DNA of 57,559 bases from an uncultured Pedobacter sp. GTDB lineage: Bacteria > Bacteroidota > Bacteroidia > Sphingobacteriales > Sphingobacteriaceae. The position numbers and the translations under genes were made by a program. Positions 1 to 57,559 of this stretch are shown here, piece after piece. The stretch is from contig NZ_CAMLHF010000007.1 of NCBI RefSeq assembly GCF_946479715.1, positions 1 to 57,559 on the forward strand, written 5' to 3'. Numbering within the stretch: position 1 is the stretch's first letter; every line of letters begins with the position of its first letter. The notes beneath the pieces were generated by a model, which saw nothing but the letters and a program-made list of their open reading frames with translations, did not search any database and was not told the origin of the DNA.

Positions 1-495
1 CAGGAAGTATTTTTATTTTCTGACACCATCAAAAATAACATCGCTTTTGGTCTTGATACGGTTAATGATCATGAAGTTGAAACAGCGGCTAAGAATGCTG
101 CCGTTTATCACAACATTATCGATTTTGAGCTTAAATTTGAGACTATGCTTGGCGAAAGAGGAATTACCTTGTCTGGCGGACAGAAACAACGCGTTTCAAT
201 AGCCCGTGCACTAATCAAAGAACCAAAGATCCTGATATTTGACGACTGCCTTTCGGCTGTGGATACCAGAACCGAAGAAGAGATCCTGAATAATTTAGGT
301 AGAATAATGAATGACAAGACAAGTATTCTTATTGCTCACCGGATTTCTACTATAAAAAATGCTGATAAAATTCTGGTTCTTGATGATGGTCAAATCATTG
401 AGCAGGGTACTCATAACGAGTTATTGCAAAAAGGTGGCGCATATGCAGAAATGTATCAGAACCAATTACTTGAAGAAGAAAGTCAATCTGTGTAA
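1..495 (+). CDS. ABC exporter half-transporter, C-terminal ATPase part (5' truncated by window)
   Basis: The reading frame is open from base 1, so this is the end of a larger gene; the ATG at 145 is internal. Visible motifs are the Q-loop (QEVFLFSDTIKNNIAFG), the ABC signature LSGGQKQR, Walker B ILIFDD, the D-loop SAVDT and the switch His in LIAHR. These belong to the nucleotide-binding domain of an MsbA/MdlA-type type I exporter whose membrane domain lies upstream of the window. The residue after Walker B is Asp (FDDCLSAVD) instead of the usual catalytic Glu. In heterodimeric exporters of the BmrC/MdlA/TM287 kind this marks the degenerate ATP site, so a partner half-transporter is expected. 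The substrate cannot be deduced. Confidence 0.93.
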   Translation, partial: QEVFLFSDTIKNNIAFGLDTVNDHEVETAAKNAAVYHNIIDFELKFETMLGERGITLSGGQKQRVSIARALIKEPKILIFDDCLSAVDTRTEEEILNNLGRIMNDKTSILIAHRISTIKNADKILVLDDGQIIEQGTHNELLQKGGAYAEMYQNQLLEEESQSV

Positions 496-502
496 TTTCT
501 AT

Positions 503-534
503 TTTGAACTTTAGTAATTATTCCTTTATATTTA
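503..534 (+). promoter_or_regulatory. Bacteroidota-type promoter before the DUF3276 gene
   Basis: TTTG at 503-506 (-33) is followed after exactly 20 bp by TATATTTA at 527-534, which matches the -7 consensus TAnnTTTG at all but the last base. The start codon at 565 lies about 30 bp downstream. The position just after the ABC gene stop supports independent transcription of the small gene. Confidence 0.6.
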
Positions 535-564
535 CCCGAACCAAAACCAAGAGCTATAGCAACC

Positions 565-894
565 ATGGGAGAATTTGACAACAAAGAGAGAGAAGAGGTT
601 TTTTCAAAGAAAGTAAGAGCTGGTAAAAGAACTTATTTTTTCGACGTAAAAGCAACAAGATCAGGAGATTACTACTTAACCTTAACCGAAAGTAAAAAAA
701 GACTGGAAGATGGTGTTTTTGTAAAACACAAAATCTTTTTATACAAAGAGGATTTCGAGAAATTTGCTGAAGGACTAAATGAAACTGTTGATTATATTAA
801 AAGTCACCAGGAAGTGGTAGAAAAACGTTATGAATACTCTGAGAATCACGAAGGTGCTGGAACAAGGGTTCAAAACGACGACTTTTCATTTTAA
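565..894 (+). CDS. PUR-alpha-like nucleic acid-binding protein (DUF3276 family)
   Basis: A 109-residue acidic/basic cytosolic protein with no signal peptide. The core, with KVRAGKRTYFFDVKATRSGDYYLTLTES followed in the chain by a second beta-rich stretch, matches the small PUR-domain family widespread in Bacteroidota. In that family a single PUR repeat binds single-stranded DNA or RNA and dimerises. Length is normal for the family. It has its own promoter-like sequence and is followed by a strong terminator, so it is probably monocistronic. The exact cellular role of these bacterial PUR proteins is unsettled; the family assignment is by recognition of the sequence. Confidence 0.85.
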   Translation: MGEFDNKEREEVFSKKVRAGKRTYFFDVKATRSGDYYLTLTESKKRLEDGVFVKHKIFLYKEDFEKFAEGLNETVDYIKSHQEVVEKRYEYSENHEGAGTRVQNDDFSF

Positions 895-908
895 CAAAAT
901 AATAGAAA

Positions 909-945
909 AACGCCCTGTTTGCAATAACAAACAGGGCGTTTTTTA
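909..945. terminator. Strong rho-independent terminator, probably bidirectional
   Basis: AACGCCCTGTTTG at 909-921 pairs perfectly with CAAACAGGGCGTT at 928-940 around a 6-base loop (13 bp stem). It is followed by a T-rich tail to 945 on the plus strand and preceded by A residues, giving a T tail on the minus strand. It lies between the convergent DUF3276 (ends 894) and DUF1501 (ends 973) genes. Confidence 0.93.
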
Positions 946-972
946 TTCGGTTAACTTGTAAACCGATGAATT

Positions 973-2391
973 TCAGGAAAACAGATCCATTACGGGCTTA
1001 CCTAAACCGTCTGGGGTAGTATAAAACGGCCTTTTTTCGACCAAATAATTAGTATCTGGAGCAATCCCAAGGGCATGGTAAATGCTTTGGTGAATCTGAT
1101 CTATAACTATGGGATTTTCTATCGTTTTACATGGTCTTTCATCTGCAGTTTTACCATATACACTCCCCTTTTTAATACCTCCACCAAACATTAGCATCGA
1201 ACAGCCATCAGTAAAATGACGGTGCATGCCGTAGTTTTTTATATCCTGAATAATATCTGGCTGCTCTACTTGCTCCTGTACCTTTGCATCGGGACGTCCC
1301 TCAACCATCATATCTCTGCTAAATTCGCTTGCTAAAATAACCAGGGTACGATCTAATCGTCCACTCTTCTCTAAATCTTTAATTAGCTGTGCCACCGGGC
1401 CATCTATTTGCTTTTTCATCTCTATCAGGCGGGTATAACCATTGTCGTGAGTATCCCAGCCTTTAAATGGCTCATATTCGGTAGTTACACTAATAAAACG
1501 AGCCCCTTGCTCTGTAAGCCTGCGTGCCATAAGACAACCTAACCCAAACTTTCCTGTGTTGTAAATATCATATATTTCTTTAGGTTCCTGGCTCAGGTCA
1601 AAAGCTTTGGCCTCGGGAGATTTTAATAGGATATATGCTTGTTCCATGGACCTTTTTAAGGATTCCTTTTGATAATCGCTGCCATATTCACCCATTGGAC
1701 TTTTACTGATGAGATCATAATACAATTTGTTCCGTTTTTCAAATCTGCTTGAGGACATGCCCACAGGTGGCTGCACACTTTCTAATCCGGCAGAAGGATC
1801 AGGTATTAAAAACGGGCCAAACTCATTTCCCAGGAACCCTGCGGTATGAAAAGCTTTTAGCTCTTCTGCCTCCCCAAGGGTAAACCGCTGTCCTATATCT
1901 ATAAAAGCAGGAATTACCGGATTTAATGGGCCCAATTCTTTTGCAATCCAAGATCCAAGGTGAGGAGCCGAAACGGATTGAGGCGGCTTATAGCAAGTAT
2001 GCCAGTGATACTGATGTCGCGAATGTAAAATATGTCCCATATCAGCTGCTACATAGGATCGGATCAATGTTCCTTTATCCATTACATTTCCAATAGATTG
2101 CAATCCTTCAGAAAAATTAATCCCATCTAAAATGGTGGGTACAGATTTAAAGGTGCTCAATACGCTATTTGCCTGCATACCTTTGGAAAAGGGCGTATAT
2201 TTCTTTGGGTCAAAAGTATCGGTATGAGCCATCCCTCCTGCCATCCATAGTAAAATAACAGTATCTGCAGTTGCATGGCTACTTTTTGAATTGCATGAGG
2301 ATAGCAAATTGGTAAGAGGAATGCCGGCAGCCATAGCAGCTAAAGTTGCTGCGCTTGTATTCTTCAAAAAATCTCTTCTATTCCAATTCAT
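973..2391 (-). CDS. DUF1501 family protein with Tat signal
   Basis: A 472-residue exported protein. The N-terminus has a twin-arginine motif (NRRDFLK, residues 4-10), a hydrophobic stretch and a possible lipobox LSSC with Cys33, so it is likely folded in the cytoplasm, exported by Tat and possibly lipidated. The rest matches DUF1501, a family distantly related to the sulfatase/alkaline phosphatase fold; no enzymatic activity is firmly established. It starts 37 bp after the PSD1-type gene, and DUF1501/PSD1 pairs are common in Planctomycetes, Verrucomicrobia and Bacteroidota, so the two products probably act together. It is the last gene before the shared terminator at 909-945. A role in processing the glycan handled by the upstream genes is inference. 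Confidence 0.88.
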   Translation of the reverse strand: MNWNRRDFLKNTSAATLAAMAAGIPLTNLLSSCNSKSSHATADTVILLWMAGGMAHTDTFDPKKYTPFSKGMQANSVLSTFKSVPTILDGINFSEGLQSIGNVMDKGTLIRSYVAADMGHILHSRHQYHWHTCYKPPQSVSAPHLGSWIAKELGPLNPVIPAFIDIGQRFTLGEAEELKAFHTAGFLGNEFGPFLIPDPSAGLESVQPPVGMSSSRFEKRNKLYYDLISKSPMGEYGSDYQKESLKRSMEQAYILLKSPEAKAFDLSQEPKEIYDIYNTGKFGLGCLMARRLTEQGARFISVTTEYEPFKGWDTHDNGYTRLIEMKKQIDGPVAQLIKDLEKSGRLDRTLVILASEFSRDMMVEGRPDAKVQEQVEQPDIIQDIKNYGMHRHFTDGCSMLMFGGGIKKGSVYGKTADERPCKTIENPIVIDQIHQSIYHALGIAPDTNYLVEKRPFYTTPDGLGKPVMDLFS

Positions 2392-2428
2392 CTTTTTAAG
2401 ATTATAGTTAATTTAAGCATAATTCGGG

Positions 2429-4795
2429 TTAATAGATAATCTGAAATTCGGGCAACAATACCATCGCCCAGAATAAATCCTGAATAGCATCAACACCAGG
2501 AGATTTGCCAAGAGCCTGTTTGGCTATTTTAATTTCTTTCTCAACCGGCTCCCTGCCTAAAGTTTTTAAGTAAATATCTTTAATGAGCAAATCGGTATTT
2601 TTAAAATTTGTTTTCCAATGCTCGGCACCACTTTTAAGCACAGAATTAAACCTCCAGCCATTGGTAAGTTCAAGGGCCTGCAGCAAATTGGCTTGTGAAT
2701 CTCTGCTGGTGGCTACTGTTTCTCTGTTTGGTCTACCTAAAGCAGTAAGAAAACTATTGTTTGCCACCAAAGAAGCCCGAATAAAGGATGGCTTTATTTG
2801 AGGGGTATATCTGATGTTTGAATCAGCAAAAACAGGGGTTATCACACTGCTTACAGCATCGGTAAACTGTTCGGCCGACATTCTTTTACGTACCATTCCT
2901 TTAAATTTATAGTTCGGGTTGCTAACCTGGGCTACTTCTTTAAAGCCTACTGAAGGGAGTTGATAGGTATTGGATGTGGTAATCTGATAAATCAGCTCTT
3001 TTAAATCAGCTTTGTTGGCAACAAAATTAAATGCCATCCAATCTAGTAAATCCTGACTCCATGGCTCATTGTCCATAACATCAACCGGTTCAACTAAACC
3101 ACGTCCCATAAGTTGCGACCAAATCCGGTTTACTATAGTACGATAAAGTCGCCCGTCTTCTGGTTTAATTAAGTTTTCGGCTAACTGTTTCCGTTTCTCC
3201 TTAACAGGGGCTTTGTTGTCTATAGTACCAAGTTCTTTCCAAAGCATCCTGGCATCTACATATTTTCCGGTTGGTTTATCACAACGATTAATTTCCAGCG
3301 TTGTATCTGCAAAAATATTGGCAAAAGCATAAGCGTCATCCAGCTTTAAGTCGCTGATAAAACTGTTGTGACAAGAAGCGCATTTCAGATTTAGGCCTAA
3401 AAATACCTGCGAAACATTTTGAGCGGCCTGCATTTCTGTTCTTTGACTGGCATTAACAACTCCACGCCATTTTATACCTTCTATAAACCCTTTTGACTCT
3501 TCGGAAGGGCTAATTAATTCTTTTACAAACTGATCATATGGTTTATTCGTTTTTAATGACTTGAACAACCAATCAGTAATGTTGAAACGACCTCCTGTAA
3601 TATATCCGGTTCCTGAATAATCGTTTCTTAAAGCATCATTCCAGAAACTTAGCCAATGCAATGCATAATCGTTATCAAGACTCAATAGTTTTTTAACCCA
3701 CAAAGCTCTTTTATCTGGTCTTGTATCTTTTGAGAATGATTCCAAATCTGCCGGGCTAGGTAACAAACCAATAATATCGAGGTAAATCCTCCGTAAATAA
3801 GTACGGTCATCTATTAATGAAGGCCATTTAATCTTGTTTTTAGCAAAGTACTGGTTCGTCCATAAATCAACAGGATTAGATAAATTATTTGAAGGCGCAG
3901 GAAGAACAGGGTTGCGTGGCTCAAGTTTAGCTACTCTAAAAACGTTTTGCTTTGTGCCGTCATCTGGCCATGGAGCCCCTTTTTCTATCCAGAAACGAAC
4001 TATTTCAATATCCTTTTCTGCCAGCTTTTTCCCTTTAGAAGGCATGACGTCTTTATGATCTGCGGGTAAAGAAATACGTTTAAATATTTCACTTTCCTGA
4101 GGATTTCCAGGTACTATAACGGGTCCATTCTCACCACCCTTTAAAGCTACATGCTTCCCATCAAGCCTTAAATCTCCTTTTACTTTCTCTGAACCATGAC
4201 ACTTATAACAGTTATGCGCAAGTATAGCCCTTACTTCGGTATTTAATTCTATTTCCTGCTTTTTTGTAAGTTTAGCCGTATCGCTTTTTAAAGCAACAAG
4301 ACTAAAATTAGCTGAGCCCTTTGTTTCATAATCCTTGCTCCAGGGCAATGTGCTTGAGAGGAAATCACTTCCGTGAGTTAAATTAGCCCCAAAGTGTCCG
4401 GCTACAGAAACACCTATTGCTGTTGAAAACAATAAGCCCCGGTAAACTTTAATTTGCTTAAGCTTATCCTTTTTGCGGATTTGATAGAGAAAAGCAAGCG
4501 TTAAAACGCCAAGTGCAGCAGTTGTAAATCCTATCCATTGGTGCAACGTTAAAACATCGCCGCTATAATCTCCATCCTGATACAGCAACCACCCCAAAGC
4601 AGCAGAAATTATAGCCCCAAGTGATCCTGCAATAAGGAGGGCATCAATACCTGAACGTAGTTTTGAGTTAAAGTTTTTTAAAGTGAATAGCTCCAGTATA
4701 GCAGCAAATAAAAGCAGCCCTACAGGAAAATGCACTGCCAAAGGATGCAGATGGCCTAAAAAATCCCAAAGCCAGAATGCTATGTGCTGTAACAT
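2429..4795 (-). CDS. PSD1-type heme protein: membrane domain, cytochrome c-like domain, DUF1549 and DUF1553
   Basis: 788 residues. The first ~150 residues hold several membrane segments resembling DUF2231 (LAVHFPVGLLLFAAILE near the start). A planctomycete-type cytochrome c segment follows with a CYKCHG heme motif near residue 197. Next come DUF1549 (from about residue 312), a second CxxCH (LKCASCHNSF, near residue 475) and a C-terminal DUF1553 region. Two CxxCH motifs after a membrane anchor indicate a periplasm-facing c-type heme protein, probably redox-active. It is followed by the DUF1501 gene 37 bp away. A hairpin at 4829-4870 separates it from the GH20 gene, so it may be transcribed partly independently of the SusCD operon. 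Domain identity is well supported; the reaction is unknown. Confidence 0.88.
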   Translation of the reverse strand: MLQHIAFWLWDFLGHLHPLAVHFPVGLLLFAAILELFTLKNFNSKLRSGIDALLIAGSLGAIISAALGWLLYQDGDYSGDVLTLHQWIGFTTAALGVLTLAFLYQIRKKDKLKQIKVYRGLLFSTAIGVSVAGHFGANLTHGSDFLSSTLPWSKDYETKGSANFSLVALKSDTAKLTKKQEIELNTEVRAILAHNCYKCHGSEKVKGDLRLDGKHVALKGGENGPVIVPGNPQESEIFKRISLPADHKDVMPSKGKKLAEKDIEIVRFWIEKGAPWPDDGTKQNVFRVAKLEPRNPVLPAPSNNLSNPVDLWTNQYFAKNKIKWPSLIDDRTYLRRIYLDIIGLLPSPADLESFSKDTRPDKRALWVKKLLSLDNDYALHWLSFWNDALRNDYSGTGYITGGRFNITDWLFKSLKTNKPYDQFVKELISPSEESKGFIEGIKWRGVVNASQRTEMQAAQNVSQVFLGLNLKCASCHNSFISDLKLDDAYAFANIFADTTLEINRCDKPTGKYVDARMLWKELGTIDNKAPVKEKRKQLAENLIKPEDGRLYRTIVNRIWSQLMGRGLVEPVDVMDNEPWSQDLLDWMAFNFVANKADLKELIYQITTSNTYQLPSVGFKEVAQVSNPNYKFKGMVRKRMSAEQFTDAVSSVITPVFADSNIRYTPQIKPSFIRASLVANNSFLTALGRPNRETVATSRDSQANLLQALELTNGWRFNSVLKSGAEHWKTNFKNTDLLIKDIYLKTLGREPVEKEIKIAKQALGKSPGVDAIQDLFWAMVLLPEFQIIY

Positions 4796-4828
4796 AATTA
4801 GATTTTATATTTGGTCTCAAAAAAATGA

Positions 4829-4870
4829 ATTTTTCAAAAGATAGAATAGTTATTCTGCCTTTTGAAAAAT
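4829..4870 (-). terminator. Long AT-rich hairpin between the GH20 and PSD1-type genes
   Basis: ATTTTTCAAAAG (4829-4840) and CTTTTGAAAAAT (4859-4870) are perfect inverted repeats. Inside them AGAATA (4843-4848) pairs with TATTCT (4851-4856), giving an almost continuous 20-bp stem with a 2-base loop. On the minus strand it is followed by TCATTTTTTTG, so it can end or attenuate transcription coming from the GH20 gene. The stem is AT-rich, so it could instead be an operator or an mRNA-processing site. Confidence 0.6.
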
Positions 4871-4934
4871 CTCATAACTTGAATAAATATCCAATTATAA
4901 TAGTTAACAAGCAACCTGTACTGTCTTGTCTTTC

Positions 4935-7463
4935 CTATTTATTTTGCACTTTAACCGTACGGCCAGATTTGCCTTCGGCATTAAATACTTTTAATTGTAT
5001 TGTTCCCCTTGTATCAATAGCTGATTTGTAAATGTTACTATTTATTGTCGGCTCTGTTCCATCTGTTGTATATCGAATTACAAAACCGGGCAATTGTACA
5101 TTGGCAATCACTCTACCATTCTCAATTGCCACCCCTGCAGTTGGAATACGGTAATTATAACCACCTGAATAATGATTTAACCTTGGTAGTTCTCTTTTGC
5201 CTACAATGTTCACAAATTCAGACCAATCCTTGTTATACATTGCCTTGCTTTTTAGGGTATCTGTTTCAGTGGCCCATTCCGGATTTTTTGCCCAAGCTCT
5301 TTCAGCTACACCAAACAACTTTGGCAAAAGCATATACTCAAATCTTTCCGGGGTTTTAATGATTTCACTCCACAAAGGCGACTGTATACCTACAATGTTT
5401 GATTTCCCAAATTCAGTAAGTGTAGTTTTCCCTTCCAATATCTTTTTATCAATAGGATTACCGCTTTCATCTTCCTTTAAATTTTTGAATAGTTCATAAG
5501 GAACAAAATAATAAGGTTTATCTACATCGACATAACCACCCCAATACTGGCCGGTTTCATTAAAACTTCTGTTGGTTGCCAGATCCAGGTAAAGATTTGT
5601 AACGCAAGTTAATACAACTTTATATCCTGCATTAGCTAGTTTATAAGCAAGATCCTCATTACCACTTAAGTTATTCCAAACATCGGCATGGAAATTCTCT
5701 TTAGCAAAACGATCATCAAGCACCATCTTCTTTTCTCCATTTACCAGTGCTTTTCTTAGTCCTATTTCTTCCCAGCCCGACAAATACAATTGCTTTGTTT
5801 TAAGCATATTATTGACCTTATTGAAGTAGTAATGCCACATTTCATCAACTCCCTTAATTGAAGTATCCGTTTTTAACAAGTTTGCGACAGCAGGAGATTT
5901 CTCCCACACTCCAGCCGGAACTTCATCACCACCAAAGTGTATTGTTGCCAATGGAGCATTAGCCTCTGTGTACATAATGCGTATTTCATCGACCACTTTT
6001 TCAAGAAAATTATATGCTGATGGTAGCGCCACATTGATTACATTATCATTCCATCCCTGAACAGATTCATATATTGATTTATCATTCAAATCTCGTAACA
6101 AATACTGTCCGGCTTCTTTCTTTTTACCCGCTTTCATTAATCTTTCGTACCTGGCATCCATAGACTTAATGGCAGCTCTGGCATGGCCTGGGGTTTCAAT
6201 CTCAGGTATCACACGGATATGCCTTGCAGTAGCATATTTAAGGATTTCAATAAATTCTGGACGTGTGTAAAATCCACTTCCAGAATTTACACCTATATCA
6301 GCTCCAGATCCGTATGATGGGAGAATATTTTTGCCATCATCAATAGTATGACCACGTTGTGAGCCTACTGTTGTAAGTTCAGGCAAACCTTGAATCTCCA
6401 ATCGCCAACCTTCATCATCATTTAAATGAAAGTGAAGCACATTCATTTTATAAAGAGCCATCACGTCCAAAACTTTCAGTACCTCCTTTTTAGATTGAAA
6501 ATTTCGTCCTACATCCATCATGAATCCCCTGAATCCAAACCGGGGAGCATCCTCAATTTCGACCGCAGGTACTGCAATTTCTTTTTGGATCGCTCCCCAA
6601 GATGTGGAAGGGAATAAAGTCTTTAAAGATTGTATACCATAAAATACACCGGCCGGGTCGGCGGCAGTTACAACTATGCTTTCTGGTGTAACGCTTAGTT
6701 TATAGGACTCACTACCGCTTACGTTTCCTTTTTTAATTACAATTGTGTTTTTAGCAGGCGGCTGAACAAAAGAAGGTCTTTTACCTAATATGGCTGATAA
6801 TTCATCGGCAAATAAATTGGCCTCCTTTTCAAACTCAATTTCAGATATTATCGAAACTTCTGGAGTTAGGTTAAATGATCCCTCTTTTTCTTTATAAGAT
6901 ACAGGAGTTGGAAAAACTTTGGGCAGTTTATCAAAAGGAATATCCTGTATCAGTTTGTTCTGACTAAATACATGAGCCGCCACTTCGGCTTCTACTTTTT
7001 CAACCTGCTGAGCCGGCTTTATATCTGTATGCTTGATATTATATCCTTTGGAAGGGTTTTTGTCCCACACCAGATAAAAACCTGAGGAGAGATCTGTAAT
7101 ATTTTTAACCTCCGTTGAAAGCACCTGAATCTTTTTTGATGCGCCAGATTTTAAAGCAGCAAAGCCTTTTAAGGGATACAAACGAAATAGGTCTCCATTT
7201 ACATGTCTTATTTGAGCACTAAGACTGTCGGCACCGGTAACCTCCATAGGTCTGGAGTTAAAGTAAATACTCCATCCTCCTGCAGGCAATGTTTGTTTCC
7301 CATTATTAGTAATGGTTAATACTGATAAGGTCTTGTCATCAATATTCTTCAAAACCTCTCTGATTATGTGGAGGTCACCAATCTTAAACTGCGATGCCGG
7401 TTGTGCATAAGCATTTATTAAACCACTAAAAAGTAGTGCAATTAGAATACAGAATTTCTTCAT
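4935..7463 (-). CDS. GH20 beta-N-acetylhexosaminidase (chitobiase-like)
   Basis: 842 residues with an N-terminal signal peptide ending near AYAQ. Domains in order: a CHB_HEX carbohydrate-binding-like domain (about residues 25-150), a GH20b N-terminal domain (about 180-300), the GH20 barrel (about 305-690) and a chitobiase C-terminal domain (about 760-842, with IRYTTDGTEPT). The catalytic Asp-Glu pair is in HFGGDEVPAG near residue 509, and the substrate-site motif HFHLNDDEGWR is intact. The enzyme removes terminal beta-linked GlcNAc (or GalNAc) from oligosaccharides in the periplasm or at the cell surface. It lies 12 bp after the NagX-like gene in the SusCD operon. The architecture is that of chitobiases, suggesting chitin-derived or other GlcNAc-containing glycans. 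Confidence 0.93.
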   Translation of the reverse strand: MKKFCILIALLFSGLINAYAQPASQFKIGDLHIIREVLKNIDDKTLSVLTITNNGKQTLPAGGWSIYFNSRPMEVTGADSLSAQIRHVNGDLFRLYPLKGFAALKSGASKKIQVLSTEVKNITDLSSGFYLVWDKNPSKGYNIKHTDIKPAQQVEKVEAEVAAHVFSQNKLIQDIPFDKLPKVFPTPVSYKEKEGSFNLTPEVSIISEIEFEKEANLFADELSAILGKRPSFVQPPAKNTIVIKKGNVSGSESYKLSVTPESIVVTAADPAGVFYGIQSLKTLFPSTSWGAIQKEIAVPAVEIEDAPRFGFRGFMMDVGRNFQSKKEVLKVLDVMALYKMNVLHFHLNDDEGWRLEIQGLPELTTVGSQRGHTIDDGKNILPSYGSGADIGVNSGSGFYTRPEFIEILKYATARHIRVIPEIETPGHARAAIKSMDARYERLMKAGKKKEAGQYLLRDLNDKSIYESVQGWNDNVINVALPSAYNFLEKVVDEIRIMYTEANAPLATIHFGGDEVPAGVWEKSPAVANLLKTDTSIKGVDEMWHYYFNKVNNMLKTKQLYLSGWEEIGLRKALVNGEKKMVLDDRFAKENFHADVWNNLSGNEDLAYKLANAGYKVVLTCVTNLYLDLATNRSFNETGQYWGGYVDVDKPYYFVPYELFKNLKEDESGNPIDKKILEGKTTLTEFGKSNIVGIQSPLWSEIIKTPERFEYMLLPKLFGVAERAWAKNPEWATETDTLKSKAMYNKDWSEFVNIVGKRELPRLNHYSGGYNYRIPTAGVAIENGRVIANVQLPGFVIRYTTDGTEPTINSNIYKSAIDTRGTIQLKVFNAEGKSGRTVKVQNK

Positions 7464-7475
7464 TTTGTTTGATAA

Positions 7476-8597
7476 CTAAACGCGTATGTATATTTTTCTT
7501 TTATCGAGTATATAGCCTACCAACCAACAGGTAAGCATAAAACAAATTGCAAAAAGCAATGAACCAACAGGACCAGGTGCGATAACCTGAAAAAACTTAG
7601 TACTAATCCACCCCCTGAAATCTAAACCAGGAACGATTACCCCTATAATGGTTAATAACACCTCTGAAACAATGTAAATGAACAACGGATTTTTCCCAAA
7701 AACTGTAAAGAAACTTGTCCATTTTGTATAGGATTTTACTTCTATAACATAAATTAGAGCGCCGATAATTACCAGATCTAAGCCACAGGTAACGAGGACA
7801 AAAGAACTAGTCCACAGCTTTTTGTTTATAGGGAATACCGGGTTAAGGCATATGGCTATTAATATTAACAGACCACCCGCAAGTAATAGTTTCGAAATTG
7901 TTTCAAATCCTTTTCCTTTTTCCTGTATGAATTTACCAGCAAAATATCCGATAATCACGTTCACACACGAAGGTATGGTACTCAATATCCCTTCAGGATC
8001 AAAAGCTATACCTTCGCCATGATACATATGCTTGTCTCCCAACACATATAAGTCAAGATATTGGCCAGCATTTCCTGTCATACTAAACGGATCTGTCGCA
8101 TCGCCAAATAATAACAACGCCACCCAATAGCCAATCAAAAACAATAAGCTGATAATGATTACACTTCTGGTGCTCAGGTAATGGATTAGCAACGATGCAA
8201 TACCATAACAAAGCGCGATTCGCTGTAACACACCTAAAATTCGCGTATTTGCTATAGGCGAGAAACTAATGCCTCCTCCTTCGTTGTAACTGAAAAAAGG
8301 AAACCAATACATTAGATATCCTATGAGAAATATTAACAGCGTACGCTTAAATATTTTTGCCAATACTGCTGAATTTTCCATCTGGGTAAACTTTTTCATA
8401 GAAAAACTCATGGCATTTCCTACAGCAAATAAGAAGGATGGGAATACCAGATCGGTTGGTGTAAAACCGTGCCATGCTGCGTGGTTCAGCATGGCAAAAG
8501 GTTCTGCTCCGCTACCGGGTGTGTTCACGATAATCATGAAACAGACTGTCATACCCCGAAATACATCGAGTGATAAAAAACGTTGTGGTTGGTTCAT
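7476..8597 (-). CDS. NagX-like membrane protein (heparan-alpha-glucosaminide N-acetyltransferase / DUF5009 family)
   Basis: 373 residues with about 10-11 membrane segments. The N-terminus (RFLSLDVFRGMTVCFMIIVN) is the hallmark of the COG4299/NagX family related to lysosomal heparan-alpha-glucosaminide N-acetyltransferase. A conserved His in the first periplasmic region (NHAAWHGFTPTDLVFP) is present. Bacterial members occur with N-acetylglucosamine utilisation genes and are thought to transport or modify amino sugars at the inner membrane, but the reaction is not well proven. It sits 20 bp after susD and 12 bp before the GH20 gene, supporting a role in uptake or acetylation of liberated GlcNAc. 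Confidence 0.88.
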   Translation of the reverse strand: MNQPQRFLSLDVFRGMTVCFMIIVNTPGSGAEPFAMLNHAAWHGFTPTDLVFPSFLFAVGNAMSFSMKKFTQMENSAVLAKIFKRTLLIFLIGYLMYWFPFFSYNEGGGISFSPIANTRILGVLQRIALCYGIASLLIHYLSTRSVIIISLLFLIGYWVALLLFGDATDPFSMTGNAGQYLDLYVLGDKHMYHGEGIAFDPEGILSTIPSCVNVIIGYFAGKFIQEKGKGFETISKLLLAGGLLILIAICLNPVFPINKKLWTSSFVLVTCGLDLVIIGALIYVIEVKSYTKWTSFFTVFGKNPLFIYIVSEVLLTIIGVIVPGLDFRGWISTKFFQVIAPGPVGSLLFAICFMLTCWLVGYILDKRKIYIRV

Positions 8598-8617
8598 TGT
8601 TTTAGGTTATGTTCAGA

Positions 8618-10408
8618 TTAATTATATCCTGGGTTCTGTTTTAAAACCGGTGCACCATTAGATTGGCTTAAGTCTATCTGGCGCTGTGGTATTGGGTAAT
8701 AATCATTCTTGCCTTTAACAAATTTACCGTTCCTCACGTCAGATGTAATTTTTCCCTGATAGCTAAAATAGGCATTTAATTCCTGATCAGCTATACCCCA
8801 ACGCACCAAATCAAAAAATCGGTGGCCTTCCATTGCCAGCTCTATTTTCCTTTCGTAATAGATCGCTTGTAAGGCATAGTCTTTACCTTGACTTGTGAAA
8901 TTCCCTACTGGATATTCATTGATTTTGTAATTTGCGGCTGGTTCATCAGAGAATCCGGCAGAAGGGTCATCATCATCTTTATATTTAAAAAGCCAGCTTT
9001 CATGATCCGCAGCTCTTGCCCTAACCCTGTTTACATATTCCTGAGCTTTACCTAAACTTCCAATTTGTGCCTCACATTCTGCAGCCATTAAAAGTACATC
9101 TGCAAAACGGATAATTGAATAGTTAACAGCTGTTCCCGGTGCCCAGGTACCCTGGTCTCCATCGCTATCTGCATTTTCACTCCAATAAACGTTCTTTTTT
9201 GGTCCATACGGACCGCCATAACTTTGGTCTCTTGCCCATGGTTTACCAGGGTAAATTCCCCAATCGTGATAAGGTATACCGCGACGACCAGCAGTCCAAT
9301 CCAAACGCGGGTCAAGTGTTCCTTCATCTGGTGTGAAATTTTGACCAGCCTCTACTCCCATATCTGTTTTTACAGGAAAACTATTAAAGTTTGTTAAGTA
9401 TGGTAATCCTGTAGCCGGGTTTGTTCTAAAATGGTTTACCAAATCTATTGATGGCTGGAAGAATCCGCAGCAACTAAAAGGGCTTCCATCCCCATAAGGG
9501 AAATTAAGCATATCACCATTATTGGCATTTGAAGGGCCTGTTGGATCTGCATTTGCAGCCATTTGGATCACAAAAACTGCTTCAGGATTATTTTCTCTGC
9601 TTGGCAACCAGTTGTCTTCAAAATTCCTATTCAGGTCATATTTTAAACCTGAACTGGTTTGGCCTTGTGTTATAACTGCATCAAATACAGGTTTGGCCAG
9701 GTCATACTTATGCTGGTACAAATAAGCCTTGGCAAGATATGCGCCCGCAGCCCACTTATTCGCCCTTCCCATTTCTGATTGAGCAGGAAGTAAATTATCA
9801 TAGGCATACTTCAAATCATCAGTAATTTGCGGCCATATATCCACATTGTTAGGCTGATTAAAATTAGTTGTAGTTTCATCAATCCATGGAACCATATTCC
9901 ACATCTTTTTTAATTCAAAATAATAGTGTCCACGTAAAAAACGTGCCTGAGCGCTAATACTTTTACGTTCGGCTTCGCTCAAATCTGTAGCTTTTGCCAT
10001 CAGCTTTAAAACATTATTTGTACGTGTTACGCCTTCATACAGAGCTTTCCATTTGCCATCATAAAAAGCATTGGTTGCTCCTGAGTAAAAATTGGCAATT
10101 GGATCAATAGCAGGCTGATCTGCACCGTCGCTTCCTTTAGAAGCATCGCCACCTACAACAGAGCCAAAAACCCAATTCGTAGGAGAGGCTTGCCAGGCAT
10201 CGCCCCCACCCAATGCAACATCGCCACCTTGCATACCATCTAAAGCGGCATAAGCACCAATTAGCAATCCATTTACACCATTTTTGTTAGCAACAAGCTC
10301 TTCTGATAATGAGCCGAGAGGTGGCTGTATTAAAGCCTTTTTACAAGAATAAAATAGTTGTCCTGTAAACAACAGCACAGCTAATAATATATATGTTGAT
10401 CTTTTCAT
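8618..10408 (-). CDS. SusD/RagB family glycan-binding lipoprotein (locus 1)
   Basis: 596 residues. The signal peptide ends in a lipobox LFYSC with lipidated Cys22, placing the protein at the outer membrane surface. The body is the TPR-based SusD/RagB fold, with the characteristic C-terminal block YYERKIELAMEGHRFFDLVR, in which ER.xELA.EG.R.FDLVRWG is diagnostic. It pairs with the SusC 20 bp upstream and captures substrate for the TonB-dependent channel. Gene order (SusC, SusD, NagX-like, GH20) suggests a GlcNAc-containing oligosaccharide; the sequence does not reveal the exact ligand. Confidence 0.95.
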   Translation of the reverse strand: MKRSTYILLAVLLFTGQLFYSCKKALIQPPLGSLSEELVANKNGVNGLLIGAYAALDGMQGGDVALGGGDAWQASPTNWVFGSVVGGDASKGSDGADQPAIDPIANFYSGATNAFYDGKWKALYEGVTRTNNVLKLMAKATDLSEAERKSISAQARFLRGHYYFELKKMWNMVPWIDETTTNFNQPNNVDIWPQITDDLKYAYDNLLPAQSEMGRANKWAAGAYLAKAYLYQHKYDLAKPVFDAVITQGQTSSGLKYDLNRNFEDNWLPSRENNPEAVFVIQMAANADPTGPSNANNGDMLNFPYGDGSPFSCCGFFQPSIDLVNHFRTNPATGLPYLTNFNSFPVKTDMGVEAGQNFTPDEGTLDPRLDWTAGRRGIPYHDWGIYPGKPWARDQSYGGPYGPKKNVYWSENADSDGDQGTWAPGTAVNYSIIRFADVLLMAAECEAQIGSLGKAQEYVNRVRARAADHESWLFKYKDDDDPSAGFSDEPAANYKINEYPVGNFTSQGKDYALQAIYYERKIELAMEGHRFFDLVRWGIADQELNAYFSYQGKITSDVRNGKFVKGKNDYYPIPQRQIDLSQSNGAPVLKQNPGYN

Positions 10409-10428
10409 TTCCTTAAACCGTTAGGTAA

Positions 10429-13400
10429 TTAAAACTGTAAATTTAAACCCAGTAAAAAAGTCCGTTGACTTGGATAAGAACCATCGTCAACCCCGTAGGC
10501 TGTTTGCTGTCCTGTTTCACTTGAGGTTCCAACTTCCGGATCCACTCCTGAATATTTTGTTACTGTAAACAAATTGGCCGCAGAGATATAAACTCTTAAC
10601 CTATTTACACCCAGCTTTTGAAGCTTATTTGAAGGAAGTGTATAACCAATCTGCACATTTTTAAGTCTCAGGTATGATCCTTTTTCTACGAAATAAGAAT
10701 TAGGGACACTGTTTGTGCTAAAAGATTGGGTTGTTTCCTGTATTGGTGCCTTTGCATTCTGATGTGAGGGCGTCCATGAGTCATAAAGAGCTGTGTGGCT
10801 TTTTGCTCCACCAAAAGAAGGCACAAAATCTGTCCACCATTTTACCTGATTCCAAATTGAATTGCCTTGAACACCATAAAAGAAAGCACTAAAGTCGAAG
10901 TTTTTAAAACTAGCACCAAGGTTAAGCCCGTAGCTAAAATCCGGATTTGCATTACCTAGAAAGGTTCTGTCGTCGGCCGTAATCATTCCGTCGCCATTTA
11001 CATCTGCATATTTAAACCTGCCGACTTTAACGTCATCCTGATAAACAGTATTTGGATCACCGGTAACAGTCTGGGCTTTTATATTTGCGGCTTCAATTTC
11101 AGCGTCCGAATTCCAGAATCCCGCTATTTTATAACCAAAGAATTCACTAACTGAGTGTCCTACAGCATTACGAATAATACGACTACCATCAAATCTTCTT
11201 GAATCTACGTCGTAATAATCCACATCTCCAGATACTTTTTTTATCTCATTACGGTAGGTAGTAATTGTAGCCGTGGCATTAAGTTTAAGATCGCTTCCTA
11301 CATCTTTATGTCCTGTTAACGAAATATCGAAACCATCATTTTTCATTTGAGCTATGTTAACAAATGGCACAGTAGCAGCACCAACAGTTCCAATCATTTC
11401 TGGATTGTACAAAAGATCACGAACATTTTTCTGGTAATAATCAGCAGAGATCTCTATACCGCCACCAAATAATGTTGCATCAAAACCAAAGTTTGAGTTT
11501 ACATTTTTCTCCCATTTTGCATCCGGATTTCCGGTTTGATTTTGAAAGAATCCTGCAACTACAGCATTTCCGCCACCTATTGCATAATAAGACTGGCCAA
11601 TTGAACTGCCAAATGTTGTAAAGGAGTTGGCACCGGAAACATTTACCTGGTTACCCATAATACCCCAGCCACCTCTTATTTTAAGATCCGTAATCCATTT
11701 CACATCAGATAAAAAGCTTTCTTTTGAAATCCTCCAGGCAGCACTTACTGCAGGAAAAACTCCATAGGTGTTTTTCAGGAATTTAGATGAACCATCTCTA
11801 CGGATAGTAGCTCCGATTAGGTATTTATCATTAAATGCATAATCAACACGTCCTATTAGTGAGAACAACGCATCGGCGGTTCTTTCACTAACAGTTTCCA
11901 TTGGGCCGCTACCATTCGAAAGGTTTGTATAATCGGGATCAAATGAGAAATAACCTTTGTTACTTCCACTCATGGTGCTATACCGGTTCTTGTTGTACTC
12001 AGTTCCTACCAATACCTTTAAACTATGCAGGTTAAAAGTTTTGTTAAATGATAAGGTATTTGTCCAGGTGTATTCTAATCCAGTATTTGAAGATTCGGCA
12101 TAACTGTTACTAGTTGTATTCTCTGCATTTTCATATTGAGGAAAAACAAATGATCTTGATGCACCTGAAAATGAATCCGCACCAAATGCAGTTCTAAGTG
12201 TTAAAAAAGGCAAAATATCTGCTTCTGCAAAGATATTTCCAAATAGCCTGTTATCTGTTGCCTTATTATCTTTAGTGCGATACAGCATGGCTACCGGATT
12301 ATAGGCATCGCCCAATTTCCCACCATAACCACCTGCGAAATTCCCCATAATATCATATACAGGAATTATAGGTTGCTCTCTAAAAGCATGTCCTATAGCA
12401 TTATCACCACTAAGTCCGTCTATTTTAGGGTTATTTGTAATGGTATAAGCTAAATTCTCTCCAACTCTAACATATTTTCCAATGTTATATTGAGTATTAG
12501 AACGCACTGTATATCTTTTTAGGTAAGTTCTATCCAGTGTTCCTTTCTGATTGAAATAATTTGCGGAGAAAAGATAACTTCCCTGATCAGAACCGCCACT
12601 TACCGAGATGTTCTGACTCGTTATTGGTGCCGGATTAAATATTTCATCATACCAGTTCGTTCCTGCTTTATTTGCTCTATTAATTCTGTAAAAGTTATTG
12701 TACTCCTCATCAGACGTAAATAATGGTTTTACATTATACAGGGATGGATTTACAGATGGATCTCCCTCTTTAGCTCCTAGTGGATAGATATAATCAGGCA
12801 ATACGTAGGTGGGGCCATTTCCATATAGTGGATCATCAAATTCTGTTTCTCCCGTATTTGTTTCAGCAAGTCTTTTCAGATTTGCCATCTCCTGTGGCGA
12901 CAAAATATTCCAAACGTTTCCTGTTTTAGGTCGCTGTGTACCATAATAGGCATCGTATTGTACCTTTACTTTATCCTTACCTTTTTTAGTACTGATTACA
13001 ATAACCCCATTTGCTGCACGCGATCCGTATATTGAAGCCGATCCTGCATCTTTTAATACTTGCATCGATTCTATATCATTCGGATTAATATCGGCTACAT
13101 TGAGCGTTGGAACCCCATCAACCACATAAAGTGGATTGTTGTTACCAAAAGTATTTACTCCTCTGATACGCACCTGAGGTTCTTCTCCAGGTTGTCCGGA
13201 CCCCAAAATGGTAACCCCAGAAGCCTGTCCTTGCAAGAGGTTATTTATGGATGGGCTGGGTTGCTTAATCATGTCGGCAACATTCACTACAGAAACGGCT
13301 CCGGTAAGGTCCTTTTTCTTTTGTGTTGAGTATCCCAGAACAACAACTTCACCTAATGAAGTTTCTTCCTCGACAAGTTGAACACTTAAAGTGCTCTGCC

Positions 13401-13992
13401 CGTTAACCGGAACCTCTTTTGATGTAAAACCGATATAAGAGAAAACCAAAACAGAATTAGCATCAGGCACACTAATGGCAAAATTTCCATTTATATCTGT
13501 AATAGTAGCCGTTGTAGTCCCTTTTACTTTTACACTTACTCCCGGCAATGTTTCACCTTTTGTTGAAGTTACCTTACCTTTAATTGGAAGAGGAGGCTTA
13601 TTGGTATTTGGTTCATTAATCTTCTTAGACATATCTTTATCGTACAGAATAATTCTGTTGTCAATTACCTTATAGAAGATACTTAGTGGATTTAATGTCT
13701 CGTCAAGGATATCTCCAAGTCGTTTTTTGATATAGTTTGCTGATGTTTTTCGCTCAGACTTAATTACCGATGGACTATAAATAAATTTAACTTTTGTTTG
13801 GTTTTGAATTTCATTTAATATCTCGGTTACCTTAGCATCATTAATGCTGATGGAAATTTCTTTATTCAATATCCCCTGAGCACCGGCATTTTTTGCTGCT
13901 GCACCACATGTGAATAGAACTACAAGAAATATTTGGGCTATAGATATCCTCATTGCTGTTTTTATTAAAGCAACAAATCGCTTTTTTTTCAT
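10429..13992 (-). CDS. SusC/RagA TonB-dependent transporter with STN signalling domain (locus 1)
   Basis: 1187 residues. After the signal segment comes an STN domain (about residues 40-115). A carboxypeptidase-regulatory-like domain follows (about 138-210, VTSTKGETLPGVSVKVKGTT), then the plug with the SusC signature GEVVVLGYSTQKKKDLTG, and a beta-barrel ending in an aromatic residue (LLGLNLQF). The STN domain contacts FecR-type anti-sigma factors, and the fecR and ECF sigma genes lie directly upstream, so substrate import probably triggers sigma release and self-induction. It forms the outer-membrane channel capped by the adjacent SusD. The 165-bp leader contains an unusual hairpin (14043-14079). 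Confidence 0.96.
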   Translation of the reverse strand: MKKKRFVALIKTAMRISIAQIFLVVLFTCGAAAKNAGAQGILNKEISISINDAKVTEILNEIQNQTKVKFIYSPSVIKSERKTSANYIKKRLGDILDETLNPLSIFYKVIDNRIILYDKDMSKKINEPNTNKPPLPIKGKVTSTKGETLPGVSVKVKGTTTATITDINGNFAISVPDANSVLVFSYIGFTSKEVPVNGQSTLSVQLVEEETSLGEVVVLGYSTQKKKDLTGAVSVVNVADMIKQPSPSINNLLQGQASGVTILGSGQPGEEPQVRIRGVNTFGNNNPLYVVDGVPTLNVADINPNDIESMQVLKDAGSASIYGSRAANGVIVISTKKGKDKVKVQYDAYYGTQRPKTGNVWNILSPQEMANLKRLAETNTGETEFDDPLYGNGPTYVLPDYIYPLGAKEGDPSVNPSLYNVKPLFTSDEEYNNFYRINRANKAGTNWYDEIFNPAPITSQNISVSGGSDQGSYLFSANYFNQKGTLDRTYLKRYTVRSNTQYNIGKYVRVGENLAYTITNNPKIDGLSGDNAIGHAFREQPIIPVYDIMGNFAGGYGGKLGDAYNPVAMLYRTKDNKATDNRLFGNIFAEADILPFLTLRTAFGADSFSGASRSFVFPQYENAENTTSNSYAESSNTGLEYTWTNTLSFNKTFNLHSLKVLVGTEYNKNRYSTMSGSNKGYFSFDPDYTNLSNGSGPMETVSERTADALFSLIGRVDYAFNDKYLIGATIRRDGSSKFLKNTYGVFPAVSAAWRISKESFLSDVKWITDLKIRGGWGIMGNQVNVSGANSFTTFGSSIGQSYYAIGGGNAVVAGFFQNQTGNPDAKWEKNVNSNFGFDATLFGGGIEISADYYQKNVRDLLYNPEMIGTVGAATVPFVNIAQMKNDGFDISLTGHKDVGSDLKLNATATITTYRNEIKKVSGDVDYYDVDSRRFDGSRIIRNAVGHSVSEFFGYKIAGFWNSDAEIEAANIKAQTVTGDPNTVYQDDVKVGRFKYADVNGDGMITADDRTFLGNANPDFSYGLNLGASFKNFDFSAFFYGVQGNSIWNQVKWWTDFVPSFGGAKSHTALYDSWTPSHQNAKAPIQETTQSFSTNSVPNSYFVEKGSYLRLKNVQIGYTLPSNKLQKLGVNRLRVYISAANLFTVTKYSGVDPEVGTSSETGQQTAYGVDDGSYPSQRTFLLGLNLQF

Positions 13993-14042
13993 AACTTTAG
14001 GAGTTTTGTTCGTTAATATGAAACTTTTCGTACAGAATTCTT

Positions 14043-14079
14043 AACTGGCAATGTCCCGCAACATTGTCAGTTTTTTTTT
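14043..14079 (+). terminator. Terminator-like hairpin on the plus strand in the susC leader
   Basis: AACTGGCAATGT (14043-14054) pairs with ACATTGTCAGTT (14061-14072) around loop CCCGCA, with one G-T wobble, and is followed by nine T residues (14071-14079) on the plus strand. Both neighbouring genes run on the minus strand, where the hairpin is preceded by A residues and lacks a U tail. The orientation therefore fits the end of a plus-strand transcript antisense to the susC leader. No convincing plus-strand promoter was found. Confidence 0.55.
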
Positions 14080-14157
14080 GATCATTTGGTTAGTAAAATT
14101 CTCTTTTCTTCATAAGCTGGTTTGGTTAGGTTTTTAGTTCTGGTTGATTTTTAGGTT

Positions 14158-15210
14158 TTATCTTTTTTCTTTGATGATTATTTTAGTCTCTTTTACCTGG
14201 TAGGTTGCCTGAATAGATTCACATAGAAAATCTAACTGGCTGTATAAGTTTTGTTCAGAGAGGTCACCGGTAAATGTATAGTTGTACAATTCTTTGTCTT
14301 CCACAACAAATTCAATCCCATACGATTTTTGAAGCTGATTTAGTACATCGGCAACACGGCTGTCATTAAAGGAATAGCTCTCTTTTATAGGTTGCTTATT
14401 ATTTTTTGCTATTGGTAAAGGTTTATCAACAAGCGTGGTTGCAAATGTATTTTCGGAGGCGCTATAAACAGTTTTCTGATTTGGGGTAAGTACCACTCCT
14501 TTACCTGATTTTAAGAGGTCATCAATTTTAAAGGAAAGGCTCCCCGAGTTTGGAGAAACAATTACTTTTCCTGTTTTAACCGTTACTTCGGTTTCGCTTG
14601 CTGTACTATTTGTTTTTACAATAAAGCTGGTTCCTACAACTCTTGTAATTACATTGCTGTTGTATACAAGGAATGGTTTGGATGGGTTTTTACTGATTTC
14701 AAAAAAGCCCTCTCCCTCAAGCGTGACTTCACGGACAGTTTTGGAAAAATGTTTAGGGTACTTCAATAAAGATTTTGGTTGCAGGGTAACAGTACTTCCG
14801 TCTTCCAAACTAACTATCATGGGTATAGCACTATTATTTGAAATAGAATTAATATTGTTTGCAATTGCAGCAACAATGAATTCAGGTTTTTTACTATCTA
14901 CTCTAAAGAATATATAGGCGGTAATAATTACAAAGCCTGCAATTACTGCAGCAACGGCAGTTATTAAAGTCCTTGATGGTTTATTTTGAGGCTTAAGTTT
15001 ACGAACAGGAGTTTCAGTTTCTGTGATGGCACTTTCATGTATTCTGTCCCACAGTTTCTGCTCCAATGCACTTATTTGGGTTGGGGCAGTATCTTCCATG
15101 TCATGCTTATCAAGCATTCCATACCATTTTTCAATAATTTCCTTTTCTTCATCTGTACACCTGTTCTGCAGGTATCTTTCCAGTAATAGATGAAATGCTT
15201 CTCTGCTCAT
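14158..15210 (-). CDS. FecR family anti-sigma factor (locus 1)
   Basis: 350 residues. The N-terminal ~75 residues are the cytosolic sigma-binding part. One membrane segment (about residues 79-102, LITAVAAVIAGFVIITAYIF) is followed by a periplasmic FecR domain (VSLEDGSTVTLQPKSLLKYP, then VTLEGEGFFEISKNPSKPFLV further on) and a C-terminal DUF4974/STN-like domain (ADVLNQLQKSYGIEF). It would hold the ECF sigma inactive until the STN domain of the SusC signals. It starts 71 bp after the sigma gene stop and precedes susC by 165 bp, the usual order for these switches. Confidence 0.94.
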   Translation of the reverse strand: MSREAFHLLLERYLQNRCTDEEKEIIEKWYGMLDKHDMEDTAPTQISALEQKLWDRIHESAITETETPVRKLKPQNKPSRTLITAVAAVIAGFVIITAYIFFRVDSKKPEFIVAAIANNINSISNNSAIPMIVSLEDGSTVTLQPKSLLKYPKHFSKTVREVTLEGEGFFEISKNPSKPFLVYNSNVITRVVGTSFIVKTNSTASETEVTVKTGKVIVSPNSGSLSFKIDDLLKSGKGVVLTPNQKTVYSASENTFATTLVDKPLPIAKNNKQPIKESYSFNDSRVADVLNQLQKSYGIEFVVEDKELYNYTFTGDLSEQNLYSQLDFLCESIQATYQVKETKIIIKEKR

Positions 15211-15281
15211 TTTTATAGCTTTTAAACTATATGTAAGCTAAGTAGCCCTTATCCCTAAAATAATTTTAAAAAAAATGAAAT

Positions 15282-15863
15282 TTATAGAAACATAATAAAA
15301 GCAACCAATAGAAACAGGTACTCTTTAAGATAAAACCGAATTGATTTAAGCGATTGGGTAATGTGATATTCAACTGCTTTTTCGGATATATGAAGCTGCT
15401 CAGATATATCCTTAACCGATCGGTGTTCAATTCGGCTCATCCTGAATACTTCGGCAGTTTTTTTTGGAAGTAGAGCAATCCCCCTGGCCAGTGCATCAGA
15501 TAATTCATTAAGCATCAATAAATAATCGGTATTGTTTACTACCCCATAATTTGCAGAAGCCTTTACGTAATTATGATAGTTTTCCTGAACTAATAATGAT
15601 TTGTAGTGATTGATGATGCAATATTTTAAACTCCCGAAAAGATAAGCCCCTAATGAATTTATTGTTACTGTTTCTCTTCGTCTCCATAGTTCTACAAAGA
15701 GATTTTGTGTTAACTCTTCGGCAAGCTCTTTATGATGTACTTTCTTATAAGCGACCTGATATACCTTTTGCCAGTACCGCAAATACATTTCCTTAAACGC
15801 ATGCTGGCAACTTCCTTTGAAAAGAACAATTAATTCGTCATCAGATAAGAGCCTGTAATCCAT
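15282..15863 (-). CDS. ECF RNA polymerase sigma factor (SusC/FecR-linked family)
   Basis: 193 residues. Region 2 is recognisable (AFKEMYLRYWQKVYQVAYKK and AEELTQNLFVELWRRRE), as is region 4 with its helix-turn-helix (SVKDISEQLHISEKAVEYHI). The gene stands at the head of the FecR-SusC-SusD cluster and should direct RNA polymerase to the susC promoter, and perhaps its own, when released by FecR. The C-terminus is unusually hydrophobic (YLFLLVAFIMFL), which may promote contact with the membrane or with FecR. A -7 box (TAAATTTG on the minus strand, 15885-15892) lies about 20 bp before the start, so it has its own promoter separate from the cytochrome gene upstream. Confidence 0.94.
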   Translation of the reverse strand: MDYRLLSDDELIVLFKGSCQHAFKEMYLRYWQKVYQVAYKKVHHKELAEELTQNLFVELWRRRETVTINSLGAYLFGSLKYCIINHYKSLLVQENYHNYVKASANYGVVNNTDYLLMLNELSDALARGIALLPKKTAEVFRMSRIEHRSVKDISEQLHISEKAVEYHITQSLKSIRFYLKEYLFLLVAFIMFL

Positions 15864-15884
15864 GAATTTAATGTCTGCTTAAAA

Positions 15885-15892
15885 CAAATTTA
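15885..15892 (-). promoter_or_regulatory. -7 promoter element before the ECF sigma gene
   Basis: The minus strand reads TAAATTTG, a perfect match to TAnnTTTG, about 20 bp before the start codon at 15863. A TTTTG lies 23 bp further upstream, slightly beyond the usual spacing, so the -33 element is uncertain. Confidence 0.45.
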
Positions 15893-15929
15893 ACAATATA
15901 ATTCAAACCGTGACACAAAATTTTTACAC

Positions 15930-17099
15930 TTAATATATTGCTATGCGGTGTGACCTAAGCATATACGGACTTACTTCTGACATGCCAGCCTGTTGAAAGC
16001 TAATTGCCTTGGAAGGTTTTAACGGCATGTGGCAATCAATACAATTGGTTTTTACCATAGCGTTTTCCAATGTTTTCTGTGTATGTTTTATGGTAGCGTG
16101 ACAACTTATACATTTTTTTGAATACAATGTTAAGCTTCCTTTGTTCTGATCATGGGGGCTATGACAGGTGGAACATTCGAGAGAATTACTTTTAGTAAAA
16201 CATTTACTCCCCTCAAGCATCTGGTTTTGCTGACCATGAACATCGAGCTGGGATTCCTGAGCTGATGACACATGTGCATAATATTGTTTAATATCTTCCC
16301 CTGGCTTAAAGGAAAATGTAGATTTCAGTAATTCTGCATCATTACCGGAATGACAGATACCACATGCATCAACTCTTTGTTTCCTGGTAAGTGTTTTGTA
16401 AAGCACCATAAATTTAGCCTCCTTCCCATCAGGATTTTTCAAATGGAATTCGACATGTTTACCTGCTGGTCCATGACAGCGCTCACAATCAATTCCATAA
16501 ACAAGAGAAGATTTCAACATTTCGTGAGAAACAATTAAACTGCCATTATTTGCCTTATTACTTTCTATAAAGGAACTATGACATTCTAAGCACCGTGAGT
16601 CTATTATTCTTCCAAAATCCGGGCTGCTTGTTCGCAAGCCCGGACTGTTAGCCCATCCATTTATTTGCTTAAAAAAAGAGAGCGGAAGTTGTCTTAATAT
16701 ATTCCCTCTCCATGAGGCATAGGTATAAGCATTTTTACCTGAACCAATAGCAATATCAAATCTTTTAGCCAGATCTTCTTTGCCATTAAAATAAACAACC
16801 TGATAGACACCACTATCTCTTTTTTCTATGGCAACTTTTAGGTTTTTATCATACTCATAAACGGAATCAGTACCAAGGTTGATCTGATTATTATTCTCTA
16901 CCGGACTTGAAGCAGCATAATGAGCATCATTTAAATAAGAACTGGAAATATCTTTATGACATTGGACACATGTTTTTGCACCTGCAATGGATGTTTCTGT
17001 TGCTTTCATATTTTTGGAGGTATCCATACATTGGGAGAATAGAATCACCAAAACAGCTATGACACTGAACACAAGGAGTAAACGTCCTTTACGCTTCAT
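15930..17099 (-). CDS. Seven-heme c-type cytochrome at the end of locus 2
   Basis: 389 residues with seven CxxCH heme-attachment motifs: CVQCH, CLECH, CERCH, CGICH, CSTCH, CISCH and CIDCH. The N-terminus is a signal/anchor followed by Cys24 (LFSQC), an imperfect lipobox; the protein is therefore periplasmic or surface-attached. The spacing of hemes and the HGPAGKH motif resemble multiheme cytochromes of the c554/DmsE-like group rather than NrfA. It starts 14 bp after the GH5 gene stop, so it should be co-transcribed with susC, susD, GH30 and GH5. It presumably moves electrons between the quinone pool and a periplasmic partner. No reductase or oxidase domain is present, and its partner is unknown. 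Confidence 0.88.
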   Translation of the reverse strand: MKRKGRLLLVFSVIAVLVILFSQCMDTSKNMKATETSIAGAKTCVQCHKDISSSYLNDAHYAASSPVENNNQINLGTDSVYEYDKNLKVAIEKRDSGVYQVVYFNGKEDLAKRFDIAIGSGKNAYTYASWRGNILRQLPLSFFKQINGWANSPGLRTSSPDFGRIIDSRCLECHSSFIESNKANNGSLIVSHEMLKSSLVYGIDCERCHGPAGKHVEFHLKNPDGKEAKFMVLYKTLTRKQRVDACGICHSGNDAELLKSTFSFKPGEDIKQYYAHVSSAQESQLDVHGQQNQMLEGSKCFTKSNSLECSTCHSPHDQNKGSLTLYSKKCISCHATIKHTQKTLENAMVKTNCIDCHMPLKPSKAISFQQAGMSEVSPYMLRSHRIAIY

Positions 17100-17113
17100 A
17101 ATTTAATTTGCAA

Positions 17114-18883
17114 TTACATTTGTCTAATAAATTGAAGGTAATTAAAATTAAAATAACCTGTATCTGCCAAAACCTTTATACTTTGTTTTCCTTCCTTGAG
17201 TGGAATATTCTTTATTTCTATTGTTTTAAAAGTTTTCAATCCTCCGGTGCCGGATATCTTGATCTCTTTTGCGATGAAAACTCCATTAGAAGCCAAAGAA
17301 ATCCTTCCTTTCGTGTTATCTGAGGCGACATTTAATTTAATAGTATATATTCCTTTTTTCTCTACATCAACAGTATACTGAAGCCACTCTCCTGATTCAA
17401 TATTATTAACATAGTAAGATTCATATTTGGTACTGTCTTTTGCAATATCCACCCCATCATTTCTATAAATTCTTCCTTTGTTTCCTGCCGTATATTTTCC
17501 GGTAGAGACGTGGTAGTCTGCCGTATCTTTATCAAAATAGGCAACACCGTTTCTGCCCAAATCATAATCAACTGCATTCACAGTAGTGGTTTTTCCAACA
17601 ATATGCTTTTTAAAAGGTTTGGTTTCTGCAGAAAAAGGCTGACGGATCATTGCGTCAATTACATCGTAATGAATAATGGTATTTTCAAGTCTTGCATACG
17701 TAGCAAGTTCCATTAACCCACTATACACATTGCTTTCTTTAGGTTTATTTCCATTTCCATTTATATAACTTACAACATCATTATAGTTCAGGTTAGATTT
17801 TATTTCCATTGGATTGTTAGCTCCTACTTTCTTTAGAGGCCACCATGCCCAACCGATATTATTGGTTTCAAATAAACGAATGGCCTCTGTAAACCAGACA
17901 TTTGAATTCTCTCCTGTTTCACCTAGCCAAATAGGAATATTATACTGATCCCTTGTCTTGATCATATTTTCCGCCGATGCCTGATCATTATAGCTCCAGT
18001 ATTTATGAAAGCTTAGAACCATATTATTGTCCCACTGAGGGAGAATGCCATTGTAATTATTACCCCAGCCATTACCTTCAATTATAATAATGTGTTTTTT
18101 ATCAACCTCTCTTATTGCTTTTGTAATATCAACCATTAATTTCTTTAATGGCTCATTCTTTTTTTCGTTTATCCCATTCTTGTCTTTTGCAAGATCTTCA
18201 AATCCCCAGTTAGGCTCGTTTATGATATCATATCCTCCAACCCAAGGCTCATTGGCATATCGCTCAGCTAATTTCCTCCATAAAGCAATCGTTTTTTCCT
18301 GATTAGCCTGACTATCCCATAGTGACGGTTTTGAGGGATCTCGATCTGAAATATTTAAATCATTCCCCTGTCCGCCAGGGGCTGCATGAAGATCTAAAAT
18401 TAAATACATCTGATTTGCCTTGCACCATGAAAGTAAAGAATCTGTCATCGCAAATCCTTTGTCAAGCCAGGTATTTTGTCCCTTTACAGATTCTTTTTCA
18501 ATAGGTAACGTATAGAGGTTATAATGCATTGGTAACCTGATTGAATTAAAGCCCCATGCTTTCATTGAATCGACATCAATCTTTCTCGTATGATTGGCAA
18601 GCCACAGATCATAAAATTCCTGAGTCTGTTTCTCGCCCATTAACTCTTCAATTCTTTCTCGGATACGATATTGCTGACCTTCATTATTTATTTTTAGCAT
18701 ATATCCTTCCTGGAGCATCCATCCCCCAAGACCAACTCCTCTTAATAAGACATTCTCGCCCTTTTCATTTACAATCTTCTTTCCATCTGCTCTTAAAAAG
18801 CCCTGTGCCAAACCAGACGTGGAATACAAAACAGATACCACTATAAAAGAAAATAGCCTTGTTAATGTTAATTTTTGAAACAT
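17114..18883 (-). CDS. GH5 family glycosidase with C-terminal CBM6-like domain
   Basis: 589 residues with a signal peptide ending near GLAQ. The GH5 barrel (about residues 25-385) contains the acid/base Glu in the NEP motif (YDIINEPNWGFE, near residue 223) and the nucleophile Glu in PIWLGETGEN (near residue 320). Residues about 450-589 form a beta-sandwich resembling CBM6 (YYVNNIESGEWLQYTVDV). GH5 enzymes retain stereochemistry and cut beta-linked glucans, mannans or xylans. With a GH30 next to it, a beta-glucan such as fungal beta-1,3/1,6-glucan is the likely target. It lies 48 bp after the GH30 gene and 14 bp before the cytochrome gene. Confidence 0.91.
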   Translation of the reverse strand: MFQKLTLTRLFSFIVVSVLYSTSGLAQGFLRADGKKIVNEKGENVLLRGVGLGGWMLQEGYMLKINNEGQQYRIRERIEELMGEKQTQEFYDLWLANHTRKIDVDSMKAWGFNSIRLPMHYNLYTLPIEKESVKGQNTWLDKGFAMTDSLLSWCKANQMYLILDLHAAPGGQGNDLNISDRDPSKPSLWDSQANQEKTIALWRKLAERYANEPWVGGYDIINEPNWGFEDLAKDKNGINEKKNEPLKKLMVDITKAIREVDKKHIIIIEGNGWGNNYNGILPQWDNNMVLSFHKYWSYNDQASAENMIKTRDQYNIPIWLGETGENSNVWFTEAIRLFETNNIGWAWWPLKKVGANNPMEIKSNLNYNDVVSYINGNGNKPKESNVYSGLMELATYARLENTIIHYDVIDAMIRQPFSAETKPFKKHIVGKTTTVNAVDYDLGRNGVAYFDKDTADYHVSTGKYTAGNKGRIYRNDGVDIAKDSTKYESYYVNNIESGEWLQYTVDVEKKGIYTIKLNVASDNTKGRISLASNGVFIAKEIKISGTGGLKTFKTIEIKNIPLKEGKQSIKVLADTGYFNFNYLQFIRQM

Positions 18884-18931
18884 AAAAAGAGTATAAGTTA
18901 AAATGTGTGTTAAAGTTATTTCGGGGGTATA

Positions 18932-20335
18932 TTACCAGATATAGGTTGCAGCATCCCCACTGCCAATCGTATCACTCAGTAATTTACCATTAAAGCTAAT
19001 ATTAAACGTCTGCACATTCTTCCCGCTATTAGCAACTATTAGAACTTTTTTTCCATTAGGGGTTTTAAATGCAACATTGTAAAGATCTTTGGGTTCGCTG
19101 GAAGCAATACGCAGAGAACCAGGTCGAACAAATTTAGATGCATGTGCTACCGAATAATAGGCTAGGTTTCTTGTTACTCTATCCTGATCTATTGTTACTG
19201 CACCCTGGCACATCGGACATCCCCCTCTATCTGTAAAAGGTTTATTTTCAGGATCTGCTGCTAAATTCCATTCCAAAACATTTCTGCTCCAGTTTCTGGT
19301 AGCTCCTATAATGAGTCTTCTAATAGGCGATAAAATATTGATTCTATTTTCATTTGGATCCTCAATAACCATTTGTTCCGTAAAATAAATATTCTTGTCA
19401 GGATAAGCATTGTGCACATCAGTCAATGCCTCAATTTCACCACCGTAAAGATGAAAAGCTGACCCATCAATGTATTTCCTGGCATCAGGGTCATTTAGAA
19501 TCGTAATTGGATAATCCGGACGATCTGCATTATGGTCGTAAATAATAATCTTCGTCTTTAAACCCGCTTTCTGGAAAGCGGGCCCAAGATTATTCTTAAT
19601 AAAGATTGCCTGATCAGGTGCAACCATCAACAGACTTGGATTATTGCCAGGATGAAGTGGCTCATTTTGAACAGTAATAGCATCTATATGAATTCCTTCT
19701 TTGCCCATATCCTGAACATACCTGACAAAGTATTTTGCATAAGCTTCATAAAACTCAGGCTTTAACATTCCTCCTCTTGCATCATAAGATGTTTTCATCC
19801 ATAGCGGTGGCGACCATGGCGACCCCATTATTTTGATGTTTGGATTAATAGCCAGTATTTCTTTCATTACCGGAATTACATCTATTCGATCAGGGCCCAA
19901 ATCAAATTTGTTTTGCTCCAAATCTGTTTCTCCCTCAGCTAAATCATTATATGAAAATACTTTCTCATTTAGATCTGAGGCACCTATGGTTAGTCGTATA
20001 TAGCTAACACCAATGTTATTACCATCAGTAGCAAATAATTCCTTCAGCAAAGCAGCCCTTGCGTTAGGGCTCATTTTAATAAGGTGTTGGGCACTTCCTC
20101 CTGTTAATGCGTAACCAAAACCATCTATTGATTGGAAAGACGCTTTCTCATCAACTACAATGGTTGGGTTGTTATTTTTTATGTCAGCAAATTTCAGTGT
20201 TCTTTTCTGTTTTGTAAATAGAACTGATTTATCTGCTTTTGTAAGCCATAGATCCACATCATTTTGAGCATCTGCTGCGAATGAAATAAACGAAATAACC
20301 AGCCCTAGAATTGACCTGAGCGTTTTTGATCTCAT
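18932..20335 (-). CDS. GH30 family beta-glycosidase (likely beta-1,6-glucanase or glucosylceramidase-like)
   Basis: The chosen start at 20335 (MRSKTLRSILGLVISF) gives a clean signal peptide ending AADAQ; the open frame runs 51 bases further upstream, but that extension would bury the signal. The GH30 core includes the SPWSPPLWMKTS motif, the acid/base Glu in TVQNEPLHP (near residue 223) and the nucleophile Glu in IYFTEQM (near residue 318). A C-terminal beta-domain follows. In Bacteroidota loci, GH30 next to SusCD often encodes endo-beta-1,6-glucanase (for example the B. thetaiotaomicron pustulan locus), though glucosylceramidase or beta-xylosidase activity is possible. It is 66 bp downstream of susD. 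Confidence 0.92.
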   Translation of the reverse strand: MRSKTLRSILGLVISFISFAADAQNDVDLWLTKADKSVLFTKQKRTLKFADIKNNNPTIVVDEKASFQSIDGFGYALTGGSAQHLIKMSPNARAALLKELFATDGNNIGVSYIRLTIGASDLNEKVFSYNDLAEGETDLEQNKFDLGPDRIDVIPVMKEILAINPNIKIMGSPWSPPLWMKTSYDARGGMLKPEFYEAYAKYFVRYVQDMGKEGIHIDAITVQNEPLHPGNNPSLLMVAPDQAIFIKNNLGPAFQKAGLKTKIIIYDHNADRPDYPITILNDPDARKYIDGSAFHLYGGEIEALTDVHNAYPDKNIYFTEQMVIEDPNENRINILSPIRRLIIGATRNWSRNVLEWNLAADPENKPFTDRGGCPMCQGAVTIDQDRVTRNLAYYSVAHASKFVRPGSLRIASSEPKDLYNVAFKTPNGKKVLIVANSGKNVQTFNISFNGKLLSDTIGSGDAATYIW

Positions 20336-20401
20336 AATTATTAAGTGATGTATATTAGAAATAAAAATAAGAGGTGGACGAGACATCCACCTCTTAGCGT
20401 A

Positions 20402-21937
20402 TTATTTAGTACCGCCCCACTCTTTACTCTGAACTATCTTTGTATTATTTAGTTCACCATTTGGAATAGGTAGTGTTTCATTTTTTCCGGCTACAAAACC
20501 TTTAAAGGCTAGTTTAGCAGGTGCAAGTCCCCAGCGCACAAGATCAAACCAGCGCTGTCCTTCAGCTGCTAGTTCAATACGTCTTTCTTTCATTATATTA
20601 TCCATGGTCACGTCCACTGGTTTTAATCCAACCCTGGCTCTTACTGCATTTAAAGCAGCATAAGCTCTGCTTCCTGCTCCAACAGCACCTCCACTTTTCA
20701 ATACAGCTTCAGCTTCCATTAAGTAGGTGTCTGCCAAACGTATTTCATAAAGATTGTAAGGGAAGTTAAGTTCAAGCTGTCCGCTATTGGCTTTGGTGGA
20801 TACTCTGCCAGCATATTTTTCAACAAAATAACCAGTATTATCGTTGGCATGTTTATAAGTTACAATACCGGCCTTTTCAAGACTATCTAAATTTGCAACT
20901 GTTGGTTTATTACGAGGATCAAAGTGAATGAGCGCGAAGAATTCTTTAGTAAATGGCATAACACTCCATCCCGAAACATAATCAGGAGCTTTATCAGGAA
21001 TTAGAATATTATAATTCCTTGGCCCCGACATAATCCCGGCTACATTACCCTCTCCACTACCAACATTACCCCAGCCCATATTTGAAGTGCTGTTATAAGA
21101 AATTTCAAGAATGGATTCGGCATTGAATTTATTAGCGAGTTTATACAAGTCCTCAAACTTGCTCATTAGCACATAACCATATTTACTAGGTGTAGTGCCG
21201 GGCGAAGGACCATTTACATCTGCAAACTCAGTAGCAGCATCAGCAAATTTTTCCTGCCAAAGGTATACTTTACCAAGTACAGCATGAGCCGCTCCCTGGG
21301 TTAATCTTCCACCTTCAGTAGTTCTTGGAACCGTTACCGGAAGATTAGGTATAGCTTCTTTTAAATCCAGTTCAATTTGTTTGTAAACATCACCAGGAGG
21401 AACCTGTAAAACATTATACCAGTCACTCGTTTCAACGGGTTTTAAAATAAGGGGTATGTTCTTAAATATCCGAACCAGGTCGAAATAAAAGATAGCTCTT
21501 AAAGCCTTTGCTTCTGCAATATATCTGTTTTTGGTACTGGCATCCATTTGAATCTCCTCTACCTTTTGTAAAAATATATTGGCTCTATAAACGCCTGTAA
21601 AACCTTTTCCCCAAAGATAACTTGGTGCCCCAGATAATGAACTTACGGTATAATTATTCATTGCCTGCAAATCGCCAAGGTCAGATGGAGAATCTCCTCC
21701 CGCATAATGATCGTCAGAACCCGAAGAAAAAATATTTAGTTTGGTTAAATAACCGCCTGACTGGTTTCCAAATTGATCATACACCGAGATCAAACTACTA
21801 AAAGCCTGTTCAGGAGTTTTATAATAATTAGACTCAAGTATTCTTTCTCTGGGATTTACATCCAGATCCTTTTTACATGACCCCATGAATTGTGCTCCAA
21901 TAAAAAGAGCAGCTATATATGTTAATTTATTTTTCAT
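20402..21937 (-). CDS. SusD/RagB family glycan-binding lipoprotein (locus 2)
   Basis: 511 residues. The signal peptide has lipobox MGSC (Cys21) followed by KKDLD, typical of surface-exposed lipoproteins. The SusD/RagB helical fold is supported by the C-terminal block MKERRIELAAEGQRWFDLVRWG (residues split here only by reading: ERRIELA, then EGQRWFDLVRW). It lies 11 bp after its susC and precedes GH30 and GH5. It probably binds beta-glucan oligosaccharides for the TonB-dependent channel. Confidence 0.95.
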   Translation of the reverse strand: MKNKLTYIAALFIGAQFMGSCKKDLDVNPRERILESNYYKTPEQAFSSLISVYDQFGNQSGGYLTKLNIFSSGSDDHYAGGDSPSDLGDLQAMNNYTVSSLSGAPSYLWGKGFTGVYRANIFLQKVEEIQMDASTKNRYIAEAKALRAIFYFDLVRIFKNIPLILKPVETSDWYNVLQVPPGDVYKQIELDLKEAIPNLPVTVPRTTEGGRLTQGAAHAVLGKVYLWQEKFADAATEFADVNGPSPGTTPSKYGYVLMSKFEDLYKLANKFNAESILEISYNSTSNMGWGNVGSGEGNVAGIMSGPRNYNILIPDKAPDYVSGWSVMPFTKEFFALIHFDPRNKPTVANLDSLEKAGIVTYKHANDNTGYFVEKYAGRVSTKANSGQLELNFPYNLYEIRLADTYLMEAEAVLKSGGAVGAGSRAYAALNAVRARVGLKPVDVTMDNIMKERRIELAAEGQRWFDLVRWGLAPAKLAFKGFVAGKNETLPIPNGELNNTKIVQSKEWGGTK

Positions 21938-21948
21938 TTTGATGTTTA

Positions 21949-24900
21949 TTAAAATCCAACATTTAATCCAACCATAAACGAACGTGCCTGTGGATAGATT
22001 CCCTTATCAACTCCAAATACAGTTCCTCCAATTTCAGGATCATACCCTGTGTACTTAGTTATGGTAAAAAGATTTTCGCTCATGACATATACACGTACTT
22101 TTTGTGCACCAATTTTTTGAATTACATTTTTAGGAATGTTGTATCCAAGCTGTAATGTTTTTAACCTGAAATAATCTCCTTTTTCAAGATATCTTCTTGT
22201 GAAATTAGTGTTGTTTTTGTTGTCGTCCTTTTCAACAACTCTTGGTATGGTAGTCGAGGGGTTTGTTGGTGTCCAACGATTTAGGATGTCAGTTTGCCAG
22301 TTAGCGAATGTTACGTCTAAACGACGCAAGCCTTGAAATATCATATTACCACCTGCTCCACTTCCAAACACTACAAAATCAAAATTCTTATAGGCCATAT
22401 TTATTGTTAGGCCATAAGTATATTTTGGAATCGGGCTTCCCAGATACGTTCTATCTGCTGCCTCAATTTGATTATCGCCATTTAAATTGGCAAACTTAAC
22501 ATCTCCGGGTTTTGCATTAGGCTGCAGCTTAGTTCCCCCTGGCCCAACATAACTATCAATTTCCGCTTGATTTTGAAAAATACCAAGTGTTTCGTAACCG
22601 TAGAATTCATTGAAAGAGTGCCCTATTCCTGTTCGGGTAATATTGCCCATACCCTGAAAGCTTTGTGCTTCATCTTCAATAAATAATTTACCTGTGGCAA
22701 GTTTAGTAACTTTGTTTTTTAAGAAGGAAACATTTCCATTTACGCCGAGGTTAAATTCCCCAAATGTTTTACGATATCCAAGTTCAAGTTCCAGTCCCTT
22801 ATTTTCCATATCTCCAATGTTTTGTGCTGGGGCTCCAGCTACACCCAGGTAACTTGGAGGTGTTGGATATTGAAGTACTCCGACTGTTTTCTTTTTATAA
22901 ACATCAAAGGCCACAGTAAAGTTGGTGAATATGGTAGCATCAAAACCTAATGTTGTCTGGCGGGTTTCTTCCCATTTTAAATCCGGATTAGAAGGTGCCG
23001 CCGGGCTCCATCCTATGGAGCTTACATCCGTTGTTCCGAAAGTATAGTTACGCCCACTTGAAACCAGGGCATTGTAGGCAAAATTGGAAATTTGATCGTT
23101 ACCTGTCACACCATAACCTCCACGGATTTTAAAGAAATTTATAACTTCATTTTCCTTCCAGAAATTCTCTTTGGTAGGCACCCATCCTAATGAAAATGAA
23201 GGGAAGTATCCGAACTTATTGTTATCACCAAAACGCGATGAACCATCTCTTCTGATAATACCGGTGAAGAGGTATTTTTCGTCATAATTATAAGATATAC
23301 GGGAGAATAAAGAGTTAACTTTATGAACAGTTCCATCGTTTCCATCTGCAGTTCTGTCTGCAGTAACTGGCTTATAATTTAAATTTGCTTCTTCAAAGTT
23401 ATTTGCAATAATATTGTTGAATGTTACATTTAAAGTTTTGACATTCTCGTCAAGATATATTCCCTGACCAACTATAATATTCGCATTATGTTTTCCAAAT
23501 GTTTTTGAATAACTCAACGTATTTTCAAAATTATAATTCAAAACATTGTTCCAATTGCGTACAAATGAATTTTTAGTTCTGATATTGGATGAGTTTAAAT
23601 AGGCCACCGGATTAAATGCATCATCGCCATAAAATGCGATCTTGGTTCCTAACGTTGATCTAAAAACTAAATCCTTAATAGGCTGTACTTCTGCAAATGC
23701 ATTTCCAATTATGTTATGATCCCAGCCATAATTCCCAAGCCTTGTTTGAATATAAGCAAGAGGATTGATTAATTCCTGGCCAACCCAAGGTGATAATCCA
23801 AATGGATTTCCATTTTTATCTCTTAAAACATTTGGTGTTGTATATGGTGGTTTTGAAATAAGATCCGGATTGGTTTCAATCGCCGGAGTGGTTGGATCTA
23901 AACCAATTGCAGAACTCAAAGGCCCGCCAAATTCATTATTTGTATTACCTAAACTGCTATTTACAGAATGGCTATATCCTAAGTTTTCTCCAACAGTTAA
24001 CCATTTTGCAAGCTTATGGGTAGAATTTAAACGAACATTCGCTCTGTTCCATTTTGAAATCGGACTTGCAACTATACCTTCCTGCTTTATGTATCCGAAA
24101 GATGAATAAAATGTAGATTTCTCTCCACCACCTGCGATACTAAATTCATGGGTTTGTCTCCTGGCATCATTGTTAAATATAATATCCTGCCAATCGGTTC
24201 CCTTGCCTAGTGCGGCGGGATTCGCAAATGGTAAAGTTGCATTAGGATCTGTATTTTTTGCAGCTTCATTTCTAAGTGTAGCATACTCCGATGCATTTAA
24301 CAGATCCAAAGTTTTTGCAGGTGCAGAAGTACCGTAAAATCCATTATAATTAATTTGAAGAAGTCCGGATTTACCTCGCTTAGTTGTTACTATGATGACA
24401 CCATTTGCAGCACGGGCTCCATAAATAGCTTGCGATGCTGCATCTTTTAAAACTTCTATAGATTCAATATCAGATTGATTTAGGTATCCAATACCTCCAT
24501 TATCTACAATCACTCCATCAACCACCCATAGAGGGTTGTTATTACCATCTTTTGCGAAGGTAGTATACCCTCTAATCCGCACGGTAGCTGCACTTCCCGG
24601 CTGCCCGTTGTTTGTTGCTATGGTTACTCCTGAAGTTCTGCCTTGTAAAGCTTGTTCCACCCTATTTATCGGCATGCTTTCCAGGTCCTTAGCTTTTACA
24701 CTTGAAATTGACCCCGTAACGTTGCTCTTTTTCTGCGTTCCATAACCAACTACTACTACCTCTCCCAATGCAGTAACATCCGTCTCTAAGGCGATGTTAA
24801 CAGAGGAGCTATTAGTTACGGTTATTGTTTGCGAAACCATCCCCAATTGGCTGATGATTAGTTTTGATCCTACAGATGGAACCGGGATCTTAAAATTTCC

Positions 24901-25080
24901 GTTGGCGTCTGTGAGTGTTGCTTTTGTGGTGCCTTGTAATGTTACGGTAACTCCTGGCAATGGTTTTCCATCGCTCTTGTCTGTTACCTTACCCGTTGCT
25001 GTTACTTCCTGTGCCAATGAGGCAAATGGAGACATAAGAAGACAGCAAACGAAGAAAATAAGTGTAAGACTTCTTTTCAT
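21949..25080 (-). CDS. SusC/RagA TonB-dependent transporter (locus 2)
   Basis: 1043 residues. After the signal peptide (ending SLAQE) comes a carboxypeptidase-regulatory-like domain (about residues 28-105, GKPLPGVTVTLQGTTKATL). Then follow the SusC-type junction GEVVVVGYGTQKKSNVTG, the plug and a barrel ending SFMVGLNVGF. Unlike the SusC of locus 1 it has no STN domain, so it is not expected to signal through a FecR/sigma pair. Instead the large sensor/LuxR-type regulator is encoded just upstream. The leader carries a -7 promoter element and direct repeats that may be the regulator's binding sites. Confidence 0.96.
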   Translation of the reverse strand: MKRSLTLIFFVCCLLMSPFASLAQEVTATGKVTDKSDGKPLPGVTVTLQGTTKATLTDANGNFKIPVPSVGSKLIISQLGMVSQTITVTNSSSVNIALETDVTALGEVVVVGYGTQKKSNVTGSISSVKAKDLESMPINRVEQALQGRTSGVTIATNNGQPGSAATVRIRGYTTFAKDGNNNPLWVVDGVIVDNGGIGYLNQSDIESIEVLKDAASQAIYGARAANGVIIVTTKRGKSGLLQINYNGFYGTSAPAKTLDLLNASEYATLRNEAAKNTDPNATLPFANPAALGKGTDWQDIIFNNDARRQTHEFSIAGGGEKSTFYSSFGYIKQEGIVASPISKWNRANVRLNSTHKLAKWLTVGENLGYSHSVNSSLGNTNNEFGGPLSSAIGLDPTTPAIETNPDLISKPPYTTPNVLRDKNGNPFGLSPWVGQELINPLAYIQTRLGNYGWDHNIIGNAFAEVQPIKDLVFRSTLGTKIAFYGDDAFNPVAYLNSSNIRTKNSFVRNWNNVLNYNFENTLSYSKTFGKHNANIIVGQGIYLDENVKTLNVTFNNIIANNFEEANLNYKPVTADRTADGNDGTVHKVNSLFSRISYNYDEKYLFTGIIRRDGSSRFGDNNKFGYFPSFSLGWVPTKENFWKENEVINFFKIRGGYGVTGNDQISNFAYNALVSSGRNYTFGTTDVSSIGWSPAAPSNPDLKWEETRQTTLGFDATIFTNFTVAFDVYKKKTVGVLQYPTPPSYLGVAGAPAQNIGDMENKGLELELGYRKTFGEFNLGVNGNVSFLKNKVTKLATGKLFIEDEAQSFQGMGNITRTGIGHSFNEFYGYETLGIFQNQAEIDSYVGPGGTKLQPNAKPGDVKFANLNGDNQIEAADRTYLGSPIPKYTYGLTINMAYKNFDFVVFGSGAGGNMIFQGLRRLDVTFANWQTDILNRWTPTNPSTTIPRVVEKDDNKNNTNFTRRYLEKGDYFRLKTLQLGYNIPKNVIQKIGAQKVRVYVMSENLFTITKYTGYDPEIGGTVFGVDKGIYPQARSFMVGLNVGF

Positions 25081-25145
25081 ACAATAAGATTTAGTTTAGT
25101 TTATAATTGGTTAATTTGGCTTCCACCTGGCGGTTTTGGCTAATT

Positions 25146-25153
25146 CAAATCTA
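25146..25153 (-). promoter_or_regulatory. -7 promoter element of the locus 2 susC operon
   Basis: The minus strand reads TAGATTTG, a perfect TAnnTTTG, about 65 bp before the susC start at 25080. The expected -33 position (25174-25177) reads TATT on the minus strand, so it lacks a good TTTG. A weak -33 with direct repeats immediately upstream fits an activator-dependent promoter. Confidence 0.6.
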
Positions 25154-25183
25154 TACCTGGAAATGGTTTTTATAATATTTCCA

Positions 25184-25258
25184 TACCACTACACTACCCC
25201 TACAAAAAGAAATTCAAAGGCATTATTACAACACAAGCACCACTACATCACCACTACA
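25184..25258 (-). promoter_or_regulatory. Direct repeats, candidate activator site before the locus 2 susC
   Basis: CACCACTACA occurs on the plus strand at 25238-25247 and again at 25249-25258, an 11-bp period or about one helical turn. A third copy, TACCACTACA, lies at 25184-25193, just upstream of where the -33 element should be. On the transcribed strand the unit is TGTAGTGGTG. The spacing and position suit a dimeric or tandemly bound activator, most simply the LuxR-type regulator encoded next door. Confidence 0.55.
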
Positions 25259-25299
25259 GCGAGAAACTAAACTACTGATTTACAATACCATTACCTTAA

Positions 25300-28215
25300 T
25301 CAAGAACCCTCAGCAGTTCTTGATATTTGTATGAGGAAATCATACAGGTTGGTTTCAGACTGAATATGCAGTTTTTTCCTTAACCGGTACCTTCCTACCT
25401 CCACTGCTTTTATGGTAATATTCATGAGCTGAGCTATTTCCTTGGTAGAAAGGTTCATTTTAAGATAAGCGCACAATTTAAGCTCATTTGGGGTAAGCTC
25501 CGGAAACTGATCTTTTAGCTTATTAAAGAAATTAGTATTAACTGTATTAAAATGAATTGAAAAGTTTTCCCAATCCTGGTCACTCTTTTCAACATCCCTA
25601 ATCAGGCGGATCAAGTGTCTGAAACTTGGCGAGCTGTCGTTGATATCATGATTTTTAATTACAGCTGAAATCACTTCTTTTATTTTAGCCAGCACCTTGC
25701 CTCTCTGCACCAGGTGCATGGTCATATTAGATAGCTCTCTATTTTTATAATTTACATCGGCTTCCAGCTTTTCGTATTCTAAACGGACAATTTCCTTTTC
25801 GCTACGATCCATTTCAAGCTGATGTAGATAGCTTAATCTGGTCTGGGCTTTAATATGTTTCTTCTTTTGCCATTTAAAGAACATATAGATAATTACTCCC
25901 AGGAGCAATATATAGAACATGTACATCCATATTGTTTGATACCAGGCGGGTAAAATTTCAAAAGTATACCCAACCACGTCAGATTCATTACCAAAACTAT
26001 TTCTGGCCCTAACATTAAATGTATATTTCCCTGCAGGCAGATTAGTATAATCTTTTTCACTTTTTTGGGTCCACGACGACCATTCTTTATCAAAACCAAC
26101 AAGTTGATAGCTGAATTCAATATTTGCCTGATGCTCAAATAGCGTAGAAGAATATTCAAAATGGAGAGAACTGTACACATTGTCAAGTTTTAAAACTGAG
26201 GACAAATCCTGAGTTTTTACCATTTTATTTTTATTCAGGAAATAACCACCAAAGATTGTGCTATCCTTTTTACCAAAAAGCTTTACTGAGCCTAGTAAAA
26301 CATTAGGTTTTGGGATATTTTCCAAATACTTAGCATAATTTAAATGATAAGCACCTTTATTAGCACCTATAAATACATTCTCGTCATTCAGATAATAAAT
26401 AGACTCAAATCCCCCAACAATTTTCCCATCTAGCTGAGGAAAATAATGTATTGTAAATGATTTTGCAGATGTGGGATGCCCAAAGTCCAATATTCCTACT
26501 TTTTTATCTGAAACAAACCATAAATTCCCTTTGGTATCTTCTTTTAAATATTGGATTCGCATTTGCTTTAATGCTTCACTAAGTAAGGCGAAAGGCTTAA
26601 ATTTATCTTTTGCAGCATCATATTCATATACACCATTTTTAGTTGCAACTACAACCCGATTCTTAATTTTAAAAATATAATTATACAAATGTGAAGGCAA
26701 TCCTTGTTTATCTGTATAGATGGTGTATTTCTTTATCTTTTTAAAATCATCTGACAATTCAATTTTATATACCCCATGATATGGATGCGACGCCCATAAG
26801 TTATTATTGGCATCGAATGCGATAAATCTTAATGATTCTGTACGCCCTTCAATTTTGCCCTGATTGGTAAAACTTCCATTCCTATAACTTATTTTTTGGA
26901 GGCCCAGATAGGTACCAGCTATAATATCTTGTGAAGGATAAACCTCTGAAGTTGGCTCAAACAACCATGTTCCCGGCCGATTATATATTTGATGGGCAAC
27001 ATCATCTTCAATTTCAAAAAAACCATCTTCATGCCCCATTAAAAGTTTATTGTTGATTTCACTAAGATTCCAGACCTGTCCTTTAGAGTTTTTAACTTCC
27101 GTAAATGCTTTGGTCGACAAACTTAAATCTACAATACCTGTCTCTATTTGTGTTACATACAAACCGTTTGATGTTCCTATATATAATTTCCCATTGAAAT
27201 TACGTATAGCATAGCTTGTTATCTGTTTATTCTTATCAGGAAATATGCTTTTTACTGCGCTATTAATGGCAACATAATCAATCCCATCATTCAGCGCTAA
27301 CCAAAGATTTTTGCTTCTATCAGTAATAAAGCCTCTTACATTGTTATTCTGCAAACCATCTTTATAGGTATATTTTTGTAAAACTTTTCCCTGTTTATTA
27401 ATAATTAGAACCCCTGCTGAGGTAGTTCCAATAACGTATTTATTGCTGTCTATCCTATCGGCACCATATATCCTGTCGTTATAAAACACCTGATCCAGAT
27501 TTGTTGGTTTAGGCAGGAGTTTCCCCTTGTGCATTAAAAAAAGTCCATTTTTTAACGTAGCTACAAGCATTGTGTCTTTATTGTATGCCATTATGGAAGT
27601 CACTGCAGATTTTAATAATGCCGGATCTGAGCAATATGGTTTCCAGATCTCACCATCATAAATCATTAATCCGTGCCCTTTGGAATGAGCAAAAAACTGA
27701 TGATTACTCTTACCTGCAAATTGCCATTCTACGTCTGGCTTATAGGTTTTTACAACACCATCTTTATAATAAAGAATGACGCTGGTTGTTCTGAAAACTA
27801 CGGCATCATCTATAATAGCAACATTCCATATATCGGCAAAACTTCGGTACTTTTCAGGGATGAGAGGGATAATTGAATGATATTTCAGGATTCCATTTTT
27901 TTCGGGATAAAAGTATCCGGCCTCATCTTGTCCCCCAATAAAAATCCTATCGTGCGAATCTATTTCAACAGATCTTACAGAAGTAAAATTTGGCAATTTA
28001 ATAAGATTCCAGAATCGGCCGTCGAACGTTAGTAAGCCTTCATTATTACCAAAATATAAGATACCGTTCTTGTCCTGCGCAATATCCCAATTTTGCATTC
28101 CGGCTTTATACTGGTCATTATTATAGTTAAGTATTTGAGGTGTACCAATTTGGCCCAGACCTTCAAAATGGGTAAAACAATATAGAATTAGAATGATTAG
28201 TAGAGTTTTCCTCAT
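25300..28215 (-). CDS. Membrane sensor-regulator with beta-propeller, triple-tyrosine and LuxR-type HTH domains
   Basis: 971 residues. A signal peptide (ending GLGQ) is followed by about 670 residues of propeller-like repeats (for example DIAQDKNGILYFGNNEGL), resembling the periplasmic sensor of Bacteroidota hybrid systems. A Y_Y_Y domain follows (about 690-760, with AGKYTFNVRARN), then one membrane helix (near 768-788), a coiled coil, and a C-terminal LuxR-type helix-turn-helix (about 906-965, LSTKEIAQLMNITIKAVEVG). There is no histidine kinase or receiver domain, so periplasmic ligand binding is coupled directly to DNA binding from the membrane. The gene is 219 bp upstream of susC in the same direction and likely activates it. 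Confidence 0.9.
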   Translation of the reverse strand: MRKTLLIILILYCFTHFEGLGQIGTPQILNYNNDQYKAGMQNWDIAQDKNGILYFGNNEGLLTFDGRFWNLIKLPNFTSVRSVEIDSHDRIFIGGQDEAGYFYPEKNGILKYHSIIPLIPEKYRSFADIWNVAIIDDAVVFRTTSVILYYKDGVVKTYKPDVEWQFAGKSNHQFFAHSKGHGLMIYDGEIWKPYCSDPALLKSAVTSIMAYNKDTMLVATLKNGLFLMHKGKLLPKPTNLDQVFYNDRIYGADRIDSNKYVIGTTSAGVLIINKQGKVLQKYTYKDGLQNNNVRGFITDRSKNLWLALNDGIDYVAINSAVKSIFPDKNKQITSYAIRNFNGKLYIGTSNGLYVTQIETGIVDLSLSTKAFTEVKNSKGQVWNLSEINNKLLMGHEDGFFEIEDDVAHQIYNRPGTWLFEPTSEVYPSQDIIAGTYLGLQKISYRNGSFTNQGKIEGRTESLRFIAFDANNNLWASHPYHGVYKIELSDDFKKIKKYTIYTDKQGLPSHLYNYIFKIKNRVVVATKNGVYEYDAAKDKFKPFALLSEALKQMRIQYLKEDTKGNLWFVSDKKVGILDFGHPTSAKSFTIHYFPQLDGKIVGGFESIYYLNDENVFIGANKGAYHLNYAKYLENIPKPNVLLGSVKLFGKKDSTIFGGYFLNKNKMVKTQDLSSVLKLDNVYSSLHFEYSSTLFEHQANIEFSYQLVGFDKEWSSWTQKSEKDYTNLPAGKYTFNVRARNSFGNESDVVGYTFEILPAWYQTIWMYMFYILLLGVIIYMFFKWQKKKHIKAQTRLSYLHQLEMDRSEKEIVRLEYEKLEADVNYKNRELSNMTMHLVQRGKVLAKIKEVISAVIKNHDINDSSPSFRHLIRLIRDVEKSDQDWENFSIHFNTVNTNFFNKLKDQFPELTPNELKLCAYLKMNLSTKEIAQLMNITIKAVEVGRYRLRKKLHIQSETNLYDFLIQISRTAEGS

Positions 28216-28230
28216 AAATTATAACAGACA

Positions 28231-28272
28231 AAAAAATCCGTATTTGGTTAGCTACCCAAAATACGGATTTTT
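28231..28272 (-). terminator. Terminator between the outer-membrane barrel gene and the regulator gene
   Basis: AAAAAATCCGTATTTGG (28231-28247) pairs with CCCAAAATACGGATTTTT (28255-28272), with one bulged base. On the minus strand the hairpin ends in a run of seven T. It terminates the barrel operon only 16 bp before the regulator start codon at 28215, leaving almost no room for a separate regulator promoter. A TTTTG and TTTTTTTG pair 20 bp apart on the minus strand lies inside the hairpin and might serve as a weak promoter. Confidence 0.82.
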
Positions 28273-28307
28273 GATCAACATAGGTATTTCACCTAAAAAA
28301 TCAAGCC

Positions 28308-31076
28308 CTACATAAAGCTTCCGTCTCCACGGCGCATAATGCCTCTACCACCACGTCCTTGAGAACCAGACCATTTTTGCAATCTCATACTAAGTTTAAG
28401 CATAAAGTATCGACTGATGGGATTTACTCTTGTATTTATATAACCACCATCATCTGGTTGTTGTGTTCTCAGAAAATTATTCTGATTTAAAATGTCGAAT
28501 GCCTGAAAAGTGATCTGCCCTCTTCGATTAAACAGTTGGCGTTCCAAACTTGCATTTATCACTAAAGGACTATTATTTGTATTTCCGACTATACCATTTA
28601 TGAACTGCTTACTGCCATTGTAACCCAACATCCATACGTCCCATAAATATAATCTTCCATCTAAATTAAGAGAAAGCGTGTTGATTTCATTATTACCGGA
28701 ACGAAGTGTTGAATTAGATTTCTCGTTTTTGTATCCGATGTTCGGATTGATTTCGAACCATTCTGTAGGATTAATTTTTGGGCCAAAACGCTGATCGAAA
28801 GAAGTAATATCAGTAGTATTCAAGATACCGTCTCGCATACTCAGACTATGATTATAACTCACCGTACCATTAAGTTGCAAATTATACTTTCTGTTGTTGA
28901 GTTGCTTACTGATGTTGTAATTACCGGTCAGCCTATATACTCCACTAACATTCAAAAAGCGTGTTTCATTAATTTTACTACCAGGCAGGTTCGGATCTGG
29001 ATTGTCAACAGTTGCCACATTTCTGATTACCGCGTTTTCTGTATATGCCCCATTTACGTTTAGTGAAAGATTGAGCTTGGAGTTTGCAATATAATTATTG
29101 TAATCACCTCTTAAAGTATGCACAAAAGTGGCAATAAGGTCTGGATTACCTATAACTGGATTATTTGGATTTGTAACATCCCTTACCGGTTGTATCTGAT
29201 CAAATGTTGGTTCTACTGCATTCCCTGAATAGTTCAAAGACACTCTTTGTTGTCTGCTCCAACGATATTCAAATCTTGCAATAGGGATCAGGTTAAAACT
29301 ACTCCGGTTAGTTGTCGTACCCAGACTTACCTTAGTACCGGATAATAAAGCTGGAACACCGGTTAAACCAACTGAAAAACGAACTTTGGAAGCATTAGTC
29401 ATTCCATATCTAAAATTCAACGCCAACCGACCCTGTGTAAAGGAATAGTTATAAATGTTACTTAATGAATCTATGATACCTGAAACGCCACCCTCTAAAA
29501 TATCCCTTGTAGTCGCGGTATTGTCATACCCATTATAATTTATCTGTGCATTCACCTCGAATTGAGTATTTACTCCAAGAGGCTCAACATAAGTCATACT
29601 TCCGCGATAATTATCACGTCGATTCTTACGTGCTATAATCTGATTAATTATAGAATCTTTACCGTCTTGTGCCGCTTCAGTATAAAAAGTTGTGAAATTG
29701 TATCTTTCTTGCTCATTATCCTGATTGTTTTTATTCAAATCTATCTGTGTTGAAAAATTCCTTCTGTATTTTTTAAACAGATGCTGATAAAAAGCAGAAA
29801 TACCAAATTGAGGTGCTGTGCTGGAATTTGAATTTGTTATGCGACGGTCCTGATCCAGCCCCATTGAAAGACTACTACCCCTTTGGCTTAAGGTAGAGGA
29901 ACCATTGTTATCAGTAGAATTAGACTGGAATGTCGGGACAACTTTAAGGTAATTACTTGAGTCCAGGTTTACTTCAAATTCAAGCTTAAAATTATGATTG
30001 TTTGATTTTTGCAAGCCCGTATTCGAACTGTTGGAGTGCAATTGTCCATTATTTAAAATACTTAGGGATTCGGTCTCATTCAAATTTTCTCCATTGGAAT
30101 TTTGAAATTGATAGCCCAAATTATAGTCTATTTTTTTCCCGATTTTATCACGCAAACTAAATCTGGCATTTGCATTCTTTGTCGAGCCACTTAATGCATT
30201 AAGATTAATTGCATCTTTATAATTACCGTTTATACCCATCTGTTGATTTCCGTTAATTCGCGTAGCAAATAATCCGGCCTCCTTTCTTTCCTTACTGCCT
30301 CCAGCGGTATTCAGATTCATCATATTTCCAACAGACTTATCTGTTCTTGTAGTAATATTCAATATTTTTTCAGGATCACCATCCTTTACGCCTGTACGGG
30401 CGGCCTGATCACCATAGTCATCAACAATCTGAATTTTATCAACGATCTCAGCAGGAAGATTCTTAATTGCATTTGCGATGTCACCTCCAAGATATTCCTT
30501 TCCATTCAATTTGGCCTTAGTAACTGCTTCTCCCTGATGGACTAAACTTCCATCAGTACCGACCTCCATACCTTCCATCTTTTTGAGCAGTTCGTCTACA
30601 GTAGCATTCTTTCGGACAATGTAATCGCTGGCCTTGTATTCAACTGTATCTGTTTTATAGGTAATAGAAGGTGTTCCATTAATAACTACTTCATTCAAAG
30701 TATTATGCTCTTCTTTAAGAACTATTGGATCCATCACAATCCTTGGGCTTGTGTCGTTTTGTTTAAAACGCATTGCTGGGGTATTAACATACCCAATACT
30801 CTGAACTACAATAATGTAAGTTGCTGACTTTACATTTCTAAAAACAAATACACCATCATTATTAGTACTGGTTTTTAGGGTATCCTTGTCGGAAGTTAAA
30901 CTAACAGTTGCGCCAATTACACCGAGGTCTGTAGAATCCTTTACAATTCCGCTTATCTCACGCGTGGGCAATGGCGGAGGAGGGTTTTGTTGCCCCTGTG
31001 CATAAAGTACTACAGAACTGAATACCAGTAGAAATAATACAATAGCAGGTCTCAATGCATTATATAAATAATTCAT
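28308..31076 (-). CDS. Outer-membrane beta-barrel protein with carboxypeptidase-regulatory-like domain
   Basis: 922 residues. A signal peptide (ending LYAQ) is followed by a carboxypeptidase-regulatory-like domain (about residues 40-115), a plug-like region (VDELLKKMEGMEVGTDGSL then PAEIVDKIQIVDDYGDQAA) and a long barrel of the OMP_b-brl_3 type. It lacks the SusC signature and there is no SusD next to it, so it is not a classical glycan importer. The protein ends in a Gly/Arg-rich tail (GSQGRGGRGIMRRGDG), echoing the glycine-rich partner gene 50 bp upstream. The two genes are probably co-transcribed and may form an outer-membrane/secreted pair. The substrate is unknown. Confidence 0.85.
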   Translation of the reverse strand: MNYLYNALRPAIVLFLLVFSSVVLYAQGQQNPPPPLPTREISGIVKDSTDLGVIGATVSLTSDKDTLKTSTNNDGVFVFRNVKSATYIIVVQSIGYVNTPAMRFKQNDTSPRIVMDPIVLKEEHNTLNEVVINGTPSITYKTDTVEYKASDYIVRKNATVDELLKKMEGMEVGTDGSLVHQGEAVTKAKLNGKEYLGGDIANAIKNLPAEIVDKIQIVDDYGDQAARTGVKDGDPEKILNITTRTDKSVGNMMNLNTAGGSKERKEAGLFATRINGNQQMGINGNYKDAINLNALSGSTKNANARFSLRDKIGKKIDYNLGYQFQNSNGENLNETESLSILNNGQLHSNSSNTGLQKSNNHNFKLEFEVNLDSSNYLKVVPTFQSNSTDNNGSSTLSQRGSSLSMGLDQDRRITNSNSSTAPQFGISAFYQHLFKKYRRNFSTQIDLNKNNQDNEQERYNFTTFYTEAAQDGKDSIINQIIARKNRRDNYRGSMTYVEPLGVNTQFEVNAQINYNGYDNTATTRDILEGGVSGIIDSLSNIYNYSFTQGRLALNFRYGMTNASKVRFSVGLTGVPALLSGTKVSLGTTTNRSSFNLIPIARFEYRWSRQQRVSLNYSGNAVEPTFDQIQPVRDVTNPNNPVIGNPDLIATFVHTLRGDYNNYIANSKLNLSLNVNGAYTENAVIRNVATVDNPDPNLPGSKINETRFLNVSGVYRLTGNYNISKQLNNRKYNLQLNGTVSYNHSLSMRDGILNTTDITSFDQRFGPKINPTEWFEINPNIGYKNEKSNSTLRSGNNEINTLSLNLDGRLYLWDVWMLGYNGSKQFINGIVGNTNNSPLVINASLERQLFNRRGQITFQAFDILNQNNFLRTQQPDDGGYINTRVNPISRYFMLKLSMRLQKWSGSQGRGGRGIMRRGDGSFM

Positions 31077-31126
31077 TTTTCGTTTGTGTGGTTTATTTGT
31101 GTGTGAGTAGTATCTATGTATACAGC

Positions 31127-31990
31127 TTATTTAAGGATATATTTTCCCCAAAAATCTGTTGGGCTGGTTAATGCTTGAAAATCAATTCCAGAACGTCTAG
31201 GGCCGAAGTTACCACCGCCTCCGCCTCCTCTGTTACCAGCAAAGCCGCCTCTTCCTCCGTCGCCGTCACCACCGCCGCCATCTGGTCTCTGAAATTGTAA
31301 ACCATTTAATTTTATATTATATGCAAATTCCTTTGGTGCATCTTTCGAAATGCCCAACTCTTCAAACGGGATTGCCAATTCGTAGAAGAATGCTTTATCA
31401 TTCCCGATACTAGCAAATGCCTTTATACCTAAATCGTTATAAACGGAAATAAGGGTATCAGTTGTTTTTTTAAACCCGCTGATCTTAATTTCCTTGACCT
31501 GACTTAATTGCCTTTTTTGCATTACAGCCATCATAGAATCTCTTTGTTCAGAGGTTTGTGTTCCCCCTCCTCCGCCACCCATTATAGCACCCATTTGACG
31601 TCTTCCACCTCCTTGTCCACCACCTTGTGCAGGCCGGCTAATCAATGGATATGTAAGTGTAATGCTTTCCTTTTCTTTCTTTTTCCCTTCGGTATTTATA
31701 GCCAAAGTAATTCCTCCGGCAAGAATTTTTGAATTATTAGCTACATCTGTAGATTTAATAACAAGGTATAGGTTCTTATCATCGTTACTTATGGTATAGA
31801 AAATATTAGTCCGTTTATTTTCAGCCTGGAAAGTATCGTTCCATTCTGTATTTCTTCCATCAACTTTTATGTTAGTCGGAGCAGTTACACTACCTTCCTG
31901 CACATCTTTAAGTTTTTGTGCTTGCACTGTCATGCAAAAACCAGCCAGTAATAAAGTATTTGCGGTGATTTTTAAGAATATTGATTTCAT
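31127..31990 (-). CDS. Secreted glycine-rich protein with CBM9-like beta-domain
   Basis: 287 residues from the chosen start at 31990 (MKSIFLKITANTLLLAGF), which gives a clean signal peptide ending VQAQ; an in-frame ATG 21 bases upstream is possible. The region after the signal (TNIKVDGRNTEWNDTF, then FYTISNDDKNLYLVIKSTD) resembles the CBM9-like/DUF1083 fold used by some secreted carbohydrate-binding proteins. Two low-complexity segments rich in Gly, Asp and Arg lie in the middle (GGGQGGGRRQMG) and near the C-terminus (GGGGGGNFGPRR). It precedes the outer-membrane barrel gene by 50 bp. The function is not known; the CBM9 resemblance is moderate. Confidence 0.75.
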   Translation of the reverse strand: MKSIFLKITANTLLLAGFCMTVQAQKLKDVQEGSVTAPTNIKVDGRNTEWNDTFQAENKRTNIFYTISNDDKNLYLVIKSTDVANNSKILAGGITLAINTEGKKKEKESITLTYPLISRPAQGGGQGGGRRQMGAIMGGGGGGTQTSEQRDSMMAVMQKRQLSQVKEIKISGFKKTTDTLISVYNDLGIKAFASIGNDKAFFYELAIPFEELGISKDAPKEFAYNIKLNGLQFQRPDGGGGDGDGGRGGFAGNRGGGGGGNFGPRRSGIDFQALTSPTDFWGKYILK

Positions 31991-32038
31991 ATTTGGTGAA
32001 AGTTTTGTCATTAACTATAGCTTTGGAATTATGACTCA

Positions 32039-32077
32039 CTAAACTTGCTTAGGTTTAATCCTAATGAGCAAGTTTAG
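32039..32077 (-). terminator. Hairpin downstream of cydB
   Basis: CTAAACTTGCT (32039-32049) pairs with AGCAAGTTTAG (32067-32077), and TAGG (32050-32053) pairs with CCTA (32060-32063), with a 3-base bulge. There is no T-run after it on either strand, so it may be a factor-assisted terminator, or an mRNA end or processing structure between cydB and the secreted-protein gene. Confidence 0.45.
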
Positions 32078-32132
32078 CGGTTAATATTCTTGTTACAATC
32101 AATTTTACAATAGAATTCCACCTCAATACAAA

Positions 32133-33149
32133 TTAATGGGCTTCCTGTACTTCCTTTTTTTGTTGAAATATGTAGATCAGATAAGCCAGGGCGGGCAGAA
32201 TAAATATACTGCCAATCAATAAGGCATAACCTAATGTATCTATCGCCTTTGCTTGTCCCTGATGGGTAAGTAACGATAAATTAGCCCCATTTTTAAGGAG
32301 TACGATGTCTGGGAAATGGCTGTATGTAGCAGCAAATAAGATCATAGCAACCTGAAATCCTGCAAGTAAACGAAGCAATATGGGCTTCTTCCGCTGAAGT
32401 AAGAAAAACATAATAATCAATGAAATACTAGCAGCAATAATGGCGATCAAACCCAAAGTGTCTCCAAAAATCCAACTTGCTAATGGGATGTTTTCATGAT
32501 AAGCAGCAACAAAAACTAGCGCTCCACAAAACATAACCGTATAGATTGTCCGCCTTGCTTTTCCGATAAAGAAGCTTCTGTCATCGTCAGCCGCCTGCCC
32601 TATGATAAAAATAGTGGCCAAAAAACCACATATACTAACTGTAAATACCCCAACAGAAACAGAGAACCAGTTTAGCCAGCTAAAAACATAGGCTGATAGA
32701 AAATCTTGTGCCTGAACATCTATTTGACCCGATACAGAACTGGCAGCAATTATCCCAAGGAAAAATGGGGTGATTAAGCTTGAATAAATAAAAATTGGGG
32801 TATATACCTTTTGCATATCATCTTTAACGGCATCATAGTTTCTAAATACGAAGGCAGTTCCTCGAGCAATAATACCAAGCAACATACATACTAATGGAAT
32901 ATGCAGATAGATTGAAACTGTAGTATAAATTTTAGGGAAACCAACAAAAAGGATAACAATAGCAATAATTAACCACATATGATTTGCTTCCCATATAGGG
33001 CCAATAGCTTCATACATAGTTTTACGCGTTTTAGATCGATTACCTTTGGAAGTAAACAATTCTATAATTCCCGCTCCAAAATCTGCACCACCTAATAGGA
33101 TATATAATAGAATTGATGTCCACAGGAAAACAATAACAACATAGATCAT
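32133..33149 (-). CDS. cydB: Cytochrome bd ubiquinol oxidase subunit II
   Basis: 338 residues from the start chosen at 33149 (MIYVVIVFLWTSILLYILLG), 4 bp after the cydA stop. The longer open frame would overlap cydA and add a non-conserved N-terminus. The GGADFGAGIIEL motif after the first helix and WEANHMWLIIAIVILFVGFP are typical of CydB, with about eight membrane helices. With CydA it forms the high-affinity terminal oxidase that reduces O2 to water using quinol, at the inner membrane, and supports respiration at low oxygen. Confidence 0.97.
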   Translation of the reverse strand: MIYVVIVFLWTSILLYILLGGADFGAGIIELFTSKGNRSKTRKTMYEAIGPIWEANHMWLIIAIVILFVGFPKIYTTVSIYLHIPLVCMLLGIIARGTAFVFRNYDAVKDDMQKVYTPIFIYSSLITPFFLGIIAASSVSGQIDVQAQDFLSAYVFSWLNWFSVSVGVFTVSICGFLATIFIIGQAADDDRSFFIGKARRTIYTVMFCGALVFVAAYHENIPLASWIFGDTLGLIAIIAASISLIIMFFLLQRKKPILLRLLAGFQVAMILFAATYSHFPDIVLLKNGANLSLLTHQGQAKAIDTLGYALLIGSIFILPALAYLIYIFQQKKEVQEAH

Positions 33150-33153
33150 AGTA

Positions 33154-34482
33154 TTAATTTTTAGGTAGTTTGGAAGTAGAATCATATAATTTACCAACCA
33201 TCGTAATCTGACGGTAAAGCAATAAACTCACTATAATAGCCAACGAAATGTATACTGCAGTAAAGAGATAGAAGGAATAAGCAATTCCAGGCATTGGCGT
33301 TGCAGCATCCGCAGTCCGCATAACCCCGTTGATAATCCAGGGTTGTCGTCCCACCTCTGTTACTGTCCACCCTGCCTCCAAAGCTATAAATCCCATAGGA
33401 GTTGCAATTACAAAAAGCTTTAATAGCCAGTTGCTCTTAAGCCATCGCCTCTTTTTCCAAAGGGCTATAAAGTACAATAAAGCAATGAACACCATTGCCA
33501 TTCCAAGTCCAACCATAATCTGAAAGGCATAATGCGTTACCGCTACCGGAGGTTGGTCTTCTTTTGGGATCACGTCGAGACCTTTAACTTCTCCATTAAA
33601 ATCTCCTGTAGTCATAAAACTAAGCAGGCCAGGAATTTTAATTGCATATTCAACTCTTTTATTCGCTGTGTCTGGTATCCCTCCAATAATTAATGGCGCA
33701 TTTCTTTCTGTATGAAAATGAGCCTCCATAGCTGCGAGTTTTGCGGGCTGGCGATGAGCAACATCCTTGGCAGAAATATCACCACTGATAGGCTGCAAGC
33801 AAGCTGCAACTGTTCCAAATACTGCTGCTATTTTAAAAGCTTTACTGTGAAAGAGCACATTTCTCCCTCTAAGAATCATCAGGGCGTGTACACCTGCTAC
33901 GGCAAATCCGGTAGATACAAATGCAGCAACCGACATATGGAGCGCCTGAGAAAACCAGGCATCATTAAACATTGCCTTTATAGGATCTATATTTAAATAC
34001 TTGCCATCTACAAAGTCAAAACCTGCGGGGCTGTTCATCCAGGCATTTGCAGCAACCACAAGAATCCCTGACAATAACCCACTTATTCCTACAACAACAC
34101 CAGTAACCCAGTGAAACCACGGATTTAACTTGTCCCATCCATATAAATAAAACCCAAGGGCTATCGCTTCAATAAAAAATGCCGTCCCCTCTAAAGAAAA
34201 CGGCATTCCAAATATAGGACCTGCGTGCTCCATAAATGTTGGCCACAGGAGTCCTAGTTCAAAAGATAATACCGTTCCTGAAACCGCTCCCGTTGCAAAA
34301 AATATTGCAACACCCTTGCTCCAGGCTTTTGTAACGTCCTTATAAACAGCCTTTTTTGTTTTTAGCCAGTAAAAATGAGCAACTGACATAAAAAAGGGCA
34401 TCACCATGCCAATACATGCAAAAACAATGTGAAAGCCAAGAGAAAAGGCCATCTGGAGTCGGGCAGCTAAAAAATCGTCCAT
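33154..34482 (-). CDS. cydA: Cytochrome bd ubiquinol oxidase subunit I
   Basis: 442 residues, nine or so membrane helices. The heme ligand His near residue 18 (SLGFHIVFACIGM), the Q-loop region (GDISAKDVAHRQPAKLAAMEA) and the signature VGRQPWIINGVMRT are present. The Q-loop is short, as in most non-proteobacterial enzymes. CydA carries the three hemes (b558, b595, d) and the quinol site. It is first in a two-gene operon with cydB. No cydX-like small subunit is evident in the region after cydB. Confidence 0.97.
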   Translation of the reverse strand: MDDFLAARLQMAFSLGFHIVFACIGMVMPFFMSVAHFYWLKTKKAVYKDVTKAWSKGVAIFFATGAVSGTVLSFELGLLWPTFMEHAGPIFGMPFSLEGTAFFIEAIALGFYLYGWDKLNPWFHWVTGVVVGISGLLSGILVVAANAWMNSPAGFDFVDGKYLNIDPIKAMFNDAWFSQALHMSVAAFVSTGFAVAGVHALMILRGRNVLFHSKAFKIAAVFGTVAACLQPISGDISAKDVAHRQPAKLAAMEAHFHTERNAPLIIGGIPDTANKRVEYAIKIPGLLSFMTTGDFNGEVKGLDVIPKEDQPPVAVTHYAFQIMVGLGMAMVFIALLYFIALWKKRRWLKSNWLLKLFVIATPMGFIALEAGWTVTEVGRQPWIINGVMRTADAATPMPGIAYSFYLFTAVYISLAIIVSLLLYRQITMVGKLYDSTSKLPKN

Positions 34483-34672
34483 AGTTAGGGGTTAATAAAC
34501 GTTAGTCGCTAAAAGAAATAGTCAAGCAAAAGTACGTGTTTTAAGCACAGGAACCCAATTTTAGATAGTATTTCAAGCAATACTTTTATCATTATTTCAA
34601 TGTGTTTACAATTCTATAAAAATAATTATATTTCTTTAAAAGAACCATAAAACAAACTATTAAGAAAATAAA

Positions 34673-34704
34673 TTTGTTAAAAGAGATATTTATAAATATG
34701 TTTG
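34673..34704 (+). promoter_or_regulatory. Consensus Bacteroidota promoter before the 267-aa lipoprotein gene
   Basis: TTTG at 34673-34676 (-33), then exactly 20 bp, then TATGTTTG at 34697-34704 (-7), a perfect TAnnTTTG. The start codon at 34741 is about 30 bp beyond the predicted transcription start. This is one of the best promoter matches in the window. Confidence 0.75.
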
Positions 34705-34740
34705 ATACCTGTTGATCACTAACATTTCAAAAGACAACTG

Positions 34741-35544
34741 ATGAATACATTAAAGTTTAAATACATCCTTACAATTGTTGGAATTATATTTTTAACGTCT
34801 GCTTGCAAAAAGAGTAAACCTAAAGAAGAAAAACCTGCTGAAACGGATAAACCGGTTATTACAGATCCCGATAAAAAACTATTTATCCCCATAAAACTGG
34901 AATCGGAAAATCTGATTATTAACCTCAAATACGTCGAAAACTCAGCTCTTATTTCAGAAGTTAATAGTTCAGATGGTTATAGTGTTAAAATTACTTACCA
35001 GAACCAGTTGCCATCTGAGTGTCTTAAATACAAAAGCAACATACCTTTTAAATCTATTTATTTTAGAAAAACAGCCAATACAGATTTAAAGGTTACATTT
35101 TTCGATATAGATGGTAAAGTAGATACGCCTACCGGCTCTCTGATGTTGACGAGAAATACTAAAGAACAACTGATTTCTATTCAAGCATCGGGCAATGGTC
35201 CCTCTTATCCCTATAAGGAAAGTACATGGTCATATAGCGCAGATGGAAATGTATCAGGTATTATCGTAAAAGGTTCTCCTAATGATACGTCTCCTGTTAA
35301 ATACACTCATGATGAAAAAAATGGGATCTTCAAGAACGTGCAGCATGCTCAATTGTTATTTCTGGAATTGGGCTACAGCTTTTTTTGTGCTGATATAAAC
35401 AACAGGTTAAGCTATTTAAATACAGATAAGCCACTGGAAAATACCGATTTCAGTTATCAATACAATAATGATGATTATCCTAAACAGTTTACCATGATTC
35501 AAAGTAAGCAAACTTTTAAGATCTCTTATGCCGAACTTAAATAA
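34741..35544 (+). CDS. Uncharacterised lipoprotein
   Basis: 267 residues. A signal peptide ends in lipobox TSAC (Cys22) followed by a charged, Lys/Glu/Pro-rich linker (KKSKPKEEKPAETDKP), then a beta-rich domain of about 220 residues with no motif that I recognise. It should be anchored to the outer or inner membrane. It has a consensus promoter, stands alone between divergent cydA and the convergent aminopeptidase gene (5 bp between stops), and has no obvious operon partner. The function is unknown; the gene is supported by its promoter, lipobox and length. Confidence 0.8.
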   Translation: MNTLKFKYILTIVGIIFLTSACKKSKPKEEKPAETDKPVITDPDKKLFIPIKLESENLIINLKYVENSALISEVNSSDGYSVKITYQNQLPSECLKYKSNIPFKSIYFRKTANTDLKVTFFDIDGKVDTPTGSLMLTRNTKEQLISIQASGNGPSYPYKESTWSYSADGNVSGIIVKGSPNDTSPVKYTHDEKNGIFKNVQHAQLLFLELGYSFFCADINNRLSYLNTDKPLENTDFSYQYNNDDYPKQFTMIQSKQTFKISYAELK

Positions 35545-35549
35545 TGGCC

Positions 35550-38114
35550 TTATTCTTTTAATAATTTTTGTGCTCTAAATAAATTATCAGAACACTGAAG
35601 AATTTTGGCCCTCAACTTTGGATTATAGCGGGGGTTCCTTTCTAAAAAGTCTTGAACAATTTTTAGGGCCTCCGCGCTCTGATAATACCCAAATGTAGAT
35701 TGAAGCCAGTTTTGAGGAAAAAAGATATCTCCTGTTTTTTGTATTTCAGCCAACATATCCAGACTCTTCGCTAAATATTTAAACGAACTAGTTTGTCTTA
35801 GTGGGTGATGAAGATAATATAGAGCAGCCCCCACATTTGATTCCTTTTCTCTATTCGATTTTAGTTCAAGGCTCTTAAAAAAGGCGTCCCTTTTTGTTTC
35901 TGCAGAAGACACAGCAGGCATAATAAACTCAAACCTTTTCCTTCTATCTGCGTTGCTTATCCGCTTAAGCTGCTTATCTAAAATTAAACTATCACCCCCC
36001 CTCAATACAAGAGAAAAGGCCAACGAGGTATAATCATCTTCTGTTAGTTTTACTCCTGCCGGAACTTTTTGAATTTCCCAAATTCGATGTAACCTTTCAC
36101 CGGCTTTAGCTGATAGATATATGTCTTGGTAGGTTTTAAAAAGCACTTTCTTATTATTAGGTAAACTTTGCTTCTGCATACTGTCCCACAAACTGTTTTC
36201 CAATGATGTGGATACAGCAATACGTTCTGGGGCTGAAATAAATCCCCAGTAAATACTGCTTATATAATTGGTCATCAGTTTCAGATTTAGCTCTTCTTTT
36301 TCTTGATCCAGCCCTTTTACAAACAGGTTTAACAGCTCCGATGGCTTAATATACCTCCCATTTAACATATTCTCATACAATGAAATGTAAGCAGCAGCCC
36401 TGCTCAAAGGCTTATCAATCAAATATATCTCATTAAACATTGCTTTATCCAATGGCCAAAGACCATACCCCTGTCCTGATGAGTTAAACAGAACAAATGA
36501 CGGTATATCCATTCCAGCAGCAGTTTTTAATTTCACTTCTTTATTATCCAGGCTAACCGTTAATTCTTTACTATAACCAGGATAATAAAGAGTTATTTCT
36601 ATTAATTGTGGCCAAATCCTATCTGGTCCATACTCCGGCCTCTGCTTAATTATAAACTCACTAATTTTATTACCGACAGCCTTAATCGAATAGTCTACCA
36701 AAGGTCTTCCTGCCTCATTTACCCAAACCTTATTCCATTTATCTAAATCATGCCCCGAGTGCTTATCAAGAATTGTAATTAGATCTGGCCAGGAAGCATT
36801 TTTATTCGCAAATTTCTTCAGGTATTCCTGTACACCTAACTGAAATTTATCCATTCCCATTAAGCGTTCCAGTTGCCTCATCATAATTGGAGCTTTATGA
36901 TAAATGATATTTCCATAAAGTGTACCTGCATCTTTTAAATTGTCTAAATCTTGTCTTATTGGGTTTGAACCGGTAGTACGATCTACACCATAAGCCGCAG
37001 GGAAATGATCTATCAAAAACTTAAGGTCAAACGCTTCTTTTCCTGTAATGCTTTCCGCGCTCTTATCAGCCATAAAGTTTGCAAAAACTTCTTTCATCCA
37101 AACATCTGTAAACCAGTTCATGGTAACCAAATCTCCAAACCACATATGAGCAGTTTCATGAGCTATTAAGTTATTGCGACCATTTAGTTGATCCTTAGTA
37201 GCGCCTTCATCCAGAAATAAAGCCGATGATTTATACTGAATTGCACCTACATGTTCCATCCCTCCAAATTGAAAATCCGGAATAGCAACAAAACCAAATT
37301 TTTGAAAAGGATAAGGAATTCCGGTCCATTGTTCTAAGTAATTCAAGGACTTCGAATGAATGTTAAACACTTCATTCAAGCTGTTTTTTATGATTAAAGA
37401 GTCAGTTTCTCGATACAAAAAATCGGTCATCATTTTTCCAACTTTGCCCTTTGCAATCGTAAATTTTCCGGCTGCAAAAGCAAACAAATAAGTGCTTAAG
37501 GTATCTGATGTATTAAATCGGTAGGTTTTACGGTTGTTTGTAACCAATGAGTCTTTTAATGCAGCGTTAGCTAATGCCTTCCAATCCGCTGGAATTTTTA
37601 AAGTTAGATTATATGTCGCTTTTAAATCGGGCTGATCAAAGCAAGGAAAAACTGTTCTGGCTCTATCTGGAACAAACAACGTATATAAATAATCACTGTT
37701 CCTGTTAAGTGCGGCCTCGCCTGCCTCAAAACTCACACCTATTACATTCTCTCCTTGTTTTAGGTATTTGGAATCTATAATAAGGTGTTCATCTTTATGA
37801 TTCACCACTATAGATACACTATTTACGTCTAAGCTCTTTATCTTTTTAGCATCCTCTCTAAAATCCAGTTGTAATGGATATTTATTAGTATTAAGTTGAA
37901 ATGCAATCTCTTCTTTAGCATTTATAACCTCACTCCTATTCTTAGGAATGTCCAGTTCAATTTTGTAATTGATATTACTTAGAATTGATTTACGATAAAT
38001 AGCGAGCTTTTTGGAGACTCCTGCCTCCAATATTGGTTCTGAGACATATTTCGTACCAGAACAAGAGATAAGAAAGAGCGCTAAAATTGCTATTGTATTA
38101 CGCAAATTGACCAT
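35550..38114 (-). CDS. M1 family zinc aminopeptidase (lipoprotein)
   Basis: 854 residues from the start chosen at 38114 (MVNLRNTIAILALFLISC), which gives a lipobox with Cys18; the open frame runs 63 bases further upstream without a signal. The gluzincin motif HETAHMWFGDLVTMNW (near residue 320), followed 18 residues later by the third zinc ligand Glu (KEVFANF), and the exopeptidase motif GGMEHVGAI identify an M1 metallopeptidase. The C-terminal ~350 residues form the helical ERAP-like region. It would remove N-terminal residues from peptides outside the inner membrane. It is divergent from the DUF2911 gene and convergent with the lipoprotein gene. Confidence 0.93.
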   Translation of the reverse strand: MVNLRNTIAILALFLISCSGTKYVSEPILEAGVSKKLAIYRKSILSNINYKIELDIPKNRSEVINAKEEIAFQLNTNKYPLQLDFREDAKKIKSLDVNSVSIVVNHKDEHLIIDSKYLKQGENVIGVSFEAGEAALNRNSDYLYTLFVPDRARTVFPCFDQPDLKATYNLTLKIPADWKALANAALKDSLVTNNRKTYRFNTSDTLSTYLFAFAAGKFTIAKGKVGKMMTDFLYRETDSLIIKNSLNEVFNIHSKSLNYLEQWTGIPYPFQKFGFVAIPDFQFGGMEHVGAIQYKSSALFLDEGATKDQLNGRNNLIAHETAHMWFGDLVTMNWFTDVWMKEVFANFMADKSAESITGKEAFDLKFLIDHFPAAYGVDRTTGSNPIRQDLDNLKDAGTLYGNIIYHKAPIMMRQLERLMGMDKFQLGVQEYLKKFANKNASWPDLITILDKHSGHDLDKWNKVWVNEAGRPLVDYSIKAVGNKISEFIIKQRPEYGPDRIWPQLIEITLYYPGYSKELTVSLDNKEVKLKTAAGMDIPSFVLFNSSGQGYGLWPLDKAMFNEIYLIDKPLSRAAAYISLYENMLNGRYIKPSELLNLFVKGLDQEKEELNLKLMTNYISSIYWGFISAPERIAVSTSLENSLWDSMQKQSLPNNKKVLFKTYQDIYLSAKAGERLHRIWEIQKVPAGVKLTEDDYTSLAFSLVLRGGDSLILDKQLKRISNADRRKRFEFIMPAVSSAETKRDAFFKSLELKSNREKESNVGAALYYLHHPLRQTSSFKYLAKSLDMLAEIQKTGDIFFPQNWLQSTFGYYQSAEALKIVQDFLERNPRYNPKLRAKILQCSDNLFRAQKLLKE

Positions 38115-38183
38115 GGCAACGAATTTAAGATTTTGTTGAATTAAAGCATCAAATAAGTGGTAATTTAGCGTCAACAAAACTTA

Positions 38184-38210
38184 GATCAGTTCTGTTCAAA
38201 CTGACTGATC
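38184..38210. promoter_or_regulatory. Inverted repeat between the divergent aminopeptidase and DUF2911 genes
   Basis: GATCAGT (38184-38190) and ACTGATC (38204-38210) are inverted repeats, with an overlapping inner pair CAGTT/AACTG. It lies 16 bp before the DUF2911 start and about 70 bp before the aminopeptidase start. It may be a regulator site or part of a leader hairpin; the evidence is only symmetry and position. Confidence 0.35.
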
Positions 38211-38225
38211 ACCTAAAACAAATTT

Positions 38226-39080
38226 ATGATCATGAAAAAGACATTAACAACAGTACTGCTTATTGCTCTAGCAGTATCATTACAATCTGAACTTAAAGCA
38301 CAAGGCGTAAAAATGCCTCAACCAAGCTCAGGACAGACCATTTCTCAGGATTTTGGTCTAGGTAAAGTAACCATCAATTATTCTAGGCCAAACACTAAAG
38401 GACGTAAAATCTTTGGCGGACTGGAACCATATGGTTCAGTATGGAGAACCGGCGCTAATTCCGCAACTACTATCGCTTTTACTGAGGCGGTTAAAATTGG
38501 AGGAAAAGACCTTGCTGCCGGAGAATATGAATTATTTACCATTCCAGGAGAGAGTGAGTGGACCATAATCATAAACAAAGGATCAAAACAATGGGGTGCC
38601 TACGAGTATAAAGAAAGTGATGATATATTACGTATAAAGGTTAAGCCAACAAAGCTTAAAGAGAAAGTAGAAACATTTACGATTCAATTTGCTGACGTTT
38701 ATCCAAATACTGCCAAATTGCAGTTAATGTGGGAAAACACTGCTTTAACGGTTGATTTATCTACTGATTTTGATGCCAAAGTGATGGCAGGTATTGATGA
38801 GGCAATGAAAGGAGAGAAAAAACCTTACTTCCAGGCTGCATACTATTACCTTGAAACTGGAAAAGACTTAAGCAAAGCACTTGAATGGGCTACCGCTGCT
38901 GAAACTGCAGATCCTAAAGCACCATGGGTTAAATTACTTAAAGGACGTGTTCAATTAAAATCAGGAGATAAGAAAGCTGCTGCTGCTACCGCAGAAGAGG
39001 GCATAAAATTAGCGACTGAGATTAAAAACCCTGAATATATTAGATTACATACTGGCTTATTAGCTGAAACAAAAAAATAA
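38226..39080 (+). CDS. DUF2911 family secreted protein
   Basis: 284 residues. The start may be 38226 or the ATG six bases later; both keep the signal peptide ending ELKAQ. The DUF2911 domain (about residues 30-175) contains GKVTINYSRPNTKGRKIFGGL and VWRTGANSATTI, which are diagnostic. The C-terminal ~100 residues are helical and repeat-like (YYLETGKDLSKALEWATAA), resembling a TPR. Exported to the periplasm; the family has no established function. It ends at a strong bidirectional terminator. Confidence 0.88.
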   Translation: MIMKKTLTTVLLIALAVSLQSELKAQGVKMPQPSSGQTISQDFGLGKVTINYSRPNTKGRKIFGGLEPYGSVWRTGANSATTIAFTEAVKIGGKDLAAGEYELFTIPGESEWTIIINKGSKQWGAYEYKESDDILRIKVKPTKLKEKVETFTIQFADVYPNTAKLQLMWENTALTVDLSTDFDAKVMAGIDEAMKGEKKPYFQAAYYYLETGKDLSKALEWATAAETADPKAPWVKLLKGRVQLKSGDKKAAAATAEEGIKLATEIKNPEYIRLHTGLLAETKK

Positions 39081-39093
39081 TATTATCCAAAAC

Positions 39094-39140
39094 ATAAATA
39101 AAGACAGGATACCATAAATCAGCATCCTGTCTTTATTTAT
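39094..39140. terminator. Bidirectional terminator between DUF2911 and BNR/sialidase genes
   Basis: A perfect 17-bp inverted repeat (ATAAATAAAGACAGGAT at 39094-39110 with ATCCTGTCTTTATTTAT at 39124-39140) around a 13-base loop. A/T-rich ends give a T-rich tail in both directions. It separates convergent genes ending at 39080 and 39145. Confidence 0.9.
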
Positions 39141-39144
39141 CCAA

Positions 39145-40173
39145 TTACTCAAGCACTATGTGCTTAATATTCCTTCTATCAAATGTATAGGTGATATGAA
39201 CCTTCCCATCTTTAGTCTGAATTATTGACGGATAACTGAACTCCTTTTTAGTATCACCGTCTTCGAGTTTTAGAATATCATTCCATTTTTCCCCATCTTC
39301 CGACAAAGCGACGTTTAATTTATATCGCCCATTAAACCATTCCTTACCTGGAACAGTTGGATTATAAACAATCATATGCTTACCATCTTTCAATGTTTGA
39401 GCATCAGTTCCTGAATTAGGGTTCATCAAAGTAGTAGCGCTTAATTTACCCCATGTTTTCCCACTATCTTCCGACCACGATTCAACAACAACCCCCTGTT
39501 TACTGCGACATAATATCTGTAGTTTATGGCCCTCATGAGATAATATACTTGGCTGGATTACATCAAATTTACTATCTGCATCAACAGGTATAATTGTCCA
39601 TGTTTTACCTCCATCTACAGATCGTTCTATATGCACACTCCACTTATCCTCAGTTTCAGTACTTGATGGAGACAAAATTGTCCCGTCAGCTAACTCAATA
39701 GGTTTATTTTTTATTGGTCCCAACACTCCTTCCGGCAAACGGGTTTTAGCAGACCATGTTTTGCCATTATCATCGGATGTTTGCACCATTCCCCACCATT
39801 CTCTTGGCGAGGGTCCTTCTTTATAGAACAAAAAAAGTTTTCCCTTCTTTGTTTTAAATAACACCGGATTCCATAAAGGAGAAGACCATTCACCATTCAT
39901 TTTACCATCGGCAACGGCAACAGGACTAGTCCATTTTCCCTGTTCATTTGTAGATAACCAGATCCTTACATCTTTACTTCCCTCATGACTACCGCCAAAC
40001 CATGCAGCCATTAATTTCCCTCCCTCAATTTCAACCAATGTAGATGCATGGCATTGATCAAATGGAGGATTGTTAAATATCAGTTCAGCAGTTACCTTTT
40101 TCCATGTATGCTGTCCAAATACCACAACAGTACAAACAGTTAAAACGAAAGCAGTTAAAAAAAATCGTATCAT
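39145..40173 (-). CDS. BNR/sialidase-fold secreted protein
   Basis: 342 residues from the start chosen at 40173 (MIRFFLTAFVLTV), which gives a signal peptide ending VFGQ and an 8-bp gap to the upstream symporter gene; the longer open frame would overlap it. At least three Asp-box motifs are visible (SDDNGKTW, SVDGGKTW, SEDSGKTW), marking a six-bladed BNR propeller. The Arg triad of true sialidases cannot be confirmed by eye, so GH33 activity is uncertain; members of this family also act on other glycans. It is the last gene in the operon with PIG-L, the 49-aa peptide and the symporter, suggesting use of an amino sugar-type compound. Confidence 0.82.
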   Translation of the reverse strand: MIRFFLTAFVLTVCTVVVFGQHTWKKVTAELIFNNPPFDQCHASTLVEIEGGKLMAAWFGGSHEGSKDVRIWLSTNEQGKWTSPVAVADGKMNGEWSSPLWNPVLFKTKKGKLFLFYKEGPSPREWWGMVQTSDDNGKTWSAKTRLPEGVLGPIKNKPIELADGTILSPSSTETEDKWSVHIERSVDGGKTWTIIPVDADSKFDVIQPSILSHEGHKLQILCRSKQGVVVESWSEDSGKTWGKLSATTLMNPNSGTDAQTLKDGKHMIVYNPTVPGKEWFNGRYKLNVALSEDGEKWNDILKLEDGDTKKEFSYPSIIQTKDGKVHITYTFDRRNIKHIVLE

Positions 40174-40181
40174 ATTAAATA

Positions 40182-41888
40182 TTATTTTTCTCCCCCGGCA
40201 ATTCCTGTTTTCTTCATCATACTCTGAATAATTACCGACAAAAGAACTACCAATAAACACCCAATCACATTTAGCCATAGGTAAGCAACAAGATCAAGTT
40301 TACCAATAATTATAATCACCAGTTCAGTTGCTAAAGCTGCAAAAAACACAGCCCTACCATTTACATGCCGCACATAAAAAGCAACTAGAAAAACACCAAG
40401 GATGGTACCATAAATATAAGAACCAAGTATGTTCACAGCCTCCAGCAAATTACCTATCTTACTTGCGTAAAGTGCCATAACAATGCAAATCACACCCCAA
40501 AACACTGTAGCAAGTCTGGAAGCCTGCAAGTATTCATGATCTGAAGCATCTTTCTTAATCAATCTCTTATAAATATCAATTACTGTTGTAGATGCTAATG
40601 AATTTAAGGCACTTGCTGTAGAGCCCATAGAAGCAAGGAATATAATAGCAATCAATAACCCAACAAGTCCCTGTGGCAAATATTGAGTTACAAAACTTAA
40701 AAATATATAGTTATTATCTTTTGTATTTGCATGCTCATCATTCTTAACCATTAAGTCTGTAGCTTGTTTTCTTATCGACTTCTCCTTCTCGTCTGCCTGT
40801 TGCAATGCCTTTCTCTGCTGGTCAATCAACGATTTATCATCTTTGTCCAAAGCAATATTCATTTTGTTAACCTCAAGCTGTTTTTCTTTAAAAGCCACAT
40901 TATAGTCTGCCTTTATTTTATTCAGTTCAGGATTATACTTACTATTCTCCAGCTTGTTCAACTCAAAACTGTTAAAGAATATAGGTGGTTTATTATATTG
41001 ATAAAAAGTAAAAACCAACACGCCTATCAGCAATATCAGGAACTGCATAGGTATTTTAACAAGGCCATTCATCAATAACCCCAGTCTGCTCTGGCTAACA
41101 GATGCACCTGATAAATAACGGCCAACCTGACTCTGATCAGTTCCAAAATACGATAATTGTAAAAAGAAACCTCCCAGTAAACCTGTCCATACAGTGTATT
41201 GATTATTCGGATCAAAGGTAAAGTCTATTGCATTTGCCCTACCCATTTTACCAGCTATGTTTATCGCTTTCACAAAGCCAATATCTGCTGGCAGTAAATG
41301 AACTACCATAATACCCGCAGCAAACAAACCACAAAATATGATGCTCATTTGAAGCATCTGCGTATAGGAAACCGCTTTTGTGCCCCCATAAACAGTATAA
41401 AATACTACCAGACTTCCAATAAACAAAGTTGTATAAGTAGTATTGATGTTTAAAATAGTAGAAAGGATAATTGAAGGGGCATAAATGGTAATGCCAGTAG
41501 AAAGCCCTCTTTGCACAAGGAAAAGAAATGCAGTTAAAGCTCTTGTTTTAAGGTCGAACCGTTGTTCAAGATATTCGTAAGCGGTATACACCTTTAAACG
41601 ATGAAATATAGGTACAAAAGTGATACACAAAACGATCATTGCCAGAGGTACACCAAAATAAAATTGCACAAAGCTCATCCCCGAAGAATACGCCAATCCA
41701 GGTGCAGATAAAAAAGTGATGGCACTTGCCTGTGTAGCCATAACTGACAGACAAACATGGTACCATGGCAAAGATTGATTACCGAGCAAATAGCCCTGAA
41801 TATTTTGAGCCCCACGGCTTTTATAAATGCCGTAAACTACAATTACAACGAGTGTAACAATTAATACTGCCCAGTCTATAACACTCAT
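40182..41888 (-). CDS. Sodium:solute symporter (SSS family) with a coiled-coil loop
   Basis: 568 residues with about 13 membrane segments. The N-terminus (DWAVLIVTLVVIVVYG) and the motif SVMATQASAITFLSAPG are typical of SSS transporters such as sialic acid and sugar symporters. Between helices, roughly residues 300-390, there is a long hydrophilic insertion rich in Lys, Glu and Gln (KADYNVAFKEKQLEV) predicted to be a coiled coil. Its start overlaps the stop of the 49-aa peptide gene by four bases (ATGA), indicating translational coupling. It imports a sodium-coupled substrate across the inner membrane; its neighbours suggest a sugar or amino sugar. Confidence 0.93.
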   Translation of the reverse strand: MSVIDWAVLIVTLVVIVVYGIYKSRGAQNIQGYLLGNQSLPWYHVCLSVMATQASAITFLSAPGLAYSSGMSFVQFYFGVPLAMIVLCITFVPIFHRLKVYTAYEYLEQRFDLKTRALTAFLFLVQRGLSTGITIYAPSIILSTILNINTTYTTLFIGSLVVFYTVYGGTKAVSYTQMLQMSIIFCGLFAAGIMVVHLLPADIGFVKAINIAGKMGRANAIDFTFDPNNQYTVWTGLLGGFFLQLSYFGTDQSQVGRYLSGASVSQSRLGLLMNGLVKIPMQFLILLIGVLVFTFYQYNKPPIFFNSFELNKLENSKYNPELNKIKADYNVAFKEKQLEVNKMNIALDKDDKSLIDQQRKALQQADEKEKSIRKQATDLMVKNDEHANTKDNNYIFLSFVTQYLPQGLVGLLIAIIFLASMGSTASALNSLASTTVIDIYKRLIKKDASDHEYLQASRLATVFWGVICIVMALYASKIGNLLEAVNILGSYIYGTILGVFLVAFYVRHVNGRAVFFAALATELVIIIIGKLDLVAYLWLNVIGCLLVVLLSVIIQSMMKKTGIAGGEK

Positions 41889-42034
41889 TCGAAGTATTTT
41901 GTAAATGCGTAAAAGATCAGGATCAGGAATACCAGCCAGCCTATCAGCAACCGGTAAAACTGTTTCCAGGTTTTAACAAAAGGCGGTAGCTCTTGCTCTG
42001 GTTTCTCTGGTACCGGATTGTCATGTTCTGCCAT
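41885..42034 (-). CDS. 49-aa single-pass membrane peptide coupled to the symporter
   Basis: A small ORF not noted by length-limited gene finding. It begins MAEHDNPVPEKPEQELPPF, a polar Pro/Glu-rich head, followed by a membrane helix (LLIGWLVFLILIFYAF) and a short basic end (TKYFE). Its stop overlaps the symporter start in ATGA and its start is 12 bp after the PIG-L gene stop, so it sits tightly within the operon. Similar small single-helix proteins can be accessory subunits of SSS transporters, as for other bacterial transporters. The assignment rests on frame, coupling and the clear helix. Confidence 0.8.
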   Translation of the reverse strand: MAEHDNPVPEKPEQELPPFVKTWKQFYRLLIGWLVFLILIFYAFTKYFE

Positions 42035-42046
42035 GCTGTTATTATA

Positions 42047-44491
42047 TTACTTCTTAACTGATATTAAATTCACAAAGAGTCTATAAGCACCTGGTACACC
42101 AGCGGGTAGTTGTCTAAAAAATGATAGGCCAGTATAAACAAATCTACCCTTGCCATAATCTGCAATAATTAAAGACCCTGTCTTCTCTCCTTCACCATCA
42201 TCATGCATACTCAAAAGGGTCCTGTACTTTTGATCAACATCGGTAACAAAATACAATCCCCGCTCCTGTACCCAGCCTTCAAAATCTTTATCGGTAATTT
42301 TATTAGGATAGTTCAAAGCAGGATCATCAGATTTTAGTATTGTAACTTTGGCATCTTCTTCTGTTACCCTATCTCGCGACAAGCCGAAAGGGTATGGGCC
42401 TAAGTTATCTAATCGCAAAGGGCCATTTACATTATACTGAATCAATAAAGTCCCACCATCATTTACATACTTCATCAGTTTTGGCTGCATGCTTTTAATC
42501 TGTTCACTTACATTATATAATCTAACACCAGTGATTATTGCATCAAATCCTGAAAGATCTCCATTTATAACCTGTCCTGCGGTTAAATTAATTACTTCGT
42601 AACCAATCTGTTTTAGTGACTCAGGAACTAAATCTCCCGCTCCCGCTATATATCCTATGCGTTTTCCTGCCAACTTTAAATCTACCTTATCTACCTTTGC
42701 CTCAGCAAACGGAAAAAGTGTTTGAGTGGGTATATGCTCATAGTCTATTACATGTAAAGCATGATTATATGTTTTGCCATCAACAACAACATTTAAAACT
42801 AAATTACCGCTAATCGTATTTCCAGCCGGGGTAATTGTAAATTCAACAGTCTGTTCCTCCCCTTTTTTAATCAGATTAAAACTAATATTTTCAGGAGTAA
42901 CCTTCCATCCCGTGGGAACTGCGGGCTTTAATATACCTACTGCATTATCCTTAAAACTTCTGAGCTGAATAGCTATTCTTTTAGGCTCATTATTAATAAA
43001 AACAAATGCCTTTTCACTCATTGTAGCGGTAACAGGAGGCGCAATTACCAAAGGTTTATAAATTTCACCACGGACCTGATCTGTATATTTATAAACTACT
43101 GGCCGTTTCTTTTCAATCACCTGATCACCTATTTTGATCCGGAACAGACCACTTAAACCCATCGGGTTTTCTGCAAGGCCTATCTTTGATAATGAATCAA
43201 CTATATACGAACCTAAAGTATGTTTCTTTTCCAACCAATAAGGCTGAGTAATTCCCACACCTGAGGTTGATATAGTTTTATCCTGAGAAACAAATTGATT
43301 AAGCGGCAAATCAAAAGAAGCTTTACTATTAATTTCCTCAATACTGATCTTTAATGGAAAACCTTGTTTAGCCCTTGCAATAGCCTGTATTCTTACGTCA
43401 ACAGGGGCATCTAACGCATAAGATGAACTTGCCGCAGCGCTTTCGAACCAGATTCCTGCACATGCCAGGATCAAGTCGTCCAGTAAATCTTGTTTAAAAG
43501 GTTTTCCTTTTACCAGTTGCTTAAGTCTTAAAAGTTTTATTACCGATTTAGATGGATCGGCAACATCGTATTCTGCATTTATTTCAGAAACAAGTTTTTG
43601 TACCTCTCCATTTCCAGGATTTCGGTTAAGGGTAAAATCTACCCCCTCAAATATATCTTTCGAAGCCTTTTCACCAGCTACATAACTAAAAAACTCTATA
43701 GCTGATCCACGTTGTCTGGAAGAACCAAAGCCCTGACTTCTATGATTAGATCTACTTTCGGCAGCAATTTCTCCATAACTTTTACCTAATAAAGCATTAT
43801 ACCCGCCCACATCAATTTTTAACTGGTCATCTGAGGTCGTATTATTCCCTCCAAAATTAAAGGTATTCCAAAGAATACGTTTTGCCTGCCATGTTTTTAC
43901 AAAAGCAAGTTGTTCGGGAAATTGCTTAGGATCAGCAGCCGCTATAAAAGCTTCATGAGCCAATATTGCAGAACCAGAATGGTGTCCATGGCCTGCGCGT
44001 GAATCTTCGGGAAAGCGGGTAATGATCACATCAGGCTGAAACTTACGAATCACCCAGACTACATCTGCCAGTATTTTTGATTTATCCCAGATCTTGAAAC
44101 TCTCATCAGAATTCTTCGAAAACCCAAAATCGTTTGCTCTTGTAAAGAACTGTTCTGCACCATCTGTACGTCTGGCAGCCAGCAATTCCTGGGTACGGAT
44201 CAGCCCAAGTAATTCAGCCTGTTCATTACCGATGAGATTTTGTCCCCCATCGCCCCTGGTTAATGATAAATAACCAGCTCTAACTTTTTTCTCTTTCGCC
44301 AGATAGCCCAATAAACGGGTATTTTCATCATCAGGATGTGCGGCAATATATAACACACTACCAACAACATTCAATCCTTCAAGGCCTTGTTTAATCTCAG
44401 CAGCATTAAGCTGCTGCATATTCTGGGCTTTAATTAGCGAAGGAACCAGTACAGTAAGCAGGAACAGGCATAAACGTAACTTCATATACAC
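42047..44491 (-). CDS. PIG-L family deacetylase, large secreted form
   Basis: 814 residues with a signal peptide ending LIKAQ (the start may be the second ATG, six bases in). The PIG-L/LmbE catalytic domain occupies about residues 40-270: zinc motif AAHPDDE, then GHGHHSG with the third ligand. Then a beta-sandwich region of about 300 residues and a C-terminal domain resembling a glutamine amidotransferase-like/ThuA fold (about 610-810). PIG-L enzymes remove N-acetyl groups from GlcNAc-type substrates. It is first in the operon with the 49-aa peptide, symporter and BNR protein, suggesting extracytoplasmic deacetylation of an amino sugar compound before or during uptake. Confidence 0.9.
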   Translation of the reverse strand: MYMKLRLCLFLLTVLVPSLIKAQNMQQLNAAEIKQGLEGLNVVGSVLYIAAHPDDENTRLLGYLAKEKKVRAGYLSLTRGDGGQNLIGNEQAELLGLIRTQELLAARRTDGAEQFFTRANDFGFSKNSDESFKIWDKSKILADVVWVIRKFQPDVIITRFPEDSRAGHGHHSGSAILAHEAFIAAADPKQFPEQLAFVKTWQAKRILWNTFNFGGNNTTSDDQLKIDVGGYNALLGKSYGEIAAESRSNHRSQGFGSSRQRGSAIEFFSYVAGEKASKDIFEGVDFTLNRNPGNGEVQKLVSEINAEYDVADPSKSVIKLLRLKQLVKGKPFKQDLLDDLILACAGIWFESAAASSSYALDAPVDVRIQAIARAKQGFPLKISIEEINSKASFDLPLNQFVSQDKTISTSGVGITQPYWLEKKHTLGSYIVDSLSKIGLAENPMGLSGLFRIKIGDQVIEKKRPVVYKYTDQVRGEIYKPLVIAPPVTATMSEKAFVFINNEPKRIAIQLRSFKDNAVGILKPAVPTGWKVTPENISFNLIKKGEEQTVEFTITPAGNTISGNLVLNVVVDGKTYNHALHVIDYEHIPTQTLFPFAEAKVDKVDLKLAGKRIGYIAGAGDLVPESLKQIGYEVINLTAGQVINGDLSGFDAIITGVRLYNVSEQIKSMQPKLMKYVNDGGTLLIQYNVNGPLRLDNLGPYPFGLSRDRVTEEDAKVTILKSDDPALNYPNKITDKDFEGWVQERGLYFVTDVDQKYRTLLSMHDDGEGEKTGSLIIADYGKGRFVYTGLSFFRQLPAGVPGAYRLFVNLISVKK

Positions 44492-44499
44492 ATCTTAGA

Positions 44500-44514
44500 T
44501 TACATTTTATGTAA
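44500..44514. promoter_or_regulatory. 15-bp palindrome before the PIG-L operon
   Basis: TTACATTTTATGTAA is a perfect palindrome around a 3-base centre, eight bases upstream of the start codon at 44491. The position suits an operator or a small leader hairpin occluding translation. No regulator is encoded next to it. Confidence 0.35.
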
Positions 44515-44607
44515 CCTCAAGATAGCCCGAAAATAATTAAAAAACATTAATCCGAAGTGTTATTAAAAACTAAACTCCGTAACAATCCTGCAAAAATACT
44601 ACGGTTC

Positions 44608-45207
44608 TTATAGGAGAATTTTACTACTTACTTCTTTATCAATAGTAATAAAACCCGGATATTTCACTAATCCACCGGCCACTTTAATACTTGGTCTGAT
44701 TTTAAGTGTAAGTATCCCTTTCTTTTCGGGTCCATTCTTTCCAGATTGAATAAACTCAGTGATCTCCCTCATTACCTTGCTGTCAGAGATAAACGGATAG
44801 ACGTTTATCTCCATATCAACAGGTACTACTGTAGCCTGTCCTGCAGCAACATTTACTTCCTGATTTACAAAACCAGTAGCAAGCTCCTGTCTGTTAATTA
44901 ATATTTTGTATTCAAACTGATTAATGGAAGCATCATCACCTGAAGGGTTTTTCACTTCCAGGTTCAAACGAGCTCTTAATGGAACATCTTTTCTCAGTAA
45001 TCCCAGAGCTAGTCCTGGAAGGCTACCCAAATTAATATCCTGATTGCTGATCATCTTTTTCACATCAGCTCCCGCCAGAGTGATCTCATCAGCAGAAGTG
45101 ATCCTATATTTACATCTTTCAAGTGCTTTTATTTGTCGTGCCTGTTTGTTTATACCACAACCAGCTACCCCTATCGCCACCAGGCAAACTAATAATATCT
45201 TTTTCAT
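44608..45207 (-). CDS. LEA14-like (LEA type 2/WHy) lipoprotein
   Basis: 199 residues. The signal peptide ends in lipobox VAGC (Cys17). The beta-rich body resembles the LEA type 2/WHy domain: LNLEVKNPSGDDASINQFEYKI contains the typical NP.....I....Y pattern, followed by VPVDMEINV. Such proteins are associated with stress protection or membrane interaction, but the bacterial role is not defined. It lies 47 bp after doxX-like and 50 bp after the TetR gene in one unit. Confidence 0.8.
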   Translation of the reverse strand: MKKILLVCLVAIGVAGCGINKQARQIKALERCKYRITSADEITLAGADVKKMISNQDINLGSLPGLALGLLRKDVPLRARLNLEVKNPSGDDASINQFEYKILINRQELATGFVNQEVNVAAGQATVVPVDMEINVYPFISDSKVMREITEFIQSGKNGPEKKGILTLKIRPSIKVAGGLVKYPGFITIDKEVSSKILL

Positions 45208-45254
45208 AACAGCTATAACGGATTATTCGGTAAAATTATACAAATAGATTTTTA

Positions 45255-45686
45255 CTACCGTCTACGGCCATTCATACTACGGCTTATCAAATGATCAATA
45301 CTATATTTACCAGGACCAGCAACAAGTAAAAATAAGTAAGTAAGTAGATAATGGAATGCAAGTTCCTTTTTCTCAAATGCATCAGGTGCATGAATAACAA
45401 GAGCGGCTACAATCATAAGTATAATCAGAGGTATTACTGCAAATCTGGTTCCCAGACCTAACAAAACTAGAACGGAACATACAACTTCAGCAAACACGGT
45501 TAATACTAGAGATGCTGTCTGACCAAGACCTATAGGATCAGCAAATTGAATCTCACCTCCTGCCAAAATCCATGGTAATTTTTGAAGACCATGTGTAAGC
45601 ATAAATGCGGCAATAGCAATACGTGTAATAAGCAGCATAAAATGTACGCCCTCATTGTTGAAATTAGTGTTAAATAGTTTTCTCAT
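45255..45686 (-). CDS. DoxX family membrane protein
   Basis: 143 residues with four membrane segments. The sequence FMLTHGLQKLPWILAGG near the N-terminus and FAEVVCSVLVLLGLGTRFA are typical of DoxX/DUF-like quinone-associated membrane proteins. Family members are linked to thiosulfate:quinone oxidoreductase or redox stress, but most are uncharacterised. It follows the TetR gene by 50 bp, so it is probably a target of the regulator. Confidence 0.88.
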   Translation of the reverse strand: MRKLFNTNFNNEGVHFMLLITRIAIAAFMLTHGLQKLPWILAGGEIQFADPIGLGQTASLVLTVFAEVVCSVLVLLGLGTRFAVIPLIILMIVAALVIHAPDAFEKKELAFHYLLTYLFLLVAGPGKYSIDHLISRSMNGRRR

Positions 45687-45736
45687 GTTTAAACTTTCAG
45701 TTTTTCAGTTAATGATAAATATAGAAATTTTGGTGA

Positions 45737-46342
45737 TTATTTAATTGTAAGTGATTTAATAAATCCCGAAATCGCATCCTGAAGGATTAATTTCTTCTCC
45801 GGATCTGGCTTTCCTACCTTCTGGATCATCTCTATTGAAACCAAACCGTGCAGTATTGAAAGATAAGTATGATACTTTAGAAAATAGTTGGTTTCGGTAT
45901 TGTTACTCGAAGCAATTGCTTCCTGAATAGTTGTGATCATAATACCTGTCATGTATTTCATTTCGGTAATTTGATTTACCATTTCACATGCAGGTATTCC
46001 AAGGCCAAACATTAACTGATAGTATTCCTTATGTTCAAAGGCGAAGTCCCAGTAAGCGTGAGCAATGGCCTCCAGTTGTTCGGATGGTTCAGTATATTTA
46101 TTCTTTACTTCGAGTAGCGCATCCGCAAGTTTTTGAAACCCCTCTTTAGTAAATTCTAAAAGAATGGCTTCCTTATTTTCGAAATGATTGTAGATGACCG
46201 GAATACTGTATTCAATGGCATCAGCAATTTTACGAATAGATAAAGATTGCCAGCCGTCAGTGAGCACTTGTAGCCAGGCAGCTTCAAGTATGCTAGCCCT
46301 GAACTCTTCCTTTTGTCTGATTTTACGTTCTGCGATTCCCAT
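45737..46342 (-). CDS. TetR/AcrR family transcriptional repressor
   Basis: 201 residues. The N-terminal helix-turn-helix (SILEAAWLQVLTDGWQSLSI then RKIADAIEYSIPVIYNHFENKEAI) is canonical for TetR. The C-terminal domain (about residues 85-190) resembles the TetR_C/WHG type and should bind a small ligand. A 15-bp palindrome 16 bp before its start overlaps its own promoter, indicating autorepression. It heads an operon with DoxX and LEA14-like genes; the ligand is unknown. Confidence 0.94.
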   Translation of the reverse strand: MGIAERKIRQKEEFRASILEAAWLQVLTDGWQSLSIRKIADAIEYSIPVIYNHFENKEAILLEFTKEGFQKLADALLEVKNKYTEPSEQLEAIAHAYWDFAFEHKEYYQLMFGLGIPACEMVNQITEMKYMTGIMITTIQEAIASSNNTETNYFLKYHTYLSILHGLVSIEMIQKVGKPDPEKKLILQDAISGFIKSLTIK

Positions 46343-46357
46343 ACTAGTTTAATTTTA

Positions 46358-46379
46358 GTTAACAGTGTTAACAAAAGTA
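46358..46379 (-). promoter_or_regulatory. TetR operator overlapping the -7 element
   Basis: GTTAACAGTGTTAAC (46358-46372) is a perfect palindrome with a single central base. The minus strand reads TACTTTTG at 46372-46379, a perfect -7 element (TAnnTTTG) abutting the palindrome, so the palindrome covers the predicted transcription start. The TetR start codon lies at 46342. A matching -33 is not obvious. Confidence 0.62.
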
Positions 46380-46473
46380 ATGGGTTTAAGATACAATTAA
46401 AACTTCAAATGTTTTTCTGACTTAATTACAACAATATTTTTTCTATTTGGTATGAATAGAGTAACCAAGACCA

Positions 46474-47076
46474 CTAACTTTTAATTGTTCTAAAGGTCAA
46501 ATTAATTCTAGGTTGAGTTTCAATTACCGTCTTCGGAAGCCTATGCTCCCAGTAGTGTTGGGTCTCCCCTTTCATAATCAGCAAGCTACCGTGGGTTAAT
46601 TCAATAGAAACAATTGGCAGCTTATCTTTATAATTTCTGAACTGAAAAATTCTTGATGCCCCAAAGCTAACGGAAGCAATCACAGGAAATTTACCCAGAT
46701 TCTTTTCATTATCTCTATGCCACCCCATATAATCCTTACCATCGCGATAGTGGTTCAACAAGCAGGCATTAAATTTGGTATCAAAAGCAGTTTCAATACT
46801 TTCTTTTATTCTCTGTAAGGTAGCTGTCCACGGCAAAGCATTCATCTTAATACCAGAATAAGCGTAACTAACATCATCATCTCCATAAAAAGCAGTAAAA
46901 CGAGGCTGAAGAATAGTTTTTCCGAAAATCTTTATGGGTTCCTGTTTCCATTTGGTTTCCTCAGTTAACCTATCCAGATACATATAACTATCATCCTCCA
47001 TAAAAAAACCCGGATGAAAAAATGCTTCCCCGGGTATTGTTAATAGATTTACATGATCACCATAGATTTTTTCCAT
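46474..47076 (-). CDS. alkB: AlkB-like Fe(II)/2-oxoglutarate dioxygenase
   Basis: 200 residues. The Fe(II) ligands are in GWHRDNEKNLG (His and Asp, near residue 120) and in YWEHRLPKT (His, near residue 178); the 2-oxoglutarate-binding Arg is in PRINLTFRTI near the C-terminus. These match the AlkB family, which oxidatively removes alkyl groups from damaged nucleic acid bases. The substrate-lid segment (YSGIKMNALPWTATL) is of the AlkB/ALKBH2-3 kind. It lies 17 bp after the DinB-superfamily gene and is likely co-transcribed. Confidence 0.93.
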   Translation of the reverse strand: MEKIYGDHVNLLTIPGEAFFHPGFFMEDDSYMYLDRLTEETKWKQEPIKIFGKTILQPRFTAFYGDDDVSYAYSGIKMNALPWTATLQRIKESIETAFDTKFNACLLNHYRDGKDYMGWHRDNEKNLGKFPVIASVSFGASRIFQFRNYKDKLPIVSIELTHGSLLIMKGETQHYWEHRLPKTVIETQPRINLTFRTIKS

Positions 47077-47093
47077 GCATGCAATTTAGGCAA

Positions 47094-47615
47094 TTAATCT
47101 CTGTTCCAAAATGCTGGCGGCTCTATACCTAAACTGCGCAAATAAACAGTAGCCTGTGCACGGTGATGAATCTCGTTATCGATAAAATAAAGGATAATAC
47201 CATAAGCCTCTCCTTCATATTGGCCAAATGCCAACACTACTTCCTGAAATTTCTCTTCTGGAATCTGTGCCCAGTAAGTATTAATCTCATCTGTAATCCT
47301 ATCCCATTCCTTTAACAGCGCTTCCTTGGAATTCACCTCAGTTTTCCCTGTATGATGATCCATTTCATTAATGGTTGTCCACTCGTCGGTAGCAATGCCT
47401 TTTACGCCCGGACCAGACATGCTTGTAATTTCGCTTATCAAACCGGCTAACGGACGCATCCCTCCAACAGAATAATTAAATAATTTATCTTCTGGAAAAG
47501 CCTCAATCACACGTCTTGTAAGTCTGCGATGACCTTGCCAATGGTCCAATAAAGCATTAGAATTAATAAATGAAGGTACCGAAACTGTTTCTGTGGCTGT
47601 GTTAATCGTAGTCAT
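47094..47615 (-). CDS. DinB-superfamily (DinB_2-like) protein
   Basis: 173 residues. The four-helix-bundle metal-binding fold is suggested by His residues in DHWQGHRRLTRR, DHHTGK and DNEIHHRAQATVYLRSLG, the last being the usual third-helix motif. Family members are often thiol-transferases or stress proteins; this family is unrelated to DNA polymerase IV despite the name. It precedes alkB by 17 bp, so a damage- or alkylation-related role is possible but unproven. Confidence 0.9.
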   Translation of the reverse strand: MTTINTATETVSVPSFINSNALLDHWQGHRRLTRRVIEAFPEDKLFNYSVGGMRPLAGLISEITSMSGPGVKGIATDEWTTINEMDHHTGKTEVNSKEALLKEWDRITDEINTYWAQIPEEKFQEVVLAFGQYEGEAYGIILYFIDNEIHHRAQATVYLRSLGIEPPAFWNRD

Positions 47616-47713
47616 AATGTAGGGTTTTTAGTGGTTAATCTTATTTCTTATACAAAGAAAACAACCCCCACTGACAACCCTATGGCAGTCTGTTTTTAAA
47701 TAAAAAAATTAAC

Positions 47714-47721
47714 TACATTTG
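47714..47721 (+). promoter_or_regulatory. -7 promoter element before the 28-aa ORF
   Basis: TACATTTG is a perfect TAnnTTTG. The ATG at 47737 is only 16 bp downstream, so the predicted transcript has a leader of about ten bases or none. No clear TTTG lies about 20 bp upstream. Confidence 0.5.
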
Positions 47722-47736
47722 TAAAAAAATAAAATC

Positions 47737-47823
47737 ATGCTACGTCTTAAACATATCCAAAAAAATAACATAAGCCGGTCTCTTTGGCTCATGGGCTTGG
47801 GTATGGATTTTAGTTTTAACTAG
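47737..47823 (+). CDS. Very small ORF (28 aa) with strong promoter
   Basis: The ORF starts MLRLKHIQKN, basic, and ends LWLMGLGMDFSFN, hydrophobic and aromatic. It begins 16 bp after a perfect -7 element, stops at TAG (47821), and lies in a 299-bp gap between divergent genes (DinB-superfamily on minus, TPR on plus), 91 bp before the TPR start. It could be an expressed small protein, possibly membrane-active, or a leader peptide for the TPR gene. No family was recognised. Confidence 0.5.
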   Translation: MLRLKHIQKNNISRSLWLMGLGMDFSFN

Positions 47824-47914
47824 AATACGCTAAGACCTAAACAAAAATCATTTATTTTATTATAATCAATTTGCTATGGCTATTTAATCCTTAGCAAATC
47901 ATACATATATCCTT

Positions 47915-48436
47915 ATGGACATTTTATACACTGTAGAAGAAAAGTATCTGCAGGCAATAGAAGAACTTCATTATGGCGAGCTGCCAAAAGCGCTTCACTT
48001 TTTTCATGAAATCGTTAATTCAGATCCGGAGTATGCCAGAGCATATTATCAATTGGGTAGTTTTTATTATTATCAGTTCAAAAATTACCAAACTGCCGGC
48101 TACTATTATAAAAAGTGCATAGAACTGGAGGCTGATTTCCCTGATGTTTATGAACATTATCTAAAGCTGTTGATCACATTAAAAATGCATAAATTAGCTC
48201 AAAACATAGCTAAAAAGGCATTAACTGTTCCGGGAGTTTGTAAAGCTCACATTCATGAGAGCCTTGGCTTAAATGCCGAGGAATTACAAGACTTCGCTAC
48301 AGCAAAAGAGCACTACAAACAAGCGGCACTAGCAACTGCCTCACAAACTGAGCACGAGCTGTTCCAAGATCATTTAAAGCGTATTAAAGATAAGCAGACA
48401 GCAAATCTAAATATGGTTTATGCTTATCAGAGTTAG
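47915..48436 (+). CDS. TPR repeat protein
   Basis: 173 residues, no signal peptide, so cytosolic. Three to four degenerate TPR repeats are visible (AIEELHYGELPKALHFFHEI; ARAYYQLGSFYYYQFKNYQ; AHIHESLGLNAEELQDFATA). Such proteins serve as scaffolds for protein interactions; partner unknown. The intrinsic terminator at 48426-48464 begins within its last codons. Confidence 0.82.
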   Translation: MDILYTVEEKYLQAIEELHYGELPKALHFFHEIVNSDPEYARAYYQLGSFYYYQFKNYQTAGYYYKKCIELEADFPDVYEHYLKLLITLKMHKLAQNIAKKALTVPGVCKAHIHESLGLNAEELQDFATAKEHYKQAALATASQTEHELFQDHLKRIKDKQTANLNMVYAYQS

Positions 48437-48464
48437 TTGATTAAATCAATTAACTCTGATTTTT
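48426..48464 (+). terminator. Terminator overlapping the end of the TPR gene
   Basis: ATCAGAGTTAGTTGAT (48426-48441) pairs with ATCAATTAACTCTGAT (48445-48460) around loop TAA, with one G-T wobble, followed by five T (48460-48464). The stop codon lies inside the left arm, so the last codons are part of the stem. Confidence 0.8.
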
Positions 48465-48481
48465 AATTCTATCAAAAGAGA

Positions 48482-49090
48482 TTATTTATGTTTTTTATCT
48501 CCGGTATAAATCATTTCACCAGCTTTAACCTTAAGTTTCAGCTCATTTTCTGCCGGAGGTTTAGGACATTGATAACCATCGCTATAAGCACAATAAGGGT
48601 TGTAGGCCTTATTGAAATCAACCTCAATAAAATTCCCTGAAATATCCTGACTGCTTAAGTCAATATACCTTCCACCACCATATGATTCCTCTGAGTTGGT
48701 TTCATCAGTAAATGGCAAAAATAAATGATCCTTATATTCCGCAATTTTAGATAATGAAATGCTTTTAAATATCGTAAGCTTCTGAGCTTCGCCATTTAAT
48801 TTAAAACTAAGAATTGCATAACGGATATATTCCCTGCTAGTACCTGTGTAAGTTGGCATTTGGAATGATGTTTCATTCATTAAAAGTTCTACATTCGCTT
48901 TTACCCTATAGTTACTATCTGCCTCAAAAAAATGCAAATTCTTTAGATCATCTTCCTTTAGTGGTGAACGGGGATCTTTCAAAAAATCCGCTTTATAATT
49001 ATCACGATGAGTTGCAATCTGTGTTTTATAATCTTGTGCAAAACTGTTCAGTTGGATCATCATAAACAGTATAAAGCAATATCTAATCAT
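48482..49090 (-). CDS. DUF1684 family secreted protein
   Basis: 202 residues with a signal peptide ending SFAQ. DUF1684 is recognised by HFFEADSNYRVKANVELL, the block GGGRYIDLSSQD, and AYNPYCAYSDGYQCPKPPAEN, the diagnostic C-terminal block. Family members are exported; their function is unknown. It is convergent with the TPR gene and divergent from trxA. Confidence 0.9.
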   Translation of the reverse strand: MIRYCFILFMMIQLNSFAQDYKTQIATHRDNYKADFLKDPRSPLKEDDLKNLHFFEADSNYRVKANVELLMNETSFQMPTYTGTSREYIRYAILSFKLNGEAQKLTIFKSISLSKIAEYKDHLFLPFTDETNSEESYGGGRYIDLSSQDISGNFIEVDFNKAYNPYCAYSDGYQCPKPPAENELKLKVKAGEMIYTGDKKHK

Positions 49091-49201
49091 ATCATTAAAA
49101 TCTAGTTTACAAAGCTATCAATTTATATATTAGAAATCCCATTCAGGTATGTGGCATTCTGTTTGTTGCTTAGAATAACATAACATTAAACTAATAACAC
49201 T

Positions 49202-49498
49202 ATGGCTACATTCTCAGAAATCATTAAAGGTGATAAACCCGTACTTGTCGATTTTTATGCTACATGGTGTGGCCCATGCAAGGTTATGGCGCCCATTCTG
49301 GATACATTAAAAAAACAAGTCGGAGAGACTGCAACCATTCTAAAAATAGATGTCGACAAGAATCAAGCCGCTGCTGCTGCATACGGTGTGCAAGGTGTAC
49401 CTACCTTTATACTCTTTAAACAAGGTAAAATTCTTTGGAGGCAGTCTGGAGTTGTTCAGGCAACGCAATTACAGCAGCTTATCAACCAATATGCTTAA
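49202..49498 (+). CDS. trxA: Thioredoxin
   Basis: 98 residues without signal peptide. The redox motif WCGPC is at residues 22-26 and the cis-Pro motif GVPTF near residues 74-78. Cytoplasmic disulfide reductase. The length is that of a minimal thioredoxin. It is convergent with the serine hydrolase gene, 13 bp between stops, with no terminator in the gap. Bacteroidota usually have several thioredoxins; this may be a secondary copy. Confidence 0.95.
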
Positions 49499-49511
49499 CA
49501 CGAGGAACAAA

Positions 49512-50594
49512 CTATTTCTGGCCCAAATAAGCAGCAATTACTTTTAGGCGCATCTTATTAAGATCAGTCGTATTCGTATTCGATAAGAAAATAAAGGTAA
49601 GACCTTTGTCAACAAGGTGTACCCAGTTCGCATTATGTCCGTACCCTGCTCCCTGCCTTTCAGCAAATATGGTATTTACATTTCCGAATTTCTTAGGGTA
49701 TACCCAAAATCCAAAAGCAACATCTCCAAGCTTTTCATCCCCCTTAAGCATTACATCCACCGTCTCAGGTTTTAATATTTTATGATTAAAAATTGCCTGA
49801 TCAAACAACAGCAAATCCTGCGGCGTTGAGTACATAGCTCCCGCGGAATAGAAATTATCCATATAATAATTCGTTGGCATATAAAGATCTTTTACGCTTG
49901 AATCTCTATTTGAATACCCATGATCTATCCCTTTTATGATGTCCTCATGATGAAGATAATCTGTATGGAACATTTTTAAGGGTAATAATATTTTTTCTTT
50001 TAGTACCTGCTGGTAACTCTTTCCGTAAATATTCTCTATTATTTTACCCAGAATAATGAAGTCACCATTATTATAATTGAATTTAGTACCTGGTGTATCT
50101 ATTAATTTTTCTGAAAGGAATTTATTTATAAAAGTATCCAGAGGCCAGATTGTTTTATCATAAGCCTCATGTATCATTTCCGGAGAACTAATATCTTTAT
50201 GAAATCTTCCACTACTATAGGTAAGCAAATTCCTGATAGTAACTTTTCTTCCGGCTTCGCCCTTATATTCAGGATAATATGTAGAGATTGTTGAATCTAA
50301 ATTTATTCTTTTTTGTTCATAAAGCTGCATGATCAGTACAGCAGTGAATGTTTTGGTTAAAGACCAAATGTGAAATCTTGTACTTTCGGAATACCTGATA
50401 TCATTAACCCTATCTGCTATTCCCGTATATTTTAAATACTCAATTTTTCCATTCTTTGCAATCAGCACTGCGCCGTTAAAGTTTCGCTGTTTGACACAAG
50501 AATCAACTACCTCCTGAACATTTTTAATTTGTCCGGAAGCACAGTTTACAATGAACAGAAGTATTACCAGGTTTATGACTCTTATCAAAGACAT
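49512..50594 (-). CDS. Class C beta-lactamase-like serine hydrolase
   Basis: 360 residues with a signal peptide (cleavage near NCASGQ; the Cys may be a lipobox). The nucleophile motif SLTK is at Ser78-Lys81, and the second motif YNN is in FNYNNGDFIILG. The KTG-like third motif is not obvious (HNANWVHLVDKG), as in many DD-peptidase/esterase-like members. The family includes DD-peptidases, esterases and class C beta-lactamases; a true beta-lactamase cannot be concluded. Its start overlaps the stop of the 63-aa ORF in TAATG, implying translational coupling. Confidence 0.88.
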   Translation of the reverse strand: MSLIRVINLVILLFIVNCASGQIKNVQEVVDSCVKQRNFNGAVLIAKNGKIEYLKYTGIADRVNDIRYSESTRFHIWSLTKTFTAVLIMQLYEQKRINLDSTISTYYPEYKGEAGRKVTIRNLLTYSSGRFHKDISSPEMIHEAYDKTIWPLDTFINKFLSEKLIDTPGTKFNYNNGDFIILGKIIENIYGKSYQQVLKEKILLPLKMFHTDYLHHEDIIKGIDHGYSNRDSSVKDLYMPTNYYMDNFYSAGAMYSTPQDLLLFDQAIFNHKILKPETVDVMLKGDEKLGDVAFGFWVYPKKFGNVNTIFAERQGAGYGHNANWVHLVDKGLTFIFLSNTNTTDLNKMRLKVIAAYLGQK

Positions 50595-50785
50595 TACCCA
50601 TTAATAGCATCTTCCAGTTTAGAACCGTCTTTTGTTAAAACTTCAAAATGATGACTTTTAGATAGCTTTAAAAGGTGACCAATAAAATCGGTCGCTGTAG
50701 GATAAACATGCTTATCAAATTTAAGAATGGTTTCGATCTTGTTAACTGCGTTAACATACTCGTCTTTGATTTCTTTTTGATTCAT
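50594..50785 (-). CDS. Small uncharacterised protein (63 aa), coupled to the serine hydrolase
   Basis: 63 residues, no signal peptide, mainly helical (EIKDEYVNAVNKIETIL then ATDFIGHLLKLSKSH). Its stop overlaps the serine hydrolase start by one base (TAATG). No family was recognised. A cytosolic small protein coupled to an exported hydrolase could set its expression level; no function can be assigned. Confidence 0.65.
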   Translation of the reverse strand: MNQKEIKDEYVNAVNKIETILKFDKHVYPTATDFIGHLLKLSKSHHFEVLTKDGSKLEDAING

Positions 50786-50904
50786 AACGTACTGCTTTAC
50801 AGATAAAAAATAAACAATACAAGATACAAATTAATTCGTTCATCAAATAACCATAGAATATAGTTACAATTATATTACAACTACATAGACTATAAAAAGA
50901 AAAC

Positions 50905-50933
50905 AGGAATGATCCTACCGACCATTCCTGTAT
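50905..50933 (-). terminator. Terminator after the 24-aa ORF
   Basis: On the minus strand ACAGGAATG and CATTCCTGT form a 9-bp perfect stem around an 11-base loop, followed by TTTCTTTTT. It ends a short minus-strand unit starting upstream of 51015, in a region otherwise flanked by divergent gene starts. Confidence 0.65.
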
Positions 50934-50940
50934 ATCTAAA

Positions 50941-51015
50941 TTAACGCTCTCCATATAAAGACGCATTTAAAAACAAAATATTGTATACGCCTTTAAAAAT
51001 TTTTAGTTGATCCAT
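50941..51015 (-). CDS. Very small ORF (24 aa) with its own terminator
   Basis: The ORF starts MDQLKIFKGVYN and ends NASLYGER. It sits in the 282-bp gap between the divergent 63-aa ORF (starts 50785) and MFS gene (starts 51068), with a terminator directly after its stop (50905-50933). This makes a self-contained transcription unit of roughly 120-150 bases. A weak promoter-like TATAGTTTG lies upstream. It could be a small protein or a small RNA with an incidental frame. No family was recognised. Confidence 0.45.
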   Translation of the reverse strand: MDQLKIFKGVYNILFLNASLYGER

Positions 51016-51067
51016 TTTTGCAGATATAAAGATCAAACTATATAAATTGCATTTAACTATAAAACCT

Positions 51068-52366
51068 ATGGAAGGAAATGATGATAAAATCTCGGCAAGA
51101 AGACTAAAAGCCATTTTTGGAGGCTCCATAGGCAATCTTGTAGAATGGTACGATTGGTATGCCTACTCTGCTTTCGCAATCTATTTTTCCGCTTCCTTTT
51201 TTCCCGAAGGGAATCCCACTGTACAGCTAATTAATACCGCGGGGATATTTGCTTTAGGTTTTTTAATGCGCCCACTTGGAGGCTATATTTTTGGTCGTAT
51301 TGCCGATCGTGTTGGCCGTAAACAATCCATGACACTTTCTGTATTATTGATGTCGCTGGGTTCTTTTCTAATTGCACTAACGCCAACCTATAAAACCATT
51401 GGCATTATAGCACCTATCCTTTTGTTAACTGCAAGATTGCTTCAAGGCTTAAGTGTTGGTGGCGAGTATGGGGTATCTGCAACCTACTTAAGCGAAATGG
51501 CCACTAAAAACAGACGTGGATTTTATTCAAGCTTTCAATATGTGACGTTAATTGGGGGTCAGTTACTAGCCCTCGCTATTCAATTAATACTGCAAAGAGT
51601 ATTACTATCCGAAACTCAGCTTCAGGAATGGGGCTGGCGTATTCCTTTCGTATTCGGTGCTATCCTTTCTATTGTAGCGCTTTATCTTAGAAAAAACCTC
51701 GACGAGACAAAAGCATTCGAAAACCAAAAGCAACGCGAAAATGAAAAGAAAGGAACCATGAAAGAATTATTAAAACACCCCAAAGCAGTAATTACCGTAA
51801 TAGGATTAACACTGGGTGGTACCCTCGCTTTCTATACCTATACAACTTATATGCAAAAGTTCCTTGTTAATACTGTACACATGACAAAAGAACAATCTAC
51901 ACTAATGTCGTTTTTAACGTTATTTATCTTTGCATGTTTACAGCCCTTATTCGGAGCTCTGTCCGACAAAATAGGAAGGCGGCCACTCCTTATCGCTTTT
52001 GGCGTATCAGGCACAATATGCACAGTTCCATTGCTTACTACACTAAGCCATACTACATCACAGTGGCAGGCTTTTTTTCTGTTAATGATGGCATTAATTA
52101 TAGTTAGTGGTTATACTAGTATTAACGCAGTAGTAAAGGCTGAATTATTTCCTGCCCAGGTTAGAGCCCTGGGTGTTGGATTACCTTATGCGCTAACTGT
52201 TGCCATCTTTGGTGGATCAGCTGAATATATCGCCTTGCAATTAAAAGACTGGAACCATGAAGAATATTACTATTGGTACATTACCACCTGTATTTTCATA
52301 TCTCTGATGGTTTACATTTTTATGAAGGATACAAAGAAGACTTCGAAATTGAATCAGGACAGCTGA
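51068..52366 (+). CDS. MFS transporter of the metabolite:H+ symporter (KgtP/ProP-like) type
   Basis: 432 residues from the start at 51068 (MEGNDDKISARRLKAIF); an ATG 21 bases earlier adds a non-conserved prefix. Twelve membrane segments are expected. The motif GNLVEWYDWYAYSAFA in helix 1, GRIADRVGRKQSM in the first cytosolic loop and LLTARLLQGLSVGGEYG are hallmarks of the MHS subfamily. Such proteins move dicarboxylates such as 2-oxoglutarate, or proline/betaine, with protons. The substrate cannot be fixed by eye. Confidence 0.92.
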   Translation: MEGNDDKISARRLKAIFGGSIGNLVEWYDWYAYSAFAIYFSASFFPEGNPTVQLINTAGIFALGFLMRPLGGYIFGRIADRVGRKQSMTLSVLLMSLGSFLIALTPTYKTIGIIAPILLLTARLLQGLSVGGEYGVSATYLSEMATKNRRGFYSSFQYVTLIGGQLLALAIQLILQRVLLSETQLQEWGWRIPFVFGAILSIVALYLRKNLDETKAFENQKQRENEKKGTMKELLKHPKAVITVIGLTLGGTLAFYTYTTYMQKFLVNTVHMTKEQSTLMSFLTLFIFACLQPLFGALSDKIGRRPLLIAFGVSGTICTVPLLTTLSHTTSQWQAFFLLMMALIIVSGYTSINAVVKAELFPAQVRALGVGLPYALTVAIFGGSAEYIALQLKDWNHEEYYYWYITTCIFISLMVYIFMKDTKKTSKLNQDS

Positions 52367-52397
52367 TAAATAAAGTTCCGTGCGAATGCTTTAAGGA

Positions 52398-52432
52398 AGG
52401 CATTGTTGTTCGATGCAGGAACAACAATGCCT
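52398..52432 (+). terminator. Hairpin after the MFS gene, without U-tract
   Basis: AGGCATTGTTGTTC (52398-52411) pairs perfectly with GAACAACAATGCCT (52419-52432) over a 7-base loop (14 bp). It is followed by A residues, not T, so it may be a stability element or a factor-dependent end for the MFS transcript, rather than a classic intrinsic terminator. Confidence 0.5.
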
Positions 52433-52682
52433 AAAAACCAAATATAAGCATGTCTACAAATCTTAATAGACATAATTAAAACGAAAAGTGCTGAGCAAAA
52501 ATTTATTTATGAGACTACAATTTAGGCACACAATTCTATTAACAAAAGTCCAATTCTCTTGATTCAAAAACAAAGAATACTATACATTCCGCACTTTTTC
52601 CGGCTATTAACTTTTCAGCAATTTTTTGTTTGGCATTCTGTCCTATAAAAAATAAAATTCCAAATTTTGTATTTAATCAAAC
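52433..52682. other. Non-coding AT-rich gap between the MFS and DnaE genes
   Basis: The whole gap from 52367 to 52682 is the only stretch over 300 bases without a gene. Its first part holds the hairpin at 52398-52432. The rest is AT-rich with no supported ORF, RNA gene, repeat or clear promoter. Both flanking genes end here. Confidence 0.6.
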
Positions 52683-55628
52683 TCAATCCATTACAGGATT
52701 ATCAACGATAGGTAGTTTTGCAAACCTGATTACCTCAACACTTGGAAAACCAAAATCCTCCACTACCTTACCCAATATCAAATAGCAACCTTTCCCCCTA
52801 AAAGGATAAGTAGGTGTGCTGTTGGGAAAATGCGTAGTATCAAAGAAATTTCCATCTGCATCCAGAAAAGTACCAAACCACATTTTCTTATTGTTCTTCG
52901 TATGCACAGTCTTTTCACAAACATACAATCCCACCATTTTTACCGTTTGCCCAACATATTGAATCAGGTTGTTTGTACGCACATCCCCCCTGTATGGGGT
53001 TTTCAATAGATCAAACATGGAAAGCGACAAAGGAAACCCAAGCAGTTCCAACTCATGATATGCATCTTCAAGCCTGGTATTAATCAGCTCCGGCAGTATA
53101 TAATGTTTGCTTTCCAAATGAAAAAGTTCTGCATGATTAACAGGCTTAACTTTACCACCCAACATCATATGCACCTCCCACAACAAAGTTTTCTTACTCT
53201 TACCTGTAAACCTTAAAGCTCCCACCCTAATCAAAATAATTACCTGTTCCAGCCCCATTCCTGTGCGTTTTACAAAATCCTCCAGATCAATAAATGCACC
53301 ATTTCGCTTAACCTCCTCAGGAATTAATTCTATAAATCTGTTCTCAAGCCCTTGTATACCAATAAGCCCCAGATAAGCGTCAATCCCTTTAATAGATACT
53401 ACAGGCGTACTTACATTTACACATGGCAAATGCACCTTTGCACCCGCTTTTTGCAATTCATGAACATATAACCAACGCGTATAAAACCCGCCATAATTAT
53501 TCAGCACAGCAACCATAAACTCACGAGGATAGTAGTTTTTTAAATGTAAACTCTGATAACTTTCTACTGCAAAACTTGCCGAATGTGCTTTAGAGAAACT
53601 ATAACCTGCAAAAGAGGATACCTGCCTCCATACCTCGGCCGTAATGGCCTCCGATCTGCCCAATGTCTTTGCTCCTTCATGAAACTTTTCTACCAGCTTA
53701 TTAAATTCTATTTTCGAACGATATTTACCACTCATCCCCCGTCTCAAAATGTCTGCATCCGTACCATCCATCCCCGCGTAATGAATACAGATTTTAATCA
53801 CATCCTCCTGATAAACCATTACCCCAAAAGTATCTTCCAGCTGTTCCTTCATTACAGGGTGCAGGTATTCTACGGCTTCTGGTCTATGAAAATTCTGAAT
53901 GTAAGCCTTCATCATACCTGATTGTGCAACCCCCGGTCTAATAATGCTGCTGGCTGCAACCAATGTCAGGTAATTCTCACAACCCAGCTTGGTGAGCAGT
54001 TGCCGCATAGCAGGCGATTCGATATAAAAACAACCAATACTATTGCCAGATTTCAACTTGTTATTTAGGTTAGCATCGTTCATAAACGCTTTTACCTGAT
54101 GGATATCTATTTTATGTTGCTGGTTTTCCTCCACCAACCTCACTGCTTCTTTGATATGTCCTATCCCTCTTTGGCTTAGTATATCGTATTTATCATAACC
54201 AATCGCCTCCGCCTCGTACATATCCCATTGTACAGTGGGCATTCCTTTGGGCGGTAAATCTAGTGCGGTGTAATAGGTAATCGGTTCTTCCGAAATCAGC
54301 ACACCCCCAGCATGAATACTTCTTTGATTGGGCATCTCCTTCATGATTTCGTATATGGCTGTAATCTTTTCAAAAGTAGGGTTCTTTCTATTTTCCACAG
54401 CTTTAGCCGGATCGGTAAAACCATCAATCTCAGCTTTTGGCAGGCCCATTACTTTACCAATCTCACGAATAATAGAGCGGTCTTTAAAGGTACTCATCGT
54501 GCCTAGCAACGCAGTATGATCTTTTCCATAACGCTTAAAAATATAATCCTGCACATCTTCACGCTCATCCCAGGAATAATCAATATCAAAGTCTGGGGGC
54601 GAGGTACGTTGTGCATTCAGAAACCGCTCAAAATACAAATCAAGTTCCAACGGATCTACATCAGTAATACGCAAACAAAAAGCCACGGTACTATTAGCTC
54701 CTGAGCCCCTGCCTACATGATAATAACCCTTAGACATAGAATAACGAATAATATCCCATGTGATTAAGAAATAGGCACAATACCCCAGGTCATTAATTAC
54801 CTTTAGCTCATTCTCTACTTTTCTTAGTGCCTCCTTATTGTTCTTCCCATAACGATAAATCAGACCACCCATTGCCAGCTTTTCAAGCAATGCTTTATCA
54901 TTATCCTTACTCCCTGTAAAAGTTTTACGGTTTAAGTGCACTTTCCCCTGCTCATAATTCATCCTGCAACTATCCATCAGTTTCCGTGTATTGTCCAGGA
55001 TAAAAGCGTATTTACTAAATTTAGCTTCCAGCTCCCCTGCCTGCAGGAACATATCAGTGCTTCTACATTTATCTTCAGGTACAATCATTGTCAGCAGGGT
55101 ATTTAAATCTACTCCTCGCAGATACTCATGTAAACGGTATTCGAGCCTATTGGCCACAAAAACAGGCTGTAATACAAGTAATTTATTTTTTATATGACTG
55201 ATATCTTTACCATGCAGGCTATGTAGTTCATCATAGCGAATTCCCAGATATTCATTTTCTCCTAATGGCCCCGTTACACTATCATAAGGATAAATTACAA
55301 CTGCATTTTTAAAAGGTTTTGCCTTGTCGGGCAATTCCTTTTGTTCCAGGTTATGCTCAGTCAGGAAATCATTCAATTCCTTCATCCCCTCCTTATCCCT
55401 GGCAACCCCAATATAAAGTAGTTGCTTATTCCGCCTAAATTCAATACCTCCAATAGGCTTAATACCGCTCTTATTACATGCCCTCATAAACTCCATAATC
55501 CCTGTAGAGTTATTGATATCTGTAAGCACCATCTGCGTAATCCCTCGAAAAGCAGCTTCCTTTATGAGCTTCTCGATAGACATAGTACCATAGCGCAGGC
55601 TATATTCAGAATGAACGTTCAGGTACAT
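52683..55628 (-). CDS. dnaE: Second DNA polymerase III alpha subunit (DnaE2/ImuC-like, PHP degenerate)
   Basis: 981 residues, shorter than replicative DnaE (about 1150 or more). It has an N-terminal PHP domain, palm/fingers with the catalytic Asp pair in PPDFDIDYSWDERE (near residue 346), HVGRGSGANS, and a helix-hairpin-helix/OB region. In the PHP domain the first His is replaced (NVHSEYS instead of HxHSxYS) and the later His in TDH is Ile (VLTDINNS), so metal binding and proofreading are probably lost. It starts 3 bp after the Y-family polymerase stop, forming one operon. Together they resemble the damage-inducible mutagenesis cassette, with DnaE2 performing translesion extension. Confidence 0.93.
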   Translation of the reverse strand: MYLNVHSEYSLRYGTMSIEKLIKEAAFRGITQMVLTDINNSTGIMEFMRACNKSGIKPIGGIEFRRNKQLLYIGVARDKEGMKELNDFLTEHNLEQKELPDKAKPFKNAVVIYPYDSVTGPLGENEYLGIRYDELHSLHGKDISHIKNKLLVLQPVFVANRLEYRLHEYLRGVDLNTLLTMIVPEDKCRSTDMFLQAGELEAKFSKYAFILDNTRKLMDSCRMNYEQGKVHLNRKTFTGSKDNDKALLEKLAMGGLIYRYGKNNKEALRKVENELKVINDLGYCAYFLITWDIIRYSMSKGYYHVGRGSGANSTVAFCLRITDVDPLELDLYFERFLNAQRTSPPDFDIDYSWDEREDVQDYIFKRYGKDHTALLGTMSTFKDRSIIREIGKVMGLPKAEIDGFTDPAKAVENRKNPTFEKITAIYEIMKEMPNQRSIHAGGVLISEEPITYYTALDLPPKGMPTVQWDMYEAEAIGYDKYDILSQRGIGHIKEAVRLVEENQQHKIDIHQVKAFMNDANLNNKLKSGNSIGCFYIESPAMRQLLTKLGCENYLTLVAASSIIRPGVAQSGMMKAYIQNFHRPEAVEYLHPVMKEQLEDTFGVMVYQEDVIKICIHYAGMDGTDADILRRGMSGKYRSKIEFNKLVEKFHEGAKTLGRSEAITAEVWRQVSSFAGYSFSKAHSASFAVESYQSLHLKNYYPREFMVAVLNNYGGFYTRWLYVHELQKAGAKVHLPCVNVSTPVVSIKGIDAYLGLIGIQGLENRFIELIPEEVKRNGAFIDLEDFVKRTGMGLEQVIILIRVGALRFTGKSKKTLLWEVHMMLGGKVKPVNHAELFHLESKHYILPELINTRLEDAYHELELLGFPLSLSMFDLLKTPYRGDVRTNNLIQYVGQTVKMVGLYVCEKTVHTKNNKKMWFGTFLDADGNFFDTTHFPNSTPTYPFRGKGCYLILGKVVEDFGFPSVEVIRFAKLPIVDNPVMD

Positions 55629-55631
55629 AGC

Positions 55632-56789
55632 TTATAACTCAATATTCAACACAGATGCCCTTGTTACTGCCTTTTCTCCAAAGCGCTTGCGAATCCTGTC
55701 CATTGCCTGCACCAGGCTATATTGCTCCTGCGATTCACTATACATATCAATTTGTTCAAACCCGTTTACCAGACTAGATAAACGTACACCAACAAGTCGC
55801 AACAACATCCTCTTGGTATATACCTGTTTAAAAAGTTCCCTTGCTTTTTGAATAAGCGTACCATCAAGGGAAGTGTAAGGAATAGATGCCTGCTTGGTAA
55901 CATCCTCAAAGTTGGAATATCTAATCGTTACAGTAATGCAGGCTGCAAGTTTCTTTTTTTCTCTCAGCTGAAATGCAATATCCATTACCATCGAAGTAAG
56001 CAGGTTGTTGATCATGTTTACATCTATGGTATCTGCTTTAAATGTGCATTGTGTACCAATACTCTTCTGCTCGGCATAAGGAACTACCGGACTATTATCT
56101 ATTCCTTTAGCTCTTTGAAGTAGCGATAACCCATTTTTACCCATCAGCATATTCATCTGATCCGGATGGATCTGTGTCAGCGTATAAATCTTCTTAATAC
56201 CCATATCACTAAGCTTTACAAAGGTCTTTTCGCCTAGTCCCGGAATTTTCCTGATTGAAAGAGGATTTAAAAAAGGTTGTACACCCGATGCTTCAACATT
56301 CTTCTCGCCTCTTGGCTTACATTCGTTAGTTGCCATTTTGGAAACCGTTTTATTTACCGATAGCCCAAAAGAAATTGGCAAGCCCGATTCCTTCATAATA
56401 GTTTGCCGAAGTTCATGTGCATAAGTCATACAGCCATGGAACCTATCCATGCCCGTCATATCTATATAATGCTCATCAATACTGGCTTTTTCAAACAGCG
56501 GCACCCTTTCCCTTATAATATCGGTAATTTCATGAGATGCTTTAGAATAAGCATCCATACTGCCTTTAATAAAAACCCCATGCGGACACAGCATCTTTGC
56601 CATTCTGGCTGGCATCGCTGCGTGTACTCCAAATTTTCGGGCCTCATAGCTACATGAAGTTACTACTCCACGATCCGAAATGCCGCCAATAATTATGGGT
56701 TTTCCAATAAGACTACTATCCTTTTTTAGCTCTACAGACACGAAAAATGCGTCCTGATCCATATGAATTATTTGCTTCCCTTCCCTCAT
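55632..56789 (-). CDS. dinB: Y-family DNA polymerase (DNA polymerase IV-like)
   Basis: 385 residues. The first catalytic motif DQDAFFVSVE (residues ~11-20) and the second SIDEHYIDMTG (near residue 105) carry the metal-binding acids of Y-family polymerases. A helix-hairpin-helix region (IRKIPGLGEKTFVKLSDMGI) and a little-finger domain follow, as in DinB. It bypasses damaged bases with low fidelity. It is followed 3 bp later by the DnaE2-like gene. Two tandem operators overlap its promoter. ImuB proteins lack catalytic residues; here they are present, so this is an active polymerase. Confidence 0.94.
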   Translation of the reverse strand: MREGKQIIHMDQDAFFVSVELKKDSSLIGKPIIIGGISDRGVVTSCSYEARKFGVHAAMPARMAKMLCPHGVFIKGSMDAYSKASHEITDIIRERVPLFEKASIDEHYIDMTGMDRFHGCMTYAHELRQTIMKESGLPISFGLSVNKTVSKMATNECKPRGEKNVEASGVQPFLNPLSIRKIPGLGEKTFVKLSDMGIKKIYTLTQIHPDQMNMLMGKNGLSLLQRAKGIDNSPVVPYAEQKSIGTQCTFKADTIDVNMINNLLTSMVMDIAFQLREKKKLAACITVTIRYSNFEDVTKQASIPYTSLDGTLIQKARELFKQVYTKRMLLRLVGVRLSSLVNGFEQIDMYSESQEQYSLVQAMDRIRKRFGEKAVTRASVLNIEL

Positions 56790-56811
56790 GACAAATAAAT
56801 TTAGGTCACGA

Positions 56812-56842
56812 CAAAATTAAGCTAATAAAATTAGTAAAACAA
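56812..56842 (-). promoter_or_regulatory. Promoter of the dinB-dnaE cassette
   Basis: On the minus strand TTG (56840-56842) is followed after exactly 20 bp by TAATTTTG (56812-56819), a perfect TAnnTTTG. The dinB start codon at 56789 lies about 23 bp beyond the -7 box. One copy of the 24-bp operator fills the space between the two elements. Confidence 0.72.
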
Positions 56843-56869
56843 TTATTAAGCTAAATATATTAGCTAAAC
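56817..56869 (-). promoter_or_regulatory. Two tandem 24-bp operators, likely LexA-type repressor sites
   Basis: Two direct copies of TTAAGCTAA-N5-TTAG-N2-AAAC lie at 56817-56840 and 56846-56869 on the plus strand, repeated every 29 bp. The second copy contains the perfect palindrome AGCTAA-N5-TTAGCT; the first has one degenerate half (TTAGTA). Copy one occupies the promoter spacer, copy two lies just upstream of the -33 element. This is the layout of strong repression by a dimeric repressor, as for an SOS-like regulator. No repressor gene is in the window. Confidence 0.72.
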
Positions 56870-56890
56870 ATACACGCCTTTACTATTCTT

Positions 56891-57373
56891 TTAAGCAAGC
56901 ATAAGGCCCGGAACTTCCTTTAAAATTTGATCTTTGTGAGCGGAAGATAGCCAGATATTGGATTCCAGATTTAAAATATCGATGTTTTCTTTAAGATAAT
57001 AATTCCAGCAGAGCTTTCCATTTTCTTTCTGAGTAGTAACGATATCATGAATAATATCATTTGATATCACAACGGGAGTGCTGTCTTCCCCATGCTTAAA
57101 TTCAGTTACATGAACATCTTCTAATAAAACCGTCCCTAAAACAGCCGAATTTTCATTGCCTTCATCTTCAGCAGAGATGGTCAGCTCATAAGTATTAGTA
57201 TCCTTTTTAGAATAGCCAGTTACTTCTTCAGAAAATTTAAACGCTGCGCAATGAGAGTGTTTTGGAATTTTAGCGGCATTCAATTGTTCCCATTCCTTTC
57301 GGTCATCCGGATTTTTATGCTCATCACAGTACCATTCAGGGTTGCGTACCCAAATTTTAACGACTATGTTCAT
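56891..57373 (-). CDS. Uncharacterised protein (160 aa) upstream of the polymerase cassette
   Basis: 160 residues, acidic, no signal peptide. It has a CxxxH-like cluster near the N-terminus (EWYCDEHKNPDD) and a second Cys/His group (KHSHCAAFKF), which may bind metal. No known family was recognised. It ends 21 bp before the outer operator and 102 bp before the dinB start, so it is probably a separate unit; read-through into the cassette is possible. Confidence 0.7.
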   Translation of the reverse strand: MNIVVKIWVRNPEWYCDEHKNPDDRKEWEQLNAAKIPKHSHCAAFKFSEEVTGYSKKDTNTYELTISAEDEGNENSAVLGTVLLEDVHVTEFKHGEDSTPVVISNDIIHDIVTTQKENGKLCWNYYLKENIDILNLESNIWLSSAHKDQILKEVPGLMLA

Positions 57374-57426
57374 ACACTATTGCTATTTGATTAGATAATG
57401 AAGATAGTAAAAAAAATCTTTACTAA

Positions 57427-57559
57427 TTACAGCACACCTTTCAATTTTGTCCAAACGTTTTCCGCCAATATCTTTTGTCCCTCAGCGGTAGGATGAATAC
57501 CATCATTCTGATTTAGTTTAGGAATACCTGCAACACCCTCCAGCAAAAAAGGCAGAAAA
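57427..57559 (-). CDS. SGNH/GDSL hydrolase, C-terminal end (5' part outside window)
   Basis: The last 44 codons of a gene continuing beyond the window. The block [20 protein letters not shown] is the conserved block V of SGNH/GDSL esterases, holding the catalytic Asp and His of the triad. The family hydrolyses esters or thioesters, as in arylesterase/TesA-type proteins; the substrate cannot be judged. It ends 53 bp before the 160-aa gene, and the two may be co-transcribed. Confidence 0.85.

Follow-up and report, generated by a model that had tools for sequence, protein, structure and literature searches.

Tandem CTAA-N5-TTAG boxes at the promoter of a Pedobacter dinB-dnaE cassette, very probably operators of the Bacteroidetes non-canonical LexA

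The window, i.e. the whole 57.6-kb stretch of DNA that was analyzed, carries on its minus strand a pair of polymerase genes preceded by a predicted promoter and two palindromic boxes:

56851..56863, palindromic, no strand: putative operator O2, core CTAA-ATATA-TTAG, directly upstream of the -33 element
56842..56840, minus strand: predicted -33 element TTG, 20 bp upstream of the -7 element, tentatively assigned
56822..56834, palindromic, no strand: putative operator O1, core CTAA-TAAAA-TTAG, between the predicted -33 and -7 elements of the dinB promoter
56819..56812, minus strand: predicted -7 element TAATTTTG, TAnnTTTG type
56789..55632, minus strand: dinB, Y-family polymerase of 385 aa with Pfam domains IMS and IMS_C, first of the two putatively controlled genes
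55628..52683, minus strand: dnaE, DNA polymerase III alpha-type protein of 981 aa, second putatively controlled gene, starting 3 bp after dinB

The dinB product matched one NCBIfam DNA polymerase IV model above its cut-off. The dnaE product matched Pfam DNA_pol3_alpha, finger, and PHP, and NCBIfam polc above cut-off. Among the best 80 loci of 144 relatives, dnaE directly follows dinB in 78; it was not seen after dinB at L127, a short locus, and at L128. The closest named relatives listed for the DinB protein were those of Pedobacter sp. V48 (98% identity), P. panaciterrae (97 and 95%), and P. foliorum (92%). The nearest genome compared was G001, which appears to be V48 and is so called below, with 40% of sampled 31-letter words in common with the window. 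Elsewhere in the window, positions 46474-47076 encode a protein that is AlkB-like by eye, and no exact CTAA-N5-TTAG core lies near it.

An initial annotation of this DNA had described two direct copies of a 24-mer, TTAAGCTAA-N5-TTAG-N2-AAAC, placed 29 bp apart, one in the promoter spacer and the other just upstream of -33. Both copies were found without mismatch at 56817-56840 and 56846-56869, at a distance of 29 bp, and the coordinates bear out their placement: the O1 core sits entirely between the -33 and -7 elements. With up to three mismatches allowed, the window contained five matches to the 24-mer as compared with a mean of 0.50 in shuffled sequence, and none of 100 shuffles reached five. 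These matches were the two copies themselves, one copy again on the opposite strand, and two sites elsewhere in the window. Exact CTAA-N5-TTAG cores occur only twice in the whole window, at 56822-56834 and 56851-56863. Both are palindromes with a fixed 5-bp spacer and thus have the dyad of a CTAA-N5-TTAG operator. The operator unit had been taken to be 24 bp long; the unit that is conserved is the 13-bp palindromic core.

Conservation was assessed in 81 dinB leaders, i.e. those of the best 80 loci of 144 relatives plus that of the window; the leaders are mutually related, some genomes contributing several (ASV28 three), and do not represent 81 independent events. As the comparison of cassette leaders proposed with the initial annotation revealed, every one of the 81 has one or more exact cores in the 150 bp before the dinB start; the operator lies in the promoter of an SOS gene and is kept in its orthologues. 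In 24 of the 81, the same 150 bp contain at least two exact cores. In the nine closest leaders the cores were mostly kept in spite of much change in the surrounding DNA; the V48 leader (L060) has O1 with one mismatch and O2 exact. When the leaders were aligned on the exact core, which makes the core invariant by construction, position -1 was A or G and position +1 was C or T, with an AT-rich, variable spacer and flanks. Most outer positions of the 24-mer vary among the 81 leaders, and the outer TTAAG and AAAC were accordingly rejected as determinants; changes adjacent to the dyad have also been reported to be without effect on binding (PMC8565304).

The leader DNA is very AT-rich, and some relatives have as many matches to a reversed control pattern as to the box, as would be expected if the palindromes had arisen by chance. 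Against this stand the persistence of the cores in the nine closest leaders and the outcome of dinucleotide shuffling: over 200 rounds, an exact core appeared in 0.5 of the 81 leaders on average and in 3 at most, and two or more cores in the window's leader in 0 of 200. Chance palindromes are thus scarcely credible as an explanation.

Among the leaders with at least two cores, the spacing of the last two exact cores ranged from 27 to 53 bp and was 29 bp in 7 of 24, which rules out a fixed 29-bp rule. The dinB locus of Chitinophaga costaii (L087), whose product is 75% identical to that of the window, also bears two exact boxes 29 bp apart; this gene was possibly transferred between families.

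The element TAATTTTG was assigned to the type TAnnTTTG, which we take to be the Bacteroidetes -7 consensus. The promoter had been called near-consensus, and its parts (TTG, 20 bp, TAATTTTG) are indeed present on the minus strand. The TTG is little conserved: it stands 19-21 bp before TAnnTTTG in only 18 of the 81 leaders (best 80 of 144 relatives plus the window), and the -33 element is assigned tentatively for this reason. An exact core begins 15 bp (32 leaders) or 16 bp (21 leaders) ahead of TAnnTTTG, together 53 of 81. In 14 of 26 relatives the composite pattern CTAAW5TTAGNNTANNTTTG occurred at 34 places, at only part of which genes were identified, and its reversed control at none. These counts indicate how frequently the operator interlocks with the -7 element in this group.

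Canonical LexA boxes read CTGT-N8-ACAG or GAAC-N4-GTTC, and neither had an exact match on either strand of the window's 150-bp dinB leader. The boxes of the window resemble them as dyad operators on SOS polymerase promoters but differ in sequence and spacing. A CTAA-N5-TTAG operator has been described for Bacteroidetes by Sanchez-Osuna et al. in 2021 (PMC8565304) as that of a "non-canonical LexA", an S24-family protein with a CI-like HTH that is structurally unlike LexA. Its reported targets comprise umuDC, recA, recN, dinB, ruvB, splB, imuA-imuB-dnaE2, and UDG-system genes. Electrophoretic mobility shift assays with mutated sites showed that changes in the dyad or in spacer length abolish binding, and mitomycin C was shown to induce expression, in both cases in other species and at other promoters. 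More than one box was found at several promoters, as in the window, where core and 5-bp spacer are identical to the published ones, and the Sphingobacteriaceae are one of the families credited with large regulons of this class (PMC8565304). The initial annotation had proposed a new repressor box. Given that motif, repressor family, binding, and induction were published in 2021, novelty is ruled out. The main text of that paper makes no mention of Pedobacter, and does not contain the words "overlap" or "cooperativ"; its abstract and Results give neither the promoter-operator register nor the spacing between boxes.

In the same paper, an operon of dinB and a polymerase III alpha gene is assigned to a sister motif, GGA-N5-TCC, which shares the dyad-N5 layout and the regulator superfamily and is likewise found before dinB, often with a polymerase III alpha gene. 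No GGA-N5-TCC was found in the 150-bp dinB leader of the window. It is also stated there that activation cannot be discarded pending data from a non-cleavable mutant; sites of this kind might then serve to switch transcription on after damage instead of keeping it repressed. For the present promoter we regard activation as very unlikely, since a protein bound to O1 would occupy the spacer of the predicted promoter and should keep RNA polymerase out.

The extent of the putative regulon was analyzed in V48, in which the pattern RCTAAW5TTAGY had 17 sites and the reversed pattern 2. Ten of the 17 precede SOS-type genes: recA (two sites, one of them located inside the preceding ORF, at its end), the regulator gene, umuDC, imuA-imuB-dnaE2, dinB-dnaE, an alkB-containing gene pair whose first ORF begins 171 bp after the site, and genes for rSAM-UDG, a PA0069-type radical SAM protein, and a DnaQ/GIY-YIG nuclease. 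The names ImuA and AlkB rest on NCBIfam matches below cut-off. Thus, the motif is found in the nearest genome before the S24 regulator, recA, and imu genes, where the initial annotation had advised looking for it. The other seven sites lie next to genes not known as SOS genes. By Pfam, these encode an HD-domain protein, a CoiA-nuclease-like protein, and a serine recombinase; by eye, they include an ArsR-like ORF and a long ORF whose start resembles that of an exported protein; two short ORFs had no Pfam match.

Three of the V48 loci deserve separate description. In addition to dinB-dnaE, the genome has a second mutagenic cassette, imuA-imuB-dnaE2, which is preceded by a box of its own (L216, G001:C7:71500-78500). 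The alkB pair (L146, G001:C7:16161) consists of a 152-aa ORF and an AlkB-like 2OG-Fe(II) oxygenase behind a box. The HD-domain protein (PF01966, 283 aa; L149, G001:C10:59167) also has a box upstream; it is not named as an SOS gene in the abstract or Results of PMC8565304.

Across 16 genomes of the genus, the pattern had 223 sites as compared with 135 for the reversed control. No excess was seen in G007 (14 versus 14), G009 (14 versus 16), and G016 (6 versus 10). Ten genomes outside the genus together had 15 sites versus 41 for the control, with an excess only in G026 (7 versus 3). Genome-wide enrichment over the reversed control is therefore weak in several relatives, and the control word may itself be non-random. 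An initial genome-wide pattern with three mismatches allowed was uninformative (297 forward matches versus 349 in the control). As to whether the motif occurs at random across the genome, it exceeds its control clearly in V48 and little or not at all in several relatives.

The candidate regulator of V48 is a protein of 258 aa with Pfam matches to HTH_3 (57.3 bits) and Peptidase_S24 (30.3 bits). Orthologues at E<=1e-20 were found in 22 of 26 relatives and in 15 of 16 genomes within the genus; G014 was the genus genome with no regulator at this threshold. For each of the 15 same-genus orthologues, the leader of the regulator gene contains two exact cores, at about -110 and -44, and the protein conserves ASAGY, GDSM, and VYKR, with the S24 cleavage residues (Ala-Gly, Ser, and Lys). 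The domain assignment by Pfam refers to V48, the other 14 genus regulators being assigned by homology and residues, and all of these proteins, and hence the regulator gene bearing the same box, come from relatives of the window. Outside the genus, an exact core was present at one of seven regulator loci examined (four further match rows were left out). In V48, the box-bearing intergenic region is shared by the regulator gene and a small divergent gene (L148:1540-1887), whose 116-aa product had no Pfam match and is GIY-YIG-like by eye only.

Several genus genomes encode more than one S24 protein, with up to four matches, and regulator paralogues are reported for some families (PMC8565304). The boxes might therefore bind a different XRE or S24 regulator, such as a paralogue or a prophage repressor, rather than the chromosomal SOS repressor. 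This is very improbable, given that 15 of 16 genus genomes encode the regulator, that its gene is preceded by these boxes in each of the 15, and that the only other S24 match in V48 at E<=0.001 is UmuD-like and has no HTH. With the non-canonical LexA system of PMC8565304, the system described here shares a candidate S24 regulator with a CI-like HTH (seen here in relatives) and, as putative targets, dinB, recA, umuDC, imuA-imuB-dnaE2, UDG-system genes, a GIY-YIG exonuclease, and the regulator gene.

Judged from sequence, then, the two boxes are very probably operators of the Bacteroidetes non-canonical LexA, which would repress dinB-dnaE until damage occurs; our confidence is slightly lowered by the poor conservation of the -33 element. 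The earlier assignment to a LexA-type or S24 repressor box at a translesion polymerase cassette is supported by the 81 of 81 leaders and by the V48 regulon. A repressor with a CI-like HTH and an S24 peptidase domain would bind the CTAA-N5-TTAG cores, and its dimers on O1 (and O2) would block RNA polymerase. DNA damage would give rise to RecA filaments and these to self-cleavage of the repressor at Ala-Gly, upon which the dinB-dnaE translesion cassette would be expressed. After repair, re-made repressor would close the cassette again; such a shut-off is expected because the regulator gene carries boxes too. The observation is correct and concerns a known kind of operator, ordinary in kind and unusually clear in form. 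It assigns this Pedobacter DinB-DnaE cassette to the SOS regulon already described for Bacteroidetes. Small additions beyond the 2021 paper are the HD-domain protein and the alkB-containing gene pair as candidate targets, and a pattern in the spacing of tandem boxes.

This pattern emerged from a search for pairs of boxes with AT spacers in 40 genomes of the genus and 161 of the family (9 common to both). It yielded 63 pairs, four of them repeats, i.e. 59 distinct loci, and 13 pairs for the reversed control, so that some of the box pairs may be due to chance. Genes at the pairs include dinB, imuA, umuD, recA, the regulator gene, and those for rSAM-UDG, PA0069-type rSAM, the HD protein, and a 166-aa protein. 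The spacings at 58 of the 59 loci fell into bands of 21-24, 28-33, 40-43, 52-55, and 61-66 bp, and one was 18 bp, with about nine identified genes represented. With a period of 10.5 bp, a Rayleigh test yielded R=0.40 over all 59 loci, R=0.50 for 36 gene-spacing combinations, R=0.48 (p about 0.001) for 28 collapsed combinations, and R=0.47 (p about 0.012) when restricted to the 20 whose gene was identified. The test was post hoc, made after the banding had been seen; collapsing was done by hand and removed promoter relatedness only in part, and one gene assignment is loose (the alkB pair, L224, 464 bp away).

Tandem operators are also a feature of lambda CI. The HTH of the Bacteroidetes regulator is of a related type; no sign of cooperativity was seen for this regulator. 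The spacing bands could mean that tandem boxes lie on one helix face and that the repressor, which derives from a phage, has kept a CI-like cooperative binding between neighboring dimers. We consider this doubtful, and rate it lower because several dinB spacings lie outside the bands: named dinB leaders at 27, 38, 39, and 51 bp were left out of the phasing test, as was the V48 recA pair at 83 bp. The 28-29 bp class, which includes the pair of the window, is 0.24-0.33 turn off a whole turn. The bands may instead reflect phased A-tracts in AT-rich promoters, and the 28-29 bp spacing at dinB could result from promoter geometry, the -33 region being left free between the boxes. If cooperative binding does take place, it would give a steeper damage threshold for mutagenic genes. 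A hold-out of 64 genomes from another family contained only three pairs, homologous to each other and spaced at 23 bp. Within the genus, relatives of the HD-domain protein have a box pair 53-54 bp apart at seven further loci (L237, L238, L239, L240, L244, L246, and L274).
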